This document shows positions 1 to 64,000 of a DNA stretch of 64,000 bases, in pieces. How positions within the stretch are numbered: the first letter of the stretch is position 1; the number at the start of each line of letters is the position of its first letter. The DNA lies in contig NZ_CP017267.1 of assembly GCF_001870205.1 (NCBI RefSeq), positions 546,501 through 610,500 of the forward strand. The letters run 5' to 3'. Source of the DNA: Vagococcus teuberi (GTDB taxonomy: Bacteria > Bacillota > Bacilli > Lactobacillales > Vagococcaceae). The notes below the pieces were generated by a model that saw only the letters and a program-made list of their open reading frames with translations, ran no database searches and had not been told where the DNA came from. The translations under genes and the position numbers were made by a program.

Positions 1-375
1 TTAGTTATTTTATTAAAAGAACGCGGTATTCCTGTGACTCAAGCGACAGTATCTCGAGATATAAAAGAGTTGAATTTGATTAAACAAGTGGATGAGCATG
101 GAGAATTCAGATATTACCTTCCTAAAAATGACACATCAGAAAAACGTCGCTTGGAAAAAATGATTGAAACATCATTTATAAAAGTCGAAATAATGGATAA
201 TTTGGTGAACTTGCAATTAGAGCCAGGAGTGGGTGTCATTATAGGAAAACTTGTTGAATTTGTGTATGAGGATAGTTTGTTTGCCGTTGTTGCTAATGAT
301 GATAAATTACTGATTATTACACGAACGAATGAACAGGCACGTATGTTAGAAAGAGAAATTTTATCTATGACATAA
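1..375 (+). CDS. argR: Arginine repressor ArgR/AhrC, 5' end missing
   Basis: Partial: the reading frame is open from base 1, so the start and part of the N-terminal winged-helix domain lie outside the window. The visible part begins inside the DNA-binding domain and carries the family's conserved 'TQATVSRDIKEL' recognition-helix region. It then continues into the C-terminal oligomerisation and arginine-binding domain, with a GVGVIIG-type stretch. ArgR hexamers repress arginine biosynthesis and activate catabolism when arginine is bound. It sits directly upstream of recN, the usual Firmicute arrangement, and 15 bases separate its stop from the recN start, so the two are probably cotranscribed. 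The GTG at 34 is an internal valine codon, not a start. Confidence 0.95.
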   Translation, partial: LVILLKERGIPVTQATVSRDIKELNLIKQVDEHGEFRYYLPKNDTSEKRRLEKMIETSFIKVEIMDNLVNLQLEPGVGVIIGKLVEFVYEDSLFAVVANDDKLLIITRTNEQARMLEREILSMT

Positions 376-390
376 GAGGTGAGAAGCGAC

Positions 391-2061
391 ATGATTCAAG
401 AATTAACAGTTCAAGATTTTGCAATTATTTCTAATTTAACGATTCCTTTTAAAGAAGGAATGACAGTGCTGACAGGTGAAACAGGCGCGGGGAAATCGAT
501 TATTATAGATGCGATGGGATTAATCGTTGGTGGTCGTGGTTCAGCTGATTATATAAGAGATGGTGCAGAGAGATGTCGGATTGAAGGGTCATTTTTTGTT
601 TCAGATAATGAAAAAGTTGCTACATTTTTAGAAGATAATGGGATAGAACCAGCAGATGGTCAATTAGTTATTCAGCGTGAAATATATCGCACAGGGAGAA
701 ATAATTGCCGAATTAACGGGCAATTAGTTACCACCAAAACTCTGCGTGAGATTGGTCCTTTTATAGTTGATATCCATGGACAAAACGAGCATCAAGAATT
801 AATGCAAGTTCAAAACCACCTAAGATTACTAGATCAATATGCTCCAAGTGATGTAAAAGAACTGAAAGAGATGTATCAAGAAAAATATCAGAAGTATGAT
901 GAATTAAAACATAAAGTGACACATCTATTGAATAATGAAAAAGAATTTGTTCAACGCATGGACATGCTGACATTTCAATATAAAGAAATCGAAACAGCTC
1001 AACTTGTTGTTGGTGAAGAAGAATCTTTAATAGAAGAAAGACGTCGATTAGTAAACTTTCAAAAAATAATGGATTCATTAAAGAAAGCCTATCAGTATTT
1101 AGACAATGAAGAAATCAATGCTGTGAGCTTAAGTGGCGCAGCAATGACCGAGATGGAACAAATAGAGTCTATTGATACAGAATATGCTGAAACGACGGAG
1201 TTATTGCGTACAGCATACTATTCTTTGCAAGAAGCAACAGGGAGAATCAACACATCTTTAGAACAATTAGAAATGGATGATGAGCGATTAATTGTGATTG
1301 ATAATCGACTCGATATTATTAGGCAATTAAAAAGAAAATATGGCGAGACAGTAGAAGAAGTGCTTGCATATTTTGAAGAAATTACCCAAGAGTTAGAATC
1401 ACAACTAGATACCACAACAGATGTGACTAAATTACAAGAACAGTTAATAGAAATGGAGCAAGAATTACAGGGGATAGCATTAAAACTTAGCGAAAAAAGA
1501 CATCAAGTCGCAAAAGTATTAGAAGAAAATATCATGTCTCAATTGGCTAGTTTGTATATGGAACAAGCGGTTTTCGAAGTAGCATTTATGCAAACTGATT
1601 TAACGATTAATGGAATAGATAAAGCTGAGTTTTATTTATCTACCAATGTTGGTGAGTCATTAAAGCCTTTAACAAAAATTGTTTCTGGCGGGGAATTGTC
1701 ACGAATTATGTTAGCGTTAAAAACCATTTTTTCAACGACACAATCCATTACTAGTATTGTGTTTGATGAGGTTGATACGGGAGTAAGTGGTCGTGTGGCG
1801 CAAGCAATTGCTGAAAAAATTCATCAGATTGGTTCACACTCTCAAGTATTATGTATTACCCATTTACCACAAGTAGCAGCAATAGCAGATACTCAATATT
1901 TTATCAGAAAATTGGTTAAAGATAACCGTACACAAACACAAGTTAGTGAGTTGGCTGATAGTGAGCGAGTAAATGAAATTGCGCGTATGCTTTCAGGATC
2001 AGATGTCACTGAGTTGACGAAAGAACATGCAAAAGAATTGCTTGATTTAGCAAAAAAATAG
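391..2061 (+). CDS. recN: DNA repair protein RecN
   Basis: SMC-like ATPase of double-strand-break repair, 556 residues, normal for the family. The Walker A motif GETGAGKS is at residues 29-36, long coiled-coil arms run through roughly 150-370, the ABC signature VSGGELS is at 431-437, and the Walker B 'VFDEVDTG' has its Asp-Glu at 459-460. An upstream in-frame start exists at 379. I chose ATG 391 because AGAGGTGAG lies at the right distance before it and the protein then begins at the conserved 'IQELTVQDFAII'. It follows argR closely, and a strong hairpin terminator begins at its stop codon. Confidence 0.96.
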   Translation: MIQELTVQDFAIISNLTIPFKEGMTVLTGETGAGKSIIIDAMGLIVGGRGSADYIRDGAERCRIEGSFFVSDNEKVATFLEDNGIEPADGQLVIQREIYRTGRNNCRINGQLVTTKTLREIGPFIVDIHGQNEHQELMQVQNHLRLLDQYAPSDVKELKEMYQEKYQKYDELKHKVTHLLNNEKEFVQRMDMLTFQYKEIETAQLVVGEEESLIEERRRLVNFQKIMDSLKKAYQYLDNEEINAVSLSGAAMTEMEQIESIDTEYAETTELLRTAYYSLQEATGRINTSLEQLEMDDERLIVIDNRLDIIRQLKRKYGETVEEVLAYFEEITQELESQLDTTTDVTKLQEQLIEMEQELQGIALKLSEKRHQVAKVLEENIMSQLASLYMEQAVFEVAFMQTDLTINGIDKAEFYLSTNVGESLKPLTKIVSGGELSRIMLALKTIFSTTQSITSIVFDEVDTGVSGRVAQAIAEKIHQIGSHSQVLCITHLPQVAAIADTQYFIRKLVKDNRTQTQVSELADSERVNEIARMLSGSDVTELTKEHAKELLDLAKK

Positions 2062-2095
2062 CGTTGATCCCATAAGAGGTCAACGCTATTTTTTT
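2060..2095. terminator. Rho-independent terminator after recN
   Basis: Perfect 8-bp stem AGCGTTGA (2060-2067) / TCAACGCT (2080-2087), followed by a run of seven T. It starts at the recN stop codon and reaches the stop codon of the convergent small gene. There is no A-run on the left, so it works mainly on the plus strand. Confidence 0.9.
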
Positions 2096-2213
2096 AGATT
2101 ACACCAATCGCTGCTAATGAAGATAATACAATCCCACCGACAGTTACAATAATCATAATCCAAACGACAACTTTCGTGATTTTGCTAAATGTTGATTTTG
2201 GCTTTTTATCCAT
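2094..2213 (-). CDS. DUF4044 family small membrane protein
   Basis: A 39-residue protein. It has a basic N-terminus (MDKKPKSTFSKITK) followed by one hydrophobic helix of about 22 residues (VVVWIMIIVTVGGIVLSSLAAIGV). This size and pattern match the DUF4044 proteins common in lactic acid bacteria, whose function is unknown. A GGAG sequence lies upstream, with a rather long gap to the ATG. It is convergent with recN and its stop overlaps the T-run of the recN terminator. The identification rests on remembered family features. Confidence 0.75.
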   Translation of the reverse strand: MDKKPKSTFSKITKVVVWIMIIVTVGGIVLSSLAAIGVI

Positions 2214-2318
2214 AGTTTAAAATTCACTCCAATTATATAGTCATTACTATGTATTTTACAATGAGGAATATCTAAATAGCAAGAAAATCAATTAAATGTA
2301 AAAATATCCTTAAATAAA

Positions 2319-2347
2319 TTGAAAGAATTGAATGCAATGATTATAAT
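2319..2347 (+). promoter_or_regulatory. Sigma-A promoter of the DUF3397 gene
   Basis: TTGAAA (2319-2324), a 17-base spacer, then consensus TATAAT (2342-2347). It lies 37 bases before the ATG of the DUF3397 gene, with a GAAGGG ribosome site in between. Confidence 0.8.
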
Positions 2348-2383
2348 GAAAGTAATAATAATGTTAATGAAGGGATAAATAGC

Positions 2384-2758
2384 ATGCCTCAATTTACTAT
2401 CGCACTATTTTTCTGGTATTTATTTCCAGTTATAGTGATAATAGCAAGTAATTTACTTGTTAAGAAAACTCATTTGGATAAAAAGTATGGAGTGAAGGCT
2501 CCTGATATTGCGACTCCCTTCTTTTTTCTGGGTATTCACTTTGTCTCAAAAGGAACGCTAGGGAATAGTTTTTTAGCCTATGTTTTTCTAATGATTTTTT
2601 TTATAGGAATGCTTATTGCTATAATGCTTGCTTATCAGTTTCATGAAATAAATTTCAAACGATATTTTAAAGTATTATGGCGAATGACTTTTTTAGTGAC
2701 TTTAATGATTTATATTATTTTAATTCTAGGTAGTATAGTGATATTTTTACAACGATAA
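2384..2758 (+). CDS. DUF3397 family membrane protein
   Basis: A 124-residue, very hydrophobic protein with four predicted transmembrane segments (about 7-25, 45-58, 64-85 and 97-121) and short basic loops. Size, topology and position just upstream of mraZ match the DUF3397 proteins of Lactobacillales. Function is unknown; the position suggests a link to the cell envelope, but that is inference. It has its own promoter and a strong terminator, so it is transcribed separately from the dcw operon. Confidence 0.8.
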   Translation: MPQFTIALFFWYLFPVIVIIASNLLVKKTHLDKKYGVKAPDIATPFFFLGIHFVSKGTLGNSFLAYVFLMIFFIGMLIAIMLAYQFHEINFKRYFKVLWRMTFLVTLMIYIILILGSIVIFLQR

Positions 2759-2810
2759 GAAAACCTCATTCTTTGTGACAGCTTAAAATTCATAGTTAAT
2801 GATGTCAGAT

Positions 2811-2860
2811 AAAAATCATGAAACCATGCTTTAATAAATGGGTTTCATGATTTTTTTTTT
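2811..2860 (+). terminator. Rho-independent terminator after DUF3397 gene
   Basis: Stem ATCATGAAACC (2815-2825) pairs with GGTTTCATGAT (2841-2851). A run of T follows to 2860. It insulates the DUF3397 gene from the mraZ promoter. Confidence 0.9.
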
Positions 2861-2914
2861 GATTTCCTCCATTCTTTAAAATCTATGATAAATTTTAATT
2901 TTTTTTATAAGATT

Positions 2915-2939
2915 GTGGTAGAAAGTGGGGTAATGTGGT
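2915..2939 (+). promoter_or_regulatory. MraZ box (three GTGGN repeats) at the dcw promoter
   Basis: Three direct repeats GTGGT (2915-2919), GTGGG (2925-2929) and GTGGT (2935-2939), exactly 10 bases apart. The first lies 65 bases before mraZ. GTGGN repeats with 5-base spacers are the described binding site of MraZ, the first gene of the operon, so this is very probably its autoregulatory operator. I cannot assign the -35 and -10 hexamers with certainty; the operator seems to overlap the promoter. Confidence 0.8.
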
Positions 2940-2979
2940 AGACTAAATTTATTGAGTGGCAGTGTGAGGTGATCATGTT

Positions 2980-3411
2980 ATGTTTATGGGAGAGTTCCAA
3001 CATAATATTGACTCAAAAGGACGTCTAATCGTACCCTCTAAACTAAGAGATGCTCTTGGTGAACGTTTTATCGTAACCAGAGGAATGGATGGATGTCTAT
3101 TTGGCTATACGTTAGATTCGTGGGCCAACCTCGAAGCGAGTATGAAAGATATGCCACTTACAAAAAAAGATGCTAGGACATTCGTTCGATTCTTTTATTC
3201 CGCAGCTACTGAATGTGAAATAGATAAACAAGGACGTATTAATATACCAGTGAAATTAAGAGAGTTTGCTGGACTAGAAAAAACTTGTATCATTATTGGT
3301 GTATCCGATCGTATCGAAATTTGGAGTGAAGACAGGTGGTTAGCTTTTTCTAAAGAAGCTGAAGAAAATTTCGATGACATTGCGGAAGGACTAATTGATT
3401 TTGGAATATAA
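2980..3411 (+). CDS. mraZ: Transcriptional regulator MraZ
   Basis: A 143-residue protein of full family length. It has two SpoVT/AbrB-like swapped-hairpin repeats, each with the DxxGR motif: '[13 protein letters not shown]' near residue 11 and '[13 protein letters not shown]' near residue 81. MraZ forms a ring-shaped DNA-binding oligomer and represses the dcw operon it heads. The start ATG 2980 gives the conserved MFMGE N-terminus and is preceded by GAGGTGAT. It is the first gene of the operon; rsmH follows after about 20 bases. Confidence 0.97.
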
Positions 3412-3431
3412 GCAAGTAATGGAGAATGAAT

Positions 3432-4397
3432 ATGTCAGAAACATTTAAACATGTCACTGTATTATTAGAAGAAACAGTGGATGGATTAAACATCAAACCA
3501 GATGGTATTTATATAGACTGTACGTTAGGTGGCGCTGGGCATAGCCAGTATCTGCTATCACATTTATCAGATAAAGGTCATTTGTATGCCTTTGATCAAG
3601 ATGAACGTGCTATTGAACATGCAGAACAATTTTTGAATGAAGAAATAAAAAAAGAAAAAGTAACCTTTATAAAAAGTAATTTTCGCTATCTACAAGAGAA
3701 GATGAATGAATTAGGTATCGATAAAGTCGACGGTATTCTATACGACCTAGGCGTATCATCACCTCAACTTGATGAGGCCGAAAGAGGGTTTAGTTATCAT
3801 CAAGATGCACCGCTAGATATGCGAATGGACCAAACCAATCCGTTGACAGCAAAAATTGTTGTGAATGAGTACACCTATGAACAACTTGTTAAGATATTTT
3901 TTCGTTACGGAGAAGAGAAGTTCTCGAAACAAGTGGCTCGTTTAATAGAAAAAAAACGTGCTGACAAACCAATTGAAACAACAGGTGAGTTGGTTGATAT
4001 CATTAAAGAAGCTATTCCAGCACCTGCTAGAAGAAAAGGTGGACATCCAGCTAAACGCATTTTTCAAGCAATTCGTATTGAAGTTAATAGTGAACTAGAT
4101 GTTATTGGAGAAACACTTGAACAAGCTATTGATTTATTAAAACCGAATGGACGAATTAGTGTTATTACTTTCCATTCGCTAGAAGATAAAATTGTAAAAA
4201 ATATTTTTAAAGAATATAGTACACCACAAGATTTGCCACCAGGATTACCAATTGTACCAGTTGAGTATCAACCTGATATTAAACTTGTGAACAGAAAACC
4301 AATTGTGGCTTCTAAGGAAGAATTAGAAGTTAACAATCGCTCTCGTAGTGCAAAACTACGTATTATCGAAAAAATAACTCCTGAAAGGGTGGTTTAA
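3432..4397 (+). CDS. rsmH: 16S rRNA (cytosine-1402 N4) methyltransferase RsmH
   Basis: A 321-residue S-adenosylmethionine-dependent enzyme that methylates C1402 of 16S rRNA. The SAM-binding motif [11 protein letters not shown] is at residues 28-38. Further conserved blocks are '[15 protein letters not shown]', 'PLDMRMD', 'FHSLED' and the C-terminal '[10 protein letters not shown]'. An upstream ATG at 3426 is only two bases from the GGAG, so I prefer ATG 3432, which has normal spacing. It is the second gene of the dcw operon. Confidence 0.96.
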
Positions 4398-4398
4398 C

Positions 4399-4788
4399 AT
4401 GTCTTTGCCAGAAAAGCATAGCCAATTTACATATGACGAATCTCCAGTTAACTCACCTAGTAAGGAGAAAGGCAAATTAGAAGAAGTAAAACTTCCAATG
4501 ATGCCTCCTAGTAAATTAAAAAAAGTAACGAAATTAGAGAAATTTGTATTTGTGGCTTTTGTTGGAACGTTTTTATGTTTAGCAGTGGCAACTATTCGGA
4601 TGACAACCTATATTAATCGTGAAGAAGAGGCAATCTCGTCTATTCAAGCTGAAAAACAACAAATGCAGCAGGATATTGAAACGCTCGATCAGGAAAAAAA
4701 TGAGCTACAACGGACTGAACGTTTGAAAAAAGTTGCAGAAAGTGCAGGAATGCAAATGCATGATGAGAATATAAGGAAAATCAAATGA
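4399..4788 (+). CDS. ftsL: Cell division protein FtsL
   Basis: A 129-residue bitopic membrane protein of the divisome. It has a charged cytoplasmic N-terminus of about 45 residues, one transmembrane helix (about 48-72), then an extracellular coiled coil rich in Glu, Gln and Lys that pairs with DivIB and DivIC. Sequence conservation is low, as usual for FtsL; the call rests on topology, length and position between rsmH and the division transpeptidase. Its stop overlaps the start of the next gene, suggesting translational coupling. Confidence 0.9.
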   Translation: MSLPEKHSQFTYDESPVNSPSKEKGKLEEVKLPMMPPSKLKKVTKLEKFVFVAFVGTFLCLAVATIRMTTYINREEEAISSIQAEKQQMQQDIETLDQEKNELQRTERLKKVAESAGMQMHDENIRKIK

Positions 4789-6680
4789 TGAAAAAAATTA
4801 AAGAGTTCTTTATTAAATTAAATAAAAAAATACAAGAAAAGAGTTTAACACCAGCAGGCAATAGAAAAAAAGTAGGGGTTATCCTGTTTTATACCTCTAT
4901 TGCTGTTTTTGCGATTATCTCTTTACGCTTTGTTTACATCATAACAGTTGGTAAAGTGGGATCACAAAGTCTTGATTCTGAAAGGCAAAAAATATATCAA
5001 GGAAGTAGCGTTATCAAAGCAAAACGTGGAACGATTTTTGATCGTAATGGGTTGCCACTTGCTGAAGATGCTACTTCTTATTCGTTATATGCCGAATTAG
5101 ATAAAAATTATAAAGGAATTAATAATGTTGAGTTGTTTGTTCATGACAAGGATCATGATAAGATTGCTGAAATACTTAATAAATACACAGGTATTGACAA
5201 AGAGTTGGTGTTAGACCAACTAAAACCTAAAAAAAATAAAAACGGAAAACTAATTACAAATGTGGAATTTGGATCCAAGGGAAAAAATTTAAGTTTGGAA
5301 ACTAAAAATAGTATTAAAGAAGCACTTGAAAAAGAGAAAATAACCGGTATTTATTTTAAAGAACATCCAGATAGACTATATCCTAATGGGAAATTTGCTT
5401 CTTATTTTATTGGATATGCTCAACCAGAAGATAATAATAAGGAAGATAGCAAATTAAGTGGTAAGAATGGCTTAGGTATTGAACATGCCTATGACAGTGT
5501 GTTAAAAGGTGAAGATGGCTTTAAATATTACCAAAAAGATAGTAAGGGAAATGAGCTTCCAGGGACAGAAGTGATAGATAAAAAAGCGAAAGATGGACAG
5601 GATATTTATACTACACTTGATACAAATCTTCAGACTCGGTTAGAAGATGTGATGGACAGTGTGAATGAAAAAGCAAAACCAGAAGATATGACAGCTATTT
5701 TAATGGATGCAAAAACGGGTGATATTCTAGCAGCATCACAACGCCCAACTTTTGACCCACAAACAAAAGAAGGTTTATATAAAGAAAAAGGAAAACCAGA
5801 TCCAGTTTGGGAGAACTTATTAGTGCAACGTCCATTTGAACCAGGGTCAACAATGAAAGTTTTCACAGTGGCAGCAGCAATTGATTCAGGTAAATTTCCA
5901 TATAATGAAACATTTACATCAGGAAAGACACAGTTGTATGATGCAACCATTAGTGATTGGATCCCATCAGGAAAAGGTATATTGACATATAGACAGGCTT
6001 TATCTTGGTCAAGTAATGTCGGAATGGTTAATCTAGAACAAAAAATGGGATCAATTTGGCCTGAATATTTAGAACGTTTTGGATTTGGTCATTCAACAAA
6101 TTCAGGATTACCTCTTGAAGCAGCAGGTAGTATTAGTGATAAAAACCCAGTTGACATGGCAATGACATCCTTTGGTCAAGCGATATCAGTTACTAATATG
6201 CAAATGATGCAAGCTTATACTGCTATAACAAATGAAGGAAAAATGTTAAAACCGCGTTACATTAAAAAAATTGTTGATAAAGATGGGAAAGAAAAAGAGG
6301 TTAAGACAGAGGTAGTTGGTGAACCAATAAAAGCTGCTACAGCTAAGACAGTTCTTGAATACATGCAAGATACTGTTAATGATGAAATATATGGAACAGG
6401 TTATGGCATTTACAATATTGATGGAGTAAATGTTTCTGCTAAAACTGGGACAGCCCAAATTTTTGAAAATGGACAACTGTTAACTGGAGCAAATGACTAT
6501 ATTTACTCTGTGGTTCAGATAGCACCTACAGAAAATCCAGAATACATTATGTACGTCACAATGAAAAAACCAGTCGTTACCGGTGAATACGGATCTCCAG
6601 AACAGATGATTGCTGAAGTTTCAAATGGTATGTTAAAACATGCATTTAAAGTAGACACCACAACAGATAAAGGAGAATAG
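4785..6680 (+). CDS. Division-specific class B penicillin-binding protein (PBP2X/FtsI type)
   Basis: Septal peptidoglycan transpeptidase, 631 residues. It has one N-terminal transmembrane helix (about 29-52), a dimerisation domain starting at 'KAKRGTIFDRNG', and a transpeptidase domain with SxxK (S355-TMK), SxN (S409-S-N411) and KTGT (553-556). Homologues at this locus in related bacteria often carry C-terminal PASTA repeats. None is present here: the protein ends about 75 residues after KTGT and mraY starts two bases later. The start overlaps ftsL; ATG 4785 and ATG 4788 are both possible. Names used for it elsewhere include pbpB, pbpX and pbpC. Confidence 0.94.
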   Translation: MMKKIKEFFIKLNKKIQEKSLTPAGNRKKVGVILFYTSIAVFAIISLRFVYIITVGKVGSQSLDSERQKIYQGSSVIKAKRGTIFDRNGLPLAEDATSYSLYAELDKNYKGINNVELFVHDKDHDKIAEILNKYTGIDKELVLDQLKPKKNKNGKLITNVEFGSKGKNLSLETKNSIKEALEKEKITGIYFKEHPDRLYPNGKFASYFIGYAQPEDNNKEDSKLSGKNGLGIEHAYDSVLKGEDGFKYYQKDSKGNELPGTEVIDKKAKDGQDIYTTLDTNLQTRLEDVMDSVNEKAKPEDMTAILMDAKTGDILAASQRPTFDPQTKEGLYKEKGKPDPVWENLLVQRPFEPGSTMKVFTVAAAIDSGKFPYNETFTSGKTQLYDATISDWIPSGKGILTYRQALSWSSNVGMVNLEQKMGSIWPEYLERFGFGHSTNSGLPLEAAGSISDKNPVDMAMTSFGQAISVTNMQMMQAYTAITNEGKMLKPRYIKKIVDKDGKEKEVKTEVVGEPIKAATAKTVLEYMQDTVNDEIYGTGYGIYNIDGVNVSAKTGTAQIFENGQLLTGANDYIYSVVQIAPTENPEYIMYVTMKKPVVTGEYGSPEQMIAEVSNGMLKHAFKVDTTTDKGE

Positions 6681-6681
6681 C

Positions 6682-7650
6682 ATGATTGGAGTAGAATTAT
6701 TAATACCATTATCACTAGGGATTGCTTTTGTATTTATGGTAATGCCACTATTTATAGGATATTTTAAAATGAAAAAAATGGGGCAAGCCATTCGAGAAGA
6801 AGGACCTGAAGGCCACCTAGCAAAATCTGGGACACCAACAATGGGAGGGGTTGTTTTTCTAACAAGTATCTTGTTAACCTCTCTTATTGTAGGAGCTTGG
6901 CAAAAAGAAATGTCATTTTCTTTTTGGAGTAGTTTATTTATTATGTTTTTGTATGGATTATTAGGATTTCTGGATGATTTCATTAAAGTGTTTAAGAAAA
7001 GAAATCTAGGTCTTAATTCAAAACAAAAATTAATTGGTCAAATTGTGGGAGGAATCATCTTGTATACTGTTATGAAATCAAATGGTATGACAGATGAATT
7101 ATACATACCAGTCATTGGAACAATTAATTTAGGTGTTTTATACGGTGTTTTTGCAATAATTTGGCTTGTTGGTTTTTCAAATGCCGTTAACCTGACTGAT
7201 GGCATTGACGGTCTTGTGTCTGGATTAGGGATGATTTCATTTGGAACATATGCCATTATTGCTTATAAACAAGAACAATATGCTATTCAATTGATTTGTT
7301 TAGCAACAGTAGGAGCTTTATTTGGCTTTCTATTATTTAATAAAAAACCAGCTAAGATTTTTATGGGAGATGTTGGATCTCTTGCTCTTGGAGGAATGTT
7401 AGCTACTATTTCTATTTTACTTCATCAGGAATGGACATTATTATTAATAGGTTTAGTTTATGTTGTTGAAACGATTAGTGTCATCTTGCAAGTTGCATCA
7501 TTTAAACTTACAGGCAAACGCATATTTAAAATGTCTCCTATTCACCATCACTTCGAATTAAGTGGTTGGTCAGAATGGAAAATAGATATTGTTTTTTGGA
7601 CAGTAGGATTAGTTATGTCGCTTGTGACATTGGGTATTTTATATTATTAA
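6682..7650 (+). CDS. mraY: Phospho-N-acetylmuramoyl-pentapeptide transferase MraY
   Basis: Integral membrane enzyme that transfers phospho-MurNAc-pentapeptide to undecaprenyl phosphate, making lipid I. It has 322 residues and about ten transmembrane helices. Family motifs are visible: 'GTPTMGG', 'GFLDDFIK' with the Asp pair, 'NAVNLTDGIDGL', 'MGDVGSLALGG' and 'SPIHHHFELSGW'. It begins two bases after the PBP stop, with GGAG inside the PBP end, and is followed by murD after 12 bases. Confidence 0.98.
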   Translation: MIGVELLIPLSLGIAFVFMVMPLFIGYFKMKKMGQAIREEGPEGHLAKSGTPTMGGVVFLTSILLTSLIVGAWQKEMSFSFWSSLFIMFLYGLLGFLDDFIKVFKKRNLGLNSKQKLIGQIVGGIILYTVMKSNGMTDELYIPVIGTINLGVLYGVFAIIWLVGFSNAVNLTDGIDGLVSGLGMISFGTYAIIAYKQEQYAIQLICLATVGALFGFLLFNKKPAKIFMGDVGSLALGGMLATISILLHQEWTLLLIGLVYVVETISVILQVASFKLTGKRIFKMSPIHHHFELSGWSEWKIDIVFWTVGLVMSLVTLGILYY

Positions 7651-7662
7651 GGAGAATTAAGG

Positions 7663-9024
7663 ATGAAACAGTCAAAACGTTATACAAATGAAAAGATTTT
7701 AGTGTTAGGTCTAGCAAGAAGTGGTGTAGCAGCAGCTAAATTACTTTACGAATTAGGGGCGTTTGTTACAGTTAATGACGCTAAAAAATTATCAGAAAAT
7801 AAAGAAGCACAAGAATTATTAGAAGCCGGTATAACAGTGATTACTGACGGTCATCCTTTAGACCTTCTTGATGAAGGCTTTTCTTTAATCGTCAAAAACC
7901 CTGGGATTCCATATACGAATCCTATTCTCGAAAAAGCAATAAAAAAAGGCATTCCAATTATCACCGAAGTTGAGTTGGCTTACCAAGTATCGGAAGCACC
8001 GTTTATTGGCATAACAGGAACAAATGGTAAAACAACCACCACAACTATGATTAAACAAATCATAGACTCTTATCAACCAAATACTGCGTTACTTGCAGGT
8101 AATATCGGTTTTCCAGCAAGTGACGTCGTGGTTGAAGCAACAAAAGACAATGTATTGGTAACCGAATTATCCAGTTTTCAATTAATGGGAATAGACGAGT
8201 TTAAACCACATATTGCAGTCATTACTAATATATATGAAGCACATATTGACTATCATGGAACGCGTGAAGAATACGTGAAAGCTAAATGGCGTATACAAAA
8301 AAATATGACTAAGGAAGACACATTGATTCTTAACGCTGATTTGCCTGAATTGGTAGAATTATCAAAAAGCTCTCAAGCAGCAATTACGTGGTTTTCAACC
8401 AATGAAAAAGTAACAGGTGCTTATTTAGAAGATGGCTGGTTAACTTATAATGATGAAAAAATAATGAAGTCCGGTGATTTAGGAGTTCCAGGGTCTCATA
8501 ATGTTGAAAATGCTCTGGCAGCAATTTGTGTGGCAAAAAATTATGGAGTAGATAATGAGTCAATAAAAACTAGTTTATCATTGTTCTCTGGTGTGCCACA
8601 TCGAACAGAATATATCGGCACATTTAATGGTGTCAAAGTTTATAATGATTCAAAAGCGACAAATATTTTAGCAGCTAAAAAAGCAATTAGTGGATTTAAT
8701 AACGAACAATTAGTGCTAATTGCTGGAGGACTAGATAGAGGAAACTCATTTGATGAATTTATTCCAACAATTGAAAACATGAAAGCTATTGTTTTATTAG
8801 GTGAAACAAAAGAGAAATTACAAAAAGCAGCAAAACAAGCATTAGTTAAAGAAATTGTATGTGTGGAAACAATGACAGAAGCAGTTGCAGAAGCAGTTAA
8901 AATCGCTAGTACTGATGACACGATTTTACTCTCCCCAGCATGTGCTAGTTGGGATATGTATCCGAACTTCGAAACTCGAGGAACAGAATTTGTAGATGAA
9001 ATAACTAAGCAAGTAGGGAAATGA
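7663..9024 (+). CDS. murD: UDP-N-acetylmuramoylalanine--D-glutamate ligase MurD
   Basis: Cytoplasmic ATP-dependent ligase that adds D-glutamate to UDP-MurNAc-L-Ala. It has 453 residues, normal length. The N-terminal Rossmann-like domain starts '[18 protein letters not shown]'. The ATP-binding loop '[12 protein letters not shown]' lies near residue 117, the central-domain blocks 'TELSSFQL' and 'HNVENALAA' follow, and the C-terminal domain includes 'LIAGGLDRG' and '[11 protein letters not shown]'. GGAG precedes the ATG. Confidence 0.98.
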
Positions 9025-9026
9025 TT

Positions 9027-10115
9027 ATGAAAGTATTGGTATCCGGTGGAGGAACAGGTGGTCATATTTACCCAGCCATCTCGATTATTCACTATATTAA
9101 AGAAAAATATCCAGAGTCGGAATTTCTATACATTGGTACAGAAAAAGGTTTGGAAAGTAAATTAGTACCTAGTCAGAGTATTCCGTTTAAAACAATTGAA
9201 ATACAAGGGTTTTATCGCTCGTTAACCTTGAAAAATTTGAAAACAATGTATTTATTTTTAACGAGTATTAAGCAGGCTAAACGCTACATTAAAGAGTTTC
9301 AACCTGATATTGTGATTGGAACAGGTGGTTATGTTTGTGGCTCAGTCGTATACGCTGCAAGTAAACTGAATGTACCAACTATTATCCATGAACAAAATAG
9401 TGTAGCGGGTATGACAAATAAATTTTTATCAAAATATGTCGATAAAGTTGGAATTTGTTTTTCTGACGCAACAGAGTATTTTCCAAAAGAAAAAGTTGCG
9501 TTAGTTGGAAACCCAAGAGCGCAAGAAGTCGCTTTTGTTGAGAAAAAAACTGTCCTAGAAGAATACGGGTTATCTTCCTCTAAACCAACGATTGTGATAT
9601 TTGGTGGAAGTCGTGGGGCACAAACTATTAATAATGCGATGAAAGAAGCATTGCCATTATTTGAAGAAAAACCATATCAAGTTTTATATGCGTCAGGTAC
9701 TATTTACTTTGATGAATTTGACGAATATAAAGATTTACTTAAAAGGTTAGACAATGTGACTGTTGTCCCTTATATTGATAATATGGTAGATGTTTTAGTC
9801 AATGTAGAGGCATTGGTTGGTAGAGCTGGTGCTACTAGTATGGCTGAAATTACAGCACTTGGGTTACCGTCTATTTTAGTACCAAGTCCTAACGTTACAG
9901 ATGATCATCAAACAAAAAATGCCATGAGTTTAGTCAACAAGCAAGCTGCATTGATGGTAAAAGACAGTGAGTTGACAGGTAAAGTACTTGTAAAAAACAT
10001 TGACAAACTTATGTTGGATGGTAAATTTAGAGAAGATATGGCAAAAGCATCTAAAAAAGAGGGAATACCAGATGCAATGGATCGATTGTATGGATTGATT
10101 CAAGAACTAACCTAA
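9027..10115 (+). CDS. murG: UDP-GlcNAc--lipid I GlcNAc transferase MurG
   Basis: Peripheral membrane glycosyltransferase (GT28) that converts lipid I to lipid II; 362 residues. The N-terminal glycine-rich loop '[12 protein letters not shown]' is at the start. Further motifs are 'GTGGYVCG', 'IHEQNSVAG', '[11 protein letters not shown]' and '[11 protein letters not shown]'. An in-frame ATG at 9021 overlaps murD, but GGGAA lies about 7 bases before ATG 9027 and gives the conserved '[12 protein letters not shown]' N-terminus. Confidence 0.97.
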
Positions 10116-10135
10116 TTAAGGGGGGCTAGTAAGGG

Positions 10136-11071
10136 ATGTCATACAAAAAAGATGATGATAAAGGTGATAATCAGAATGAACATAAATTAGTAAAGTCATC
10201 TAAATCTGAATTAACCAAGCATCAAAAAAATTTACCTGCAAAGAATAATCGAATAAATAAGCTCTCACCTTTTAATGGGTTAACGCCGGTTGAAGAAAAA
10301 AAATTAACTAGACGACTGACTAGTATTTTAGTTACCTTGACCATAGGAATTTTAATCACGCTCTACATCATTTCTCCTTTAAGCAAATTACAAGGGATAA
10401 CAATACAAGGTATTGATAAAGCTGATAATACGTCGATTGTTAAAGCAAGTGATTTAAAAATTGGCGAGAATATTTGGCGACAATATTTTGATAAAAATAA
10501 AGAGATGAAACAAGTTGTTGAAAAAAATCCACGAGTTAAAACAGCTAAATTATCCATTACGAAATTTAATCATTTTAAGATTAGAGTCACAGAGTACGAT
10601 GTACTAGCTGTTTTGTTAAAAGATGATAAACTTTATCCAGTTCTATCAAATGGTAAAATATTGAGTGAGCCGGCTAAAGAATCGGAAAAAGAGTTACCAA
10701 AATTGATTGGCTTTAAAGAAGGTGAAGGATTAGAGTCACTTTTAACGTCTTATGAGAATTTTTCAGCCAAAATTAAAACTGAAATTACATCAATAGAGTC
10801 TCAATCAACAAAAACTAATCCATTTCGCATTAAATTAGAAATGAAAGATGGAAATCAAGTGATTGGTTTATCAACAACGATAGCAGATAAACTTGTTTTC
10901 TACGATAAAATTGTTGCAGAATTAAAAAACAAAAGTGTTATAGATATGGAAGCTGGAAAAACAGGAGTCTATTCGTATCCGATAGAAACGCAAGAGAGTA
11001 GTGCAAGTGATGGTTTATCGAACGAAAATTCTAGTGAAAATTCTAGTGAAAGTATAAATAATGGTTTTTAA
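10136..11071 (+). CDS. divIB: Cell division protein DivIB/FtsQ
   Basis: A 311-residue bitopic protein. It has a long charged cytoplasmic tail (about 1-60), one transmembrane helix (about 64-84), a POTRA domain that starts after 'SPLSKLQGITIQGI', the beta domain, and a Ser/Asn/Glu-rich C-terminal tail. It stabilises the FtsL-DivIC complex at the septum. The tail carries a 12-base tandem repeat (about 11029-11052) encoding ENSS twice. The ribosome site is a strong AAGGGGGG. It is the last gene before the ftsA leader. Confidence 0.93.
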   Translation: MSYKKDDDKGDNQNEHKLVKSSKSELTKHQKNLPAKNNRINKLSPFNGLTPVEEKKLTRRLTSILVTLTIGILITLYIISPLSKLQGITIQGIDKADNTSIVKASDLKIGENIWRQYFDKNKEMKQVVEKNPRVKTAKLSITKFNHFKIRVTEYDVLAVLLKDDKLYPVLSNGKILSEPAKESEKELPKLIGFKEGEGLESLLTSYENFSAKIKTEITSIESQSTKTNPFRIKLEMKDGNQVIGLSTTIADKLVFYDKIVAELKNKSVIDMEAGKTGVYSYPIETQESSASDGLSNENSSENSSESINNGF

Positions 11072-11201
11072 CGTTCAGAAAAAAATTAGCAAATATAGTA
11101 TTCTTCTTTATTTCATAGTACTATTTATGATAGAATGGTGTGAGGTATTATGCATATAATAAAGGAAGACTTTGTTAGAATTATAGGAGGGAAGACCTTT
11201 C
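11072..11201 (+). promoter_or_regulatory. ftsA leader with a possible internal promoter
   Basis: A 130-base AT-rich gap, the longest within the division part of the cluster. TATGAT (11126-11131) followed by TAGAAT could form a -10 region, but no good -35 is present at the right distance. No terminator is visible. A strong AGGAGGG ribosome site precedes ftsA. A separate ftsA-ftsZ promoter here would be normal but is not proven. Confidence 0.35.
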
Positions 11202-12542
11202 ATGGCAAAAACAGGAATATATGTAAGTCTTGACATCGGGACAACATCAATTAAAGTTGTTGTAGCCGAATACATAGAAAATCAAATTAACATTATCGGT
11301 GTAGGAAATGCTAAATCAAAAGGGTTGGATCGTGGGATTGTCATTGATATTGACAAAGCTGTCCAATCTGTCCAACGAGCAATTAAACAAGCAGAAGAAA
11401 AATCAGGTGTTCAAATTAAAAGTGTCAGCGTAGGGATTCCAGCTAATCTTTTAGAAGTAGAAAAATGTGAAGGCATGATTGCTGTAAATAATGAATCAAA
11501 AGAAATTACGGATAGAGATGTAAAAAATGTGGCGTCAGCTGCCGTGGTTCGTTCGACACCACCAGAACGTCAAGTGATTACGTTAATGCCACAAGAATTT
11601 AAAGTGGACGGGTTTGAAGGAATTAAAGACCCTCGTGGTATGATTGGTGTCCGTTTAGATATGAAGGGACTATTATACACTGGACCAAAAACAATTGTTC
11701 ATAACATCCAAAAATGTGTTGAAAAGGCTGGGTTAGTCATTGATGAAATGGTCATTACCCCTCTAGCGCTTGCTTCATCAATTTTATCAGATGGAGAAAA
11801 AGATTTTGGTACAACCATTATCGACATGGGTGGAGGTCAAACGACTACTTCAGTTATGTACGAACGTGAATTAAAGTTCTCACACGTAGAACAAGAAGGT
11901 GGAGAATTTGTTACAAAAGATATCTCTGTTGTTTTAAATACATCATTAACTAACGCAGAAGCACTAAAAATAAATTATGGTTATGCTTATCCAGAAAGAA
12001 CGTCACCTAATGAAGAGTTTCCAGTTGACGTGATTGGGAAAAACGAACCAGTAAGAATAGATGAACGTTATTTATCAGAAATCATTGAGGCCAGAGTAGA
12101 GCAAATCTTCTCTAAATCAAAAATGATGTTAGATAGTATCGATGCTTTAAACTTACCAGGTGGAGTTATCTTGACAGGTGGTGCGGCTAGTTTACCAGGA
12201 GTAGTTGAATTAGCAGCTGATATGTTTGGAACAAACGTTAAATTATACGTGCCAAATCATATGGGACTACGTAATCCTGTATATGCAAATGCTATTGCTA
12301 TAGTTGAGTATGTAGCTCAACTTGATGAGGTTTATCATGTGACTAAGTTAGCAGTTACAGGCGAAAAAAAACGTGCAACTAAAGCCGTAAGAGACGTTCC
12401 AACTGAAGCCAAACAACATGAAAAAACTGTACAACAAGCAAAAGAACCTGTTACAGAAGTGCCAGTAAATGAACCTGTTCAAGAAAAAGAAGAAGGTTTT
12501 GGTGGTAAAGTAAAAGGTTTCTTATCCAATATATTTGACTAA
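11202..12542 (+). CDS. ftsA: Cell division protein FtsA
   Basis: Actin-like ATPase that tethers FtsZ to the membrane; 446 residues. The phosphate-1 motif 'SLDIGTTSIK' is at the N-terminus, the SHS2 insertion (1C domain) follows at about 85-165, phosphate-2 is 'TIIDMGGGQTT', and the adenosine motif is 'VILTGGAASLPG'. The C-terminal linker is rich in Lys, Glu, Pro and Val and ends in an amphipathic membrane-targeting helix ('GGKVKGFLSNIFD'). ftsZ follows 21 bases later with its own AGGAGG. Confidence 0.98.
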   Translation: MAKTGIYVSLDIGTTSIKVVVAEYIENQINIIGVGNAKSKGLDRGIVIDIDKAVQSVQRAIKQAEEKSGVQIKSVSVGIPANLLEVEKCEGMIAVNNESKEITDRDVKNVASAAVVRSTPPERQVITLMPQEFKVDGFEGIKDPRGMIGVRLDMKGLLYTGPKTIVHNIQKCVEKAGLVIDEMVITPLALASSILSDGEKDFGTTIIDMGGGQTTTSVMYERELKFSHVEQEGGEFVTKDISVVLNTSLTNAEALKINYGYAYPERTSPNEEFPVDVIGKNEPVRIDERYLSEIIEARVEQIFSKSKMMLDSIDALNLPGGVILTGGAASLPGVVELAADMFGTNVKLYVPNHMGLRNPVYANAIAIVEYVAQLDEVYHVTKLAVTGEKKRATKAVRDVPTEAKQHEKTVQQAKEPVTEVPVNEPVQEKEEGFGGKVKGFLSNIFD

Positions 12543-12563
12543 TAGTCTAGGAGGAAGCAAATA

Positions 12564-13832
12564 ATGGAATTTTCATTAGATAATACTGTAAATACTGGCG
12601 CGGTAATAAAAGTTATCGGTGTTGGTGGTGGTGGCGGTAACGCTGTAAACCGTATGATTGATGAAGGAGTTAAAGGTGTAGAATTCATCGTTGCAAATAC
12701 AGATGTTCAAGCATTACAACATTCTAAAGCAGAAACTGTCATCCAATTAGGACCTAAATTTACTAAAGGATTAGGAGCAGGTTCATTACCAGATATTGGT
12801 GAAAAAGCTGCTTCTGAAAGTGAAGACTTAATTGCTGAAGCATTAAAAGGTGCTGATTTAGTATTTATTACTGCCGGAATGGGTGGGGGAACTGGTACCG
12901 GCGCAGCTCCAGTTGTTGCTGGTATTGCTAAAGAACAAGGAGCACTTACTGTAGGTGTAGTAACACGTCCATTTAGTTTTGAAGGACCAAAACGCAGTCG
13001 TTTTGCAGCTGAAGGTATCTCTGCATTAAAAGAAAATGTTGATACGTTAGTTATCATTTCAAACAACCGTTTATTAGAAATCGTTGATAAACGTACGCCA
13101 ATGTTAGAAGCATTTAGAGAAGCTGACAACGTGTTACGTCAAGGTGTTCAAGGTATTTCTGATTTAATTACATCTCCAGGTTATGTTAACTTGGACTTTG
13201 CTGATGTTAAAACAGTTATGGAAGATCAGGGTACTGCACTTATGGGTATCGGTGTTGCTAATGGTGAAGACCGTGTTATTGAAGCAACAAGAAAAGCAAT
13301 TGCTTCTCCATTACTTGAAACATCAATTGAAGGTGCTGAACAAGTATTATTAAATATCACTGGTGGAGCAGATATGACATTATTTGAAGCACAAGATGCT
13401 TCTGAAATTGTTGCAAGCGCAACAGGTGGTGAAGTTAATATTATCTTAGGAACGTCTGTTAATGATCAACTAGGTGACGAAATCGTCGTAACAGTTATCG
13501 CAACAGGAATTGATCCTGGAAAAAAAGAACGTCAACCAATGGGAAGAAATAATGTTGCAACACAAAATGGAATGGTTCAACAACGTCAAGCTAGACCTGT
13601 ACAAGAACCAATTCGTGAAGTACTAGAAGTTGAGACAGCACGACCAACACAAACAAGTGCATTTGGAGATTGGGATTTAAAACGTGAACCATCAACTAGA
13701 CAAGTACCTGATGAAACACAATTTGAAACAATTGATAGAAAAGAATATGATAATACTAGTCAAGAATCTGATCATCAATTTGAAACAGAAGATGAATTAA
13801 GTACACCACCTTTTTTTAGAAGAAAAAAATAA
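12564..13832 (+). CDS. ftsZ: Cell division protein FtsZ
   Basis: Tubulin-like GTPase that forms the Z-ring; 422 residues. The nucleotide-binding glycine loop '[13 protein letters not shown]' is near residue 20, and the tubulin signature '[12 protein letters not shown]' begins near residue 106. The T7 synergy loop '[10 protein letters not shown]' follows. A variable Gln/Arg/Thr-rich linker leads to the C-terminal FtsA/SepF-binding peptide 'TPPFFRRKK'. Codon use is richer in optimal codons than that of the neighbours, fitting high expression. Confidence 0.99.
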
Positions 13833-13845
13833 GAGGTGACTTAAG

Positions 13846-14532
13846 ATGATGCTGCAAACACTCCAACAAAATGTTGAAGCTGTTCAAAAAGAGGTAGAGC
13901 AAGCTTGTAAATGCAGTGATAGACCATTAGATGATGTAACAGTTATATGTGTAACTAAGTCCGTTGATAGTGAAACAACTAAGCAAGTAGTTGATTTAGG
14001 ATATGATCATCTGGCTGAAAATCGAATGGAGAATTTAATAGAAAAACAAGACTATTTAAAAGAGTATTGTCAAATCAAGTGGCATTTTATTGGCAACTTA
14101 CAACGACGAAAAGTGAAAAGCATTATTAATCAAATTGATTATTTTCATGCATTGGATAAACTGTCATTAGCACAAGAAATACAAAAAAGGGCGATGAAAC
14201 GGATTAAGTGTTTTGTCCAAGTGAATGTTTCTGGAGAAAGTACAAAACAAGGTATTTCTCCAGAAAGTTTGATAAACTTCATTAAAGATTTAGAAGATTT
14301 TGATAGAATTGAAGTTGTTGGTTTAATGACCATGGCTCCTTTTGATTCAAATCTTAACGAATTATCTCATTATTTTAGCCAATTAAAAATATTGCAAACA
14401 ATAATTGCTAATAAAAATTTTAAACATGCACCTTGTACGGAGTTAAGTATGGGAATGAGCCGGGATTTTGTTCCAGCAATTGAATGTGGTGCGACTTTTG
14501 TTAGGATTGGTTCGAGATTTTTCGAATCTTAG
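13846..14532 (+). CDS. ylmE: YggS/YlmE family pyridoxal phosphate homeostasis protein
   Basis: A 228-residue single-domain PLP-binding protein of the PLPBP family (alanine racemase N-terminal fold). The PLP lysine is K38 in 'VICVTKSV'. Also visible are 'HFIGNLQRRKVK', 'FVQVNVSGESTKQG' and the C-terminal phosphate-binding 'ELSMGMSRDF' and 'GATFVRIGSRFF'. Family members maintain PLP and amino-acid balance and show no catalysis in vitro. It sits between ftsZ and sepF, as usual in Gram-positives. ATG 13846 and 13849 are both possible. Confidence 0.94.
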   Translation: MMLQTLQQNVEAVQKEVEQACKCSDRPLDDVTVICVTKSVDSETTKQVVDLGYDHLAENRMENLIEKQDYLKEYCQIKWHFIGNLQRRKVKSIINQIDYFHALDKLSLAQEIQKRAMKRIKCFVQVNVSGESTKQGISPESLINFIKDLEDFDRIEVVGLMTMAPFDSNLNELSHYFSQLKILQTIIANKNFKHAPCTELSMGMSRDFVPAIECGATFVRIGSRFFES

Positions 14533-14548
14533 GGGGAGAGGTGATAGA

Positions 14549-15184
14549 GTGAATATATTCAATAAAGCTGGTGAGCGGTTTTCTGATTTTTTTGGTGTGT
14601 CTGATGATGATGAAAGGTATGAAGAAAGTGAGCCTTTCGTAGATGAGCAAATTGAAGACATTATAGTTGAACAATCAACTCCTACTCAGGCTGAAACAAC
14701 CCAACAAAAATCAGAGATACAAGAAAGTAACATTAAAATAAATGAACAAAATTCTGTTGCATCAGGCAAAGAATATGATCGACCAAATGAGAGAAATCAA
14801 TCTGCTGATATGCCTGAAAACCAATATACCAACAAAAAAATAGTTGAAATGAATACCTATCATCAGTCGACCTCAAATGGAAACAAACGTATGATAGTTT
14901 CTAGGCAGCATAGAAAAGTATCTGTATACGAACCACGTGACTATATCGACTGTAAGCAAATTGCACAGGCACTTTTTAGAAGAGAAATTGTTATTTTATC
15001 TTTTCGATTGATGAAAGAGCAACCTGCTAGACGTATCGTAGATTTTATGACGGGTGTAGTATATGCAGTTGATGGAGATATTCAACGATTAGGTGATGAT
15101 ATTTTTATATGCACGCCACCAAATGTTGATGTTGATTCTAGTATTACTCGTAACATAATCACAAATCATTTAACTGAATATTAA
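14549..15184 (+). CDS. sepF: Cell division protein SepF
   Basis: A 211-residue partner of FtsZ that bundles its filaments and anchors them to membrane. It has an N-terminal amphipathic membrane helix ('NIFNKAGERFSDFFG'), a low-complexity acidic and Gln-rich linker (about 25-125), and a C-terminal SepF core ('VYEPRDYIDCKQIAQALFRREIV' region; 'DFMTGVVYAVDGDIQRLGDDIFICTP'). I chose the GTG at 14549: it follows GGGGGAGAGGTGA and gives the expected N-terminal helix. The frame is open further upstream, but that stretch overlaps ylmE and is not SepF-like. Confidence 0.95.
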   Translation: MNIFNKAGERFSDFFGVSDDDERYEESEPFVDEQIEDIIVEQSTPTQAETTQQKSEIQESNIKINEQNSVASGKEYDRPNERNQSADMPENQYTNKKIVEMNTYHQSTSNGNKRMIVSRQHRKVSVYEPRDYIDCKQIAQALFRREIVILSFRLMKEQPARRIVDFMTGVVYAVDGDIQRLGDDIFICTPPNVDVDSSITRNIITNHLTEY

Positions 15185-15196
15185 GGATGTGTTAGT

Positions 15197-15463
15197 TTGA
15201 TTATCGCTTTAATTTTTAAAGCAATACAAATCTATACTTATGTATTGGTGATTTATGCTTTACTTTCATGGTTTCCAGGAGCGTATGATTCTAAGATAGG
15301 TCAGTTTATTATACGAATTTCTCGACCATATTTGAGTATGTTTGATCGCTTAAATTTAAGTATCGGTCCGATTGATTTTACAATTATTGTAGCAATATTT
15401 GTACTTCAGTTGGCAGGAAATGGGTTAGTTATAATATTTTCAAGATTAATATATATGTTTTAA
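15197..15463 (+). CDS. ylmG: YggT family membrane protein (YlmG)
   Basis: An 88-residue protein with two hydrophobic segments (about 3-25 and 60-85) and the YggT motif 'YALLSWFPGAYDSKIGQFIIRISRPYL'. It is conserved beside sepF in many Gram-positives, and a role in division or nucleoid organisation has been suggested. TTG is the likely start, since AAGGATG lies 9 bases before it and there is no ATG nearby. Confidence 0.92.
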   Translation: MIIALIFKAIQIYTYVLVIYALLSWFPGAYDSKIGQFIIRISRPYLSMFDRLNLSIGPIDFTIIVAIFVLQLAGNGLVIIFSRLIYMF

Positions 15464-15481
15464 AGAAAGGATGTGAGTTTT

Positions 15482-16264
15482 TTGCAAGCTAATGTGTATC
15501 AGCATTTTCGCAAGGACGAACATCCTTTTATTGATACAGTAGGTAATTGGATGGAGCAAGTAGAAATGGAATATGCACCACTTGTTACTGATTTTTTAAA
15601 CCCAAGAGAGATGTTTATTCTGAAAACATTAGTTGGTAATAGCGAGGACATATCATTATCTTTCTTTGGTGGATATGATTTTTCTGAGAGAAAATGTGCT
15701 ATTCTATATCCTAGTTATTATGAGCCGAGTGAGACTGATTATGACATTCTCGTTTATCAAATAAAGTATCCATTGAAGTTTGGACATTTAACACATGGCA
15801 AGGTACTTGGCACGCTGATGAGTACAGGTATTAAAAGAGAATTTATTGGCGATATTATAACAGATGGTGAGCAGTGGCAGGTATTTATAAAAAAATCAAT
15901 TGCTAACTATATTATTCAACAAGTTGACAAAATAGGTTCCTTTGGAGTAAAATTTGACGAAGTAAGTTGGAAGGACATTTTACAACCAATTTATGAGTGG
16001 ACAGAAGAGAGTTTAACCATCTCATCATTAAGAATTGATAATATTATTTCTACAGTATATAATATATCTAGACAGCGTTCTAAGTTAATAGTTGAATCAA
16101 AAAGAGTAAAGGTAAATTGGACTGAGATTGATCGTGTTGATTATCTAGTAGATTATCTAGATATTATATCAGTAAGGGGATTAGGACGAGTTCAGTTGCA
16201 AGAAACATTAGGAAAGACTAAAAAAGATAAAATTCGTTTAAAAATTAAAGTTTTAAGAAAGTAG
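15482..16264 (+). CDS. ylmH: YlmH family S4-domain RNA-binding protein
   Basis: A 260-residue protein with an N-terminal YlmH domain ('VYQHFRKDEHPFID') and a C-terminal S4 RNA-binding domain (about 183-255, 'ISRQRSKLIVESKRVKVNW'). B. subtilis YlmH binds stalled large ribosomal subunits in a quality-control pathway; that role here is by homology. GTG 15473 is only two bases from AAAGG, so I prefer TTG 15482. It lies between ylmG and divIVA. Confidence 0.9.
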   Translation: MQANVYQHFRKDEHPFIDTVGNWMEQVEMEYAPLVTDFLNPREMFILKTLVGNSEDISLSFFGGYDFSERKCAILYPSYYEPSETDYDILVYQIKYPLKFGHLTHGKVLGTLMSTGIKREFIGDIITDGEQWQVFIKKSIANYIIQQVDKIGSFGVKFDEVSWKDILQPIYEWTEESLTISSLRIDNIISTVYNISRQRSKLIVESKRVKVNWTEIDRVDYLVDYLDIISVRGLGRVQLQETLGKTKKDKIRLKIKVLRK

Positions 16265-16278
16265 CAAGGAGTGTAAAA

Positions 16279-17082
16279 ATGGGAATTAAACCAATCGATA
16301 TAACAAATAAAAGTTTTAATACAAAATTTAAAGGGTATGACCGTGATGAGGTAGATGATTTTTTAGACCAAATTGCTTTAGAAGTTGAAAAATTAACTCA
16401 AGAAAATCGATCATTAGAAAAAGAAGTTAAGCAAGCAAACGATAAATTAAGCTACTTCAACGAATTGAAAGACTCATTGAATCAATCAATTATCGTGGCA
16501 CAAGATACAGCTGATAAATTAAAAGAAAATGCTATTAGAGAATCTGACTTAGCAATTCAACAATCACAAGCACAATCTGAAGATATTTTAGCACATGCTA
16601 ACAAGATGTCTGATGAGCTAATTACAGGAGCAACTAACAAAGCAAACCAGATTCTTTCAGAAGCAAGTGAACGTGCTCGTCAGTTAGCCGTTGAAACAGA
16701 TGACTTGAAGAAGAAAACACGTATCTTCCACAGAAACTTAAATGTGTTATTAGAATCACAACTACAAATTGTACAAAGTGATGAGTGGGATGAAATACTT
16801 AAACCATTTGGTGCGTATGTTGATAGTAGTCACCAAGCGTTTAAACAAGTTCTTGATGCGGTTGAAGCAGCAAATGGCGTTGATCCAACATCGCCAGCTG
16901 TAAACACAAAACCAGCTTTGGATAATGTTCCAAAGAACAGAGAAGCAATCAAACAGCCTGAAATTAAAGTATCAACAACGCGTGAAAATACTAATAAACC
17001 AGCTGACAAACCAGTTGAAAAAAATGACGAAACAAAAAAGTTAAATAAAGTTGAACGTGCAACACGTCCAAGAGTTAAATAA
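16279..17082 (+). CDS. divIVA: Cell division initiation protein DivIVA
   Basis: A 267-residue coiled-coil protein that marks septa and poles. The N-terminal membrane-curvature domain is 'GIKPIDITNKSFNTKFKGYDRDEVDDFLDQI', with its exposed Phe and Arg region. Two long coiled-coil segments follow (about 28-70 and 75-150). The C-terminal tail is Lys/Thr/Pro-rich and disordered. It is the last division gene; a T-box leader and ileS follow, as in other enterococci. Confidence 0.96.
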   Translation: MGIKPIDITNKSFNTKFKGYDRDEVDDFLDQIALEVEKLTQENRSLEKEVKQANDKLSYFNELKDSLNQSIIVAQDTADKLKENAIRESDLAIQQSQAQSEDILAHANKMSDELITGATNKANQILSEASERARQLAVETDDLKKKTRIFHRNLNVLLESQLQIVQSDEWDEILKPFGAYVDSSHQAFKQVLDAVEAANGVDPTSPAVNTKPALDNVPKNREAIKQPEIKVSTTRENTNKPADKPVEKNDETKKLNKVERATRPRVK

Positions 17083-17109
17083 TAGTCAATATTGTAAAAT
17101 AGAAAAGCT

Positions 17110-17320
17110 TAATTTAATCTGATAGTGAGTTAGGGATAGTGGAAACCTAGTGAGACACTGATTTAAGAAAGATCCTTTACATAAAAGAAATCTGAAATAA
17201 TAGTAAGATTTCTCGGTGAGAATCGTTACAATCTACAAGAGAGTATAGTCTTATGTCTATACTGAATTTTGGGTGGTAACACGATAGCTTCGTCCCTTTT
17301 TATAGGGCGAGGCTTTTTTT
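17110..17320 (+). promoter_or_regulatory. T-box leader of ileS (Ile)
   Basis: A tRNA-sensing leader. Stem I elements are at about 17125-17180, including GGGATAGTGGAAACC. The likely specifier is ATC (Ile) at 17172-17174, after 'AAGAAAG'. The conserved T-box core GGGTGGTAACACG is at 17271-17283. The terminator stem GCTTCGTCCC (17287-17296) pairs with GGGCGAGGC (17305-17313) before a T-run. Uncharged tRNA-Ile would stabilise the antiterminator and switch on ileS. Confidence 0.9.
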
Positions 17321-17350
17321 ATATAAAAAATAGGTGAGGATGATAAATAA

Positions 17351-20137
17351 ATGAAAATGAAAGAAACGTTGCATTTAGGAAAAACAAGTTTTCCAATGCG
17401 TGGTAATTTACCAGTAAGAGAAGTAGAATGGCAAAAAGAATGGGAAGAAAAAGATCTTTATGGACAACGTCAAAAACTAAATGAAGGCAAACCAACATTT
17501 ATTTTACATGATGGACCACCGTACGCAAATGGAAATATCCATTTAGGTCATGCATTAAACAAAGTTAGTAAAGACATCATTGTTCGTTTTAAATCAATGT
17601 CAGGTTTTCGTGCACCATTTGTACCAGGTTGGGATACTCATGGGTTACCAATTGAACAAGTTTTGACCAAAAAAGGTGTTAAACGCAAAGAAATGCCTAG
17701 AGCAGAATACTTAGAAATGTGTAAAGAATACGCACTTAGCCAAGTTGATAAACAACGTAACGATTTTAAGCGATTAGGTGTGTCAGGTGATTGGAATAAT
17801 CCATACATCACTCTTACACCAGATTACGAAGCAGCACAAATCCGAGTATTTGGAAAAATGGCGGAAAAAGGATATATCTATAAAGGATTAAAACCAATTT
17901 ACTGGTCTCCTTCTAGTGAGTCTTCATTAGCTGAAGCAGAAATTGAATACAAAGACATTAAATCTGCATCAATTTATGTTGCGTTTGATGTGAAAGATGG
18001 CGGAGATGTATTAGATAGTGACACAAGTTTTGTGATTTGGACAACAACTCCTTGGACGTTACCTGCTAATTTAGCAATCAGTGTAAATCCTGAATATGTT
18101 TATGTTGTAGTAGAAGCAGATGGTAAAAAATTTGTCGTAGCAAAAGAGTTACTTGAAACAGTGACAAAAGAAATTGGTTGGGAAACTGTTTCAGTTATTA
18201 AAGAGATTAAAGGGACAGAGCTAGAAAATCTAACAGCTCAACACCCATTTTATGATAGAGAATCTCGTTTAATTCTTGGAGACCACGTTACATTAGATGC
18301 CGGTACTGGTTTAGTCCATACAGCTCCTGGACATGGGGAAGATGACTACATTGTATGTCGTAAATATGGTATTGAGGTTATTTCACCTGTGGATTCTCGT
18401 GGATGTTATACAGATGAAGCACCTGGATTTGAAGGAATCTTCTACGATAAAGCTAATCCAATGATTACAGAAATGTTAGAAGAAAGTGGTCATTTACTAA
18501 AACTTGATTTCTTTACACATAGTTACCCACATGATTGGCGTACAAAAAAACCTGTAATTTATCGTGCGACACCACAATGGTTTGCATCAATTGATAAATT
18601 TAGAGGGGATATTCTATCTGAAATTGAAAAAGTTGACTGGATTATTCCATGGGGAAGAACACGTCTATATAACATGGTTCGTGACCGCGGCGATTGGGTT
18701 ATCTCTAGACAACGTGCTTGGGGTGTGCCATTACCAGTATTTTATGCTGAAAGTGGTGAGGCAATTATTACACCTGAAACAACAGAATACGTGGCGAATT
18801 TATTCGCTGAGTATGGATCTAAAGTTTGGTTTGAAAGAGAAGCGAAAGAATTATTACCAGAAGGCTTTACACATCCAGGTAGTCCAAATGGCGAATTTAC
18901 AAAAGAAACTGATATCATGGATGTTTGGTTTGACTCTGGTTCATCACATGAAGCTGTATTAAAAGGCAGAAGTGATTTATCATTCCCAGCTGACTTGTAC
19001 TTAGAAGGATCCGACCAATATCGTGGATGGTTCAACTCAAGTATTACAACAAGTGTGGCAATTAATGGCGTTGCACCATATAAAGCAGTTCTTTCTCAAG
19101 GATTTACATTAGACCCACAAGGACGTAAACAAAGTAAATCTTTAGGAAATACGATTGAGCCAAATAAAGTAACCAATCAAATGGGTGCAGATATTTTAAG
19201 ACTTTGGGTATCAAGTGTCGATTATGAATCAGATGTTAAAGTAGACATGAACACATTAACTCAAATTGCTGAAGTTTACCGTAAAATTCGTAATACAATG
19301 CGTTTCTTATTAGCAAATACATCTGATTTTGATGTGAAAAAAGACCGTGTTGAATATGATAAATTACGTTCAGTTGATAAATATATGATGATTCGTTTGA
19401 ATGATACAGTTAAAACAATTCGTGATAAAGGATATGAAAACTATTCATTCTCTACAGTTTATAAGAGCTTAGTTAATTTCTGTACGAATGATTTATCAGC
19501 CTTCTATTTAGACTTCGCTAAAGATGTTGTCTATATCGAAGCAGTAGACAATCATGAACGCCGTGCAATGCAAACAGTATTTTATGATATTTTAGTGACA
19601 TTAACTAAATTAATGACACCAATCTTACCATTTACTTCTGAAGAAATCTGGTCTCATTTACAAGAGAAAGAAGAATACGTACAACTTTCTGAATTACCTG
19701 GATATGATACTTACCCAGATCAAGAAGATATCATGGAACTTTGGGATGGTTTCATGGAAGTGAGAACAAACGTCTTAAAGGCGCTTGAAGAAGCAAGAAA
19801 TAGTAAGCTGATTGGTAAATCATTTGAAGCAAAAGTAACGATTTATCCAAATGAACCAAAAGCAATGTTATTAAATGCATTAAATACTAACTTAGCACAA
19901 GTATTGATTGTATCTGATTTAGTCGTTGAAAAACCAACAACTGAAGTACCAGAAGAAGCTGTAAGATTTAATGATGTGGCTATTTTAGTTGAATCTGCTC
20001 AAGGTGAAACATGTCAACGTTGTCGTGCCATTAAAGAAGATGTAGGAAGTCATAAAGACTTACCAACATTGTGTGATCGTTGTGCTGAAATTGTTGAAAC
20101 AAATTATCCAGAAGCTGTGGCTGAAGGGTTAGAATAA
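17351..20137 (+). CDS. ileS: Isoleucyl-tRNA synthetase
   Basis: Class I aminoacyl-tRNA synthetase, 928 residues. The HIGH motif appears as 'HLGH' at 64-67 and the KMSKS motif as 'KQSKS' at 593-597. The large CP1 editing domain lies between them, including '[11 protein letters not shown]' and '[15 protein letters not shown]'. The C-terminus has a zinc-binding cluster of four cysteines (CQRC and CDRC). Start ATG 17351 is preceded by GGTGAGGATG; ATG 17357 is an alternative. Expression is governed by the upstream T-box. Confidence 0.98.
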
Positions 20138-20152
20138 AACTTAATATTAACA

Positions 20153-20187
20153 CCTCAAACTACGATAAAGTGGTTTGAGGTTTCTTT
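20153..20187 (+). terminator. Hairpin terminator after ileS
   Basis: Stem CCTCAAAC (20153-20160) with GTTTGAGG (20173-20180), followed by TTTCTTT. The T-tract is interrupted, so strength is moderate. Confidence 0.75.
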
Positions 20188-20219
20188 ATGAAAAGTATTG
20201 TAGAAAAAGGAGAGATAAA

Positions 20220-20603
20220 ATGAAAAAACTAAATCGTTTGGTATTAGGAGCAACTCTGATTGTTACACTTGCAGGATGTGGAGCAAAAGACAGTCAAAAA
20301 ACGACAGAATCTAGTGAATCTAGTGCTAAAGTCAGCATTGTTTTAAAAGAAGAAAATAAAGAATTTGATTCAAAAGAAGTTAGTGTGAAAGAAGACGCTG
20401 TGTTATATGATGTATTAAAGGATAATTACAATATAGAAGATACAAAAGGATTTATCACCTCTATAGATGGTCATAAGCAAGATGAAAAAGCGAATAAATA
20501 TTGGTTATATACAATCAATGGAAAACAAGCTGAAAAAGGTGTACAAGAAACAAACGTATCAGATGGAGATAATGTCGTATTTGATTTATCTAAATTAGAT
20601 TAG
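20220..20603 (+). CDS. DUF4430 domain lipoprotein
   Basis: A 127-residue secreted lipoprotein. The signal peptide ends in the lipobox LAGC, so Cys20 would be lipidated. A Ser/Glu linker follows, then a DUF4430 domain (about 45-125; 'LYDVLKDNYNIEDTKGFITSIDG' and 'YWLYTINGKQAEKGVQ'), which resembles the C-terminal domain of transcobalamin. The start is ATG 20220 after GGAGAG. It is followed after 10 bases by an ECF S-component gene, so the two probably serve one uptake system, possibly for a corrinoid; the substrate is inference. Confidence 0.85.
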   Translation: MKKLNRLVLGATLIVTLAGCGAKDSQKTTESSESSAKVSIVLKEENKEFDSKEVSVKEDAVLYDVLKDNYNIEDTKGFITSIDGHKQDEKANKYWLYTINGKQAEKGVQETNVSDGDNVVFDLSKLD

Positions 20604-20613
20604 GAACGTGCTT

Positions 20614-21132
20614 ATGTTAAAAAAAATAACTACAAAAGAGATTACGATGATTGCGTTATTGACTGCTTTTTGTGTTGTTGGACGAATGTTAACAACTTGG
20701 ATACCTAATGTACAGCCTATTACCGCAACGCTGATTCTTGTGGCGTTATACATGGGTGGAATTCAGGCGATGGTCATTGGAGCATTATCTATTTTGATTA
20801 CTAATTTTTATTTAGGGATGGGGATTTGGACTATTGCCCAGATACTATCTTTTTGCGCGATTATTTTAGTGGTTGTATTGCTGAAAAGAATAATCCCTAT
20901 TAAGACTAGCTTTTTTACGCAACTAATAGTAAGTGGTTTATCAGGATTTTTCTATGGTTTTTTAATTTCTGTTATGCTAGCACCATTTTTGGGCGTACAA
21001 AACTTTTGGGCTTACTATATTACAGGAATGAGCTTTGATATGATGCATGCGTTTGGTACAGTTTTTTTCTATGCTATATTGAAAAAGCCATTTGTTTACA
21101 TTATTGAAAAAGAAATAAATACAAAGAGATAG
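20614..21132 (+). CDS. ECF transporter S-component (substrate-binding membrane subunit)
   Basis: A 172-residue membrane protein with about five or six hydrophobic segments and the S-component N-terminal pattern 'EITMIALLTAFCVVGRML'. S-components bind a vitamin or cofactor and share an energising module (EcfA, EcfA', EcfT) usually encoded elsewhere; none is in this window. I prefer ATG 20614 over GTG 20608 because AGGA is 8 bases upstream. Coupling to a DUF4430 lipoprotein hints at cobalamin or another ring-shaped cofactor, not demonstrated. Confidence 0.85.
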   Translation: MLKKITTKEITMIALLTAFCVVGRMLTTWIPNVQPITATLILVALYMGGIQAMVIGALSILITNFYLGMGIWTIAQILSFCAIILVVVLLKRIIPIKTSFFTQLIVSGLSGFFYGFLISVMLAPFLGVQNFWAYYITGMSFDMMHAFGTVFFYAILKKPFVYIIEKEINTKR

Positions 21133-21155
21133 TGTTTGCTATCTCTCTTTATTTT
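21123..21155. terminator. Bidirectional terminator between ECF S gene and lacI-type gene
   Basis: Stem AGAGATAG (21125-21132) with CTATCTCT (21139-21146), loop of six, with T-rich sequence on the right and A-rich on the left. It separates convergent genes. Confidence 0.75.
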
Positions 21156-22123
21156 GTGGACGAACGAATGACTAAATCTTGTGTAATATCTTTGGGTTTA
21201 AAATCAAGTTGTTTTAGTTGGCTATGGAGATAGTTAAAGCAATTTAAGGCTTGTGTTTCTAAATGACAATCAACAGTAGTCAAATGAACAATCTCACTGA
21301 TAGTACTGTTATCAAACCCCATAATTCCAAGGTCTTCAGGTACTTTAATTCCTAATAGTTGTAATTCAGAAATACACTCAGCTGCAATAAAATCGGTATA
21401 AAAAACGAGTGCATCAGGCTTATGTATAGAGCTAGCCCATTTTTTTGCTATATCTCGTCCGGTATTAAGATGACTAGAGTTTACAAATATCCAATCGCAG
21501 TCTTTTTTTAATTCTGGATGATAGTCATAGAAATGATTGAGAGCTTTAATACGTGCAATAGTATTTTTGTTATTTTCATCTCCTAAAATGTGACCAATTG
21601 ATTGATAGTCACGTGTTAACAAAAATTCTAGTGACATAAGGTAACTCTCATATTGATTGACATAAGACGAATAAATATCTGGAGAATCAATTCGATGCCA
21701 TGTTGAAATAGGACCAAATTTTTTAAAAGGGATAATTTTATCCCATGAATTGCTTCTTGTAAAGATAAAAATAGCATCAACTTGTTTGTACTTCATTAAA
21801 TTAAGCGCATCTAACTCTTTATCCTTATCTCCTCCAGTTACATACAAATTAACGTAGAAATCGTGGTTTAGAGCTGTTTTAGTAAATGCATTTAAAAAGA
21901 TACTGGTATGTTGATTAAAGTCATGAGAAATAAAAGCTATGGTTTTAGTTAATCCTGACTGTAAATTACGTGCTAGCATATTTGGAATATAGCCTAATTC
22001 ATGCATGGCTTTTTCAATTTTTTGTCGTGTTTCTTGACTAACATATCCTTTGTTAGAAACGACACGAGATACGGTAGACTTTGAAACACCTGCTTTTTTT
22101 GCTACATCAATAATTGTTGTCAT
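21149..22123 (-). CDS. LacI/GalR family transcriptional repressor
   Basis: A 324-residue repressor. The HTH headpiece is at the N-terminus ('TIIDVAKKAGVSKSTVSRVVSNKG'), followed by the hinge 'NMLARNLQSGLTKTI' and a periplasmic-binding-protein-like effector domain. The start is ATG at 22123 after TGGAGG; the frame is open further upstream, but that part crosses its own promoter and is not protein-like. It is divergent from a 6-phospho-beta-glucosidase. A palindromic operator in the shared promoter region recurs at 29328, so its regulon probably includes both sites. Confidence 0.93.
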   Translation of the reverse strand: MTTIIDVAKKAGVSKSTVSRVVSNKGYVSQETRQKIEKAMHELGYIPNMLARNLQSGLTKTIAFISHDFNQHTSIFLNAFTKTALNHDFYVNLYVTGGDKDKELDALNLMKYKQVDAIFIFTRSNSWDKIIPFKKFGPISTWHRIDSPDIYSSYVNQYESYLMSLEFLLTRDYQSIGHILGDENNKNTIARIKALNHFYDYHPELKKDCDWIFVNSSHLNTGRDIAKKWASSIHKPDALVFYTDFIAAECISELQLLGIKVPEDLGIMGFDNSTISEIVHLTTVDCHLETQALNCFNYLHSQLKQLDFKPKDITQDLVIRSSTK

Positions 22124-22145
22124 ATAAAGACCTCCATTTACAAAA

Positions 22146-22151
22146 ATTATA
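22146..22151 (-). promoter_or_regulatory. -10 element of the lacI-type gene
   Basis: On the minus strand an extended -10, TGGTATAAT, is present. Its -35 region falls in the palindromic operator at 22169-22182, so the repressor probably also controls its own gene. Confidence 0.6.
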
Positions 22152-22162
22152 CCAAAAAAAAC

Positions 22163-22193
22163 TTGACATGGGAATGTTCCCACAAGATAGAAT
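22163..22193 (+). promoter_or_regulatory. Promoter of the glucosidase gene with LacI-type operator
   Basis: TTGACA (22163-22168), then the 14-base perfect palindrome TGGGAATGTTCCCA (22169-22182), then TAGAAT (22188-22193). The palindrome fills the spacer, so a bound repressor would block RNA polymerase. The same arrangement with TGGGAACGTTCCCA occurs at 29322-29352. Confidence 0.85.
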
Positions 22194-22212
22194 GAACATA
22201 CAAACAATATAA

Positions 22213-23658
<1,446 letters not shown>

Positions 23659-23667
23659 TTATTATGA

Positions 23668-23698
23668 AGGCTTCAGATTTTTTCTGAAGTCTTTATTT
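23668..23698 (+). terminator. Terminator after the glucosidase gene
   Basis: Stem GCTTCAGA (23670-23677) with TCTGAAGT (23683-23690), followed by CTTTATTT. It separates this gene from the bglP promoter. Confidence 0.75.
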
Positions 23699-23717
23699 AA
23701 ATAAAGTACATTTATTG

Positions 23718-23746
23718 TTTACAAGAAAGCGGAAACATGTTATTAT
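23718..23746 (+). promoter_or_regulatory. bglP promoter with overlapping cre site
   Basis: TTTACA (23718-23723), a 17-base spacer, TATTAT (23741-23746). In the spacer, AGAAAGCGGAAACA (23724-23737) matches the CcpA cre consensus TGNAANCGNNNNCA except at its first base. CcpA binding there would shut the promoter under glucose. Confidence 0.8.
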
Positions 23747-23756
23747 CTGTATGTAA

Positions 23757-23879
23757 AGGATTGTAACTGCTAAGCAGGCAAGACCTAAATTGAATGAAAT
23801 AGTGAACGACAAGATTAGTCTCAGTATATATCTGGGATTAGTTTGCGTAGACTATTTTAGTCAGTTTAGGTCTTTTTTG
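23757..23879 (+). promoter_or_regulatory. RAT antiterminator and overlapping terminator of bglP
   Basis: AAGGATTGTAACTGCTAAG followed by CAGGCAAGACC (23757-23786) is a typical ribonucleic antiterminator target of BglG/LicT proteins. Its end overlaps the 5' arm of a terminator: GACCTAAA (23782-23789) pairs with TTTAGGTC (23865-23872) ahead of six T. A second hairpin (about 23815-23842) sits in the long loop. LicT-type protein encoded at 25908 is the expected ligand. Confidence 0.88.
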
Positions 23880-23894
23880 CATTCAAAAATGTAA

Positions 23895-25799
<1,905 letters not shown>

Positions 25800-25907
25800 T
25801 GGTGTTTTTATGGTATGATAATTAATTCTGTAAAAAAACATTTATAGGATGTATAATAAAATAAGGATTAATGATAATATCACTGGGTTAAGAAAAGGAC
25901 ACAAGAG

Positions 25908-26744
25908 ATGATTATAAAAAAAATTTTAAATAATAATGTGGTAATTTCTGATAATAAAGAATCTCAAGAAGTAGTTGTGATGGGCAAAGGCATCGCATTT
26001 AATAAAAAAGTTGGAGATAAAATATCTTTAATTGCTATTGATAAGATGTTTGTTAATCATTTCGGAAGCGAAAGACAAGAGATGGAAAAATTGGTCGAAA
26101 AAATACCACCAGATATCATCGAAGTATCTAAAGAGATTATGTTATTAGCAGAAAAAGAAATTGGTTATAATTACTCTGAGAAATCTTATTTAAGTTTAAC
26201 TGATCATTTGTTTTATGCTATAGAACGGGCTCGCGAGAATATTTCACTTCCTAATCCATTATTATTTGATATAAAAAAGTTTTATTCAAAAGAATTTAAA
26301 GTCGCTTTAAAAGCGGTTGAAATTGTGAAGGATAAGCTAAATGTGGACATGACAGAGGAAGAAGCAGGTGTGATAGCCATGCATTTGGCCAATAGTGTGA
26401 CAGATTATCAGGATATGGCTACGACGATGAAAAATACAGAAATTGTAAAAAATATTCTTAATGTTGTTAGGCGATATTTTGGATGCGAGTTTGATGAGAA
26501 CTCTACTAACTATCAAAGAATGGTTACTCATATTCAGTTTTTTGTGCAACGTATCATGAATAATGAGTTAAGTGAAGAAACGGATGATTTTCTTTATGAA
26601 CTAGTGCAGTCTAAGTATCCTGAGGCGTTTCAGTGTAGCTTAAGAGTGAAAGATTATCTATTGACTAAGCGAGATATTTCAATTAGTCATTCAGAGATAA
26701 TCTATTTAACAATTCATATAAACCGAGTAGTCAATAATAAATAA
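25908..26744 (+). CDS. licT: BglG/LicT family transcriptional antiterminator
   Basis: A 278-residue RNA-binding regulator. The N-terminal co-antiterminator domain (1-56; 'IIKKILNNNVVISDN', 'GKGIAFNKKVGDKI') binds RAT RNA. Two PTS regulation domains follow (about 70-165 and 175-278) with conserved histidines in 'LTDHLFYAIER', 'MHLANS' and 'TIHINR'. PTS phosphorylation of these controls dimerisation. It is downstream of bglP, whose leader carries a matching RAT site. Confidence 0.93.
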   Translation: MIIKKILNNNVVISDNKESQEVVVMGKGIAFNKKVGDKISLIAIDKMFVNHFGSERQEMEKLVEKIPPDIIEVSKEIMLLAEKEIGYNYSEKSYLSLTDHLFYAIERARENISLPNPLLFDIKKFYSKEFKVALKAVEIVKDKLNVDMTEEEAGVIAMHLANSVTDYQDMATTMKNTEIVKNILNVVRRYFGCEFDENSTNYQRMVTHIQFFVQRIMNNELSEETDDFLYELVQSKYPEAFQCSLRVKDYLLTKRDISISHSEIIYLTIHINRVVNNK

Positions 26745-26750
26745 TACGGA

Positions 26751-26784
26751 AAAGAGTGCTGATATATTTCGGCACTCTTTTTTT
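26751..26784 (+). terminator. Terminator after licT
   Basis: Stem AAAGAGTGC (26751-26759) with GGCACTCTTT (26771-26780), loop about 11, then a T-run. Confidence 0.85.
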
Positions 26785-26967
26785 ATATCATAAATTAAAA
26801 ATAAGAGGAGTTACTTTTAATGTAATAGAAAGGGCTACAAAGATACTAATAACTGAATAGATAGTATAAGTGTAAAGATTGTATAAAGATAAAAGTAAAA
26901 GTTTAACACTATCTTTATAAAAAGCTTGTTATGATGTGTTCATCTTAAAAAAAGGAAGGGAAAATAG

Positions 26968-27042
26968 ATGATAATTATCTCGTTTATAGTAGCAGTCGCA
27001 TTACTAATATATTTATTTTATAAGTTATTTTTGGGGGATTAG
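26968..27042 (+). CDS. kdpF: KdpF small subunit
   Basis: A 24-residue, single-helix hydrophobic peptide (MIIISFIVAVALLIYLFYKLF). It is preceded by AAAGGAAGGG and lies 4 bases before kdpA, the standard kdpF position. KdpF stabilises the KdpFABC potassium pump. With kdpA broken and kdpB and kdpC absent it has no partner here, so it is probably functionless. Upstream TGTTATGAT near 26927 is a possible extended -10 promoter. Confidence 0.75.
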   Translation: MIIISFIVAVALLIYLFYKLFLGD

Positions 27043-27046
27043 TGAA

Positions 27047-27530
27047 ATGAATCAAGTATGGATGATGCAAATCATATTTTTAACCGTTTTAACTATTGTC
27101 GGGATACTTTTAGGGCGATACATAAATAAAGTCATGACGAATCAGAATAATCTACTAACAAAAATTGTTCAACCAATAGAACGTTCTGTGTATAAATTTT
27201 TAAGGTCCAGTATCAAAAGAATCAATGTGAGGAAAAGATTATGCCATAAGTGTATTGATTTTTAGTGCTATCTCATTTGTTGCCTTATTTTTAATTTTAA
27301 TTTGTCAGGGATTTTTACTATTAAATCCAGAAGGGCTACCTGGTTTAAGTTTATCGTTAGCGTTTAATACAGCCGCAAGTTTTGTAACGAATACAAACTG
27401 GCAAGCTTATGCTGGAGAGGAAACGTTATCCATTTTTAGTCAAAAAATTGGATTAACCGTTCAAAACTTTGTTTCAGCTGCTATAGGTATTTTAGTTTTG
27501 TATGTGTTATTACTTGGTTTCAAACGGGAC
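27047..27530 (+). pseudogene. kdpA: kdpA, frameshifted and truncated
   Basis: About the first 160 residues of the potassium-binding subunit KdpA. The N-terminus ('LGRYINKVMTNQ', 'IVQPIERSVYKFL') is in the first frame. Near 27225-27235 the frame shifts, and the product continues as '[20 protein letters not shown]' and '[23 protein letters not shown]', the KdpA selectivity-filter region. The remainder, more than 350 residues, is missing; sequence identity stops near 27530 where an IS3-family relic begins. kdpB, kdpC, kdpD and kdpE are not in the window, so the pump is lost at this locus. Confidence 0.9.
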
Positions 27531-28445
27531 AGGATGCCTAAAATGAGACAGTAATAAAAACACCTATGCGATTACTTTTTTTTCGATATTCAACAGGAGA
27601 TAAGTAATCGTATTTTTGTTGAATTCTTTTTTTATTATAATAGTTGATGAAATTTTGTACAGTTTTAATTACACTAAATATAGAGCTTCCAAGCTCTGGG
27701 TGTAATGAGAACGTTTTAGCCTTTAGGACAGAGTGGAACGCTCTTTTCTTTAGTTGCTTGATAATAAGCATATGACGTATATACAGAACCTTGATCTGAA
27801 TGAAGTATACAATTATCTGGAAGTTTAGGTAATTTATTTAGTGTGTCTAAAAGACAAGAAATGTCCTGTTTTTCACTTATTGTATAAGAGAGTATCTCTC
27901 CATTAAATAAATCCATAATGCTAGAAAGATAGAGTCTCTTAGGACCATAATCAAGATAAGTGGTGTCTGTTGTTAGTTTTTCTAACGGCTTAATCGATCT
28001 AAAGTCTCTATCAATTACATTAGAGGTTTTAAAGTAAAAAGAGCCTGGGCGTTGTTTTTTCTTTATTTTCACTTTACAACTCCATCCGTATTTTTGCATA
28101 ATACGTTGAACAACTTTATGATTAATTATTATCTTTTTACGAAGTAAAAAAGTAATCTTTCGATAACCATAAGTGAATTTATTTTCTTTACATAGCTGCT
28201 GAATCATTTTAATTCGAATATCCTCTATATCTTCCTGCGTAGTCCAACGATAATAAGTACTCCTAGCTACACCAAAATAGTGACATAACCATGTAACAGA
28301 TAGCACGTCTTTATAATAATCAACTAATTTTATAAATAGTTCTTTTTCCACATCTTTTCTAATTCCTTGTATTTTTTTTAACATCAACCTACTGTTTCAA
28401 GTATTTATTTTCTCTATCTAGAGCCTCCAAAGGGGATAAATTTTC
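27531..28445 (-). mobile_element. Defective IS3-family insertion sequence
   Basis: Minus-strand element. The last codons of orfA remain ('LEALDRENKYLKQ', stop at 28389-28391), overlapping an orfB-type transposase. Most of orfA and the upstream end are gone, so no terminal inverted repeat pair or target duplication can be shown. The downstream end lies near 27527-27545, next to CTGTCTCAT on the minus strand. It joins a kdpA fragment to a P-type ATPase fragment. Exact borders are uncertain by about 15 bases on each side. Confidence 0.8.
27538..28387 (-). pseudogene. IS3-family OrfB transposase with internal deletion
   Basis: DDE transposase broken into two frames. The first part has the HTH_21 region ('SVTWLCHYFGVARSTYYRW'), 'YGYRKITFLL', the first catalytic Asp in 'TTDTTYLDYG' and the second in 'HSDQGSVYTSYAY'. 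At about 27735-27745 it jumps from 'TKEKSV' straight to 'FHSVLKAKTFSLHPELG' in another frame. The segment normally between them (Ser-Arg-Lys-Gly ... Asn-Ala-x-x-Glu-Ser) is missing, so the third catalytic residue, Glu, is deleted. The protein cannot catalyse transposition. Confidence 0.88.
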
Positions 28446-28447
28446 TT

Positions 28448-28881
28448 TCCGCCAGCTTTAAAACAAGCGGATATTGGTGTGTCGATAGCGGTAAAAAGAA
28501 CAGATGTCACCAAAGATTCTGTAGATATGATTTTAATAGATGATAATTTCGGTACCATGGCTGTTGAAATCAAAGAAGGTTCTAGAATCTATGACAATAT
28601 TAAAAAAATATTTTATTCTTGTTGCCCACCTCTTTTGCTGAAGGGTTAATCATCGCTTTCACCATTTTAATGCAACGTGATATGCATCTTCAATCGTCGG
28701 AGCTCTTGTGGATGAATATGGTATCAGCCATTATGATACAATTTTCTTTAATATTTGAACTGGCTAAGCAAGGTATTATGAAACCAAAACCAAGACCAAG
28801 ACAATCACTAGGTAAATTGGATGTATTCAAATGGCATATGTATTTGTATTGATTGCTTTGATGAGTATCGACGTTGGGTGA
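28448..28881 (+). pseudogene. C-terminal remnant of a cation-transporting P-type ATPase
   Basis: The last part of a P2-type (calcium or similar cation) ATPase in at least three frames. The first frame has 'PALKQADIGVSIAVKRTDVTKDSVDMILIDDNFGTM' and 'EGSRIYDNIKKI', the hinge after the DGVNDAPAL motif. The second has 'LLPTSFAEGLIIAFTILMQRDM' and 'ELLWMNMVSAIMIQFSLIFE', membrane segments 5-6. The third, from about 28832, has 'AYVFVLIALMSIDVG'. Frameshifts lie near 28610 and 28832. The sequence is P2-type and not KdpB, so it came from a different gene than the kdp fragment. Confidence 0.88.
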
Positions 28882-29048
28882 AATAAAACATAAAGGTTTA
28901 AGATCTTGCCAAGTATGTTATTAACAAAATGAGGAACCATTTATAGGGTTGCTTTTTTTATGAAATAATTAAATATTACTTTTTATGAACGAAAACTTAA
29001 AATAACTTACATGTTATAATAAATTTAATTAAACGAATTATACTTAAT
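28882..29048. other. AT-rich intergenic stretch
   Basis: No gene recognised. A weak hairpin with a T-run lies near 28930-28960 and may end remnant transcription. An extended -10, TGTTATAAT, is at 29012-29020. Confidence 0.4.
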
Positions 29049-29303
29049 GTGGAAAGTATAACTGAGGAAATTATTGTTACAGATGATGGTAAATTAAACT
29101 ATTTTAAAATTTATGTACTCGTCGATATGAGTCCATCAGTAACTGAATTTCACAAACAACAGATAAGCTATGGAGTAGATGAAAATCAAAATAAAATGAT
29201 TCGTTTTGGTGGTGTTCATGATGATGCGACTGTGGAAAAAACATTTCAAAACAAAGCATTCTGTGAGGTGAAGACAGGTGAACATGGAATACTAAATAAT
29301 TAA
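29049..29303 (+). CDS. Uncharacterised 84-residue reading frame
   Basis: I do not recognise this protein. It is acidic, soluble-looking, without signal peptide or membrane segment, and has a 'VTDDGKLNYFKIYVLVDMSPSV' stretch that could be a beta-strand region. The start is a GTG with no convincing ribosome site. An extended -10 lies at 29012-29020. It sits between an ATPase pseudogene and a regulated sugar gene, so it may itself be a remnant of a larger gene. Confidence 0.3.
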   Translation: MESITEEIIVTDDGKLNYFKIYVLVDMSPSVTEFHKQQISYGVDENQNKMIRFGGVHDDATVEKTFQNKAFCEVKTGEHGILNN

Positions 29304-29321
29304 ATTTTAGAAAATATTTTA

Positions 29322-29352
29322 TTGACATGGGAACGTTCCCACGACATATAGT
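29322..29352 (+). promoter_or_regulatory. Promoter of the deaminase-like gene with LacI-type operator
   Basis: TTGACA (29322-29327), palindrome TGGGAACGTTCCCA (29328-29341), TATAGT (29347-29352). The layout is the same as at 22163-22193, including the 19-base distance between hexamers. It is the second predicted target of the repressor encoded at 21149-22123. Confidence 0.85.
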
Positions 29353-29383
29353 GTAGTTAATATATGATTAAGGAGCGTTTTTT

Positions 29384-30079
29384 ATGAGAGTTATTATAAA
29401 AAAAGATTTTGATGCAATGAGTGAAACAGCTAAAGATATTCTATTAGGTACTATGAGTCAAGATAAACGTGTGAATTTGTCGATTACAGCTGGTAGGACA
29501 CCAGTCAAAGTGTATGAAAAATTAATACCATATGTAAAAGATTCAGATGACTTTAACAATGTACATTATTACAATTTTGATGAGATTCCAGTAGAAAATC
29601 AAGCTGAAGGAATCACCATTTCAGAAATACGAAAACTTTATTTAACACCTGCGAATGTTTCAGAGAAAAATATACATAAATTAACCGTGGAAAATTACGA
29701 ACAACAAGATGAACGTCTAGCTCTTGATGGTGGATTAGATGCCATGTTAATAGGACTCGGTGGAGACGGTCATTTTTGTGGGAATATGCCAACAACTACT
29801 GAGTTTGAATATGCAACGTATAAAATAAAGGTGACAGGAGACGAACCATGGTTTGAACCATCAATGATGCATAAAGGATTAGAGTTTGTGACAATGGGAC
29901 CAAAAAGTGTATTCAAAGTGAAACATCTTGTGTTGATTGTTAATGGGGAAAGTAAAGCAGAGATGGTGAAAAAAGTGTTACAAGGACCAGTTGATTTAGC
30001 TTACCCAGCTTCTATACTCCAACTTCATCCAAACTTTACAGTGATTTTAGATGAGGATGCAGCAAAATATTTAAACTAA
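29384..30079 (+). CDS. Glucosamine-6-phosphate deaminase-like protein (NagB/YieK family)
   Basis: A 231-residue member of the NagB/RpiA/SoxR-like fold. Motifs are 'LSITAGRTPVKVYEKL' (phosphate-binding), 'YNFDEIP' and 'IGLGGDGHFCGNMP'. The last corresponds to the NagB active-site loop, which in true NagB reads G-x-G-x-D-G-H-I-A-F-N-E-P. The altered residues place it nearer to the YieK branch, whose substrate is not established. It is preceded by GGAG and controlled by a LacI-type operator shared with the 6-phospho-beta-glucosidase, so it probably acts on a sugar from the same source. Confidence 0.82.
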   Translation: MRVIIKKDFDAMSETAKDILLGTMSQDKRVNLSITAGRTPVKVYEKLIPYVKDSDDFNNVHYYNFDEIPVENQAEGITISEIRKLYLTPANVSEKNIHKLTVENYEQQDERLALDGGLDAMLIGLGGDGHFCGNMPTTTEFEYATYKIKVTGDEPWFEPSMMHKGLEFVTMGPKSVFKVKHLVLIVNGESKAEMVKKVLQGPVDLAYPASILQLHPNFTVILDEDAAKYLN

Positions 30080-30086
30080 ATTTTTA

Positions 30087-30115
30087 TTGACAAAATTAAA
30101 AACTGATGATAAAGT
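30087..30115 (+). promoter_or_regulatory. Promoter of the tandem T-box/ABC transporter operon
   Basis: TTGACA (30087-30092), 17-base spacer, TAAAGT (30110-30115). It lies just before the first T-box leader. Confidence 0.75.
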
Positions 30116-30119
30116 TATT

Positions 30120-30376
30120 GAAAACAAAGAGCAGAAAAAGTAGCTTAATTATATTTGTATAGAGAGCCTTTGGTTGGTGGAAAAAGGTCAAAGTATTAAG
30201 TGAAACACATCTGGGAGTTAACTTTTCGAAAATCATCAGTAGAAAAGTTCGTTTGAGACACGTTATGACACTCGAAGTTATAAACTTCATGAGGTTATTG
30301 TTGTGAGACAATAACAAATAAAGGTGGAACCACGATTATATCGTCCTTTGGCTTAAAGAGCCAAAGGGCTTTTTTT
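30120..30376 (+). promoter_or_regulatory. First of two tandem T-box leaders (probably His)
   Basis: Stem I carries AGAGAGCC and GGTTGGTGG (30161-30180). After 'GTGAAA' the likely specifier is CAC (His, 30206-30208), followed by A. The T-box core AAGGTGGAACCACG is at 30321-30334. The terminator pairs CCTTTGGC (30345-30352) with GCCAAAGG (30360-30367) before seven T. Confidence 0.88.
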
Positions 30377-30394
30377 ATTATAAAAAATCAATGA

Positions 30395-30646
30395 CTAGAC
30401 AAGTAATGGATGATTATTTTTTTACAGAGAGTTTCCTATAAGCTGAGAAGGAAACAAAAACCCATTCATGAACACAACTAGATAGATGTATATCTGAACT
30501 TAAGTAAGATATAACGTTTGTCCGCGTTAAGGATGTGTGTTTAATGATTGAATTAAACAACATGAGGTTACCATTGTGAGATGGTAATAAATTGAGGTGG
30601 AATCACGGCTTATCGTCCTCTTGGTATGTTACCAAGAGGCTTTTTT
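30395..30646 (+). promoter_or_regulatory. Second of two tandem T-box leaders (probably His)
   Basis: A complete second T-box follows the first without a clear promoter of its own. AGAGAGTTTCC is at 30426-30436. The likely specifier CAC (His) is at 30473-30475 after 'ATGAA' and before A. The core TTGAGGTGGAATCACG is at 30592-30607. The terminator stem CCTCTTGGT (30617-30625) pairs with ACCAAGAGG (30631-30639), followed by six T. Confidence 0.87.
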
Positions 30647-30702
30647 ATATTTAATATAAAAATTAACGAATAATTTTTGAACAAAAAAACGGAGGAACAG
30701 CT

Positions 30703-31344
30703 ATGGAATATATTTTAAAAATATTACCATCTTTATTAGATGGCGCAACGATGACGTTAAAAGTGTTTTTCTTTACCCTTTTAGGATCAATCCCTTTAGG
30801 ATTATTAGTCGCATTTGGTTTACGGACAAAATTTAAACCACTAACCTTTTTACTAAATATCTATATTTGGCTAATGCGAGGTACACCGTTATTATTACAA
30901 CTTATTTTTATTTTCTTTGGGTTACCAGCTATAGGCATTGTATTTGAGCGATATGATGCTGTAATGATTGCCTTTATTTTAAACTATGGAGCATATTTTG
31001 CCGAGATATTTAGAGGTGGTTTACAAGCAATACCAAAAGGCCAGATAGAGAGTGCTCAAGTTTTAGGATTAAGTCCATTCCAAACAGCTTATAAAATTAT
31101 CTTGCCACAAGTAATTAAAATCATTTTACCTTCAATCGGAAATGAAGTGATTAATTTAGTGAAAGATACCTCATTAATGTATGTACTTGGATTGGGGGAT
31201 TTACTTAGAGCTGGAAAAATTGCCACCAACCGAGATGTTACACTTGTCCCTCTTGTTATTGTCGGGATAATTTATTTGTTCTTTACAGCAATTCTCACAG
31301 GTTTAATTAAGTACCTAGAAAAACGATTCAGTTATTATAAATAA
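30703..31344 (+). CDS. Amino-acid ABC transporter permease (probable histidine)
   Basis: A 213-residue HisM/GlnP-type permease. It has about five transmembrane segments and the family's N-terminal block 'LLDGATMTLKVFFFTLLGSIPLGLL'. The cytoplasmic EAA-like loop is 'GLQAIPKGQIESAQVLGLSPFQTAYKIILPQ'. It is the first gene of a permease-ATPase-binding protein operon behind two His-type T-boxes. The layout resembles the hisXYZ transporters proposed for Lactobacillales; histidine as substrate is inferred from the T-box codons. Confidence 0.88.
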   Translation: MEYILKILPSLLDGATMTLKVFFFTLLGSIPLGLLVAFGLRTKFKPLTFLLNIYIWLMRGTPLLLQLIFIFFGLPAIGIVFERYDAVMIAFILNYGAYFAEIFRGGLQAIPKGQIESAQVLGLSPFQTAYKIILPQVIKIILPSIGNEVINLVKDTSLMYVLGLGDLLRAGKIATNRDVTLVPLVIVGIIYLFFTAILTGLIKYLEKRFSYYK

Positions 31345-31357
31345 GGAGTGAATGACT

Positions 31358-31993
31358 ATGCTTGAAATTAAAAATGTTTCAAAAAGTTTTGGTGATAAAA
31401 AAATATTAGATAATGTGTCTCACTCATTTCCAATGGGAAAAATCACCGTTATATTAGGCCCATCTGGTGGAGGGAAAACAACGTTACTTCGCTGCATTAG
31501 TGGATTGGAATCATTTGATAAGGGTCAGTTACTGTTAGGTGGGGAAGATTTAACGAATAAGTCACATCAAGCAAATAGTGGGAAAATTGGAGTGGTGTTT
31601 CAAGATTTCCAGTTATTTCCTCATTTAAATGTTTTAGAAAACATTATCTTAGCGCCAACAATGGTATTGAAAAAAAGTAAGGAAGAAGCAACAGAAAAAG
31701 CGCGTTCTATGTTAGGACTATTAGGGTTATCAGATAAGGAAGAGGCTTATCCATTTGAATTATCAGGTGGACAAAAGCAGCGAGTAGCAATTGCTAGAGC
31801 TTTAGCAATGGAACCAAGAGTGCTATGTTATGATGAACCGACAAGTGCGTTAGATCCTGGTTTGAGTGGGGACGTGGCTGAAGTTATTTTAAATTTAAAA
31901 TCACCAAACGTCACTCAAATTGTCGTGACGCATGATCCGATATTTGCTGAAAAGATTGCAGATAAAACGATTCGAGTTGAACCAATAAAATAA
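31358..31993 (+). CDS. Amino-acid ABC transporter ATP-binding protein
   Basis: A 211-residue ATPase. Walker A GPSGGGKT is at 34-41, the Q-loop is in 'VFQDFQLFPHLNVLENI', the signature is 'LSGGQKQRVAIARAL', Walker B is 'VLCYDEPTSALDP', and the switch histidine is in 'VVTHDP'. It is a little shorter than typical HisP-type ATPases at the C-terminus. I chose ATG 31358 over 31352 because AAGGAGTG is then at normal spacing. It is the second gene of the operon. Confidence 0.92.
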   Translation: MLEIKNVSKSFGDKKILDNVSHSFPMGKITVILGPSGGGKTTLLRCISGLESFDKGQLLLGGEDLTNKSHQANSGKIGVVFQDFQLFPHLNVLENIILAPTMVLKKSKEEATEKARSMLGLLGLSDKEEAYPFELSGGQKQRVAIARALAMEPRVLCYDEPTSALDPGLSGDVAEVILNLKSPNVTQIVVTHDPIFAEKIADKTIRVEPIK

Positions 31994-32009
31994 AAAGGAT
32001 GGGATGAAG

Positions 32010-32840
32010 ATGAAAAAAAGAACATGGACGATGGTTATGTTAGGAGCTTTACTATTAGTCGTGGGGGCTTGTGGTAAAGGTGGAGAAAGTGGAAATGGTT
32101 CAGATAAAGATAAATGGAGCGAGATTGAAAAAAATAAAAAAATCGTCATCGGTCTAGATGATACATTTGTTCCAATGGGGTTTCGCGATGAATCAGATAA
32201 TATTGTCGGATTTGATATTGATTTAGCTAAAGAAGTCTTTAAAGAATATGGCATTAAACCTGAATTTCAATCAATTGATTGGTCTATGAAAGAAAATGAA
32301 CTAAATAATGGCACAATTGATTTGATTTGGAACGGTTATAATATTACAGATGAACGAAAAGAAAAAGTAGCATTTAGTGAACCATATATCAGTAGTAAAC
32401 AGCAACTTGTTGTGATGAAAGAAAGCGGAATAAAATCTTATACAGAGATGAAAGACAAAGTATTAGGAGCTCAAAATGCTTCTACAGGCCAGGATATGAT
32501 AGAAAAAAATCCTGAAGTATTTCTTGATATAATCAATGATAATGAGACAGTGTTGTTTGATACATTCAACGAAGCATTTATTGATTTAAAAGCAAAACGA
32601 ATTGACGGTTTGATTGTGGATAACGTGTACGCAAATTATTATATTGCGCAACAAAAAAATCCAAAAGATTATGCAGTATTAGATACACCGTTTGATAGTG
32701 CAGATTTTGCAGTAGGTATTAGAAAAAGCGATAAAGAATTGAAAACAAAAATCGATGAGGCATTTAAGAAGTTAAAAGATAATGGAAAAATGAAAGAAAT
32801 CAGCGAAAAATGGTTTGGAAATGATAATGCAATAAAGTAA
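32010..32840 (+). CDS. Amino-acid ABC transporter substrate-binding lipoprotein
   Basis: A 276-residue extracellular binding protein (SBP_bac_3). The signal peptide ends in a lipobox near 'VVGACG', so the mature protein is lipid-anchored. The mature part starts 'IGLDDTFVPMGFRDESDNIVGFDIDLAKEV', typical of polar amino-acid receptors, and includes the ligand-site blocks 'WSMKENELNNGTIDLIWNG' and 'TDERKEKVAFSEPY'. It completes the T-box-controlled transporter. ATG 32004 is an alternative start. Confidence 0.92.
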   Translation: MKKRTWTMVMLGALLLVVGACGKGGESGNGSDKDKWSEIEKNKKIVIGLDDTFVPMGFRDESDNIVGFDIDLAKEVFKEYGIKPEFQSIDWSMKENELNNGTIDLIWNGYNITDERKEKVAFSEPYISSKQQLVVMKESGIKSYTEMKDKVLGAQNASTGQDMIEKNPEVFLDIINDNETVLFDTFNEAFIDLKAKRIDGLIVDNVYANYYIAQQKNPKDYAVLDTPFDSADFAVGIRKSDKELKTKIDEAFKKLKDNGKMKEISEKWFGNDNAIK

Positions 32841-33065
32841 TAGTATCTGAGTCAATTGAAAATAAAAATGTCCCCAAATGGCTCTTTGTCAAATAGGACT
32901 GATGAGTTAAATTTACAAGATGATGAATTTGAGAATAATCTCTTATTTATCATCTTTTTATATGTATTGAAAACCACCTGCTATGCGGGTGGTTCTAAAG
33001 AGCTTCTAGTGTGGTATTAAAAAATCCTCTGAAAACACTATTCAATGAAATGAAGAAAGTTTTAA
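32841..33065. other. Gene-free stretch with possible mobile-element debris
   Basis: No gene. Around 32880-32900 the sequence GGCTCTTTGTCAAATAGG resembles, from memory, the ends of ISL3-family elements. A strong hairpin AACCACC (32973-32979) / GGGTGGTT (32987-32994) without T-run resembles the end hairpins of IS200/IS605-type elements. Both readings are weak; no transposase remains. Confidence 0.3.
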
Positions 33066-33458
33066 GGAGATTTAGATGAATATATGTGGGTAAAAGCTGC
33101 GAAAATATTGGGTTACGAAAATGAAGATGCAGTGAAAACAGATATCAAGGAATAGGGACTAGAAAAGATTACCAATGCAATGGCTGAAAATGATGAACCA
33201 AGACAGTTTGAAACGTATGATACGGTAAGAAAGAGAATGCAAAAAGAAGTGACGAAAATTGCAGAAGAAACAAGCGAAGAAGGTGTCGGTAATGTGTTAA
33301 TCGTATCTCACGGTATGGCGATTACAGTATTGTTATCAGATTGGACTGAAGAAGACACGGATCGTCCTCTATCAAACGCAAGCATTTTAAAAGTTATTCA
33401 TAAAGATGGAAAATTTACAGTAGAGAGTGTAGGAGATACATCTTTTATTGAAAAATAG
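33066..33458 (+). pseudogene. Phosphoglycerate mutase-like gene, N-terminus lost
   Basis: The C-terminal half of a histidine-phosphatase (phosphoglycerate mutase family) protein. The frame 'YMWVKAAKILGYENEDAVKTD' runs into an in-frame TAG at 33153 and continues as 'GLEKITNAMAENDEPRQFETYDTV' and 'NVLIVSHGMAITVLLSD', the family's second histidine block. The N-terminal RHG motif with the catalytic histidine is missing. The part from 33180 could be read as a 92-residue protein, but it could not be an active phosphatase. Confidence 0.85.
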
Positions 33459-33525
33459 CTGACAAACGTTATTTTCTGAAGAAACATAGTAAATTAATAA
33501 GGATGTATGTTGCTTTTCCTATTTA

Positions 33526-33563
33526 GTATGATAAAATATAGCATATTTTAAAATTATCATACG
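33526..33563. promoter_or_regulatory. Inverted repeat in the APC permease promoter region
   Basis: GTATGATAAAATAT and ATATTTTAAAATTATCATAC form an AT-rich imperfect palindrome (about 33527-33563). A possible promoter TTGCTT (33510-33515) / TAAAAT (33532-33537, spacer 16) overlaps its left arm. It could be an operator or a leader hairpin. Confidence 0.5.
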
Positions 33564-33615
33564 TTAATTTTGGGTATGATGTAACTCAAAGATTAACCTA
33601 AAAAAGGGGAGCAGT

Positions 33616-34968
33616 ATGCCAAATAAAGATGAGATTGTATTAGAAGAAAACAATCAATTAAAAAGAACAATGACATTCTTCCCAGCTTTATCAACCGTTA
33701 TGGGAACCGTAATAGGTGGAGGAGTGTTTTTCAAAGCAGCTAGTGTGACGCAATCAACTGGATCAGCTAGTCTAACGCTAATATCATGGTTTTTAGGTGG
33801 TATTATTAGTATTTGTGCAGGACTAACCGCAGCAGAACTCTCAGCAGCTATTCCTGAAACGGGTGGAATGGTGAGATATATTGAACGGGCGTATGGTAAG
33901 TTATGGAGCTTTTTATTAGGATGGGCATTAATCATTATTTATTTTCCAGCCAACGTCGCAGCTCTTTCTATTATATTCGGTACCCAGTTTAAAAACTTAT
34001 TTGGTTTATCCAACTCAGTGATTGTACCAATAGCTATTTTAGTCGGTGGTTCCATTACGTTGATTAATTTTTTAGGAGCAAGAGCTAGTGGGATTTTTCA
34101 ATCAATCACATTGGTTTGTAAGTTAATACCACTTGCCTTAATTGTTATTTTTGGTCTATTAAGACAAGGTGAAGTTGACGTTAGTCTTTTTCCTGTAACT
34201 GCAGGACCACAAGTATCCGGCTTTTTTCCAGCTTTAGGAGCAGGGCTTCTTGCTACTATGTTTGCATATGATGGTTGGATTCATGTGGGAAATATTTCAG
34301 GGGAGTTAAAAAATCCTGAGCGAGATTTACCAAGATCAATAGCCGGCGGATTGTTTGGTGTTATGCTGATTTATTTATTAGTTAACTTTGTTTATTTAAA
34401 AAGTTTACCCATCGAATCATTAGCAGGGAATGAAAATGCTGCGATGGATGTATCAAAACAAATATTTGGTGACTTTGGTGGAAAAATTGTTACAATCGGA
34501 ATCCTAATTTCTGTATACGGTGCAATTAATGGCTACACAATGACTGGTATGAGAATTCCTTATACGATGGGATTAGATAAACAATTACCATACTCAAATC
34601 AATTAGCAAAATTAAATCGTAATAAAGTGCCTTTTATTGCAGGACTTTTTGAGTTAGCAGTAGCAGTTGTCATGATGTTATTAGGTGGATTTGATATTTT
34701 AACAGATATGTTGGTTTTTGTTATCTGGATTTTTTATACGTTAGTTTTTTTTGCTGTCATTAAACTAAGAAAAACAGAACCAGATTTACCAAGACCATAC
34801 AAAGTTCCTTTGTATCCATTTGTCCCAATCGTGTCAATAATCGGTGGAATCTTTATTCTATCTATGACGCTAGTTAACCAACTATCACTTGTGATTATAG
34901 GGTTAGGTTTAACAGCTTTAGGTATCCCGTTTTATTTATATGCGACTAGAAAAAAAACTAGAAAGTGA
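33616..34968 (+). CDS. APC family amino-acid permease (SteT-like)
   Basis: A 450-residue membrane transporter with twelve predicted helices. The first unwound helix region is 'FPALSTVMGTVIGGGVFFKAA', typical of APC exchangers. Further blocks are 'AELSAAIPETGGMVRYIERAYG' and 'FAYDGWIHVGNISGELKNPERDLPRSI'. It resembles serine/threonine exchangers such as B. subtilis SteT; the substrate cannot be fixed from sequence alone. It is a single-gene unit with its own promoter region and terminator. Confidence 0.88.
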   Translation: MPNKDEIVLEENNQLKRTMTFFPALSTVMGTVIGGGVFFKAASVTQSTGSASLTLISWFLGGIISICAGLTAAELSAAIPETGGMVRYIERAYGKLWSFLLGWALIIIYFPANVAALSIIFGTQFKNLFGLSNSVIVPIAILVGGSITLINFLGARASGIFQSITLVCKLIPLALIVIFGLLRQGEVDVSLFPVTAGPQVSGFFPALGAGLLATMFAYDGWIHVGNISGELKNPERDLPRSIAGGLFGVMLIYLLVNFVYLKSLPIESLAGNENAAMDVSKQIFGDFGGKIVTIGILISVYGAINGYTMTGMRIPYTMGLDKQLPYSNQLAKLNRNKVPFIAGLFELAVAVVMMLLGGFDILTDMLVFVIWIFYTLVFFAVIKLRKTEPDLPRPYKVPLYPFVPIVSIIGGIFILSMTLVNQLSLVIIGLGLTALGIPFYLYATRKKTRK

Positions 34969-34986
34969 GAGACTTTCTAGTTTTTT
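34954..34986 (+). terminator. Terminator after the APC permease
   Basis: Stem AAACTAGAAAG with CTTTCTAGTTT, loop about seven, followed by T-run ending at 34986. The left arm overlaps the end of the coding sequence. Confidence 0.88.
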
Positions 34987-35117
34987 GGTTAATAAGAGTA
35001 ACTTATAGTGGGGATTTATTTTTTTTAATATCTATCTGGATATGTTATGGATAACTTGATTATTTTATGATAAACTATTTTTAGATAACGGTTTCATAAA
35101 AATAGGAGGTCTGATAG

Positions 35118-36137
35118 ATGGAAACAATAAAAGTAGGTATCGTTGGATTAGGGAGATTAGGTAAGGTTCACGCTCACAATTTAAAAGGTAAAGTAGCTAA
35201 TGCCACATTGTATGCTGCATGTAGTCCAGTTTCAGAAGAGCTAGAGTATGCTAAAAATAACTTAGGTGTACAAGTTACCTATACTGATTATGAAGAGATG
35301 GTTAAAGATGAACAACTTGATGCGATTTTTATTGTGTCACCATCAGGGTTACATTGCTCTCAAATACAACTTGGATTAAAATATGGAAAACATGTTTTTT
35401 CTGAAAAACCAATCGGACTTAATATTGAAGAAATTAATGAAACGATTCAAGTTATTAATCAATACCCAAACCAAAAATTTATGCTTGGATTTATGCGACG
35501 CTTTGATACGGATTATATGTATGCAAAAGAACTTGTTGATAATGATGAACTGGGTGACGTAACATTAATTCGTTGTTATGGAATTGATCCAAGTGAAGGT
35601 TTAGAAAGTTTTGTTAAATTTGCTGGAGCAAGTAATAGTGGTGGTTTGTTTGCTGATATGTCAATTCATGATATTGACTTAGTTCGTTGGTTTACAGGTC
35701 AAGAAGTAAGTAAAGTTTGGGCAATCGGAAAAAATACTACTTATAAAGAACTCGATGAAGTAGGAGAGCTTGAAACAGGTGCTGCCATGCTTCAGTTAGC
35801 TGATAATACTATGGGAATATTAGTAGCTGGTAGAAATTGTCATCATGGGTATCATGTTGAAACAGAATTAATTGGAACAAAAGGCATGCTGCGTATAGCA
35901 CAAGTACCAGAAAAAAATCTAGTCACTATTATGAATGAACATGGCGTTGTTCGGCCAACCTCACAAAATTTCCCAGAACGTTTTTCTCAAGCCTTTATTA
36001 ATGAAGCAAATGAGTTTATTGAGTGTATTTTAACTGATAGACAGCCTAGTATTAATGCAATTGACGGATTAGAATCGACAAAAGTAGCACTTGCTTGTAA
36101 AGAATCATACGAAAAAAATCAACTAGTTACAATATAA
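35118..36137 (+). CDS. Gfo/Idh/MocA family oxidoreductase (inositol 2-dehydrogenase-like)
   Basis: A 339-residue NAD(P)-dependent dehydrogenase. The N-terminal Rossmann fold begins 'KVGIVGLGRLGKVHAHNL', the family motif EKP is in 'VFSEKPIGLN', and the active-site region includes 'GGLFADMSIHDIDLVRWF' with the conserved Asp and His. Members oxidise inositols and other sugars. No inositol catabolic genes are nearby, so the substrate is open. It is preceded by AGGAGG and stands alone, ending at a strong two-way terminator. Confidence 0.88.
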   Translation: METIKVGIVGLGRLGKVHAHNLKGKVANATLYAACSPVSEELEYAKNNLGVQVTYTDYEEMVKDEQLDAIFIVSPSGLHCSQIQLGLKYGKHVFSEKPIGLNIEEINETIQVINQYPNQKFMLGFMRRFDTDYMYAKELVDNDELGDVTLIRCYGIDPSEGLESFVKFAGASNSGGLFADMSIHDIDLVRWFTGQEVSKVWAIGKNTTYKELDEVGELETGAAMLQLADNTMGILVAGRNCHHGYHVETELIGTKGMLRIAQVPEKNLVTIMNEHGVVRPTSQNFPERFSQAFINEANEFIECILTDRQPSINAIDGLESTKVALACKESYEKNQLVTI

Positions 36138-36140
36138 ATA

Positions 36141-36191
36141 CAACAAAACAACTCCCTTGGAACATATTGTTTCAAGGGAGTTGTTTTGTTG
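36141..36191. terminator. Strong bidirectional terminator
   Basis: A near-perfect stem of about 18 base pairs: CAACAAAACAACTCCCTTG (36141-36159) with CAAGGGAGTTGTTTTGTTG (36173-36191). It lies between convergent genes, with T-rich sequence on each strand. Confidence 0.92.
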
Positions 36192-36199
36192 TATCTTGT

Positions 36200-36589
36200 T
36201 TACAATTCTCCAGTTAAAAACTGTGCTTTACCAAATGCAAAGCTCCAATCTTCATCATCATTAACAACTAAGTTAATCATAACGTCTTCTTTCCGAATAC
36301 CCAATTCATCATTTAAAGCAGTCACTAAATTGTGGTAAAACTGTTTTTTTTGTTCAGTTGTTCTGGGGCGAGTAATAAGACTAAATAGAAGAACATCTTT
36401 TGTTCGTTCAAATCCTAAACCAGTATCCAATATTTGCATTTCATACGGTTCGTGTTGGCTGACTATTTGGTATCTATCACCAATAGGTGCATCAAAGGCT
36501 TCTAACATCACTCTATAGGAAATTTTTAGAATTTCTTCTATTTCTTCTTGTTGTCGTCCTTTTATCATATCAATTTTCATTAATGGCAT
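36200..36589 (-). CDS. Tautomerase family protein
   Basis: A 129-residue protein of the 4-oxalocrotonate-tautomerase/MIF superfamily (Tautomerase_2 type). Proline follows the initiator Met, giving the catalytic N-terminal Pro1 after Met removal. It continues 'LMKIDMIKGRQQEEIEEILKISYRVMLEAF'. A trailing block 'TTEQKKQFYHNLVTALNDELGIRKEDVMINL' is typical. The substrate is unknown. It is a single gene, convergent with the dehydrogenase. Confidence 0.88.
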   Translation of the reverse strand: MPLMKIDMIKGRQQEEIEEILKISYRVMLEAFDAPIGDRYQIVSQHEPYEMQILDTGLGFERTKDVLLFSLITRPRTTEQKKQFYHNLVTALNDELGIRKEDVMINLVVNDDEDWSFAFGKAQFLTGEL

Positions 36590-36741
36590 TAAAAGATTCC
36601 TCCCATAACTTAGTGATTAAAGTATCTCAAATTTAACCAACATAATCAAATTGAATGCATCAGTTTATTAAAAGTTAATCAAAAATATTTCTTTTATACT
36701 TAAAAATATATGGTTAGATATAAAAAAATATATATTATGAT

Positions 36742-36770
36742 TTGACATAAATGTATAAAAGTAGTATGAT
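36742..36770 (+). promoter_or_regulatory. Promoter of the broken HTH regulator
   Basis: TTGACA (36742-36747), 17-base spacer, TATGAT (36765-36770). This is one of the best promoter matches in the window. Confidence 0.82.
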
Positions 36771-36816
36771 TTTTCTATAGCATGTGAAAAGGTAAACAAT
36801 AGATCGAAAGTAAGTG

Positions 36817-37810
36817 ATGATAGTGAATATTGAACGTTTTATAGAAGCAAGGAGACAAAAAGGGTTTTCGCAAAATGACTTAGCAGAAAATATTTGCACG
36901 CAAGCAACGTTAAGTCGGTTTGAAAATAACTCTCAAGTTCCAAATTTAAAGATACTAATTAAACTGTGTGAAAGATTGGATTTACCTTTGAGTGAGTTGT
37001 TTCCTAAAGTTGGAATTCGATACACTGATGTAATTGAAATATTAAATCAAGCAGAATTTTTATTAATAACCAGCGAATATCAAAAAGCAAAGAATTTAAT
37101 GGAAACAATTGATATTTGCAAAATCGAAGACAATGATATTTTGTTAAGATTTGGTATTTTCTGTTTTGTTTTAATTTGTTTTTACAGCAGTTTTTTTTAC
37201 AGCTGTATCGTTCTATAGATTAATGGAAACAATTGATATTTGCAAAATCGAAGACAATGATATTTTGTTAAGGTATCATTATTTGACAGGTTTTTTAATG
37301 GTTTTTCAACATGCTAAAATTACCGATATTTTGTTTAATTTTGATCAAATTTTATTAGACAATGGAGAAACTGAAGATATCTATCATCTACTGGCTTACA
37401 CTGGAATTGGGATGGTATTTGCCAGAGAGAATGATGTGGAAAAAGCAGAGTTTTATTTTAATAAAGTGTTGGAAAAAATCTATCGTTATCCTATAAAAAA
37501 AGTAGAAGATACTTGGCGAGTATTAAATATTGTCTATCAATGTGGTGAGTTTTATGCTAGCATTCATGAGCTCGAGGCTAGTAATGTTTTATTAAATTAT
37601 GCGATAAAAATATGCTCAGATAATCACGTGACGTATTATTTAGCTCGTGCTGCGGCACAGCTTGCGCAAAATGCAATAGAAGAAAAGAAAGATAAAAATG
37701 ACATTTTAGAATTAATTTACGATGCGAGAGCTTATGCCAAAATTAATCGTAATGAGATTAAGTTAAAAGAGTTAAAGCAATTAGAAATTGCTGTTAAGAA
37801 AGGATTGTAG
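36817..37810 (+). pseudogene. HTH-TPR (Rgg/PlcR-like) regulator interrupted by a 124-bp insertion
   Basis: The N-terminal HTH_3 domain (about 4-60; 'NIERFIEARRQKGFSQNDLAENICTQATLSRFENNS') is followed by TPR-like helices, the plan of peptide-sensing RRNPP-type regulators. After 'METIDICKIEDNDILLR' the frame runs into 'FGIFCFVLICFYSSFFYS' and stops at 37218. The same 'METIDICKIEDNDILLR' then restarts at 37223 and continues to 37810. Removing 124 bases (one repeat copy plus the 71-base spacer) restores one frame of about 289 residues. It lies 4 bases before apbE. The start could be GTG 36814, ATG 36817 or GTG 36823. Confidence 0.85.
37096..37272 (+). repeat. 53-bp perfect direct repeat flanking a 71-bp insert
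   Basis: Copies lie at 37096-37148 and 37220-37272, identical over all 53 bases. The 71 bases between (37149-37219) are very T-rich and include the small inverted repeat ACAGC ... GCTGT near 37184-37206. The offset of 124 is not a multiple of three, so the insertion breaks the regulator gene. Confidence 0.95.
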
Positions 37811-37813
37811 GCC

Positions 37814-38743
37814 ATGCAAAATAAAGTGGTCAAACAATTACATTTGATGGGAACAGTAATAGATATTACTGTAGTAGGAAATAAAGCGGAAGAAGTAGTT
37901 GAGAAGACAGTTAGAATGCTAGAGTATTATGAAAAAATGTTTAGTGCTAATGACGATACTTCAGAATTAATGAAAATAAACTTTAATGCTGGAAAAACAG
38001 ATACCATGGTTTCTCCTGAGCTATACAATCTTATTTCCCTAGGCAAGTATCATAGTATTCAGGATGATAGTTTTTTAAATATAGCGATTGGCCCTTTAAT
38101 AAAAGAGTGGAAAATTGGGTTTGAAGGAGCGTTAGTTCCATCAAAAGAAGTCATTGAAAGTCTATTAAGAAAAACCAATCCAGAAAAAATTATTTTAAGT
38201 CCTAATACACATAGTATTTATTTAGAGGATAAACAAATGGAGATTGATCTAGGTGCATTAGCAAAAGGATTCATTGCTGATAAAGTAGTTGAGTATTATA
38301 AACAACAAGATATAACGTCGGCTATTTTAAATCTTGGTGGTAATGTGGTGGTCTATGGAGAAAGTCATCATCCAGATGGTTATTTTAGAGTAGGAATCCA
38401 ACATCCAACAGAACCACGCTCTCATTGTTTAGTAACTATTCAAGCTAAAAATGAATCGATTGTGACGTCTGGTATTTACGAAAGAACGCTAACAGTTGGA
38501 AAAACAATCTATCATCACATAATTAATCCAAAGACAGGATATCCAATAGAAACAGATGTCGCTAGTTTGACGATTATTTCTAAACGATCAGTTGATGGAG
38601 AAATATGGACAACACGTCTATTTGGTAAAAATACCAAAGATATTATTAGTACTGTGAATCAACTTGATGCTATTGAGTGTGTTGTTATAGATAAAACAAA
38701 TAAAGTATTTACTTCAGAGATGATTAAAACAAAACTAATGTAA
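37814..38743 (+). CDS. apbE: FAD:protein FMN transferase ApbE
   Basis: A 309-residue flavin transferase that attaches FMN through a phosphoester to Ser/Thr in target flavoproteins. Conserved blocks are 'MGTVIDITVVG', 'EIDLGALAKGFIADKV', 'AILNLGGNVVVYG', 'VTSGIYER' and 'HHIINPKTGYPIETD'. No signal peptide or lipobox is visible, so it looks cytoplasmic, unlike the lipoprotein ApbE/Ftp forms. No FMN-binding-domain target is in the window. It is followed by two flavin reductase genes, suggesting a flavin-linked redox operon. Confidence 0.92.
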   Translation: MQNKVVKQLHLMGTVIDITVVGNKAEEVVEKTVRMLEYYEKMFSANDDTSELMKINFNAGKTDTMVSPELYNLISLGKYHSIQDDSFLNIAIGPLIKEWKIGFEGALVPSKEVIESLLRKTNPEKIILSPNTHSIYLEDKQMEIDLGALAKGFIADKVVEYYKQQDITSAILNLGGNVVVYGESHHPDGYFRVGIQHPTEPRSHCLVTIQAKNESIVTSGIYERTLTVGKTIYHHIINPKTGYPIETDVASLTIISKRSVDGEIWTTRLFGKNTKDIISTVNQLDAIECVVIDKTNKVFTSEMIKTKLM

Positions 38744-38759
38744 AGAGAGGAAGATTTTT

Positions 38760-39368
38760 ATGGATAAGTATATAGCGATAGTAGGGACAAATTCTGATCA
38801 GTCAACAAATCGAAAATTATTGTACTTTATTAAAGATTACTTTAAAAACGAGGCAGATATTGAAATAATCGAAATCAAAGAGTTCCCTATGTTCAATAAA
38901 CCTGACGATGGAAATTTACCAAGTATTGTAAAAGAAGTAGCGCAAAAAATAGAAGAGGCAGACGGTGTCATTATCAGTACACCGGAATATAATCATGCCG
39001 TTCCAGCAGCATTAATGAATGCGTTGAATTGGTTATCTTACAATATTTACCCATTTGTGGATAAACCAGTTATGATTACAGGAGCTTCATATGGTACGTT
39101 AGGTTCATCAAGAGCACAAAGTCATTTAAAACAAATGCTTGATTCACCTGAGTTAAAGGCTAGAACAATGCCGAGTTCGGAATTTCTATTAAGTCACTCA
39201 CTTCAAGCTTTCGATGAAAGTGGAAAATTAGTAGATGAGAATCAAATTCAAAAATTACATAGTCTATTTTTAGACTTTAAGCATTTTGTCTATATGACCA
39301 ATCAATTAATGAGTGCTCACAAACAAAATAAAAAAGAAGCAGAAAACTTTTCATGGGAAAATATTTAA
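38760..39368 (+). CDS. NAD(P)H-dependent FMN reductase family protein
   Basis: A 202-residue flavodoxin-like protein. The N-terminal phosphate loop is 'IAIVGTNSDQSTNRKLLYFI'. The FMN-reductase motif is 'STPEYNHAVPAALMNALNWL', followed by 'KPVMITGASYGTLGSSRAQSHLKQML'. It reduces FMN or uses FMN to reduce other acceptors. It is a paralogue of the next gene, sharing the same order of motifs, and lies 16 bases after apbE. Confidence 0.9.
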   Translation: MDKYIAIVGTNSDQSTNRKLLYFIKDYFKNEADIEIIEIKEFPMFNKPDDGNLPSIVKEVAQKIEEADGVIISTPEYNHAVPAALMNALNWLSYNIYPFVDKPVMITGASYGTLGSSRAQSHLKQMLDSPELKARTMPSSEFLLSHSLQAFDESGKLVDENQIQKLHSLFLDFKHFVYMTNQLMSAHKQNKKEAENFSWENI

Positions 39369-39380
39369 GGAGGAAGTCAA

Positions 39381-40583
39381 ATGAAACTAGTAGGAATTGT
39401 AGGATCAAATGCTGATAAATCATATAATCGTACGTTGTTACAATACATAAAAAAACACTTTTCTGATAAATTTGATTTAGAATTAATCGAAATTAAAGAT
39501 GTTCCATTGTTTAATCAAAGTAATGATCAAACAAATACGCCAGTGATTCAGTCAATAAACCGTAAGATTTTAAATGCAGATGGGGTTATTATTGCAACAC
39601 CTGAACATAACCATACAATACCAGCCAGTTTAAAGAGTGTATTAGAGTGGTTATCATTTAAAATACATCCACTAGAAAACAAACCAGTAATGATTATTGG
39701 TGCTTCATACTATGACCAAGGTTCTTCACGAGCTCAATTACATTTACGACAAATACTTGATGCACCAGGTGTTCATGCTCTAGTCATGCCAGGAAATGAA
39801 TTTTTACTTGGAAAAGTACGCGAAGCTTTTGATGACAATAATAACCTAAAAGACGCTAAAACTGTTGAGTTTTTAAGTAATGTATTAGATAAATTTTTAC
39901 GATATATTGAAGTAATATCTGAGTTAGAAGGAACGAAAAAGCCTGAACTGGAAAAAGAAGATTTATATTGCGAAGGGTCAATCGATACCACAATTGATGG
40001 AGTTGACAAAGGAGCTGATGACTGGGTTGAACAAGCATCAGAAAAAGTTCAAGCAGTAGAAGGTGATACTTATGTCAAATTAAATCGTGGTATATTAACG
40101 GTTAATCAGTTAAATCATTTCTTTGCCTCAATGCCTATGGAATTAACCTATGCAGATAATAATAATCAATTTTTATATTATAATTACACAAAAGAAGATA
40201 AAGATATGTTAGCCTCACGTCATCCAAGTCAAGTAGGGAACCCTCTAGCCTATTGTCATCCAGAAAAAGCATTAAACGGTGTGAATTGGGTTGTTCAGCA
40301 GTTACGATCTGGAGCTCAAGATTGCGTAAGAGTACATGTTCCAACGCATGGACCAGATAAATTTGTTGTACATAATTATCAAGCAATTCATGATGATGAA
40401 GGAAATTATGCTGGTATAAACGAATACATATTAGATTTTAAACCAATTGTTGATTGGTATTTAAAACAAACAGGTCAAACTTTAACACCAGGAACAGATA
40501 CAGTCAGTGGAGCTTCAGAATCTTCCAAACATACTGCTTCATCTGATGCGGATGCAGTCTCAAGTGCGTCAAAAACAGAATAA
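39381..40583 (+). CDS. FMN reductase fused to a C-terminal PAS-like domain
   Basis: A 400-residue protein. Residues 1-185 repeat the FMN-reductase domain of the upstream gene ('VGIVGSNADKSYNRTLLQYI', 'ATPEHNHTIPASLKSVLEWL'). A linker of about 45 residues leads to a PAS-like sensor domain (about 230-365; 'NHFFASMPMELTYADNNNQFLYYN', 'GNPLAYCHPEKALNGVNWVVQQLRSG', 'YAGINEYILDF'). That domain resembles the DUF438/PAS type. The C-terminus is Ser/Ala/Thr-rich. The fusion suggests redox or haem sensing linked to flavin turnover, which is inference. Confidence 0.88.
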   Translation: MKLVGIVGSNADKSYNRTLLQYIKKHFSDKFDLELIEIKDVPLFNQSNDQTNTPVIQSINRKILNADGVIIATPEHNHTIPASLKSVLEWLSFKIHPLENKPVMIIGASYYDQGSSRAQLHLRQILDAPGVHALVMPGNEFLLGKVREAFDDNNNLKDAKTVEFLSNVLDKFLRYIEVISELEGTKKPELEKEDLYCEGSIDTTIDGVDKGADDWVEQASEKVQAVEGDTYVKLNRGILTVNQLNHFFASMPMELTYADNNNQFLYYNYTKEDKDMLASRHPSQVGNPLAYCHPEKALNGVNWVVQQLRSGAQDCVRVHVPTHGPDKFVVHNYQAIHDDEGNYAGINEYILDFKPIVDWYLKQTGQTLTPGTDTVSGASESSKHTASSDADAVSSASKTE

Positions 40584-40597
40584 TAACTAGACAGTAA

Positions 40598-40630
40598 AAG
40601 ACTAAGATGTTCTATCTTGGTCTTTTTTTT
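40598..40630 (+). terminator. Terminator after the FMN reductase operon
   Basis: Stem AAAGACtaAGAT with ATCTtgGTCTTT (about 40598-40624) followed by a T-run. Confidence 0.8.
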
Positions 40631-40673
40631 GTTCGCAAATAGTAAAGTTACTAGTATAAATTAGTTTATCCTA

Positions 40674-40702
40674 TTGAAAATGAGAAAAAAGTTTATCATA
40701 AT
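40674..40702 (+). promoter_or_regulatory. Promoter of the cell-wall protease
   Basis: TTGAAA (40674-40679), 17-base spacer, CATAAT (40697-40702). The sequence ATGAGAAAAA appears at about 40680 and again at 40701 around the hexamers and could be a regulator half-site pair. Confidence 0.65.
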
Positions 40703-40775
40703 GAGAAAAACTTAATAAATAATAAACAATATTTTAATCGTATTGTTGTTATTAAATAATAAAAGGGGTAGGTAT

Positions 40776-43700
40776 ATGAAACAGTCGGTTGTTAAACGTT
40801 CGGCACTGCTAGCGAGTAGTCTTTTGTTATTGTCCACGCCAGTTTTGGATGCAACACTTGTATTAGCAAATGAAACGAGTAGTCAAAAGGAAACACAAAC
40901 GAATCAAAAAAAGGTAGAAGAAAGTGTCAAAAATTTTTTGAATGAAGAAAAAGAATTGGCCAATAAAGCTGATGCAACTGACTTTTATACAAGAGTCAAT
41001 GAACAGTTAAAAAATGAGGGACTAATCACAGAAGGTACATCTAACACAACTGTTGATAAAGAACAACGCATACGTGTAATGGTCCAGTTGGATGAGGATG
41101 TTGCTATAAATAAAGTTGACTTACCAACAGGTTCTAAACAATCTGTTCAGTCAATAGAAAAAGCGACAGATACAGTGGTCAAAAAACAATCGTCTGTAAA
41201 AGCAAAGATTGAAAAAATCGCAGGCTCAAAGGCCAAACGTTCATTTGGTTATTTGTTAAATGCGTTTTCTATTAATGTAAAAGTTGGAGACATTGAAAAA
41301 ATTGAAGCACTAAGTGGTGTTGTATCAGTGACACCGGCTCAAGTATTTTATCCAACTGATACACATGCAAATGCAATTGCCGATGTACAAAAAGTTTGGG
41401 AAGAAAAGAAATTACATGGTGAAGGAATGGTTATCTCAATTATTGATAGTGGAATCGATCCAAGCCATAAAGATCTATTTTTATCCAATCCTGAAAGCGG
41501 TCCTTTAACTAAAGAAAGCGTTAAAAAAATGGATAAAGGAAAATACTTCAGTGAAAAGGTTCCATTTGGCTATAATTACGCAGATGGCAGCGATGATATT
41601 ATAGATGTGGGTGATGCAGGGATGCATGGCCAACATGTGGCAGGTATTGCTGGATCAAACGGTGAAGTGAAAGGAGTTGCCCCAGAAGCTCAGTTACTTG
41701 CAATGAAAGTTTTTTCTAATAACAAAGAGTTGAAAGGCTGTTATACAGATGACATTATTGCGGCTATTGAGGACTCGGTTAAATTAGGAGCGGACGTTAT
41801 TAATATGAGCTTAGGTTCTGTTAGCGCAAATACTGATCCAAACGACCCACAAAATCAAGCGATAAAACGTGCAAGTGATGCAGGTGTTGTGTCAGTTATT
41901 TCAGCAGGAAATAATAGTGTGAGTGGGACAAACGACATGCATGACACCCCCAAAAATCTATTAAATACGTCAGATATGAGTACAGTTGGAAGTCCCGGAG
42001 TCACTACTGAAGCGTTGACTGTTGCGTCATCAGAAAATTCTATTGTGACACTTGAAACATTGAAAGATACATTAGGTAATGCAGTCTTTAGTTCAGTACC
42101 AGAACTAACAGATGGGTCAACGACCATATTTAGTAAAGTTGAAACACAATATGATGTGCTAAATCAAGAACGCGAATTAATAGATGTAGGATTTGGTAAA
42201 GCAACAGATTATACAGATGAGGTGAAAAAATCAGTAAAAGATAATATTGCCTTGATACAGCGTGGCGAGATTTCATTTAGTGAAAAAGCAAAATATGCAA
42301 AAGAAAATGGTGCTGTTGCAGCATTTATCTATAATAATACGGATGGCATTGTACAAATGTCCTTAGATGATGCGGAGTATCCAACAATTGGTCTGTCAGA
42401 TGTTGATGGAGACGTGTTATTAAAAGTAGCGAAGGATAAGAAAAAAGTAGCGTTCAATCTTGGAAAAGCTGAAGTTGACAATAAAATGTATGGTAAGATG
42501 TCAGATTTTAGTTCATGGGGACCAACACCTGAATTGAATTTTAAACCTGAAATATCTGCTCCTGGTGGTAATATTTATTCACTAGCTAATGGAAATAAGT
42601 ATCAAACAATGAGTGGAACAAGTATGGCGTCCCCCTTTGTAGCTGGATCTCAAGCATTAATTTTGCAAGCCATAAAAGAGAAAAAACTTAACTTAAGTGG
42701 GAAAGAATTAGTGAAGTTTGCAAAAGATTCTGCTGTTAATACATCTGTTCCAATGTTTGATGTGAGTCATACAAAAGAAATTATTTCACCACGAAGACAA
42801 GGTGCAGGACAAATCAATGTATCCTCAGCAATTGAAAATGAAGTCAGTATCCTTTATACACCGACTAATGAATCAACGATTGCTTTAAAAGAAATTGGCC
42901 GTTCAACAACAATCGATGTGACGTTGACTAATCATAGTGATAAAGATAAAACGTATACAGTAAATGATTATGGTGGGGTCTACACACAGAGTACTGACGC
43001 GAATAAAGAAATCTATGATACAAAAATAGATAAAGCGAATCTAACAACAGATAACCAAACAATTGAGTTAAAAGCTAAAGAGAGTAAAACAGTTTCGTTT
43101 AATTTGACATTACCATTTTCTTTTTCAGAACAACAATTTGTTGAAGGCTTTATCGGATTTGATGGTGTGGATACACCTAACTTAGTTATTCCATACATGG
43201 GATTCTTTGGCACTTATTCTAAAGATAAGTCAGTCGATCCTTTGATTTTTCAAGAAGGTCATAGCGCACCGACAGCATCAGGATTTTTAGTAAGTAATGG
43301 CAATAATATTTTAGGAATGGTGAAAAATGAAAAAGGTGAGTCAGTTGTTGATCCAGATGCGATGGCTATTTCTCCTAAAAATAATGATGGTGTTCAAGAT
43401 TATAGTATGCCATATTTATTTTTCAATCGTAATTTCTCACAAGCAACATATGACATTATAGATGATAAAGGTGACACAATAAAAGAGCTTTACATTTCTA
43501 AAAATGGTCGCAAAGATTTCTTTAATTCAGGAACAGGAAAGTGGACAACGCATGCCGTGTCTCAAGCAAAATGGACAGGAACATCATATAATAAAAAATC
43601 AGGCAAAGAAGAACAAGTACCAGATGGTCGTTACCAATACAAAGTAAGTGTTACTTCACAAAATGATGGTTCAACCCAAGAAACGTACATACCAGTAACA

Positions 43701-46127
43701 GTTGATAATACGAAACCAGAAATTAAACATGTCGAGGTAAGTAAAACAGGAACGCTACTAGTTGATGTAACGGATAATTTGTCTGGAGTGAAACCAGATG
43801 TTGTGGCTTTAAATGTAAATGGAAAAAATTACAAAATGGCTCTTAAAAAAGGTAGTAACAATGATAAACATCATCAGCAATATGAATCAACTCAACGAAT
43901 ATCTAGTGTCTTTTCTCAAGGGAAAAATCAAGTGACTCTTGGCGTGAGTGATATGGCCGGAAATATTGCTACCACAAGTATAGTTGCTCAACAAGGTGAT
44001 AAAGAAAATATCTTAATTTATAATCTGTCACCAAATCAAACCATTAGCCAAAATACAGCGGGATATAATAAAGAGACTGGGAGCTTCACATTATCAGGTA
44101 GTTACAAGAATGATACAGTATTTTATGTAGATGGTGTTGAAGTCAAAACATCAGATAAGGGATTATTTGAAGTCAGTGTTCCGATTACAAAAGATAAAAC
44201 CAGTATATTATTTACACAAGATAAAGAAGGTACTGACTTGTTTGGTGTGATGCCGGTAAAAGTGGATTTAGATGCGCCTGTTATAGAGATAAATGATTCA
44301 TCTGACGGAAAAATAAATACTACAGATAGTCAATATACGTTATCAGGTCATATCAGTGATGCAACTGAAGCCTTGTTGTATAATCCTAAAACAGAAGAAA
44401 AAGTGCCATTAACATTAGATAACGGTGCGTTCTCTAAAGAGCTCTCACTAATTTATGGAGATAATTTATATTATGTTATCGCAGGGGATGAATCGGACAA
44501 TCACACCACTCAACAGGTCGTCATTCATTCATCTAGTGCAACGAAAATTGATAAAAATATGATTAAATTTGATAATATCGATTCTAGTCTATCAGTGATA
44601 AATACGGATAGCACAGGATATGATAAAGATAATAAAACATTAACCATCACTGGTAAATTAGCCTACCCAGTCGCTAATTTTGCATTAAATGGTGAAAAAG
44701 TACCTTATGATCCCACGACTTTAGCCTTTAGTTATCAAATGAAAAATATTTCAACAGGATCATATCGATTAACAGCTTACGTCCAAGATGATAAATTAAA
44801 TCAAGGTAAGCCAGTTGTTAATTATGGCTATACTATTTGGGTGGATGACACCTTACCATCATTAACATTACATAATGTGGAGCAACAATCTGATGGGCGC
44901 TTAGTTGGGTTTACGAATCAAAATCCATATGTTGTTCAAGCCACGATAACAGATAATTTAACGGGTTATGATTTTAGTATAAATAATAATCATGTTTACA
45001 CTGATCCAAGCTATACAACATTTAATGAGTCGTTCTTTGACAAAAGACCAAGTGTGGATGTTGATTATAAAGTGTCTCTTTTACCAGAAGCAACATCTAA
45101 AATGACAGCAACATTATCTGACTTAGTTGGAAATAAACAAACATTAGATTTTGATATGAATCATCACAAAGATGATACAATACCAACTCCAAGATTAGTA
45201 AGTAGTGATGGTAAACTAACACGTAAACCAGTCGTAATATCGTCTAGCAATGAGACTGATGTGGCTAATCATGCAGGTAGCTTTGAAAAGCCTAACTTGT
45301 ATTACTCAACTGATAAAGAAATATGGACGGTTGTACCAAAAGATGTCAGCGTCAGTGAAAATGGAAACTACTACTTTAAGTATGCAGACAAATATGGAAA
45401 TGAATCAGCAGTCTCAGAAATAAAAGTAGATAATATTCGTACCGAGATAAAATCACTCCCAACTATTTCACTTAGCTCATACGGTGGGAAAGAAGAAAAA
45501 GTGACAGTGACGATTGGTTTAACGACTGAGGATACTGATACTCATCTAACGTATAGTTTAGATGAAGGGAAAACGTGGAAAGAGTATAAAGAAGCATTTG
45601 ACGTGACAAAAGATAGTGTATTACAAGTCAAATCAGTTGATACTGCGGGTAATGAAAGTCCCGTTTTAAGTGAAAACATCGTCGTAAAACCTAAACCAAT
45701 CCAAAGTAAAGAAAGTACAACACAAACAGAATTAGAAAAAACAGATAAAAAAGATGGTGAGACACAGACATCAAATGAATTAGAAGAATCACCATCTGAA
45801 GAAGAAAAAGGCGAAGCAGAAAAAGAGCAAACGCCACCTTTTGAAAATCAAGAAAAAGAAGATAAAAAAATAGCAGAAAAAGAAGAGAATCAAAAAGAAA
45901 AAACTAGTCAACTATCGCAAGAGTCAATTGGATTCATTTCTAATGAAACGGTGAAACGATCGAGTAATGTATCATCTAATCAAACGCAGGAAACCTTAAA
46001 ATCACTTTCTAAAAATAACTTACCCAAAACTGGTGATGCATCAAATAAAAAAGTAGTGATAATTGGTATACTGATGTTATCGTTAGTATCAATTGTATGG
46101 CTCAATAAACGAAAAAAGGAACAGTAA
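40776..46127 (+). CDS. LPxTG-anchored S8 subtilase (lactocepin/C5a-peptidase-like)
   Basis: A 1783-residue surface protease. It has a signal peptide (1-32) and an inhibitor-like propeptide (about 95-195). The catalytic domain has Asp224 ('IIDSGID'), His284 ('MHGQHVAG'), the oxyanion Asn in 'SAGNNS', and Ser616 ('GTSMASP'). A PA insert ('IALIQRGEISFSEKAKYAKENGAVAAFIYN') lies between His and Ser. Fn3-like and several Ig-like repeats follow (about 700-1630), then a Lys/Glu/Gln-rich wall-spanning tail. LPKTG is at 1749-1753, with a membrane helix and KRKK. ATG 40776 gives the signal peptide. The gene is monocistronic. Confidence 0.95.
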   Translation: MKQSVVKRSALLASSLLLLSTPVLDATLVLANETSSQKETQTNQKKVEESVKNFLNEEKELANKADATDFYTRVNEQLKNEGLITEGTSNTTVDKEQRIRVMVQLDEDVAINKVDLPTGSKQSVQSIEKATDTVVKKQSSVKAKIEKIAGSKAKRSFGYLLNAFSINVKVGDIEKIEALSGVVSVTPAQVFYPTDTHANAIADVQKVWEEKKLHGEGMVISIIDSGIDPSHKDLFLSNPESGPLTKESVKKMDKGKYFSEKVPFGYNYADGSDDIIDVGDAGMHGQHVAGIAGSNGEVKGVAPEAQLLAMKVFSNNKELKGCYTDDIIAAIEDSVKLGADVINMSLGSVSANTDPNDPQNQAIKRASDAGVVSVISAGNNSVSGTNDMHDTPKNLLNTSDMSTVGSPGVTTEALTVASSENSIVTLETLKDTLGNAVFSSVPELTDGSTTIFSKVETQYDVLNQERELIDVGFGKATDYTDEVKKSVKDNIALIQRGEISFSEKAKYAKENGAVAAFIYNNTDGIVQMSLDDAEYPTIGLSDVDGDVLLKVAKDKKKVAFNLGKAEVDNKMYGKMSDFSSWGPTPELNFKPEISAPGGNIYSLANGNKYQTMSGTSMASPFVAGSQALILQAIKEKKLNLSGKELVKFAKDSAVNTSVPMFDVSHTKEIISPRRQGAGQINVSSAIENEVSILYTPTNESTIALKEIGRSTTIDVTLTNHSDKDKTYTVNDYGGVYTQSTDANKEIYDTKIDKANLTTDNQTIELKAKESKTVSFNLTLPFSFSEQQFVEGFIGFDGVDTPNLVIPYMGFFGTYSKDKSVDPLIFQEGHSAPTASGFLVSNGNNILGMVKNEKGESVVDPDAMAISPKNNDGVQDYSMPYLFFNRNFSQATYDIIDDKGDTIKELYISKNGRKDFFNSGTGKWTTHAVSQAKWTGTSYNKKSGKEEQVPDGRYQYKVSVTSQNDGSTQETYIPVTVDNTKPEIKHVEVSKTGTLLVDVTDNLSGVKPDVVALNVNGKNYKMALKKGSNNDKHHQQYESTQRISSVFSQGKNQVTLGVSDMAGNIATTSIVAQQGDKENILIYNLSPNQTISQNTAGYNKETGSFTLSGSYKNDTVFYVDGVEVKTSDKGLFEVSVPITKDKTSILFTQDKEGTDLFGVMPVKVDLDAPVIEINDSSDGKINTTDSQYTLSGHISDATEALLYNPKTEEKVPLTLDNGAFSKELSLIYGDNLYYVIAGDESDNHTTQQVVIHSSSATKIDKNMIKFDNIDSSLSVINTDSTGYDKDNKTLTITGKLAYPVANFALNGEKVPYDPTTLAFSYQMKNISTGSYRLTAYVQDDKLNQGKPVVNYGYTIWVDDTLPSLTLHNVEQQSDGRLVGFTNQNPYVVQATITDNLTGYDFSINNNHVYTDPSYTTFNESFFDKRPSVDVDYKVSLLPEATSKMTATLSDLVGNKQTLDFDMNHHKDDTIPTPRLVSSDGKLTRKPVVISSSNETDVANHAGSFEKPNLYYSTDKEIWTVVPKDVSVSENGNYYFKYADKYGNESAVSEIKVDNIRTEIKSLPTISLSSYGGKEEKVTVTIGLTTEDTDTHLTYSLDEGKTWKEYKEAFDVTKDSVLQVKSVDTAGNESPVLSENIVVKPKPIQSKESTTQTELEKTDKKDGETQTSNELEESPSEEEKGEAEKEQTPPFENQEKEDKKIAEKEENQKEKTSQLSQESIGFISNETVKRSSNVSSNQTQETLKSLSKNNLPKTGDASNKKVVIIGILMLSLVSIVWLNKRKKEQ

Positions 46128-46142
46128 ACTAAATAGATGCCG

Positions 46143-46182
46143 ATGAAAGAGGGAGGAATTTAATTCCTTCTTCTTTTTTAAA
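46143..46182 (+). terminator. Terminator after the protease gene
   Basis: Stem AAGAGGGAGGAAT with ATTCCTTCTTCTT (with G-U and one mismatch), short loop, then T-run to about 46181. Confidence 0.78.
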
Positions 46183-46229
46183 AGGTTTTTAAATAATCTA
46201 GCATAAAATGAGAGTCTTTGTTGTGATTG

Positions 46230-46238
46230 TGGTATAGT
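46230..46238 (+). promoter_or_regulatory. Extended -10 promoter of the GutA-like gene
   Basis: TGGTATAGT (46230-46238) is an extended -10. No -35 match is obvious at 17 bases. The gene starts 40 bases downstream. Confidence 0.55.
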
Positions 46239-46277
46239 TAAATTATAAAATATTAAAAAAGTGGGGAAGATATCGAT

Positions 46278-46631
46278 ATGATTAAATCAGTTGTCAAACA
46301 AATTGGGGAACACGCAATGGATGCTAAAGATGAAATGATTATTTTATTTGGAGAAAAAGTGACAGAAGAAATTGAAAAAGTTTCTGTTATTCAACAAGTT
46401 GAAACAAGTGGGCCATTTAATCTAGAAGTTGGTGACACCATTTTATTTGATGACCAAGAGTACCATATAGTTAAAATTGGGTCTGTTTCAAATAGACACT
46501 TAGAATCTATGGGACATGTAACATTGATGTTCAAAGATCCAGAAGGTATGGATGAACTATCAAATGCGATTTATCTGGAACCATATACGTTCCCTAAAAT
46601 CAATGAAGGGACTATTATTACATATCGTTAG
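46278..46631 (+). CDS. PTS glucitol/sorbitol IIA-like protein (orphan)
   Basis: A 117-residue protein of the PTSIIA-gutA family. Family blocks are 'MIILFGEKVTEEIEKVSVI', 'VGDTILFDDQEYHIVKIGSV' and 'LESMGHVTLMFKD'. No sorbitol EIIB, EIIC or dehydrogenase gene is nearby; instead an AI-2E family transporter follows 11 bases later. A histidine in 'MGHVTLMF' is conserved, but the usual phosphorylation context is not clear to me. It may have a regulatory role rather than sugar uptake. Confidence 0.85.
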   Translation: MIKSVVKQIGEHAMDAKDEMIILFGEKVTEEIEKVSVIQQVETSGPFNLEVGDTILFDDQEYHIVKIGSVSNRHLESMGHVTLMFKDPEGMDELSNAIYLEPYTFPKINEGTIITYR

Positions 46632-46642
46632 GGGGAAGATAG

Positions 46643-47812
46643 GTGAAGTTAAAAAAAGAGGGAAGTCCTAAGTCTTTATTCTATCGTTTGTTTTTAAACA
46701 ACAAGCTAGTAACAGGCTTAATGGTTGTATTGTTAATACTACTCATACTATTAGTATTTACTAAAGTATCTGACTTATTTACACCGGTCGCACAATTTTT
46801 AGGCATTGTTGGTGTACCAATCATTGTTTCAGGTTTACTGTACTACTTGCTAAATCCAGTAGTCAATTTTTTTGAAAAACGTGGCATAAAACGCGTTTAT
46901 ACCATTAGTTTACTTTTTATTACTATTTTAGGTTTAATTATTTGGGGAATTGTTATTCTTGTTCCAAAAATTGAATACCAAACAAAAAGTTTTATTTCAG
47001 AATGGCCACATTATTGGGATGTTATTGAACGAAAAACCACAGAGTTCGTATCTTTACCTGCTCTGAGTCAATTTAGTGAGCCTTTTGAGAAATACTTTAA
47101 TGAACTAACAAATTCTATTAGTAGTCTAGCAAAAACTTTATCTAAAACAACATTTAACAGTTTAGGTAATATCGTCGGAGCGGTAGCAAATGTTGTTGTG
47201 ACTGCTATTACTGTACCGTTTATTTTGTTCTATTTATTAAAAGATGGCCGGCAATTAGTTCCGTACATTACGCCAGCTATTCCAATAAAAATGCGAAAGC
47301 CAACACTTAAAGTGTTAGAAGATATTAATAAACAATTATCTTCTTACGTACGAGGTCAAGTAACAGTAGCATTTGCTGTTGCGGTAATGTTTATGATTGG
47401 TTTTAGTGTTATAGGACTTGAATATAGTGTGACGTTAGGTATATTAGCAGGTTTGTTAAATTTAATTCCTTATATAGGATCTGCTCTAGCAACAATTCCG
47501 GCGATTATATTAGCCTTTGTTAGTGGTCCTAAAATGTTAATTGCTGTGATTATAGTATTTATTATTGAGCAAACAGTTGAAGGACGTGTAATTTCACCTT
47601 TAATTTTAGGCAGTCAGTTAGATATTCATCCTATAACGATTATTTTTGTCTTGTTATCAGCTGGTAAATTATTTGGTGTATTAGGAGTGATATTAGGTAT
47701 ACCTGGATATGCTGCTATGAAAGTGGTTGTCATTCATGTGTTTAATTGGTACAAAGAAGTATCAGGTTTGTATGAAGAAGAACAAGAGGAAGAAACACCA
47801 AGTGTGACTTAA
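46643..47812 (+). CDS. AI-2E family transporter (PerM-like)
   Basis: A 389-residue membrane protein with about eight transmembrane segments, the AI-2E/PerM fold. The N-terminal pair of helices is at about 18-62, a long extracellular region follows (about 110-165), and the C-terminal core includes 'GLLNLIPYIGSALATIPAIILAF', 'EGRVISPLILGSQLDIHPITIIFVLL' and 'GVLGVILGIPGYAAMKV'. Members are linked to autoinducer-2 export or Na+/H+ antiport; the substrate here is unknown. The start is a GTG after GGGGGAAG. It forms a two-gene operon with the GutA-like gene. Confidence 0.88.
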   Translation: MKLKKEGSPKSLFYRLFLNNKLVTGLMVVLLILLILLVFTKVSDLFTPVAQFLGIVGVPIIVSGLLYYLLNPVVNFFEKRGIKRVYTISLLFITILGLIIWGIVILVPKIEYQTKSFISEWPHYWDVIERKTTEFVSLPALSQFSEPFEKYFNELTNSISSLAKTLSKTTFNSLGNIVGAVANVVVTAITVPFILFYLLKDGRQLVPYITPAIPIKMRKPTLKVLEDINKQLSSYVRGQVTVAFAVAVMFMIGFSVIGLEYSVTLGILAGLLNLIPYIGSALATIPAIILAFVSGPKMLIAVIIVFIIEQTVEGRVISPLILGSQLDIHPITIIFVLLSAGKLFGVLGVILGIPGYAAMKVVVIHVFNWYKEVSGLYEEEQEEETPSVT

Positions 47813-47847
47813 AAAAGTCCAGGAAATTTGATTTCCTAGACTTTTTT
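47811..47847 (+). terminator. Terminator after the AI-2E family transporter gene
   Basis: Stem AAAAAGTCcAGGAAA with TTTCCTaGACTTTTTT, small loop, T-run to 47847. Confidence 0.88.
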
Positions 47848-47974
47848 ATTTTGTCTAAAAACTTTAAGTAGATAGTAATACCTTTCTCACATTTATCTTA
47901 AAAAAGATTCATAAATAAGTGTTTTAATAATACTGTTCTTGGCTAAGAAAAAAGAGATATAGAGACCTAATCAC

Positions 47975-48832
47975 TTAATTAAACGATAGAAACTCAGTTA
48001 ATATTTTTGGGAAGTACCTATTTTTTAAGTAAACCCATTGATATGAGTAAGTAAGAGTAGGAAGTGTCACTTCATGTATATAAATACTTTTAGGTAATTC
48101 TCGTAGTAAAAATTCTGGAATAAAACTAACACATTGATTGGTTTTAATCAATTGTAAGAGCAGTTTCACATCTGCGCAGCTTGTAATGTTTTTTTTGCAG
48201 CCAATCGAATTGTTTAACCAAAGAGTCAATTCTTTATACAATTTTTCATCTTTGTGTAGAGGTAAGATAATATCTTTTGACTGACGTAATATTTCATTCA
48301 TTGTCCAATGCTCATCATAATTATCAGAGTAAACGAGGTAAACAGGAACCGTTTCTTTGTTAATTGAAATAAATTCATCCTCATTGAGGGCATAGTGAGT
48401 TAGAGCAACGTCAATTTGTCTTGCTTCCAACATTTCTTGCAATGTAGCTTGATCGTTTTGAAAAATATTCAATTTAATATCTGGATATGTTTTTGAATAG
48501 TTTTTAATAGTTGAATATAAAATGGTTGATAGTAGTGCGTCGACGCCAATATTAATCGAACCAAGTATTCCAACGTTACTATCTTGTATGCGTTGTTTGG
48601 CTTGATTGATTTGGGCGGTGATGGACAGTGCTTCATCATACATAATACACCCACTAGGAGTGAGGTGATGTTGTTTTTTATGTCTTTCTATTAGAATTGT
48701 ACCTAACTCAGTTTCTAGTTGCTTTAACATTTGACTTAAAGCTGATTGAGCAATATTAAGTTTTTTTGCGGCATCAGAGATAGTATTTGATTCTGCTATG
48801 GCAATAAAATAAGTTAGTTGTCTGATATCCAT
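47975..48832 (-). CDS. LysR family transcriptional regulator
   Basis: A 285-residue regulator. The N-terminal winged HTH is 'QLTYFIAIAESNTISDAAKKLNIAQSALSQMLKQLETELG'; a LysR effector-binding domain follows from about residue 90 ('GSINIGVDALLSTILYSTIKNYSKTYPDIKLNIF'). Its target is not evident: the divergent neighbour is a small unknown gene, and it could also regulate itself. An AGGAG sequence precedes the ATG. Confidence 0.92.
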   Translation of the reverse strand: MDIRQLTYFIAIAESNTISDAAKKLNIAQSALSQMLKQLETELGTILIERHKKQHHLTPSGCIMYDEALSITAQINQAKQRIQDSNVGILGSINIGVDALLSTILYSTIKNYSKTYPDIKLNIFQNDQATLQEMLEARQIDVALTHYALNEDEFISINKETVPVYLVYSDNYDEHWTMNEILRQSKDIILPLHKDEKLYKELTLWLNNSIGCKKNITSCADVKLLLQLIKTNQCVSFIPEFLLRELPKSIYIHEVTLPTLTYSYQWVYLKNRYFPKILTEFLSFN

Positions 48833-48919
48833 TTGATTATCTCCTTTCGTATTAGAAAATAATTAAAAAATTAGATAATTTTAATGATATCAAAAAAATG
48901 GATAAACGTCATTAATTAA

Positions 48920-48948
48920 TTGGATAGAACGTTAAAATAGAATATAGA
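48920..48948 (+). promoter_or_regulatory. Promoter of the 96-residue hypothetical gene
   Basis: TTGGAT (48920-48925), 17-base spacer, TATAGA (48943-48948). It lies in the 144-base region divergent from the LysR gene. Confidence 0.55.
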
Positions 48949-48976
48949 TTTTATTAAAGTTGAAGGGAAGAATGTT

Positions 48977-49267
48977 ATGAAATCAGAAGAGCTTAAAAAA
49001 GAAGATACAATAAATCGTATTGTAGAAACTATCGAGAAAATGGATAAGCATTTGGCTGATTATGAAAAAGAGGAAAAAACAACACAAAACAGATTAAAAG
49101 AATGGTTTTTTGAAAAAGAAGCCTTACATGATATTCGCCATATTTTACATGAAATTGATAAATATGAGAATGATGACTACAAAGAATTACGACCAGTAGA
49201 TGAAAATTTTATGGAGCTTGGATTGGATGCACAAACTGCTTCTTTTATGAGAGATTATTTTTGTTAA
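48977..49267 (+). CDS. Hypothetical 96-residue protein
   Basis: Not recognised. It is highly charged, with heptad-like helical stretches (about 8-40 and 50-70) and no signal peptide or membrane segment. AAGGGAAG precedes the ATG. It is convergent with zwf and divergent from the LysR gene. A small helical, probably cytoplasmic protein of unknown role. Confidence 0.7.
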   Translation: MKSEELKKEDTINRIVETIEKMDKHLADYEKEEKTTQNRLKEWFFEKEALHDIRHILHEIDKYENDDYKELRPVDENFMELGLDAQTASFMRDYFC

Positions 49268-49276
49268 TATAAATAT

Positions 49277-49314
49277 AAAAAGAGACGTCGATTTAGAATT
49301 TGACGTCTCTTTTG
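49277..49314. terminator. Bidirectional terminator between the hypothetical gene and zwf
   Basis: Stem AAAAGAGACGTC (49277-49288 region) with GACGTCTCTTTT (49302-49313), loop about 13. A-run on the left and T-run on the right serve both strands. Confidence 0.9.
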
Positions 49315-49316
49315 TA

Positions 49317-50825
49317 TTATAGTAATTCTTTTTCTCGATACCATTGTTCAGGTTCCCAAACCCAACTACGGCCATCTTTTTCTAGTAAATCGAACGATTC
49401 TTTTGGTCCCATAGTTCGAGCTGAATAAGTTGGAATAGCACCTGTTTCTTTATCCCAAGTTTGTCTTATAATATCAACAATTTTCCATGACGCAGCTACT
49501 TCGTCCCAATGAGTGAAGTTAGTTGCGTCTCCTTTAAGACAATCAAGCAGGAGTTTTTCATAGGCCTCAGGGCTATTCTCAAGTGTTTCACTTGAATGGC
49601 GATAGTTTAATTTAACAGGATCTACTGCAAAACCAGGACCAACTTCTTTTCCGTTAAGAGTTAAAGAAAATCCTTCTGTTGGTTGGATATAGATAGTTAA
49701 AATATTTTCAGGTAATTCTTCAGATTGTGTTGATTCACGAAAAACGTTGATAGGTGTTGGTTTAAACACAATATTTATACGTGTCCCTTTTTCAGTTAGA
49801 CGTTTACCTGTACGAATATAGAAAGGAACTCCTGACCATCTAAATGTGTCAATCATAAATTTACCAGCTACAAACGTTTCGGTTGAAGAAGTAGGGTCAA
49901 CATCTTTTTCATCATGGTATCCAACAAAATTATTATTTCCAAGAAGTCCACTTGAGTATTGTCCTCGAACAAAGTTTTCTTTGACTTCTTCTTCGTTATA
50001 GATGCGAATTGATTCAAGGGCATTAATTTTTTCTGTACGAATAGCGCGATCAGAAAAGATAGTTGGTGGTTCCATAGCAAGTAGAGCAACCACCTGAAGA
50101 ATGTGATTTTGTACCATATCTTTTAATGCCCCACTCTTATCATAATATCCACCACGTTCTTCTACCCCTAAAGATTCGGCTAATGTGATTTGCACATTGT
50201 CAATATAATGATGATTCCATAACGATTCAAAAATGTTGTTTCCAAAACGAATAGCAGAAATATTTTGTACCATTTCTTTTCCTAAGTAGTGATCAATACG
50301 GAAAATTTGGTCTTCAGTAAACGCAGCAGAAATCGAATCATTTAACTCTTTTGCAGTTTTGTAGTCCGTTCCAAATGGTTTTTCGATGATAAGGCGATTG
50401 AATCCATCGTCACTTAAAATATGTTCTGATTTGATGTGTTGTGCGATTGTTCCAAAGAAACTTGGTGCCATCGCCAAGTAAAAAATACGATTGCCCTCTA
50501 GTTGATACTCCTCATTTAATTCACTCGCTAATTTTTCAAGGGTGACATATTCTTCTGTATTAGTAACATTATGAGCTTGGTAATAAAAATGAGACGTAAA
50601 AGAATCTATTTCTTTTGGTGTTGGGTTTAATTCTTTGATACTTTCAGTGACAACTTCTCTAAAATGGTCATTTGTCCATTCGCGTCTAGCTGTTCCAATC
50701 ACCGCAAAGTGTTTGCCAATTGCTCCTTTACGGAATAAACGAAAAAGAGATGGGTATAATTTTCGTTTGGCTAAATCTCCAGTTCCCCCAAAGATGATAA
50801 ATAAAGCTTTGTTTTCTTGAGTCAT
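49317..50825 (-). CDS. zwf: Glucose-6-phosphate 1-dehydrogenase
   Basis: First enzyme of the oxidative pentose-phosphate path; 502 residues, normal length. The nucleotide-binding loop 'FGGTGDLAKRKLYPSLF' begins near residue 12, and the substrate-site signature 'RIDHYLGKE' is at 176-184. The later blocks 'FYIRTGKRL' and 'WEPEQWY' at the end are also typical. The start is ATG at 50825; the open frame upstream has no ribosome site of quality. It is a single gene on the minus strand. Confidence 0.97.
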   Translation of the reverse strand: MTQENKALFIIFGGTGDLAKRKLYPSLFRLFRKGAIGKHFAVIGTARREWTNDHFREVVTESIKELNPTPKEIDSFTSHFYYQAHNVTNTEEYVTLEKLASELNEEYQLEGNRIFYLAMAPSFFGTIAQHIKSEHILSDDGFNRLIIEKPFGTDYKTAKELNDSISAAFTEDQIFRIDHYLGKEMVQNISAIRFGNNIFESLWNHHYIDNVQITLAESLGVEERGGYYDKSGALKDMVQNHILQVVALLAMEPPTIFSDRAIRTEKINALESIRIYNEEEVKENFVRGQYSSGLLGNNNFVGYHDEKDVDPTSSTETFVAGKFMIDTFRWSGVPFYIRTGKRLTEKGTRINIVFKPTPINVFRESTQSEELPENILTIYIQPTEGFSLTLNGKEVGPGFAVDPVKLNYRHSSETLENSPEAYEKLLLDCLKGDATNFTHWDEVAASWKIVDIIRQTWDKETGAIPTYSARTMGPKESFDLLEKDGRSWVWEPEQWYREKELL

Positions 50826-50970
50826 CTTATTTCCTACTTTCCTTACGAAATATCTGAATAATCTTATTATTGGTCTTATTTTACTTGTAAAAGAGATACA
50901 AATCAATAAATTAAAGTTTTATGAGATTTTTTTTCACGTAATCATCACGAGAAAGTAATCCTTATTTCTA

Positions 50971-50979
50971 TGATATAAT
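50971..50979 (+). promoter_or_regulatory. Extended -10 promoter of the thioesterase gene
   Basis: TGATATAAT (50971-50979) is an extended -10 with a consensus TATAAT, 30 bases before the ATG. No clear -35 is present. Confidence 0.65.
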
Positions 50980-51008
50980 TAATTAAAAATATATGAGAGG
51001 TTGAGAAT

Positions 51009-51752
51009 ATGGCAAAAAAATTTACTGAAAAGTACACAATTCCATATTACGATTGTGACTCTGAGGGTATGTTAAAAGTTCCTATGTTGATTAAGATGAT
51101 GATAAGAACATCTAGTAATCAAAGTAATTCTTTAGGCGTTAATGATAGGTTATTAAAGCAATTTAACGTTAATTGGATCATTACGCAACATGATTTACAA
51201 ATAACTGATCTTCCTAAAGTAGATGATGACATATATATTACAACACAGGCAGAGAGTTACAATAAATATTTCTGTTACCGTCGTTTTTGGTTACATGATA
51301 GTGATAATAACGAATTAGCTTCTATGGAGTCAACATTTGCATTGATGGATATATCTACTAGAAAAGTTCATGCAGTACCAGATGAGATAATTGCCCCCTT
51401 TGACTCTGAAAAAATTAAGCGAATCAAAAGGGGAGAAAACATTCCAAAGCTTCATGAAGATAATATCAATCGTTCATTTGATGCAAGTTTTTGGGATATA
51501 GATGACAATCATCATGTTAATAATGCTACTTATCCGGCTTGGATGATGGATAGCTTATCCTATGATTTTTTAATAAATCATCAACCAACTCGCGTGATGA
51601 TTAAATTTAATAAAGAGATTCGTTATGGAGAATCCGTTCAGAGTATAGTAGAAAAAACGGATGAATTAAAAACTATTCATCAAATTAAATCAGGGGATAT
51701 TCTGTGTGCTGAGGGATTGATACAGTGGGGAAAAAGACTAATAAATAGTTAG
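51009..51752 (+). CDS. Acyl-ACP thioesterase
   Basis: A 247-residue double hot-dog fold protein that releases fatty acids from acyl carrier protein. N-terminal block 'YTIPYYDCDSEGMLKVPMLIKMMIRTSSNQSNSLGV' and 'NWIITQHDLQI' are typical of the bacterial FatA/B-like family. The second hot-dog has 'FDASFWDIDDNHHVNNATYPAWMMDSL', with the conserved Asp-Asn-His-xx-Asn active-site pattern. It is a single gene divergent from zwf. Confidence 0.9.
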   Translation: MAKKFTEKYTIPYYDCDSEGMLKVPMLIKMMIRTSSNQSNSLGVNDRLLKQFNVNWIITQHDLQITDLPKVDDDIYITTQAESYNKYFCYRRFWLHDSDNNELASMESTFALMDISTRKVHAVPDEIIAPFDSEKIKRIKRGENIPKLHEDNINRSFDASFWDIDDNHHVNNATYPAWMMDSLSYDFLINHQPTRVMIKFNKEIRYGESVQSIVEKTDELKTIHQIKSGDILCAEGLIQWGKRLINS

Positions 51753-51827
51753 GTATACTATCATTTGCATATTAAGTTAAAATCATGCACACTTAAATTA
51801 TAAAAATAAAAAGGGAGTTGCAAAATT

Positions 51828-52994
51828 TTGATTGAATTTCAAAATGTGTCGAAAATATATAAAGGAAATAAAAAAGCAGTATCTGATATGAACTTATTAT
51901 TTGGAGATGGGGAGTTTGTTTGTTTTATTGGAACAAGTGGTAGTGGTAAGACAACTGCAATGCGTATGATAAATCGTATGATAGAACCCACATCAGGCAA
52001 AATATTAATTGATGGCAAAGACATCATGACAGAAAATCCTGTTGATTTACGTCGTAGTATTGGTTACGTCATTCAAAATATTGGTCTGCTACCCCATATG
52101 ACAATTAGAGATAATATTACACTAGTCCCTAAGTTATTGAAATGGCCTGAAGAAGAACGCAATGAAATAGCAGAAAGATTGATTAAGTTAGTTGAGCTGC
52201 CTAAAGAAATGCTTGATCGCTATCCAAATGAATTATCTGGTGGACAACAACAACGTATCGGTGTGATTCGTGCGTTGGCTGCTGATCAAAATATTATTTT
52301 GATGGATGAGCCTTTTGGAGCATTAGATCCTATTACTCGCGATTCATTACAAGATTTTGTTAAAGAATTGCAAGAAAAAATGGGGAAAACGATTGTATTT
52401 GTTACACATGATATGGATGAAGCTCTAAAATTAGCAACGAAAATTGTAGTCATGAGTCATGGAAAAGTGGTTCAATGTGACACACCTGAAAATATTTTAC
52501 GTAATCCAGCGAATGATTTTGTCCGCGAATTAATCGGGAAAGAGCGTTTGATGCATAGTCAGCAAGACTTTATTACAGTAGGTGAAGTCATGATGAAACG
52601 TGCTATTTCGATTACACCAGAAAAATCATTGTCTCAAGCGATTCGTTTGATGCGTGAAAAACGAGTGGATACGTTACTTGTTGTCGATGGCAATAATGTC
52701 TTAAAAGGCTTTATTGATGTTGAGTCTATTAATGATAAGCGTGGATACTCAACAAGTGTTGGGGATATTATGGAGCTTGATGTATTCTATATTAAACAAA
52801 CAGCCCTTTTAAGAGATGCCATTCAACGTATCTTAAAACGTGGTTTGAAATATGTGCCAGTAGTTGATGACAATAAAAAACTAGTCGGAATTTTAACTCG
52901 TTCATCTCTTGTAGACATGGTTTATGATACGATTTGGGGAGAAGAGGATTCATCATCTGAAGATGAAACACCAGTAGAGAAGGAGGAAGTATAA
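51828..52994 (+). CDS. opuCA: Glycine betaine/carnitine/choline ABC transporter ATPase (OpuCA type)
   Basis: A 388-residue ATPase of an osmolyte importer. Walker A GTSGSGKT is at 35-42, the signature is '[15 protein letters not shown]', and Walker B is '[13 protein letters not shown]'. Two C-terminal CBS domains (about 252-370) sense ionic strength or nucleotides in this family. The start is a TTG after AAGGGAG; no ATG is suitable. It begins a four-gene operon whose junctions are all TAATG overlaps. Confidence 0.94.
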
Positions 52995-53629
52995 TGAATA
53001 CCTTCTTATTGGAAAATGGAAATGAATTAGTTGTCAAAATATTTGAACATATATATATTTCAGTCATCGCTTTACTACTTGGTGTGATTGTAGCGGTACC
53101 TTTAGGCATTGCATTGACTCGCACAAATAAATTAGCAAACATTATCATTGGACTTGCTAGTGTATTACAAACTATTCCTTCGTTAGCTTTATTAACAATG
53201 TTTATACCTTTTTTTGGGGTCGGGAAAATGACCGCAGTTGTCGCGTTGTTCATCTATTCGCTTCTACCTATTTTAAGAAATACATATTTGGGTATTAAAG
53301 GAGTAGATCCTAATATGGTAGATGCAGCTAAAGGAATGGGGATGACCGACTATGAACAAATTCGTTTGGTAGAAGTTCCACTTGCCTTGCCTACAATTAT
53401 GCGTGGTATTCGTTTAGGAACGGTTTACGTTATTGCTTGGGCAACTTTAGCCTCGTATATTGGTGGTGGTGGTTTAGGTGATTTAATTTTTAGTGGATTG
53501 AACTTATACAAACCAGAATTAATTATTGGAGGAACTATTCCAGTGGTGCTACTAGCTTTAATAAGTGATTTTTTGTTAGGACTATTAGAAAAAAGACTAT
53601 CTCCCAAAATGAAGGAGGCTAATAGTTAA
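52994..53629 (+). CDS. opuCB: Osmolyte ABC transporter permease (OpuCB type)
   Basis: A 211-residue permease with about five or six transmembrane segments. It carries '[29 protein letters not shown]' and the ATPase-contact loop '[24 protein letters not shown]'. Its start overlaps the opuCA stop by one base (TAATG), which implies coupled translation. It is a paralogue of the fourth gene of the operon. Confidence 0.93.
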
Positions 53630-54558
53630 TGAGAACAAAACAAAACAAATTATTATTCATTTTAATGATAGGGCTTCTCTTTTTAACAGGTTGCGAATTA
53701 CCTGGATTAGGTGGTGGAAAAGGAGATACTCAAACCATTCGTGTCGGATCTTTGGCCACAACGGAAAATCAGATATTAGCCAATTTGGTTAAAGGGATGA
53801 TTGAACATTATACAGATGATAAAGTCGTTCTTATCAATAATTTGGGAACAAGTACAGTAGCACACAATGCAATGGTTAATGGAGATATTGATATTTCTGC
53901 TGGTCGTTATACAGGGACGGACTTAAGTGGGACACTAAATTTACCTGCTGAAAAAGATCCAGAAAAAGCGTTTGATATTGTTTCAGAAGAATTTAACAAG
54001 CGATATCATCAAACATGGTTACCTTCTTATGGATTCGCTAATACTTATGCTTTTATGGTATCAAAGGAAACAGCTGAAAAATATAATTTGAAAAAAATTA
54101 GTGATTTGAAAAATGTTGCCGATCAACTAACAGCTGGTGTTGATACATCTTGGATGAAACGTGATGGAGACGGTTATCAAGCATTCTCAGACACATATGA
54201 CGTCGATTTTAAAAGGGTTTATCCTATGCAAATAGGTCTTGTATATGATGCGGTTGCTGCTGGAAAAATGGATGTTGTTTTAGGGTATTCAACAGATGGA
54301 CGTATTGCAAGTTATGATTTAGTTGTGTTAGAAGATGATTTGAGATTTTTCCCACCTTATGATGGTAGTATTGTGATTGATAATGATGTGATGAATAAAA
54401 ATCAAAAATTAAAAGAAGCATTACTTAAATTGTCTGGGAAAATAGATACAAAAACCATGCAGCAACTTAATTACGAAGCAGATAATAATCTATTAGAACC
54501 TGAAACAGTCGCAAAAAAATTCTTACGCGAAAATAACTTTTTTGAGGGGGGAAAATAA
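53629..54558 (+). CDS. opuCC: Osmolyte-binding lipoprotein (OpuCC type)
   Basis: A 309-residue extracellular receptor. The signal peptide ends in the lipobox 'FLTGC'. The mature protein has the OpuAC-type fold with 'IRVGSLATTENQILANLVKGMIEHYTDDKVVLINNLGTS' and 'YHQTWLPSYGFANTYAFMVS'. It binds quaternary ammonium compounds such as betaine or carnitine; exact specificity is not visible. Third gene of the operon, joined by TAATG on both sides. Confidence 0.93.
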   Translation: MRTKQNKLLFILMIGLLFLTGCELPGLGGGKGDTQTIRVGSLATTENQILANLVKGMIEHYTDDKVVLINNLGTSTVAHNAMVNGDIDISAGRYTGTDLSGTLNLPAEKDPEKAFDIVSEEFNKRYHQTWLPSYGFANTYAFMVSKETAEKYNLKKISDLKNVADQLTAGVDTSWMKRDGDGYQAFSDTYDVDFKRVYPMQIGLVYDAVAAGKMDVVLGYSTDGRIASYDLVVLEDDLRFFPPYDGSIVIDNDVMNKNQKLKEALLKLSGKIDTKTMQQLNYEADNNLLEPETVAKKFLRENNFFEGGK

Positions 54559-55253
54559 TGCAAGATATGAATATAATGCAACAGTTCTTTTATTATTTAC
54601 AAAACAATAGTGGTTATGTCCTCTCTCAATTTGTTAGACATTTTCTTATTTCAATCTACGGGGTCTTTTTTGCAGCTATTGTTGGGATTCCTATTGGGAT
54701 TTTTATTGCTAAAAAACGTCGATTAGCTGATTGGGTAATTGGTGCGGCAAATGTCATCCAAACAGTGCCGTCACTAGCTATGGTGTCATTGTTAATGTTG
54801 GCATTTGGTTTAGGGGTGAATACGGTTATTATCACGGTGTTCTTATACTCCTTATTACCGATTATTTCAAACACTTATACCGGTATGACACAAGTAGACA
54901 AAGACATACTTGATGCAGGAAAAGGTATGGGGATGACGCCATTCCAAAGGTTATGGATGATTGAATTGCCATTATCTATTTCTGTTTTAATGGCAGGAAT
55001 TAGAAATGCTCTTGTCGTAGCAATAGGTATTACCGCGATTGGATCATTTGTTGGAGCTGGTGGTTTAGGAGATATTATTATTAGAGGAACCAACGCGACA
55101 GATGGAACGGCTATTATTTTAGTTGGGGCGTTACCGACCGCTTTAATGGCGATAGTAACTGACTGGGTATTAGGATTGGTGGAAAAACGGCTAGATCCAG
55201 CAGGAAAACTGGTTGGGGCGTCAACGGCAGTAGACGGTAAAGACACACCATAA
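54558..55253 (+). CDS. opuCD: Osmolyte ABC transporter permease (OpuCD type)
   Basis: A 231-residue permease with about six transmembrane segments. Paralogous to OpuCB: 'LADWVIGAANVIQTVPSLAMVSLLMLAFG' and 'DAGKGMGMTPFQRLWMIELPL' correspond position by position. Two permeases form the heterodimeric channel. It is the last gene, ending before a terminator-like hairpin at 55271. Confidence 0.93.
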   Translation: MQDMNIMQQFFYYLQNNSGYVLSQFVRHFLISIYGVFFAAIVGIPIGIFIAKKRRLADWVIGAANVIQTVPSLAMVSLLMLAFGLGVNTVIITVFLYSLLPIISNTYTGMTQVDKDILDAGKGMGMTPFQRLWMIELPLSISVLMAGIRNALVVAIGITAIGSFVGAGGLGDIIIRGTNATDGTAIILVGALPTALMAIVTDWVLGLVEKRLDPAGKLVGASTAVDGKDTP

Positions 55254-55270
55254 ATAATTTAAAGAAAAAT

Positions 55271-55327
55271 TAACTTGCTTTTCATTGTTTCTAGGTGTAA
55301 TTTAGAAAAAATGAAGGCAAGTTTTTT
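55271..55327 (+). terminator. Terminator after opuCD
   Basis: AACTTGCTTTTCATT (55272-55286) pairs with AATGAAGGCAAGTT (55310-55323), with a long loop, followed by a T-run. The ribosome site of the next gene follows at once. Confidence 0.7.
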
Positions 55328-55343
55328 ATTAGGGGGAAAACCG

Positions 55344-56561
55344 ATGAGACAATTTAAAAAATCATCCAAATTAGATTATGTTAGCTATGATGTAAGAGGT
55401 CCGGTATTAGAAGAAGCAGATAGAATGACTGCTAAAGGAATTGATGTATTAAAATTAAATACTGGAAATCCTGCTGCGTTTGGTTTTAAAGCTCCTGATG
55501 AAATTATTCATGATTTAATAACTAATGCTAGAGAATCTGAAGGTTATTCAGATTCAAAAGGAATTTTTTCGGCACGAAAAGCGATTCAACAATATTGCCA
55601 ACTAAAAAAAATACCTAATGTTACGATTAACGATATTTATACTGGAAATGGTGTCAGTGAATTAATTACACTCTCAATGCAAGCGTTGATTGATAATAAC
55701 GATGAGGTTCTTGTGCCAATGCCAGATTATCCATTATGGACCGCAGCTATTACATTAGCTGGTGGTCGTGCAGTACATTATGTGTGTGATGAGGAGGCGG
55801 ATTGGTATCCTGATATTGATGATATTAAAGGTAAAATCACATCAAAAACTAAAGGGATTGTGTTGATTAACCCTAATAATCCAACAGGTGCTTTATATTC
55901 AAAAGAGTTATTATTGGAAATTGTGAAGATTGCAAGAGAGCATGAACTAATTATATATTCAGATGAAATTTACGATCGATTAGTAATGGATGGTTTGGAA
56001 CATGTATCCATTGCTAGTTTAGCTCCGGATCTATGTGTGGTGACATTCAACGGGTTATCTAAATCTCATCGAGTTGCTGGATTTCGTTGTGGTTGGATGG
56101 TCATTAGTGGTGAGAAAAAACATGTTCAAGGATATATAGAAGGAATCAATATGTTGGCTTCTATGCGACTTTGCTCAAATGTTTTATCACAACAAATTAT
56201 CCAAACAGCTTTGGGAGGTCATCAAAGTGTGGATGAATTATTATTACCGGGTGGAAGAATCTATGAGCAACGTGAATATATTACAGATGCACTAAATGCC
56301 ATTCCAGGTGTGAGTGTAAAAAAACCACAAGCTGCTTTTTATATTTTCCCTAAACTAGATATTGAGCGATTTAATATAAAAGATGATGAAAAATTTGTTT
56401 TAGACTTTTTACATGATCATCAAATTTTATTAGTCCATGGAAAAGGATTCAATATGTCTACTCCAGACCATTTTAGGATCGTATACTTACCAGAGATGGA
56501 AGAATTAAAAAAAGCGACAAAAAGTTTAGAGACTTTCTTATCAACTTATAAACAAAAATAA
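55344..56561 (+). CDS. alaA: Pyridoxal-phosphate aminotransferase, AlaA-like
   Basis: A 405-residue class I aminotransferase, the same length as E. coli AlaA and alike along its whole span ('SKLDYVSYDVRGPVLEEADRM', 'NTGNPAAFGFKAPDEI', 'YTGNGVSELI'). The PLP lysine is in 'FNGLSKSHRVAGFRCGWM'. The predicted reaction is glutamate-pyruvate transamination to alanine. I chose ATG 55344, after AGGGGG, instead of an upstream start at 55275 that falls in the terminator region. Confidence 0.88.
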   Translation: MRQFKKSSKLDYVSYDVRGPVLEEADRMTAKGIDVLKLNTGNPAAFGFKAPDEIIHDLITNARESEGYSDSKGIFSARKAIQQYCQLKKIPNVTINDIYTGNGVSELITLSMQALIDNNDEVLVPMPDYPLWTAAITLAGGRAVHYVCDEEADWYPDIDDIKGKITSKTKGIVLINPNNPTGALYSKELLLEIVKIAREHELIIYSDEIYDRLVMDGLEHVSIASLAPDLCVVTFNGLSKSHRVAGFRCGWMVISGEKKHVQGYIEGINMLASMRLCSNVLSQQIIQTALGGHQSVDELLLPGGRIYEQREYITDALNAIPGVSVKKPQAAFYIFPKLDIERFNIKDDEKFVLDFLHDHQILLVHGKGFNMSTPDHFRIVYLPEMEELKKATKSLETFLSTYKQK

Positions 56562-56599
56562 AAGTAGCAAGCCAATCCAGCTTGCTACTTTTATTTTTG
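56559..56599. terminator. Bidirectional terminator after the aminotransferase gene
   Basis: Stem AAAGTAGCAAGC with GCTTGCTACTTT, loop of seven, then T-rich sequence. It overlaps the end of the convergent DUF2187 gene. Confidence 0.88.
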
Positions 56600-56764
56600 T
56601 TTAATATCTTTTTTACTAATAACAATTCTACCTAAATATTTTTCTTTTAATTCTTCATCTGGATTATTTACATCGATTAAAACTGAATTGTCGTATTCTT
56701 TTTCAATGACACCTTCATAGTTACTTCCTTGCCATTTAAAGAACACTTTTTCTTGAGTATCCAT
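56591..56764 (-). CDS. DUF2187 family small protein
   Basis: A 57-residue protein with a KOW/Tudor-like small beta-barrel pattern: 'VFFKWQGSNYEGVIEKEYDNSVLIDVNNPDEELKEKYLGRIVISKKDIK'. DUF2187 proteins are common in Firmicutes and of unknown function, possibly nucleic-acid binding. Start ATG at 56764 is preceded by GGGAGAG at good spacing; a longer frame from 56788 exists but is less likely. Confidence 0.82.
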   Translation of the reverse strand: MDTQEKVFFKWQGSNYEGVIEKEYDNSVLIDVNNPDEELKEKYLGRIVISKKDIKQK

Positions 56765-56923
56765 ACTAATCTCTCCCATATCATCCAAAAATAAAAAACA
56801 CTGTAATAATTATTTCTGTATTATAACATTAAAAAAGCAAAAAGTGGAATAAAAACCTTTTTATTTTATCACTATCAATCATATATAAATACACAGTACA
56901 CTAAAAAAAGTGAATTTTACGAA

Positions 56924-56968
56924 AAGTCTAGACCATTTGTTGACTAATGATGTAAAGAGTGATAATTT
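56924..56968 (+). promoter_or_regulatory. nagA promoter with a dre-like operator
   Basis: TTGACT (56940-56945), 17-base spacer, TAATTT (56963-56968). Just upstream, AAGTCTAGACCA (56924-56935) matches 10 of 12 bases of the DasR/NagR-type operator TGGTCTAGACCA. A GntR-family repressor sensing amino-sugar phosphates is the expected ligand; its gene is not in this window. Confidence 0.7.
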
Positions 56969-57000
56969 TAAAGTATTAATAAAAGAAAGAAGTGTTGGCA

Positions 57001-58152
57001 ATGAAAAAAGTGATTTACGCTGATAAATTTTTTTTAGCAAGTGGTGAAACAGGACCTGGTTTTTTAATGATTAAAGACGGTATTTTTGGCGAAATATCAT
57101 CAGAAAATCCTGATATAGATGCAGAGTTAGTAGACCTATCGGGTAAATGGGTGGCACCAGGATTAGTTGATACGCATATTCATGGGTATAAAAATCATGA
57201 TGTCATGGATAATGATGCTGGAGGAATTAAAGTAATGTCAGAAGCCTTATTATCATGTGGAGTCACATCATTTTTACCGACAACGTTGACTTCAGATCAT
57301 GAACGATTAAAAAACGTTGCCAAAACAATCGGCGAAATAAAAGATGACGTTAAAGGTGCAAAAATTCAAGGTATTTATTTTGAAGGCCCTTTCTTTACTG
57401 AAGAACATAAAGGTGCTCAAAATCCTGGTTATTTTTCAGATCCAAGCATTGAGGTATTTAATGAATGGCAAGAAGCTTCGGGTGGCATTATCAAAAAAAT
57501 AGCTCTCGCTCCTGAACGTGAAGGTGTGAAAGAATTTGTCCAACAAGTAACAGACAGTGGTGTTGTTGTGGCATTAGGGCATAGTAATGCAACCTTATCT
57601 CAAGCAAAAGAAGTAGTAGAATCAGGTGCTAGCGTATTTGTTCATACATATAATGGTATGCGTGGTTTAAACCATCGTGAACCAGGTATGGTTGGAGCCG
57701 CACTTAGTTTAGAACATGTTTTTTCAGAATTAATTTGTGATGGACATCATGTTCATCCAACTGCTGCTGAAATACTAATGGATTCGACTGGTAGAGATCA
57801 TGTGGCATTAATTACTGACTGTATGATGGCAGGTGGTATGTCGGATGGGGAATACATGTTAGGTGAGTTTAATGTGACGGTTAAAGATGGAACAGCTAGA
57901 ATGAGAGAAGGAAACTTAGCAGGAAGCATTTTAAAATTAAAAGAAGCTATCAAAAATGTTGTTGATTGGGGAATTGCAACACCATCAGAAGCTATAATGA
58001 TGGCAACTTATGTGCCAGCAGTTAGCTGTAAAATGGATGATATTTGCGGTATGATAAAATCTGGTAGAGCTGCAGATTTTATCGTATTAGATAAATCAAT
58101 GAATTTAGAAGCAACATACCTAGACGGTGAATGCCGTTATGAAGTACAATAA
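57001..58152 (+). CDS. nagA: N-acetylglucosamine-6-phosphate deacetylase
   Basis: A 383-residue amidohydrolase that converts GlcNAc-6-phosphate to glucosamine-6-phosphate. Metal and substrate residues are visible in 'LVDTHIHGYKNHDVMD', 'YFEGPFF', 'VALGHSNAT', 'FVHTYNGMRGLNHREPG', 'ELICDGHHVHP' and 'ALITDCMMAGGM'. I chose ATG 57001; GTG 56992 is in frame upstream but lies inside the ribosome-site region. Stands alone under the predicted NagR-type site. Confidence 0.95.
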   Translation: MKKVIYADKFFLASGETGPGFLMIKDGIFGEISSENPDIDAELVDLSGKWVAPGLVDTHIHGYKNHDVMDNDAGGIKVMSEALLSCGVTSFLPTTLTSDHERLKNVAKTIGEIKDDVKGAKIQGIYFEGPFFTEEHKGAQNPGYFSDPSIEVFNEWQEASGGIIKKIALAPEREGVKEFVQQVTDSGVVVALGHSNATLSQAKEVVESGASVFVHTYNGMRGLNHREPGMVGAALSLEHVFSELICDGHHVHPTAAEILMDSTGRDHVALITDCMMAGGMSDGEYMLGEFNVTVKDGTARMREGNLAGSILKLKEAIKNVVDWGIATPSEAIMMATYVPAVSCKMDDICGMIKSGRAADFIVLDKSMNLEATYLDGECRYEVQ

Positions 58153-58160
58153 ACTAAGTA

Positions 58161-58188
58161 GAACGGTAGAGTTTTCTACCGTTTTTTT
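58161..58188 (+). terminator. Terminator after nagA
   Basis: Stem ACGGTAGA (58163-58170) with TCTACCGT (58175-58182), tetraloop, then a T-run. Confidence 0.9.
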
Positions 58189-58214
58189 ATTCAAGAAAAA
58201 GGAGTCGAAGTGTA

Positions 58215-59306
58215 ATGAACAATGAACGAATGAATCGTGTGCTAAAAGAGATGGCACAACAACATTTACCACAATTAGTGGTATCAGATCAAGCCTCTAT
58301 TTCGTATTTAACTGGTCAATCAATCGATCCGGGTGAGAGATTAGTTGCATTAATTATAAGAGAAAATGGACATCATGTGGCAGTTGTTAATAGATTGTTT
58401 CCTGTTTCAGAATCTGATTTAGGTATGCCGATTATTGTGGTTGATGATACAGACGAAGGAATGGGTGTATTAAAGTTAGCTAAAGAATTAGATAAATCAC
58501 AACCAATTGCGGTCGAAAAAAATTGGGCTGCTCATTTTCTGTTAGATATTATGAAAGAAATAGATGTACCAATCAGTCAGTATACATTAAGCTCTAATGT
58601 CATAGATAAAGTCAGAGCAATCAAAACAGAAGATGAGATAGAAAAAATGTTAGATGCTTCTCACGATAATGATTTAGCTGTCCATCAATTAATTGGGTTA
58701 ATACCAGAAGAACTAACAGAATTAGAAATGACAAAACGTTTAGAGAAAATTTATCACGACTTAGGAAATGATGGCTTTTCGTTTGAACCAATCGTAGCAT
58801 ACGGAGCAAATGGTGCAGATCCACATCATATGAATGATGATTCTGTTGTTAAAGCTGGTGATAGTATTATTTTAGATATTGGTGGCATAAAAAATGGGTA
58901 CTGTTCTGATATGACACGTACAGTTTTCTATAAAGACGTTTCTGAAAAAAGTCGCGATGTTTATGAGACAGTATTAGAAGCCAATAAACGTGCTATTGCA
59001 ACTGTAAAACCAGGGGTACGTTTATGTGATATCGATGCGGCAGCAAGAGATTATATTGAATCCAAAGGCTACGGTGAATATTTTACACATCGAACAGGTC
59101 ATTTTATTGGGACTGAAGTTCATGAAGCAGGAGATGTATCAGCAAGTAATACAAACAAAGTATCAGAGGGTATGATTTTTTCTATTGAACCAGGTATTTA
59201 TATTCCAGGTGAGGTAGGTGTACGAATTGAAGATTTAGTTGTTGTAACCAAAGATGGATGCAAAATATTAAATGAATACCCAAAAGAATTAATTATTATT
59301 GATTAA
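58215..59306 (+). CDS. M24 family Xaa-Pro dipeptidase/aminopeptidase
   Basis: A 363-residue pita-bread metallopeptidase. The creatinase-like N-terminal domain covers about 1-130. The catalytic domain has the metal ligands in 'ILDIGGIKNGYCSDMTRTVF' (two Asp), 'HRTGHFIGTEVHE' (His), 'SIEPGIY' (Glu) and 'RIEDLVVV' (Glu). It releases residues next to proline. The ribosome site is AAAAAGGAG. It follows nagA but is separated from it by a terminator. Confidence 0.92.
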   Translation: MNNERMNRVLKEMAQQHLPQLVVSDQASISYLTGQSIDPGERLVALIIRENGHHVAVVNRLFPVSESDLGMPIIVVDDTDEGMGVLKLAKELDKSQPIAVEKNWAAHFLLDIMKEIDVPISQYTLSSNVIDKVRAIKTEDEIEKMLDASHDNDLAVHQLIGLIPEELTELEMTKRLEKIYHDLGNDGFSFEPIVAYGANGADPHHMNDDSVVKAGDSIILDIGGIKNGYCSDMTRTVFYKDVSEKSRDVYETVLEANKRAIATVKPGVRLCDIDAAARDYIESKGYGEYFTHRTGHFIGTEVHEAGDVSASNTNKVSEGMIFSIEPGIYIPGEVGVRIEDLVVVTKDGCKILNEYPKELIIID

Positions 59307-59330
59307 AACATTTAAAATTATTTTTATAAA

Positions 59331-59373
59331 GAGTCGTTCAATTAACTTGAAAGGTTGATTCAACGGCTTTTTG
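59331..59373 (+). terminator. Terminator after the M24 peptidase gene
   Basis: A long stem, AGTCGTTCAATTAAC with GTTGATTCAACGGCT (G-U pairs included), followed by TTTT. Confidence 0.78.
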
Positions 59374-59401
59374 TATTATTCAACTATTTTTTAAAGACTA
59401 T

Positions 59402-59430
59402 TTGACAAATAGTATTATTCATAATACAGT
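59402..59430 (+). promoter_or_regulatory. Promoter with palindromic operator before the YusW-like gene
   Basis: TTGACA (59402-59407), 17-base spacer, TACAGT (59425-59430). The spacer contains the palindrome GTATTATTCATAATAC (59412-59427), a perfect 7+7 arm with a two-base centre. A repressor there would cover the promoter. Confidence 0.75.
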
Positions 59431-59472
59431 AGTATCATAAGAATAGTATATAAACATTTAGGAGGAAAAGGT

Positions 59473-60288
59473 ATGTTTAAAAAGAAATTTATTAAACTAA
59501 CAATATTATCATTAGTAACATTATCAATTGGAAGTTCAGCGTTAGTTTTCAGTACACAAAGTGTCGATGCGAAAACAGTTGTTTCTCAAACAGCAAGAAA
59601 ATCAGTGCTTACATTTACTAAAGCTGATTTAGAAAGAGCAACAAAGATTAAATTGTTAGTATCAAATGTTCAAAAAATATATAATTTATTATCTGAAACT
59701 GATACTTGGAAAGAATTAGGATACAATGATTCTCAAGCAGCTAAGATAGCACAACGTGTTTCATTAAGCTCACGTCAATCCCAAGGTATCTTAAAAGATA
59801 TGTTGAACAATGCAAACGTTGAATTCAAAGTAGTTTATATGAATACTGGATGGTTTGAACGTGTAAATATTGGTTCTGAAGTGGTAACGGAGAATGTGCC
59901 AGAAGTTGAAGTACTAGAAACTGAAACGCTGGATTCAGAAACACCTGAAGTACCAGCAACTGGTACATTAGATAAAAACATTAAAGAAATTGAAATCGAA
60001 ATCGACTACCGTGCAAAAAACAAAGACATTAATTTAGATGTTGATGTTAAAAAAGACGGTCGTGTAAAAGCTGAGTTTGAAAATGAAGCAACAAGAACAA
60101 AAGTAAAAGGCGATCAAGCCGAAGCGTTTGTGATTGATATCTTTGATAGTGTAGATGTTCGTACTATGTCTAAAAATGATATTAAAAATCATGTGTTAAA
60201 CAAGTTAAATGCAGATAAAAACTTCAAGAAATTTGATTTCAAAGTGAAATACTTTGATGAATCAAAAGTTGATTTTAAAATTAAATAA
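59473..60288 (+). CDS. Secreted YusW-like domain protein
   Basis: A 271-residue exported protein. The signal peptide (about 1-33) ends near 'VDAK', with no lipobox. A middle region of unknown type (about 45-135) has helical character, followed by an acidic Glu/Thr/Pro linker (about 140-165). The C-terminal domain (about 170-268) matches YusW-like proteins ('IEIEIDYRAKNKDINLDVDVKKDGRVKAEFENE', 'VKGDQAEAFVIDIFD'). Function is unknown. It has its own operator-containing promoter and terminator, so it is probably induced under specific conditions. Confidence 0.82.
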   Translation: MFKKKFIKLTILSLVTLSIGSSALVFSTQSVDAKTVVSQTARKSVLTFTKADLERATKIKLLVSNVQKIYNLLSETDTWKELGYNDSQAAKIAQRVSLSSRQSQGILKDMLNNANVEFKVVYMNTGWFERVNIGSEVVTENVPEVEVLETETLDSETPEVPATGTLDKNIKEIEIEIDYRAKNKDINLDVDVKKDGRVKAEFENEATRTKVKGDQAEAFVIDIFDSVDVRTMSKNDIKNHVLNKLNADKNFKKFDFKVKYFDESKVDFKIK

Positions 60289-60313
60289 GACATTTTTTGT
60301 CGTCTAACCAATT

Positions 60314-60360
60314 GGAGTTACTATAAAGTAAAGTTAAACTTATTTTATAGTAACCTTTTT
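60314..60360 (+). terminator. Terminator after the YusW-like gene
   Basis: GGAGTTACTATAAA with TTATAGTAACCTTTTTT, loop of about 18 that is itself partly complementary, then a T-run. Confidence 0.82.
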
Positions 60361-60443
60361 TATTATAGATAGTGTTTATCTTTTGATGGAATTCGTGTAA
60401 TATTAAAAATGAATGATTGCCGTAGGAGGCTTTTAGAAGAATT

Positions 60444-60776
60444 ATGAAAATTTCGAATCAATTTAAAAAAGGGGTATTGGAACTGTGTGTTTTATACCTA
60501 CTAAAGAATAAAGATAGATACGGGTATGAATTAACACAAAAGATGAATGAGCATATAGTTATTACAGAGGGAGCATTATATCCTATTTTAAGACGCTTAG
60601 TAAAAGAGGAATATTGTTCAACTTATTTGAAAGAGTCTAGCAGTGGTCCAGCTAGAAAGTATTATTCGCTAACAGACAAAGGAAGACAACATTTGGAAAA
60701 ACTATTTTCTGAATGGAATCTGTTTGTCGAAAGTGTACAATCATTGTGTCAGGAGGAAGATAATGGAGAAGATTGA
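60444..60776 (+). CDS. PadR family transcriptional regulator
   Basis: A 110-residue winged-helix regulator: 'FKKGVLELCVLYLLKNKDRYGYELTQKM', 'ITEGALYPILRRLVKEEYCSTYLKESSSGPARKYYSLTDKGRQHLEKL'. This is the short PadR-s2 type. It is preceded by TAGGAGG and overlaps the next gene by 14 bases. PadR regulators commonly repress the operon in which they lie, here a HAAS and a DUF4097 gene. Confidence 0.93.
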   Translation: MKISNQFKKGVLELCVLYLLKNKDRYGYELTQKMNEHIVITEGALYPILRRLVKEEYCSTYLKESSSGPARKYYSLTDKGRQHLEKLFSEWNLFVESVQSLCQEEDNGED

Positions 60777-61092
60777 GAATTTTTTTGATGAGATGAAAAA
60801 ACTTTTTCTTGTGAAAGACATGGATGAATTTGAAGAAATAAAAGAAGATATGTTAGAACATATAGAGATTAAGCTAGAACAAGGTGAACCAGTCGAGGTT
60901 ATTTTGACAAAACTTGGAACGCCTAAAGCAATTGTTGATGCGTTTTATGAGGATAAACGATTAAATAAAGCAATGCAGTATGAAACTGATATTATTGGAA
61001 TTGAAGAAGTACAAATCGTTGCGCTTCAAGGGAAAAAAGATAAGCTATATAAACAGGTATCCCGATTGAAACGTGGGGGGTCGTTACATTAA
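60763..61092 (+). CDS. HAAS/DUF1700 domain protein
   Basis: A 109-residue protein. Its N-terminal part matches the HAAS (DUF1700) domain: 'ENFFDEMKKLFLVKDMDEFEEIKEDMLEHIEIKLEQGEPVEVILTKLGTPKAIVDAFYED'. HAAS proteins occur with PadR regulators. The usual membrane segments of longer DUF1700 proteins are absent. ATG 60763 follows AGGAGG and overlaps padR. It ends two bases before the next start. Confidence 0.87.
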   Translation: MEKIENFFDEMKKLFLVKDMDEFEEIKEDMLEHIEIKLEQGEPVEVILTKLGTPKAIVDAFYEDKRLNKAMQYETDIIGIEEVQIVALQGKKDKLYKQVSRLKRGGSLH

Positions 61093-61094
61093 AA

Positions 61095-62312
61095 GTGGTA
61101 TTTGTATTATTAATTGTCTTTAGTTTTGTATATTTCATTTGGAATTTAATAAAGTATGGTCATTTTAGCTTCCTGATTGCTCTTATATTTGGTAATTCTC
61201 TTTTTGGTTTAGGTTTATTAAGAGATATAAATCATAAATCAACGAAACGCATGTCTTTTTTTACTCTTATTTTCGTAATTATATCGTTTTTTATAATGTA
61301 TAGCATCCACTATAAATTATTCTTTTATAAGGGTGAAATAGTCGATGAAAGTATTCAACTAAATCAGAATTCATTTGAATCGCTGACATTAACAGGTGAT
61401 TTTCCGATTAATTTAACGATTGAGCAAACAAGTAGTACATATCCTAGTATAAAGCTAAAAGGGAAAATGACCAAAGGCAGTAAAGAAGCCTTAAAAGAAT
61501 TGATAGACAATAAAGAGATGGTCATCGATTTAGGACAAAAAACACCGATGTCCTTATTTACTGCAATGGGCGAATTAGATGTATCGTTAAGTATTCCGAA
61601 ATCAACGGAAAAAAATCTAGTGCTAGATTTTGAAAATGCGGATATCCAGGCTAGAGATATTTTGGTTAGACATTTTGATATAACGGTGGAAACAGGTAAT
61701 ATTGTGTTAGAAGATATTGATAGTCAACATCTCAGAGTGGTAAGTGAAAAAGCCGATTTATTAGTTAATAGTTTTGATACACCGATTGAAGTAAATAATG
61801 AAAAGGGAAAAAGTATTATTAAAAATGGTGTAGGTAACATGACTGTCAAAACGCAAACAGGGTTTACTAACTTACTCAATATTAATGGTGATAAAGCCAA
61901 TGTCGTAAATAATAGGGGCAAACTAATTATGACAGATACTTCACTGGATAAAGTTAATATCACAAGTGATAAAAATACTTTGGTGATTGAAAATCAAATT
62001 GGCCATACAACACTGAATATTAAAAATGGAAACATTATTTTAAGAGAAAATCAAGGAACATTGGATGTAGTTAATGGTCAAGGGTCAGTTATTATAACCC
62101 AACATAAGCCTATAAAAGGAAGTATAAAAAGTGAATCAGGATTAGTAAAATGGTTCCAATATGTGGACGAAGATAATGAAGCTCCAGACTTTTTAGTTAA
62201 ATCTGGCAATAAAAATGTTCGTAATGATTTCAAAAATAGTGCAGATATTGATAAAGGAAAGGTATTTGAAATAGAAACAGTTACTAGTGAAATAGATATT
62301 ATAAAAAAATAG
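61095..62312 (+). CDS. DUF4097 membrane protein of the PadR operon
   Basis: A 405-residue protein. Two or three N-terminal transmembrane segments (about 1-20, 25-42 and 54-72) precede an extracellular beta-solenoid-like DUF4097 region (about 85-395) with many short strands ('VETGNIVLEDIDSQHLRVVSEKADLLV', 'NIKNGNIILRENQGTLDVVNGQGSVII'). DUF4097 is shared with LiaX-type envelope-stress proteins. The start is a GTG two bases after the HAAS gene stop; the nearest G-rich site is about 14 bases away, so translation is probably coupled. Confidence 0.85.
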   Translation: MVFVLLIVFSFVYFIWNLIKYGHFSFLIALIFGNSLFGLGLLRDINHKSTKRMSFFTLIFVIISFFIMYSIHYKLFFYKGEIVDESIQLNQNSFESLTLTGDFPINLTIEQTSSTYPSIKLKGKMTKGSKEALKELIDNKEMVIDLGQKTPMSLFTAMGELDVSLSIPKSTEKNLVLDFENADIQARDILVRHFDITVETGNIVLEDIDSQHLRVVSEKADLLVNSFDTPIEVNNEKGKSIIKNGVGNMTVKTQTGFTNLLNINGDKANVVNNRGKLIMTDTSLDKVNITSDKNTLVIENQIGHTTLNIKNGNIILRENQGTLDVVNGQGSVIITQHKPIKGSIKSESGLVKWFQYVDEDNEAPDFLVKSGNKNVRNDFKNSADIDKGKVFEIETVTSEIDIIKK

Positions 62313-62347
62313 ACTTGAAGGAAGATTCCTTTTAGTCTATTTTTGCT
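62306..62347. terminator. Bidirectional terminator
   Basis: AAAAATAGACTtgaAGGAA pairs with TTCCTtttAGTCTATTTTT. A-run and T-run on opposite sides. It separates the convergent DUF4097 and small partner genes. Confidence 0.88.
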
Positions 62348-62712
62348 ATTACGTTTGAATTTAAAGTTCCTTGTTCAACAGATGAAAAAAACGATGCTAT
62401 TGTTAAATCAAAGTGTTCACTCTCAGATTTAAAACAAGAATATGGAATGACCAGAGTCTGACTATCTGTTGCTAAAACGTAGTCACTATCAATCGTTTGA
62501 GCAATAAAGGTATACTCTTGTAATTCTTCTTGTGTCCAGATACCATCATCTGCTAAAAAATCAAGCGTTTGATAAAAATTTTGCTGTTTTTTTTCTGTCG
62601 AAAAAATAAAATAGTCAGTTAACTCTTGTAGATGGTTTGTATTAACTATCTCTAAAAAATAGTTAGGTGAATTATTAGTTATTTGACTAGCGATTTCGTG
62701 AAAGGTAATCAT
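62332..62712 (-). CDS. Small acidic protein downstream of nuclease gene (possible immunity protein)
   Basis: A 126-residue acidic cytoplasmic protein with no signal peptide. I do not firmly recognise it. The C-terminal half ('SDYVLATDSQTLVIPYSCFKSESEHFDLTIASFFSSVEQG') faintly recalls SUKH-type immunity proteins, but this is a weak impression. It lies 12 bases downstream of a secreted or membrane-anchored nuclease gene on the same strand, the typical order of toxin then immunity. It could also be unrelated. Confidence 0.6.
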   Translation of the reverse strand: MITFHEIASQITNNSPNYFLEIVNTNHLQELTDYFIFSTEKKQQNFYQTLDFLADDGIWTQEELQEYTFIAQTIDSDYVLATDSQTLVIPYSCFKSESEHFDLTIASFFSSVEQGTLNSNVIAKID

Positions 62713-62724
62713 TTGAATGCTCCT

Positions 62725-63390
62725 TTACTGCTTGTTTTCTATTGTGACATAAAAATCAATTGTTGATTGTTTACTTAGCCCTTTTCCTTCGATATCAACG
62801 GCAATAGGCATATCTTCATTACCATTATATACAGGTTCAACTCGGTAGCGAATTGTTTCACCCTCATCCGCAGCTTTTCTCACCAAATTTTCGTATTTTG
62901 TCATAAAAGGTGTATTTACAGGATTTTGATATAGAGTCACTAAGTTTTCTAATTTGTCCCCAGTTCCACCTAGTTGTCTCCCAATTAAATGACCGCGTGA
63001 ATGATTATGTGGTTCTAAACCTGAAATAAAACCAGGTGGACGAATACTTTGGTTGGCAGATGTTCCAGTATTAATCATGTTTGGTTTGATTAATGCATTG
63101 GCTGTTGTTGGTCTACCTAATTTATCTAATCTGCCATATTCAACCCATCCTTTTGAACTATCTCTCAACTCATTAGCAGTGAAACGAGATTTGCCGTGTT
63201 CAATTGGGCCTGGATTATCTTTCTTTATTGTGTCACTTGTTTTTGGTGAAGATTCCTTGTTATCAAATGGTAAAAAATCAAGGAGTGCATCCGGTGATTT
63301 TACTCCTGCAACAACTAATATAATACAGACAACTAATCCAATAATATATTGAATTGGTGATGATTTTTTTCGCTTATTTTTTGTAGACAT
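62725..63390 (-). CDS. Membrane-anchored DNA/RNA non-specific endonuclease
   Basis: A 221-residue protein. A basic N-terminus and one hydrophobic segment (about 14-30) serve as signal anchor. A linker precedes a nuclease domain (about 68-218): 'RFTANELRDSSKGWVEYGRLDKLGRP', then 'HSRGHLIGRQLGGTGDKLENLVTLYQNPVNTPFM', in which the RGH histidine is catalytic and the Asn binds the metal. This is the Endonuclea_NS_2 type, as in streptococcal EndA and other surface nucleases. Roles could be DNA uptake, nutrient scavenging or defence. Confidence 0.92.
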   Translation of the reverse strand: MSTKNKRKKSSPIQYIIGLVVCIILVVAGVKSPDALLDFLPFDNKESSPKTSDTIKKDNPGPIEHGKSRFTANELRDSSKGWVEYGRLDKLGRPTTANALIKPNMINTGTSANQSIRPPGFISGLEPHNHSRGHLIGRQLGGTGDKLENLVTLYQNPVNTPFMTKYENLVRKAADEGETIRYRVEPVYNGNEDMPIAVDIEGKGLSKQSTIDFYVTIENKQ

Positions 63391-63420
63391 ACAATACCCC
63401 TTATTTTATAATCGATTGTT

Positions 63421-63449
63421 ATTATACGATACTCTCAGTAAAAGAACAA
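63421..63449 (-). promoter_or_regulatory. Promoter of the nuclease operon
   Basis: On the minus strand TTGTTC (63449-63444), a 17-base spacer, and TATAAT (63426-63421). It is 31 bases before the nuclease ATG. The 35 region overlaps the small palindrome AGAACAAGCGTTCT (63443-63456). Confidence 0.78.
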
Positions 63450-63476
63450 GCGTTCTCAAACGTCAAATGTTATCGA

Positions 63477-63505
63477 TGTTTAAATAAACTGTCTTTTGTT
63501 ATAAT
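63477..63505 (+). promoter_or_regulatory. Promoter of the ABC exporter gene
   Basis: TGTTTA (63477-63482), 17-base spacer, TATAAT (63500-63505), with AAGGAG following at 63521. Confidence 0.7.
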
Positions 63506-63533
63506 GATTCATGAGATAAGAAGGAGTGATTCT

Positions 63534-64000
63534 ATGAGTTATGTCGAGTTAAAAAATGTGTATAAACGCTATAAAATGGGAGATAATGTGATTGTTGCAA
63601 ATAATGACATTAATATTTCAGTTGAAAAAGGTGAATTTGTCGTAATTTTAGGACCTAGTGGGGCTGGTAAATCAACCGTTTTAAATATATTAGGTGGTAT
63701 GGATAGTTGTGATGAAGGGCATGTCATAATAGATGGAACGAATATTGCAGCATTTACTTCAAAAGAACTGACAAAATATCGTCGGTTAGATGTTGGTTTT
63801 GTTTTTCAATTTTATAATTTAGTACCAAATCTGACAGCTAAGGAAAATGTTGAGTTGGCTTCACAAGTATCACCAAAGGCATTGGATGTGGATAGTGTGT
63901 TGGATATGGTTCAACTGGGGCATCGAAAAAATAATTTTCCAGCCCAACTATCTGGAGGTGAACAGCAACGTGTGGCGATTGCTAGGGCGTTAGCTAAAAA
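63534..64000 (+). CDS. ABC transporter ATP-binding protein (MacB/LolD type), 3' end cut
   Basis: Partial: 155 codons are visible and the frame runs off the window. Walker A GPSGAGKS is at 40-47, the Q-loop is in 'VGFVFQFYNLVPNLTAKENVEL', and the signature is 'LSGGEQQRVAIARAL'. It belongs to the LolD/MacB/FtsE-like group, which usually pairs with a large FtsX-type permease encoded just downstream. It may be an antimicrobial-peptide or lipoprotein exporter. ATG 63534 follows AAGGAGTG. Confidence 0.93.
   Translation, partial: MSYVELKNVYKRYKMGDNVIVANNDINISVEKGEFVVILGPSGAGKSTVLNILGGMDSCDEGHVIIDGTNIAAFTSKELTKYRRLDVGFVFQFYNLVPNLTAKENVELASQVSPKALDVDSVLDMVQLGHRKNNFPAQLSGGEQQRVAIARALAK

Follow-up and report, generated by a model that had tools for sequence, protein, structure and literature searches.

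The 124-bp insertion that splits a regulator gene ahead of a flavin operon in Vagococcus teuberi is most probably an error of genome assembly and not a genetic switch. Three observations form the basis of this reading, namely the geometry of the insertion, the intact gene in relatives, and repeated damage in unrelated genes of one assembly; the lack of read support and the route through polishing are what we infer rather than observe. In the proposed mechanism, the draft would hold a spurious local duplication built from noisy read sequence. The part of the duplication that matched good reads would have been corrected, giving a perfect 53-bp repeat, and the part to which no read would align would have been left as noise, giving the 71-base spacer. 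The living strain would carry an intact PlcR-like HTH-TPR regulator of ~290 residues heading an apbE/FMN-reductase operon.

The site lies in a 64-kb window, the whole stretch of DNA described at the outset, within a 2.18-Mb genome of two contigs with a completeness of 100 (Table 1). Sequence comparison confirmed the identical repeat copies and the T-rich bases between them that the original prediction had described. The repeat is exactly 53 bp long, the flanking bases differing between the copies on either side, and 40 of the 71 spacer bases are T. The copy-to-copy offset of 124 bases is of the form 3n+1 and so places the HTH half and the TPR half out of frame, as had been claimed: the HTH frame encodes a hydrophobic stretch where it crosses the spacer and terminates at a TAG (37216-37218) near the spacer's end, and no stop interrupts the TPR frame between 37175 and 37810. 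A seeded search of the window returned this pair as the sole direct repeat of at least 35 bp within 2 kb (five short tandem arrays were tallied apart), which argues that it did not arise by chance. No inverted repeat of at least 12 bp pairs the ends of the 71-base insert, and the TPR half alone matched no Pfam family. Promoter-like sites around the regulator, where one such site is listed upstream of the gene, number 7 against a shuffle mean of 8.8, which is no excess.

Table 1. Features of the split regulator locus and the operon that follows it (positions within the window).
Feature	Coordinates	Strand	Evidence or remark
Promoter-like site TTGACA-17-TATGAT, upstream of regulator	36742..36770	+	11/12 matches
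HTH half of regulator, 134 codons, GTG start (ATG at 36817)	36814..37218	+	HTH_3 8.6e-13
53-bp direct repeat, copy 1	37096..37148	+	sequence identity
T-rich spacer, 71 bp, possibly a degraded copy of the DNA preceding copy 1	37149..37219	+	anchored alignment
T8 run	37191..37198	+	inside 37175-37215, where HTH and TPR frames are both open
53-bp direct repeat, copy 2	37220..37272	+	sequence identity
TPR half of regulator, 195 codons from internal ATG within the repeat	37223..37810	+	intact relatives
ApbE-family FMN transferase gene, next in operon	37814..38743	+	PF02424 4.5e-72
NADPH-dependent FMN reductase-like gene	38760..39368	+	PF03358
FMN reductase-PAS fusion, DTVSGAS flavinylation-like motif in C-terminal tail	39381..40583	+	PF03358, PF13596; motif by eye

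The gene is whole wherever else it was found. In the two nearest relatives (G012 and G009) the site is single-copy and the regulator forms one frame of 290 codons, in good agreement with the restored frame of about 289 codons expected from the sequence at the outset. A profile search of 29 family genomes detected the regulator in 10, all of the same genus; in this genome it is in two pieces, and in the nine others it is one uninterrupted frame of normal length. It is likewise one frame in 10/10 named loci, whose record titles are Vagococcus, Amphibacillus (2), Desemzia (2), Atopococcus, Oceanobacillus, Enterococcus, Marinilactibacillus and one Roseburia. The regulator of G004 had been suspected of being broken by a single TAA, which proved to be the terminal stop of a 300-codon frame. 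With the insertion removed, the stretch 36814-37810 differs from G012 at one base, which is present in both repeat copies (37146/37270). A connection between this base change and the insertion event was considered and rejected, since the same base is common to G009 and G001 and is therefore uninformative on the event.

The intact gene probably encodes a PlcR-like HTH-TPR regulator of the flavin operon. In G012 an XRE-type HTH occupies the N terminus of the protein (HTH_3 2.5e-12), and the Pfam TPR signals fall below cut-offs. A structure model of the V. bubulae regulator (mean pLDDT 73.9, with most of residues 1-49 below 50) is all-helical, in keeping with a C-terminal TPR-like domain. Its best PDB match is PlcR (3u3w; E 2.8e-6, 15% identity, TM 0.61 when normalized by query length), and ComR and Rap are among the further matches. 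The combination of HTH_3 with a TPR-like helical domain is common to the Vagococcus protein and the PlcR/ComR-type (RRNPP) regulators, the likeness being drawn from a model whose HTH part is of low confidence.

An assembly error is favored by the presence of similar lesions in other, unrelated genes of this one assembly. We surveyed 40 stretches of this genome and 40 from each of G009 and G012 (800 kb each); arrays of more than two repeat pairs, which by eye are mostly repeat-protein arrays, were left out (2, 4 and 4 clusters, respectively). In 860.5 kb of the V. teuberi assembly there are 12 isolated close direct repeats, nine from a first scan and three more from a second, and six of these split identified genes: the regulator, glnA, rplO, a PTS IIC gene, an ABC-F ATPase gene and a gene for a RluA-family synthase. 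An assembly error had been one option in the original prediction, and with six identified genes split by similar lesions it is now the favored one. In glnA (L101 6593-8002) the break consists of a 27-bp repeat around a 30-bp spacer, and the genome has no glutamine synthetase match other than the two resulting pieces. The rplO gene (L15; L167 16737-17260) lies ahead of secY in an apparent ribosomal-protein operon. A 21-bp repeat separated by a 62-bp spacer divides it into pieces that match positions 1-51 and 44-143 of the L15 model. Duplications with offsets of 44 bp and 43 bp split the RluA-family pseudouridine synthase gene (L089 13799-13887) and the EttA/Uup-like ABC-F ATPase gene (L102 15673-15752). 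The ABC-F copies differ in a T run (T5 versus T4), and among the best 25 families listed for each ABC-F piece no resistance model was above its cut-off. In the PTS ascorbate IIC gene (L091 14866-14995) an 18-bp repeat is accompanied by a 94-bp low-complexity spacer that resembles read noise, being made up of AC, AG, AT and A runs.

Further duplications lie at L092 4302-4575 and L095 5144-5385; one sits at the 3′ terminus of a gene for a LytTR-like regulator and leaves its frame intact, and the other is intergenic, ahead of a prfC-like gene. An exact 256-bp tandem duplication was also observed at L091 19442-19954; the frames stop inside it and the gene was not named, and it is therefore uncounted as a split. 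The repeat in L166 was likewise uncounted, as it is at the boundary of two frames resembling separate genes. The duplications in L089 and at L091 19442 are clean tandems without a spacer. The damage is patchy, since a second 400 kb sampled contained no isolated repeat of at least 25 bp and two shorter ones, one of them splitting rplO. An overall noisy assembly was considered and rejected: only 19 frame-shifting indels were counted in G009 open frames over 315 kb aligned, which indicates good base-level quality and damage that is local. At window position 61076 the strain and G009 differ by one base in a run of G that lies within a G009 open frame, a possible homopolymer error or frame shift.

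The same sites in relatives could be compared for the regulator and six of the other eleven repeats, and each was found there in single copy: the glnA and RluA-family sites in G009, G012 and G001, the L092 site in G009 and G012, and the rplO, L095 and L102 sites in G012. Both places in L091 and the repeat at L089 8353 had no match in the sampled stretches of the relatives, and the two flanks of the L105 repeat map to different places in G009. Nor was any of the relatives' own repeats found to split an identified gene (0/6 in G009 and 0/8 in G012, 800 kb each). Eight of these 14 repeats are within a spanning open frame and two are tRNA genes; the others fall between frames, in sequence without a family match or outside the family scan. 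At G009 L170 17556 a frame of 185 codons lies between the copies, and neither of the two short stretches there has a family match; the repeats outside the family scan are those in L169, L136 and L141.

The origin of the spacer was sought broadly. The original prediction had noted that the 71 bases have no visible copy elsewhere in the window, and this extends to a much wider search: no good copy was found in the strain's own genome, in 14 genus, 29 family or 395 sampled order genomes (sets that each include this genome), or among plasmids and phages. Two order-level matches (44.6 bits each) were dismissed as T-rich partial matches in unrelated sequence. Among viral contigs a 22-mer from the spacer was unmatched, and a 19-mer matched three contigs without further likeness. 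Variants of the spacer pattern with 2-3 mismatches occur in the genus about as frequently as a reversed control. Inside the window the longest exact match to a possible template is 13 bases, a length reached by 52/100 shuffles, and local alignment of the spacer with the regulator gene and its relatives gave nothing clearly beyond shuffles (lowest 34/300).

In an alignment anchored on the repeat, the DNA running into copy 1 matches the spacer at 54 of 63 aligned columns with 33 gap columns. That score was reached by 0/3000 shuffled spacers, 5/3000 shuffled flanks and 9/1500 composition-matched places in the genome, and 317/6000 unmatched genomic places scored as high. By plain local alignment with the upstream flank 128/1000 shuffles were as good, which is not significant. 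In the comparison with composition-matched places the downstream flank showed no likeness (119/1500). The resemblance to the upstream flank is weak, and suggestive rather than proven. Of the other spacers tested against composition-matched places, L095 (0/1500) and L092 (10/1500) resemble downstream DNA and L101 (13/1500) upstream DNA; all of these figures, including that for the window, are for the better of two flanks. The statement that the insertion is not a simple tandem duplication is not supported, because the 71 bases may have been copied from neighboring DNA and then degraded. The single base that separates the gene from that of G012 leaves little time for real divergence of duplicated DNA. 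So recent a duplication should not have decayed to the likeness seen, and leftover read noise could look this way, which favors an artefact.

The main rival to an assembly error is a real, recent, strain-specific complex duplication, arising by template switching or microhomology-mediated repair, that inserted 124 bp and knocked out the regulator. We regard it as unlikely. The perfect 53-bp copies lie near each other and the site is single-copy in both nearest relatives, as such an event would predict, and complex duplications with inserted sequence at the junction are described, in human and mammalian cells, in the portion of the literature we draw on (PMC2621351). A recent event should, however, give a clean templated spacer, and only a degraded likeness was found; six genes damaged in one assembly, rplO and glnA among them, are also hard to square with a viable wild isolate. 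Under this explanation recombination or slippage between the 53-bp copies could remove the insertion, which would make it a reversible mutation without making it an evolved switch. Loss of rplO, where tolerated, comes at a heavy growth cost, and it is hard to accept that rplO and glnA are both broken in one living strain. As a counterpoint, a real strain growing on rich medium could do without the regulator and possibly even without glnA or rplO, and the good base-level quality, the patchy damage, the weak spacer likeness and the clean tandems all run counter to an assembly error. Were the lesions real as a set, an active process would be duplicating short stretches locally and leaving one part of the copy heavily mutated, disabling the regulator, glnA, rplO and others. 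We consider that improbable, and our search of a limited library found no description of such a duplication process in bacteria.

Far less can be said for an evolved phase-variation switch that would turn the regulator off and on by gain and loss of the 124 bp, which the original prediction had put forward as slippage or recombination between the repeats. The length and spacing of the copies would permit deletion, and in Salmonella the wzy locus is reversibly lost between 113-bp direct repeats (PMC12074656). In both systems long perfect direct repeats could delete the intervening DNA; for the wzy locus, in the part of that report considered here, both states and reconstitution are reported, whereas the Vagococcus site shows one state only, with every one of the nine other genus genomes that have the gene carrying it uninterrupted. 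Regain would moreover need a template for the 71 bases, of which the strain's own genome has no good copy. The idea of a switch is accordingly unsupported, and we hold it to be very improbable.

Equally little weight attaches to a mobile element that entered the gene, duplicated a 53-bp target and left a scar or relic. An insert flanked by direct repeats is what such an event would leave, but neither a good copy in any of the genomes, plasmids and phages searched nor an inverted repeat at the insert's ends was found, and the earlier suggestion of a small new element or its scar is unsupported for the same two reasons. The least credible explanation is a functional split form, in which a frame slip at the T8 run would allow a share of the protein to be made at full length, with additional residues, or the HTH half would work alone, hydrophobic tail included: the two frames do overlap as open frames around the T8 run and the HTH frame does read a hydrophobic stretch through the spacer, but T-rich DNA would be expected to give open hydrophobic frames from composition alone, and none of the relatives examined has the split form.

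An assembly error, in comparison, has close parallels. Where only one of the copies of a repeat carries an error, reads map to the correct copy, and the faulty one is left uncovered and uncorrected (PMC8812927), and assemblies from a single assembler show medium-to-large-scale errors (PMC8442456). As set out in the sections of these two sources used here, unpolished repeat errors in long-read bacterial assemblies resemble the present case in leaving one copy uncorrected, in their indels and homopolymer errors, and in the broken genes that result; they differ in that they fall inside true repeats and at contig ends, whereas the Vagococcus repeat is itself suspected to be spurious. Our search of a limited library returned no described case for the regulator locus.

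The downstream genes are of an already known kind. The order regulator, apbE, FMN reductase gene and FMN reductase-PAS-like gene is kept in 10/10 named loci, and the putative control of the flavin operon by the regulator fits this conserved gene order. A pattern search found a D-x-x-S-G-A-S-like motif in the tail of the protein in 9/10 named loci, often more than once and up to three times in one relative. The tail motif or motifs, in a gene adjoining apbE, make it likely that the FMN reductase-PAS protein is covalently flavinylated. Lactococcus FMN_red proteins with such a motif are flavinylated by their cognate ApbE (PMC11334425), and apbE beside an FMN_red with a C-terminal motif is common to both systems; relative to the operons as presented in the relevant part of that paper, the Vagococcus operon adds a second FMN_red gene, a PAS domain and a regulator in front. 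Separately, the tract from about 35000 to 40500 is nearly identical to that of G012 (at 37.5-40.5 kb, 0-3 differences in each 500 bp), whereas at 54-60 kb 15% of the aligned part differs (85% identity), a pattern suggesting that the regulator and flavin operon were recently exchanged between species.

A perfect short repeat around a spacer that matches nothing well, together with a core gene in two pieces, offers an inexpensive warning of misassembly in genomes designated complete. If the lesions are real, they would indicate an unusual error-prone duplication process. If they are an artefact, as we think most probable, it would be wrong to annotate glnA, rplO and other genes of this assembly as pseudogenes, and the regulator is to be read as an ordinary intact gene.
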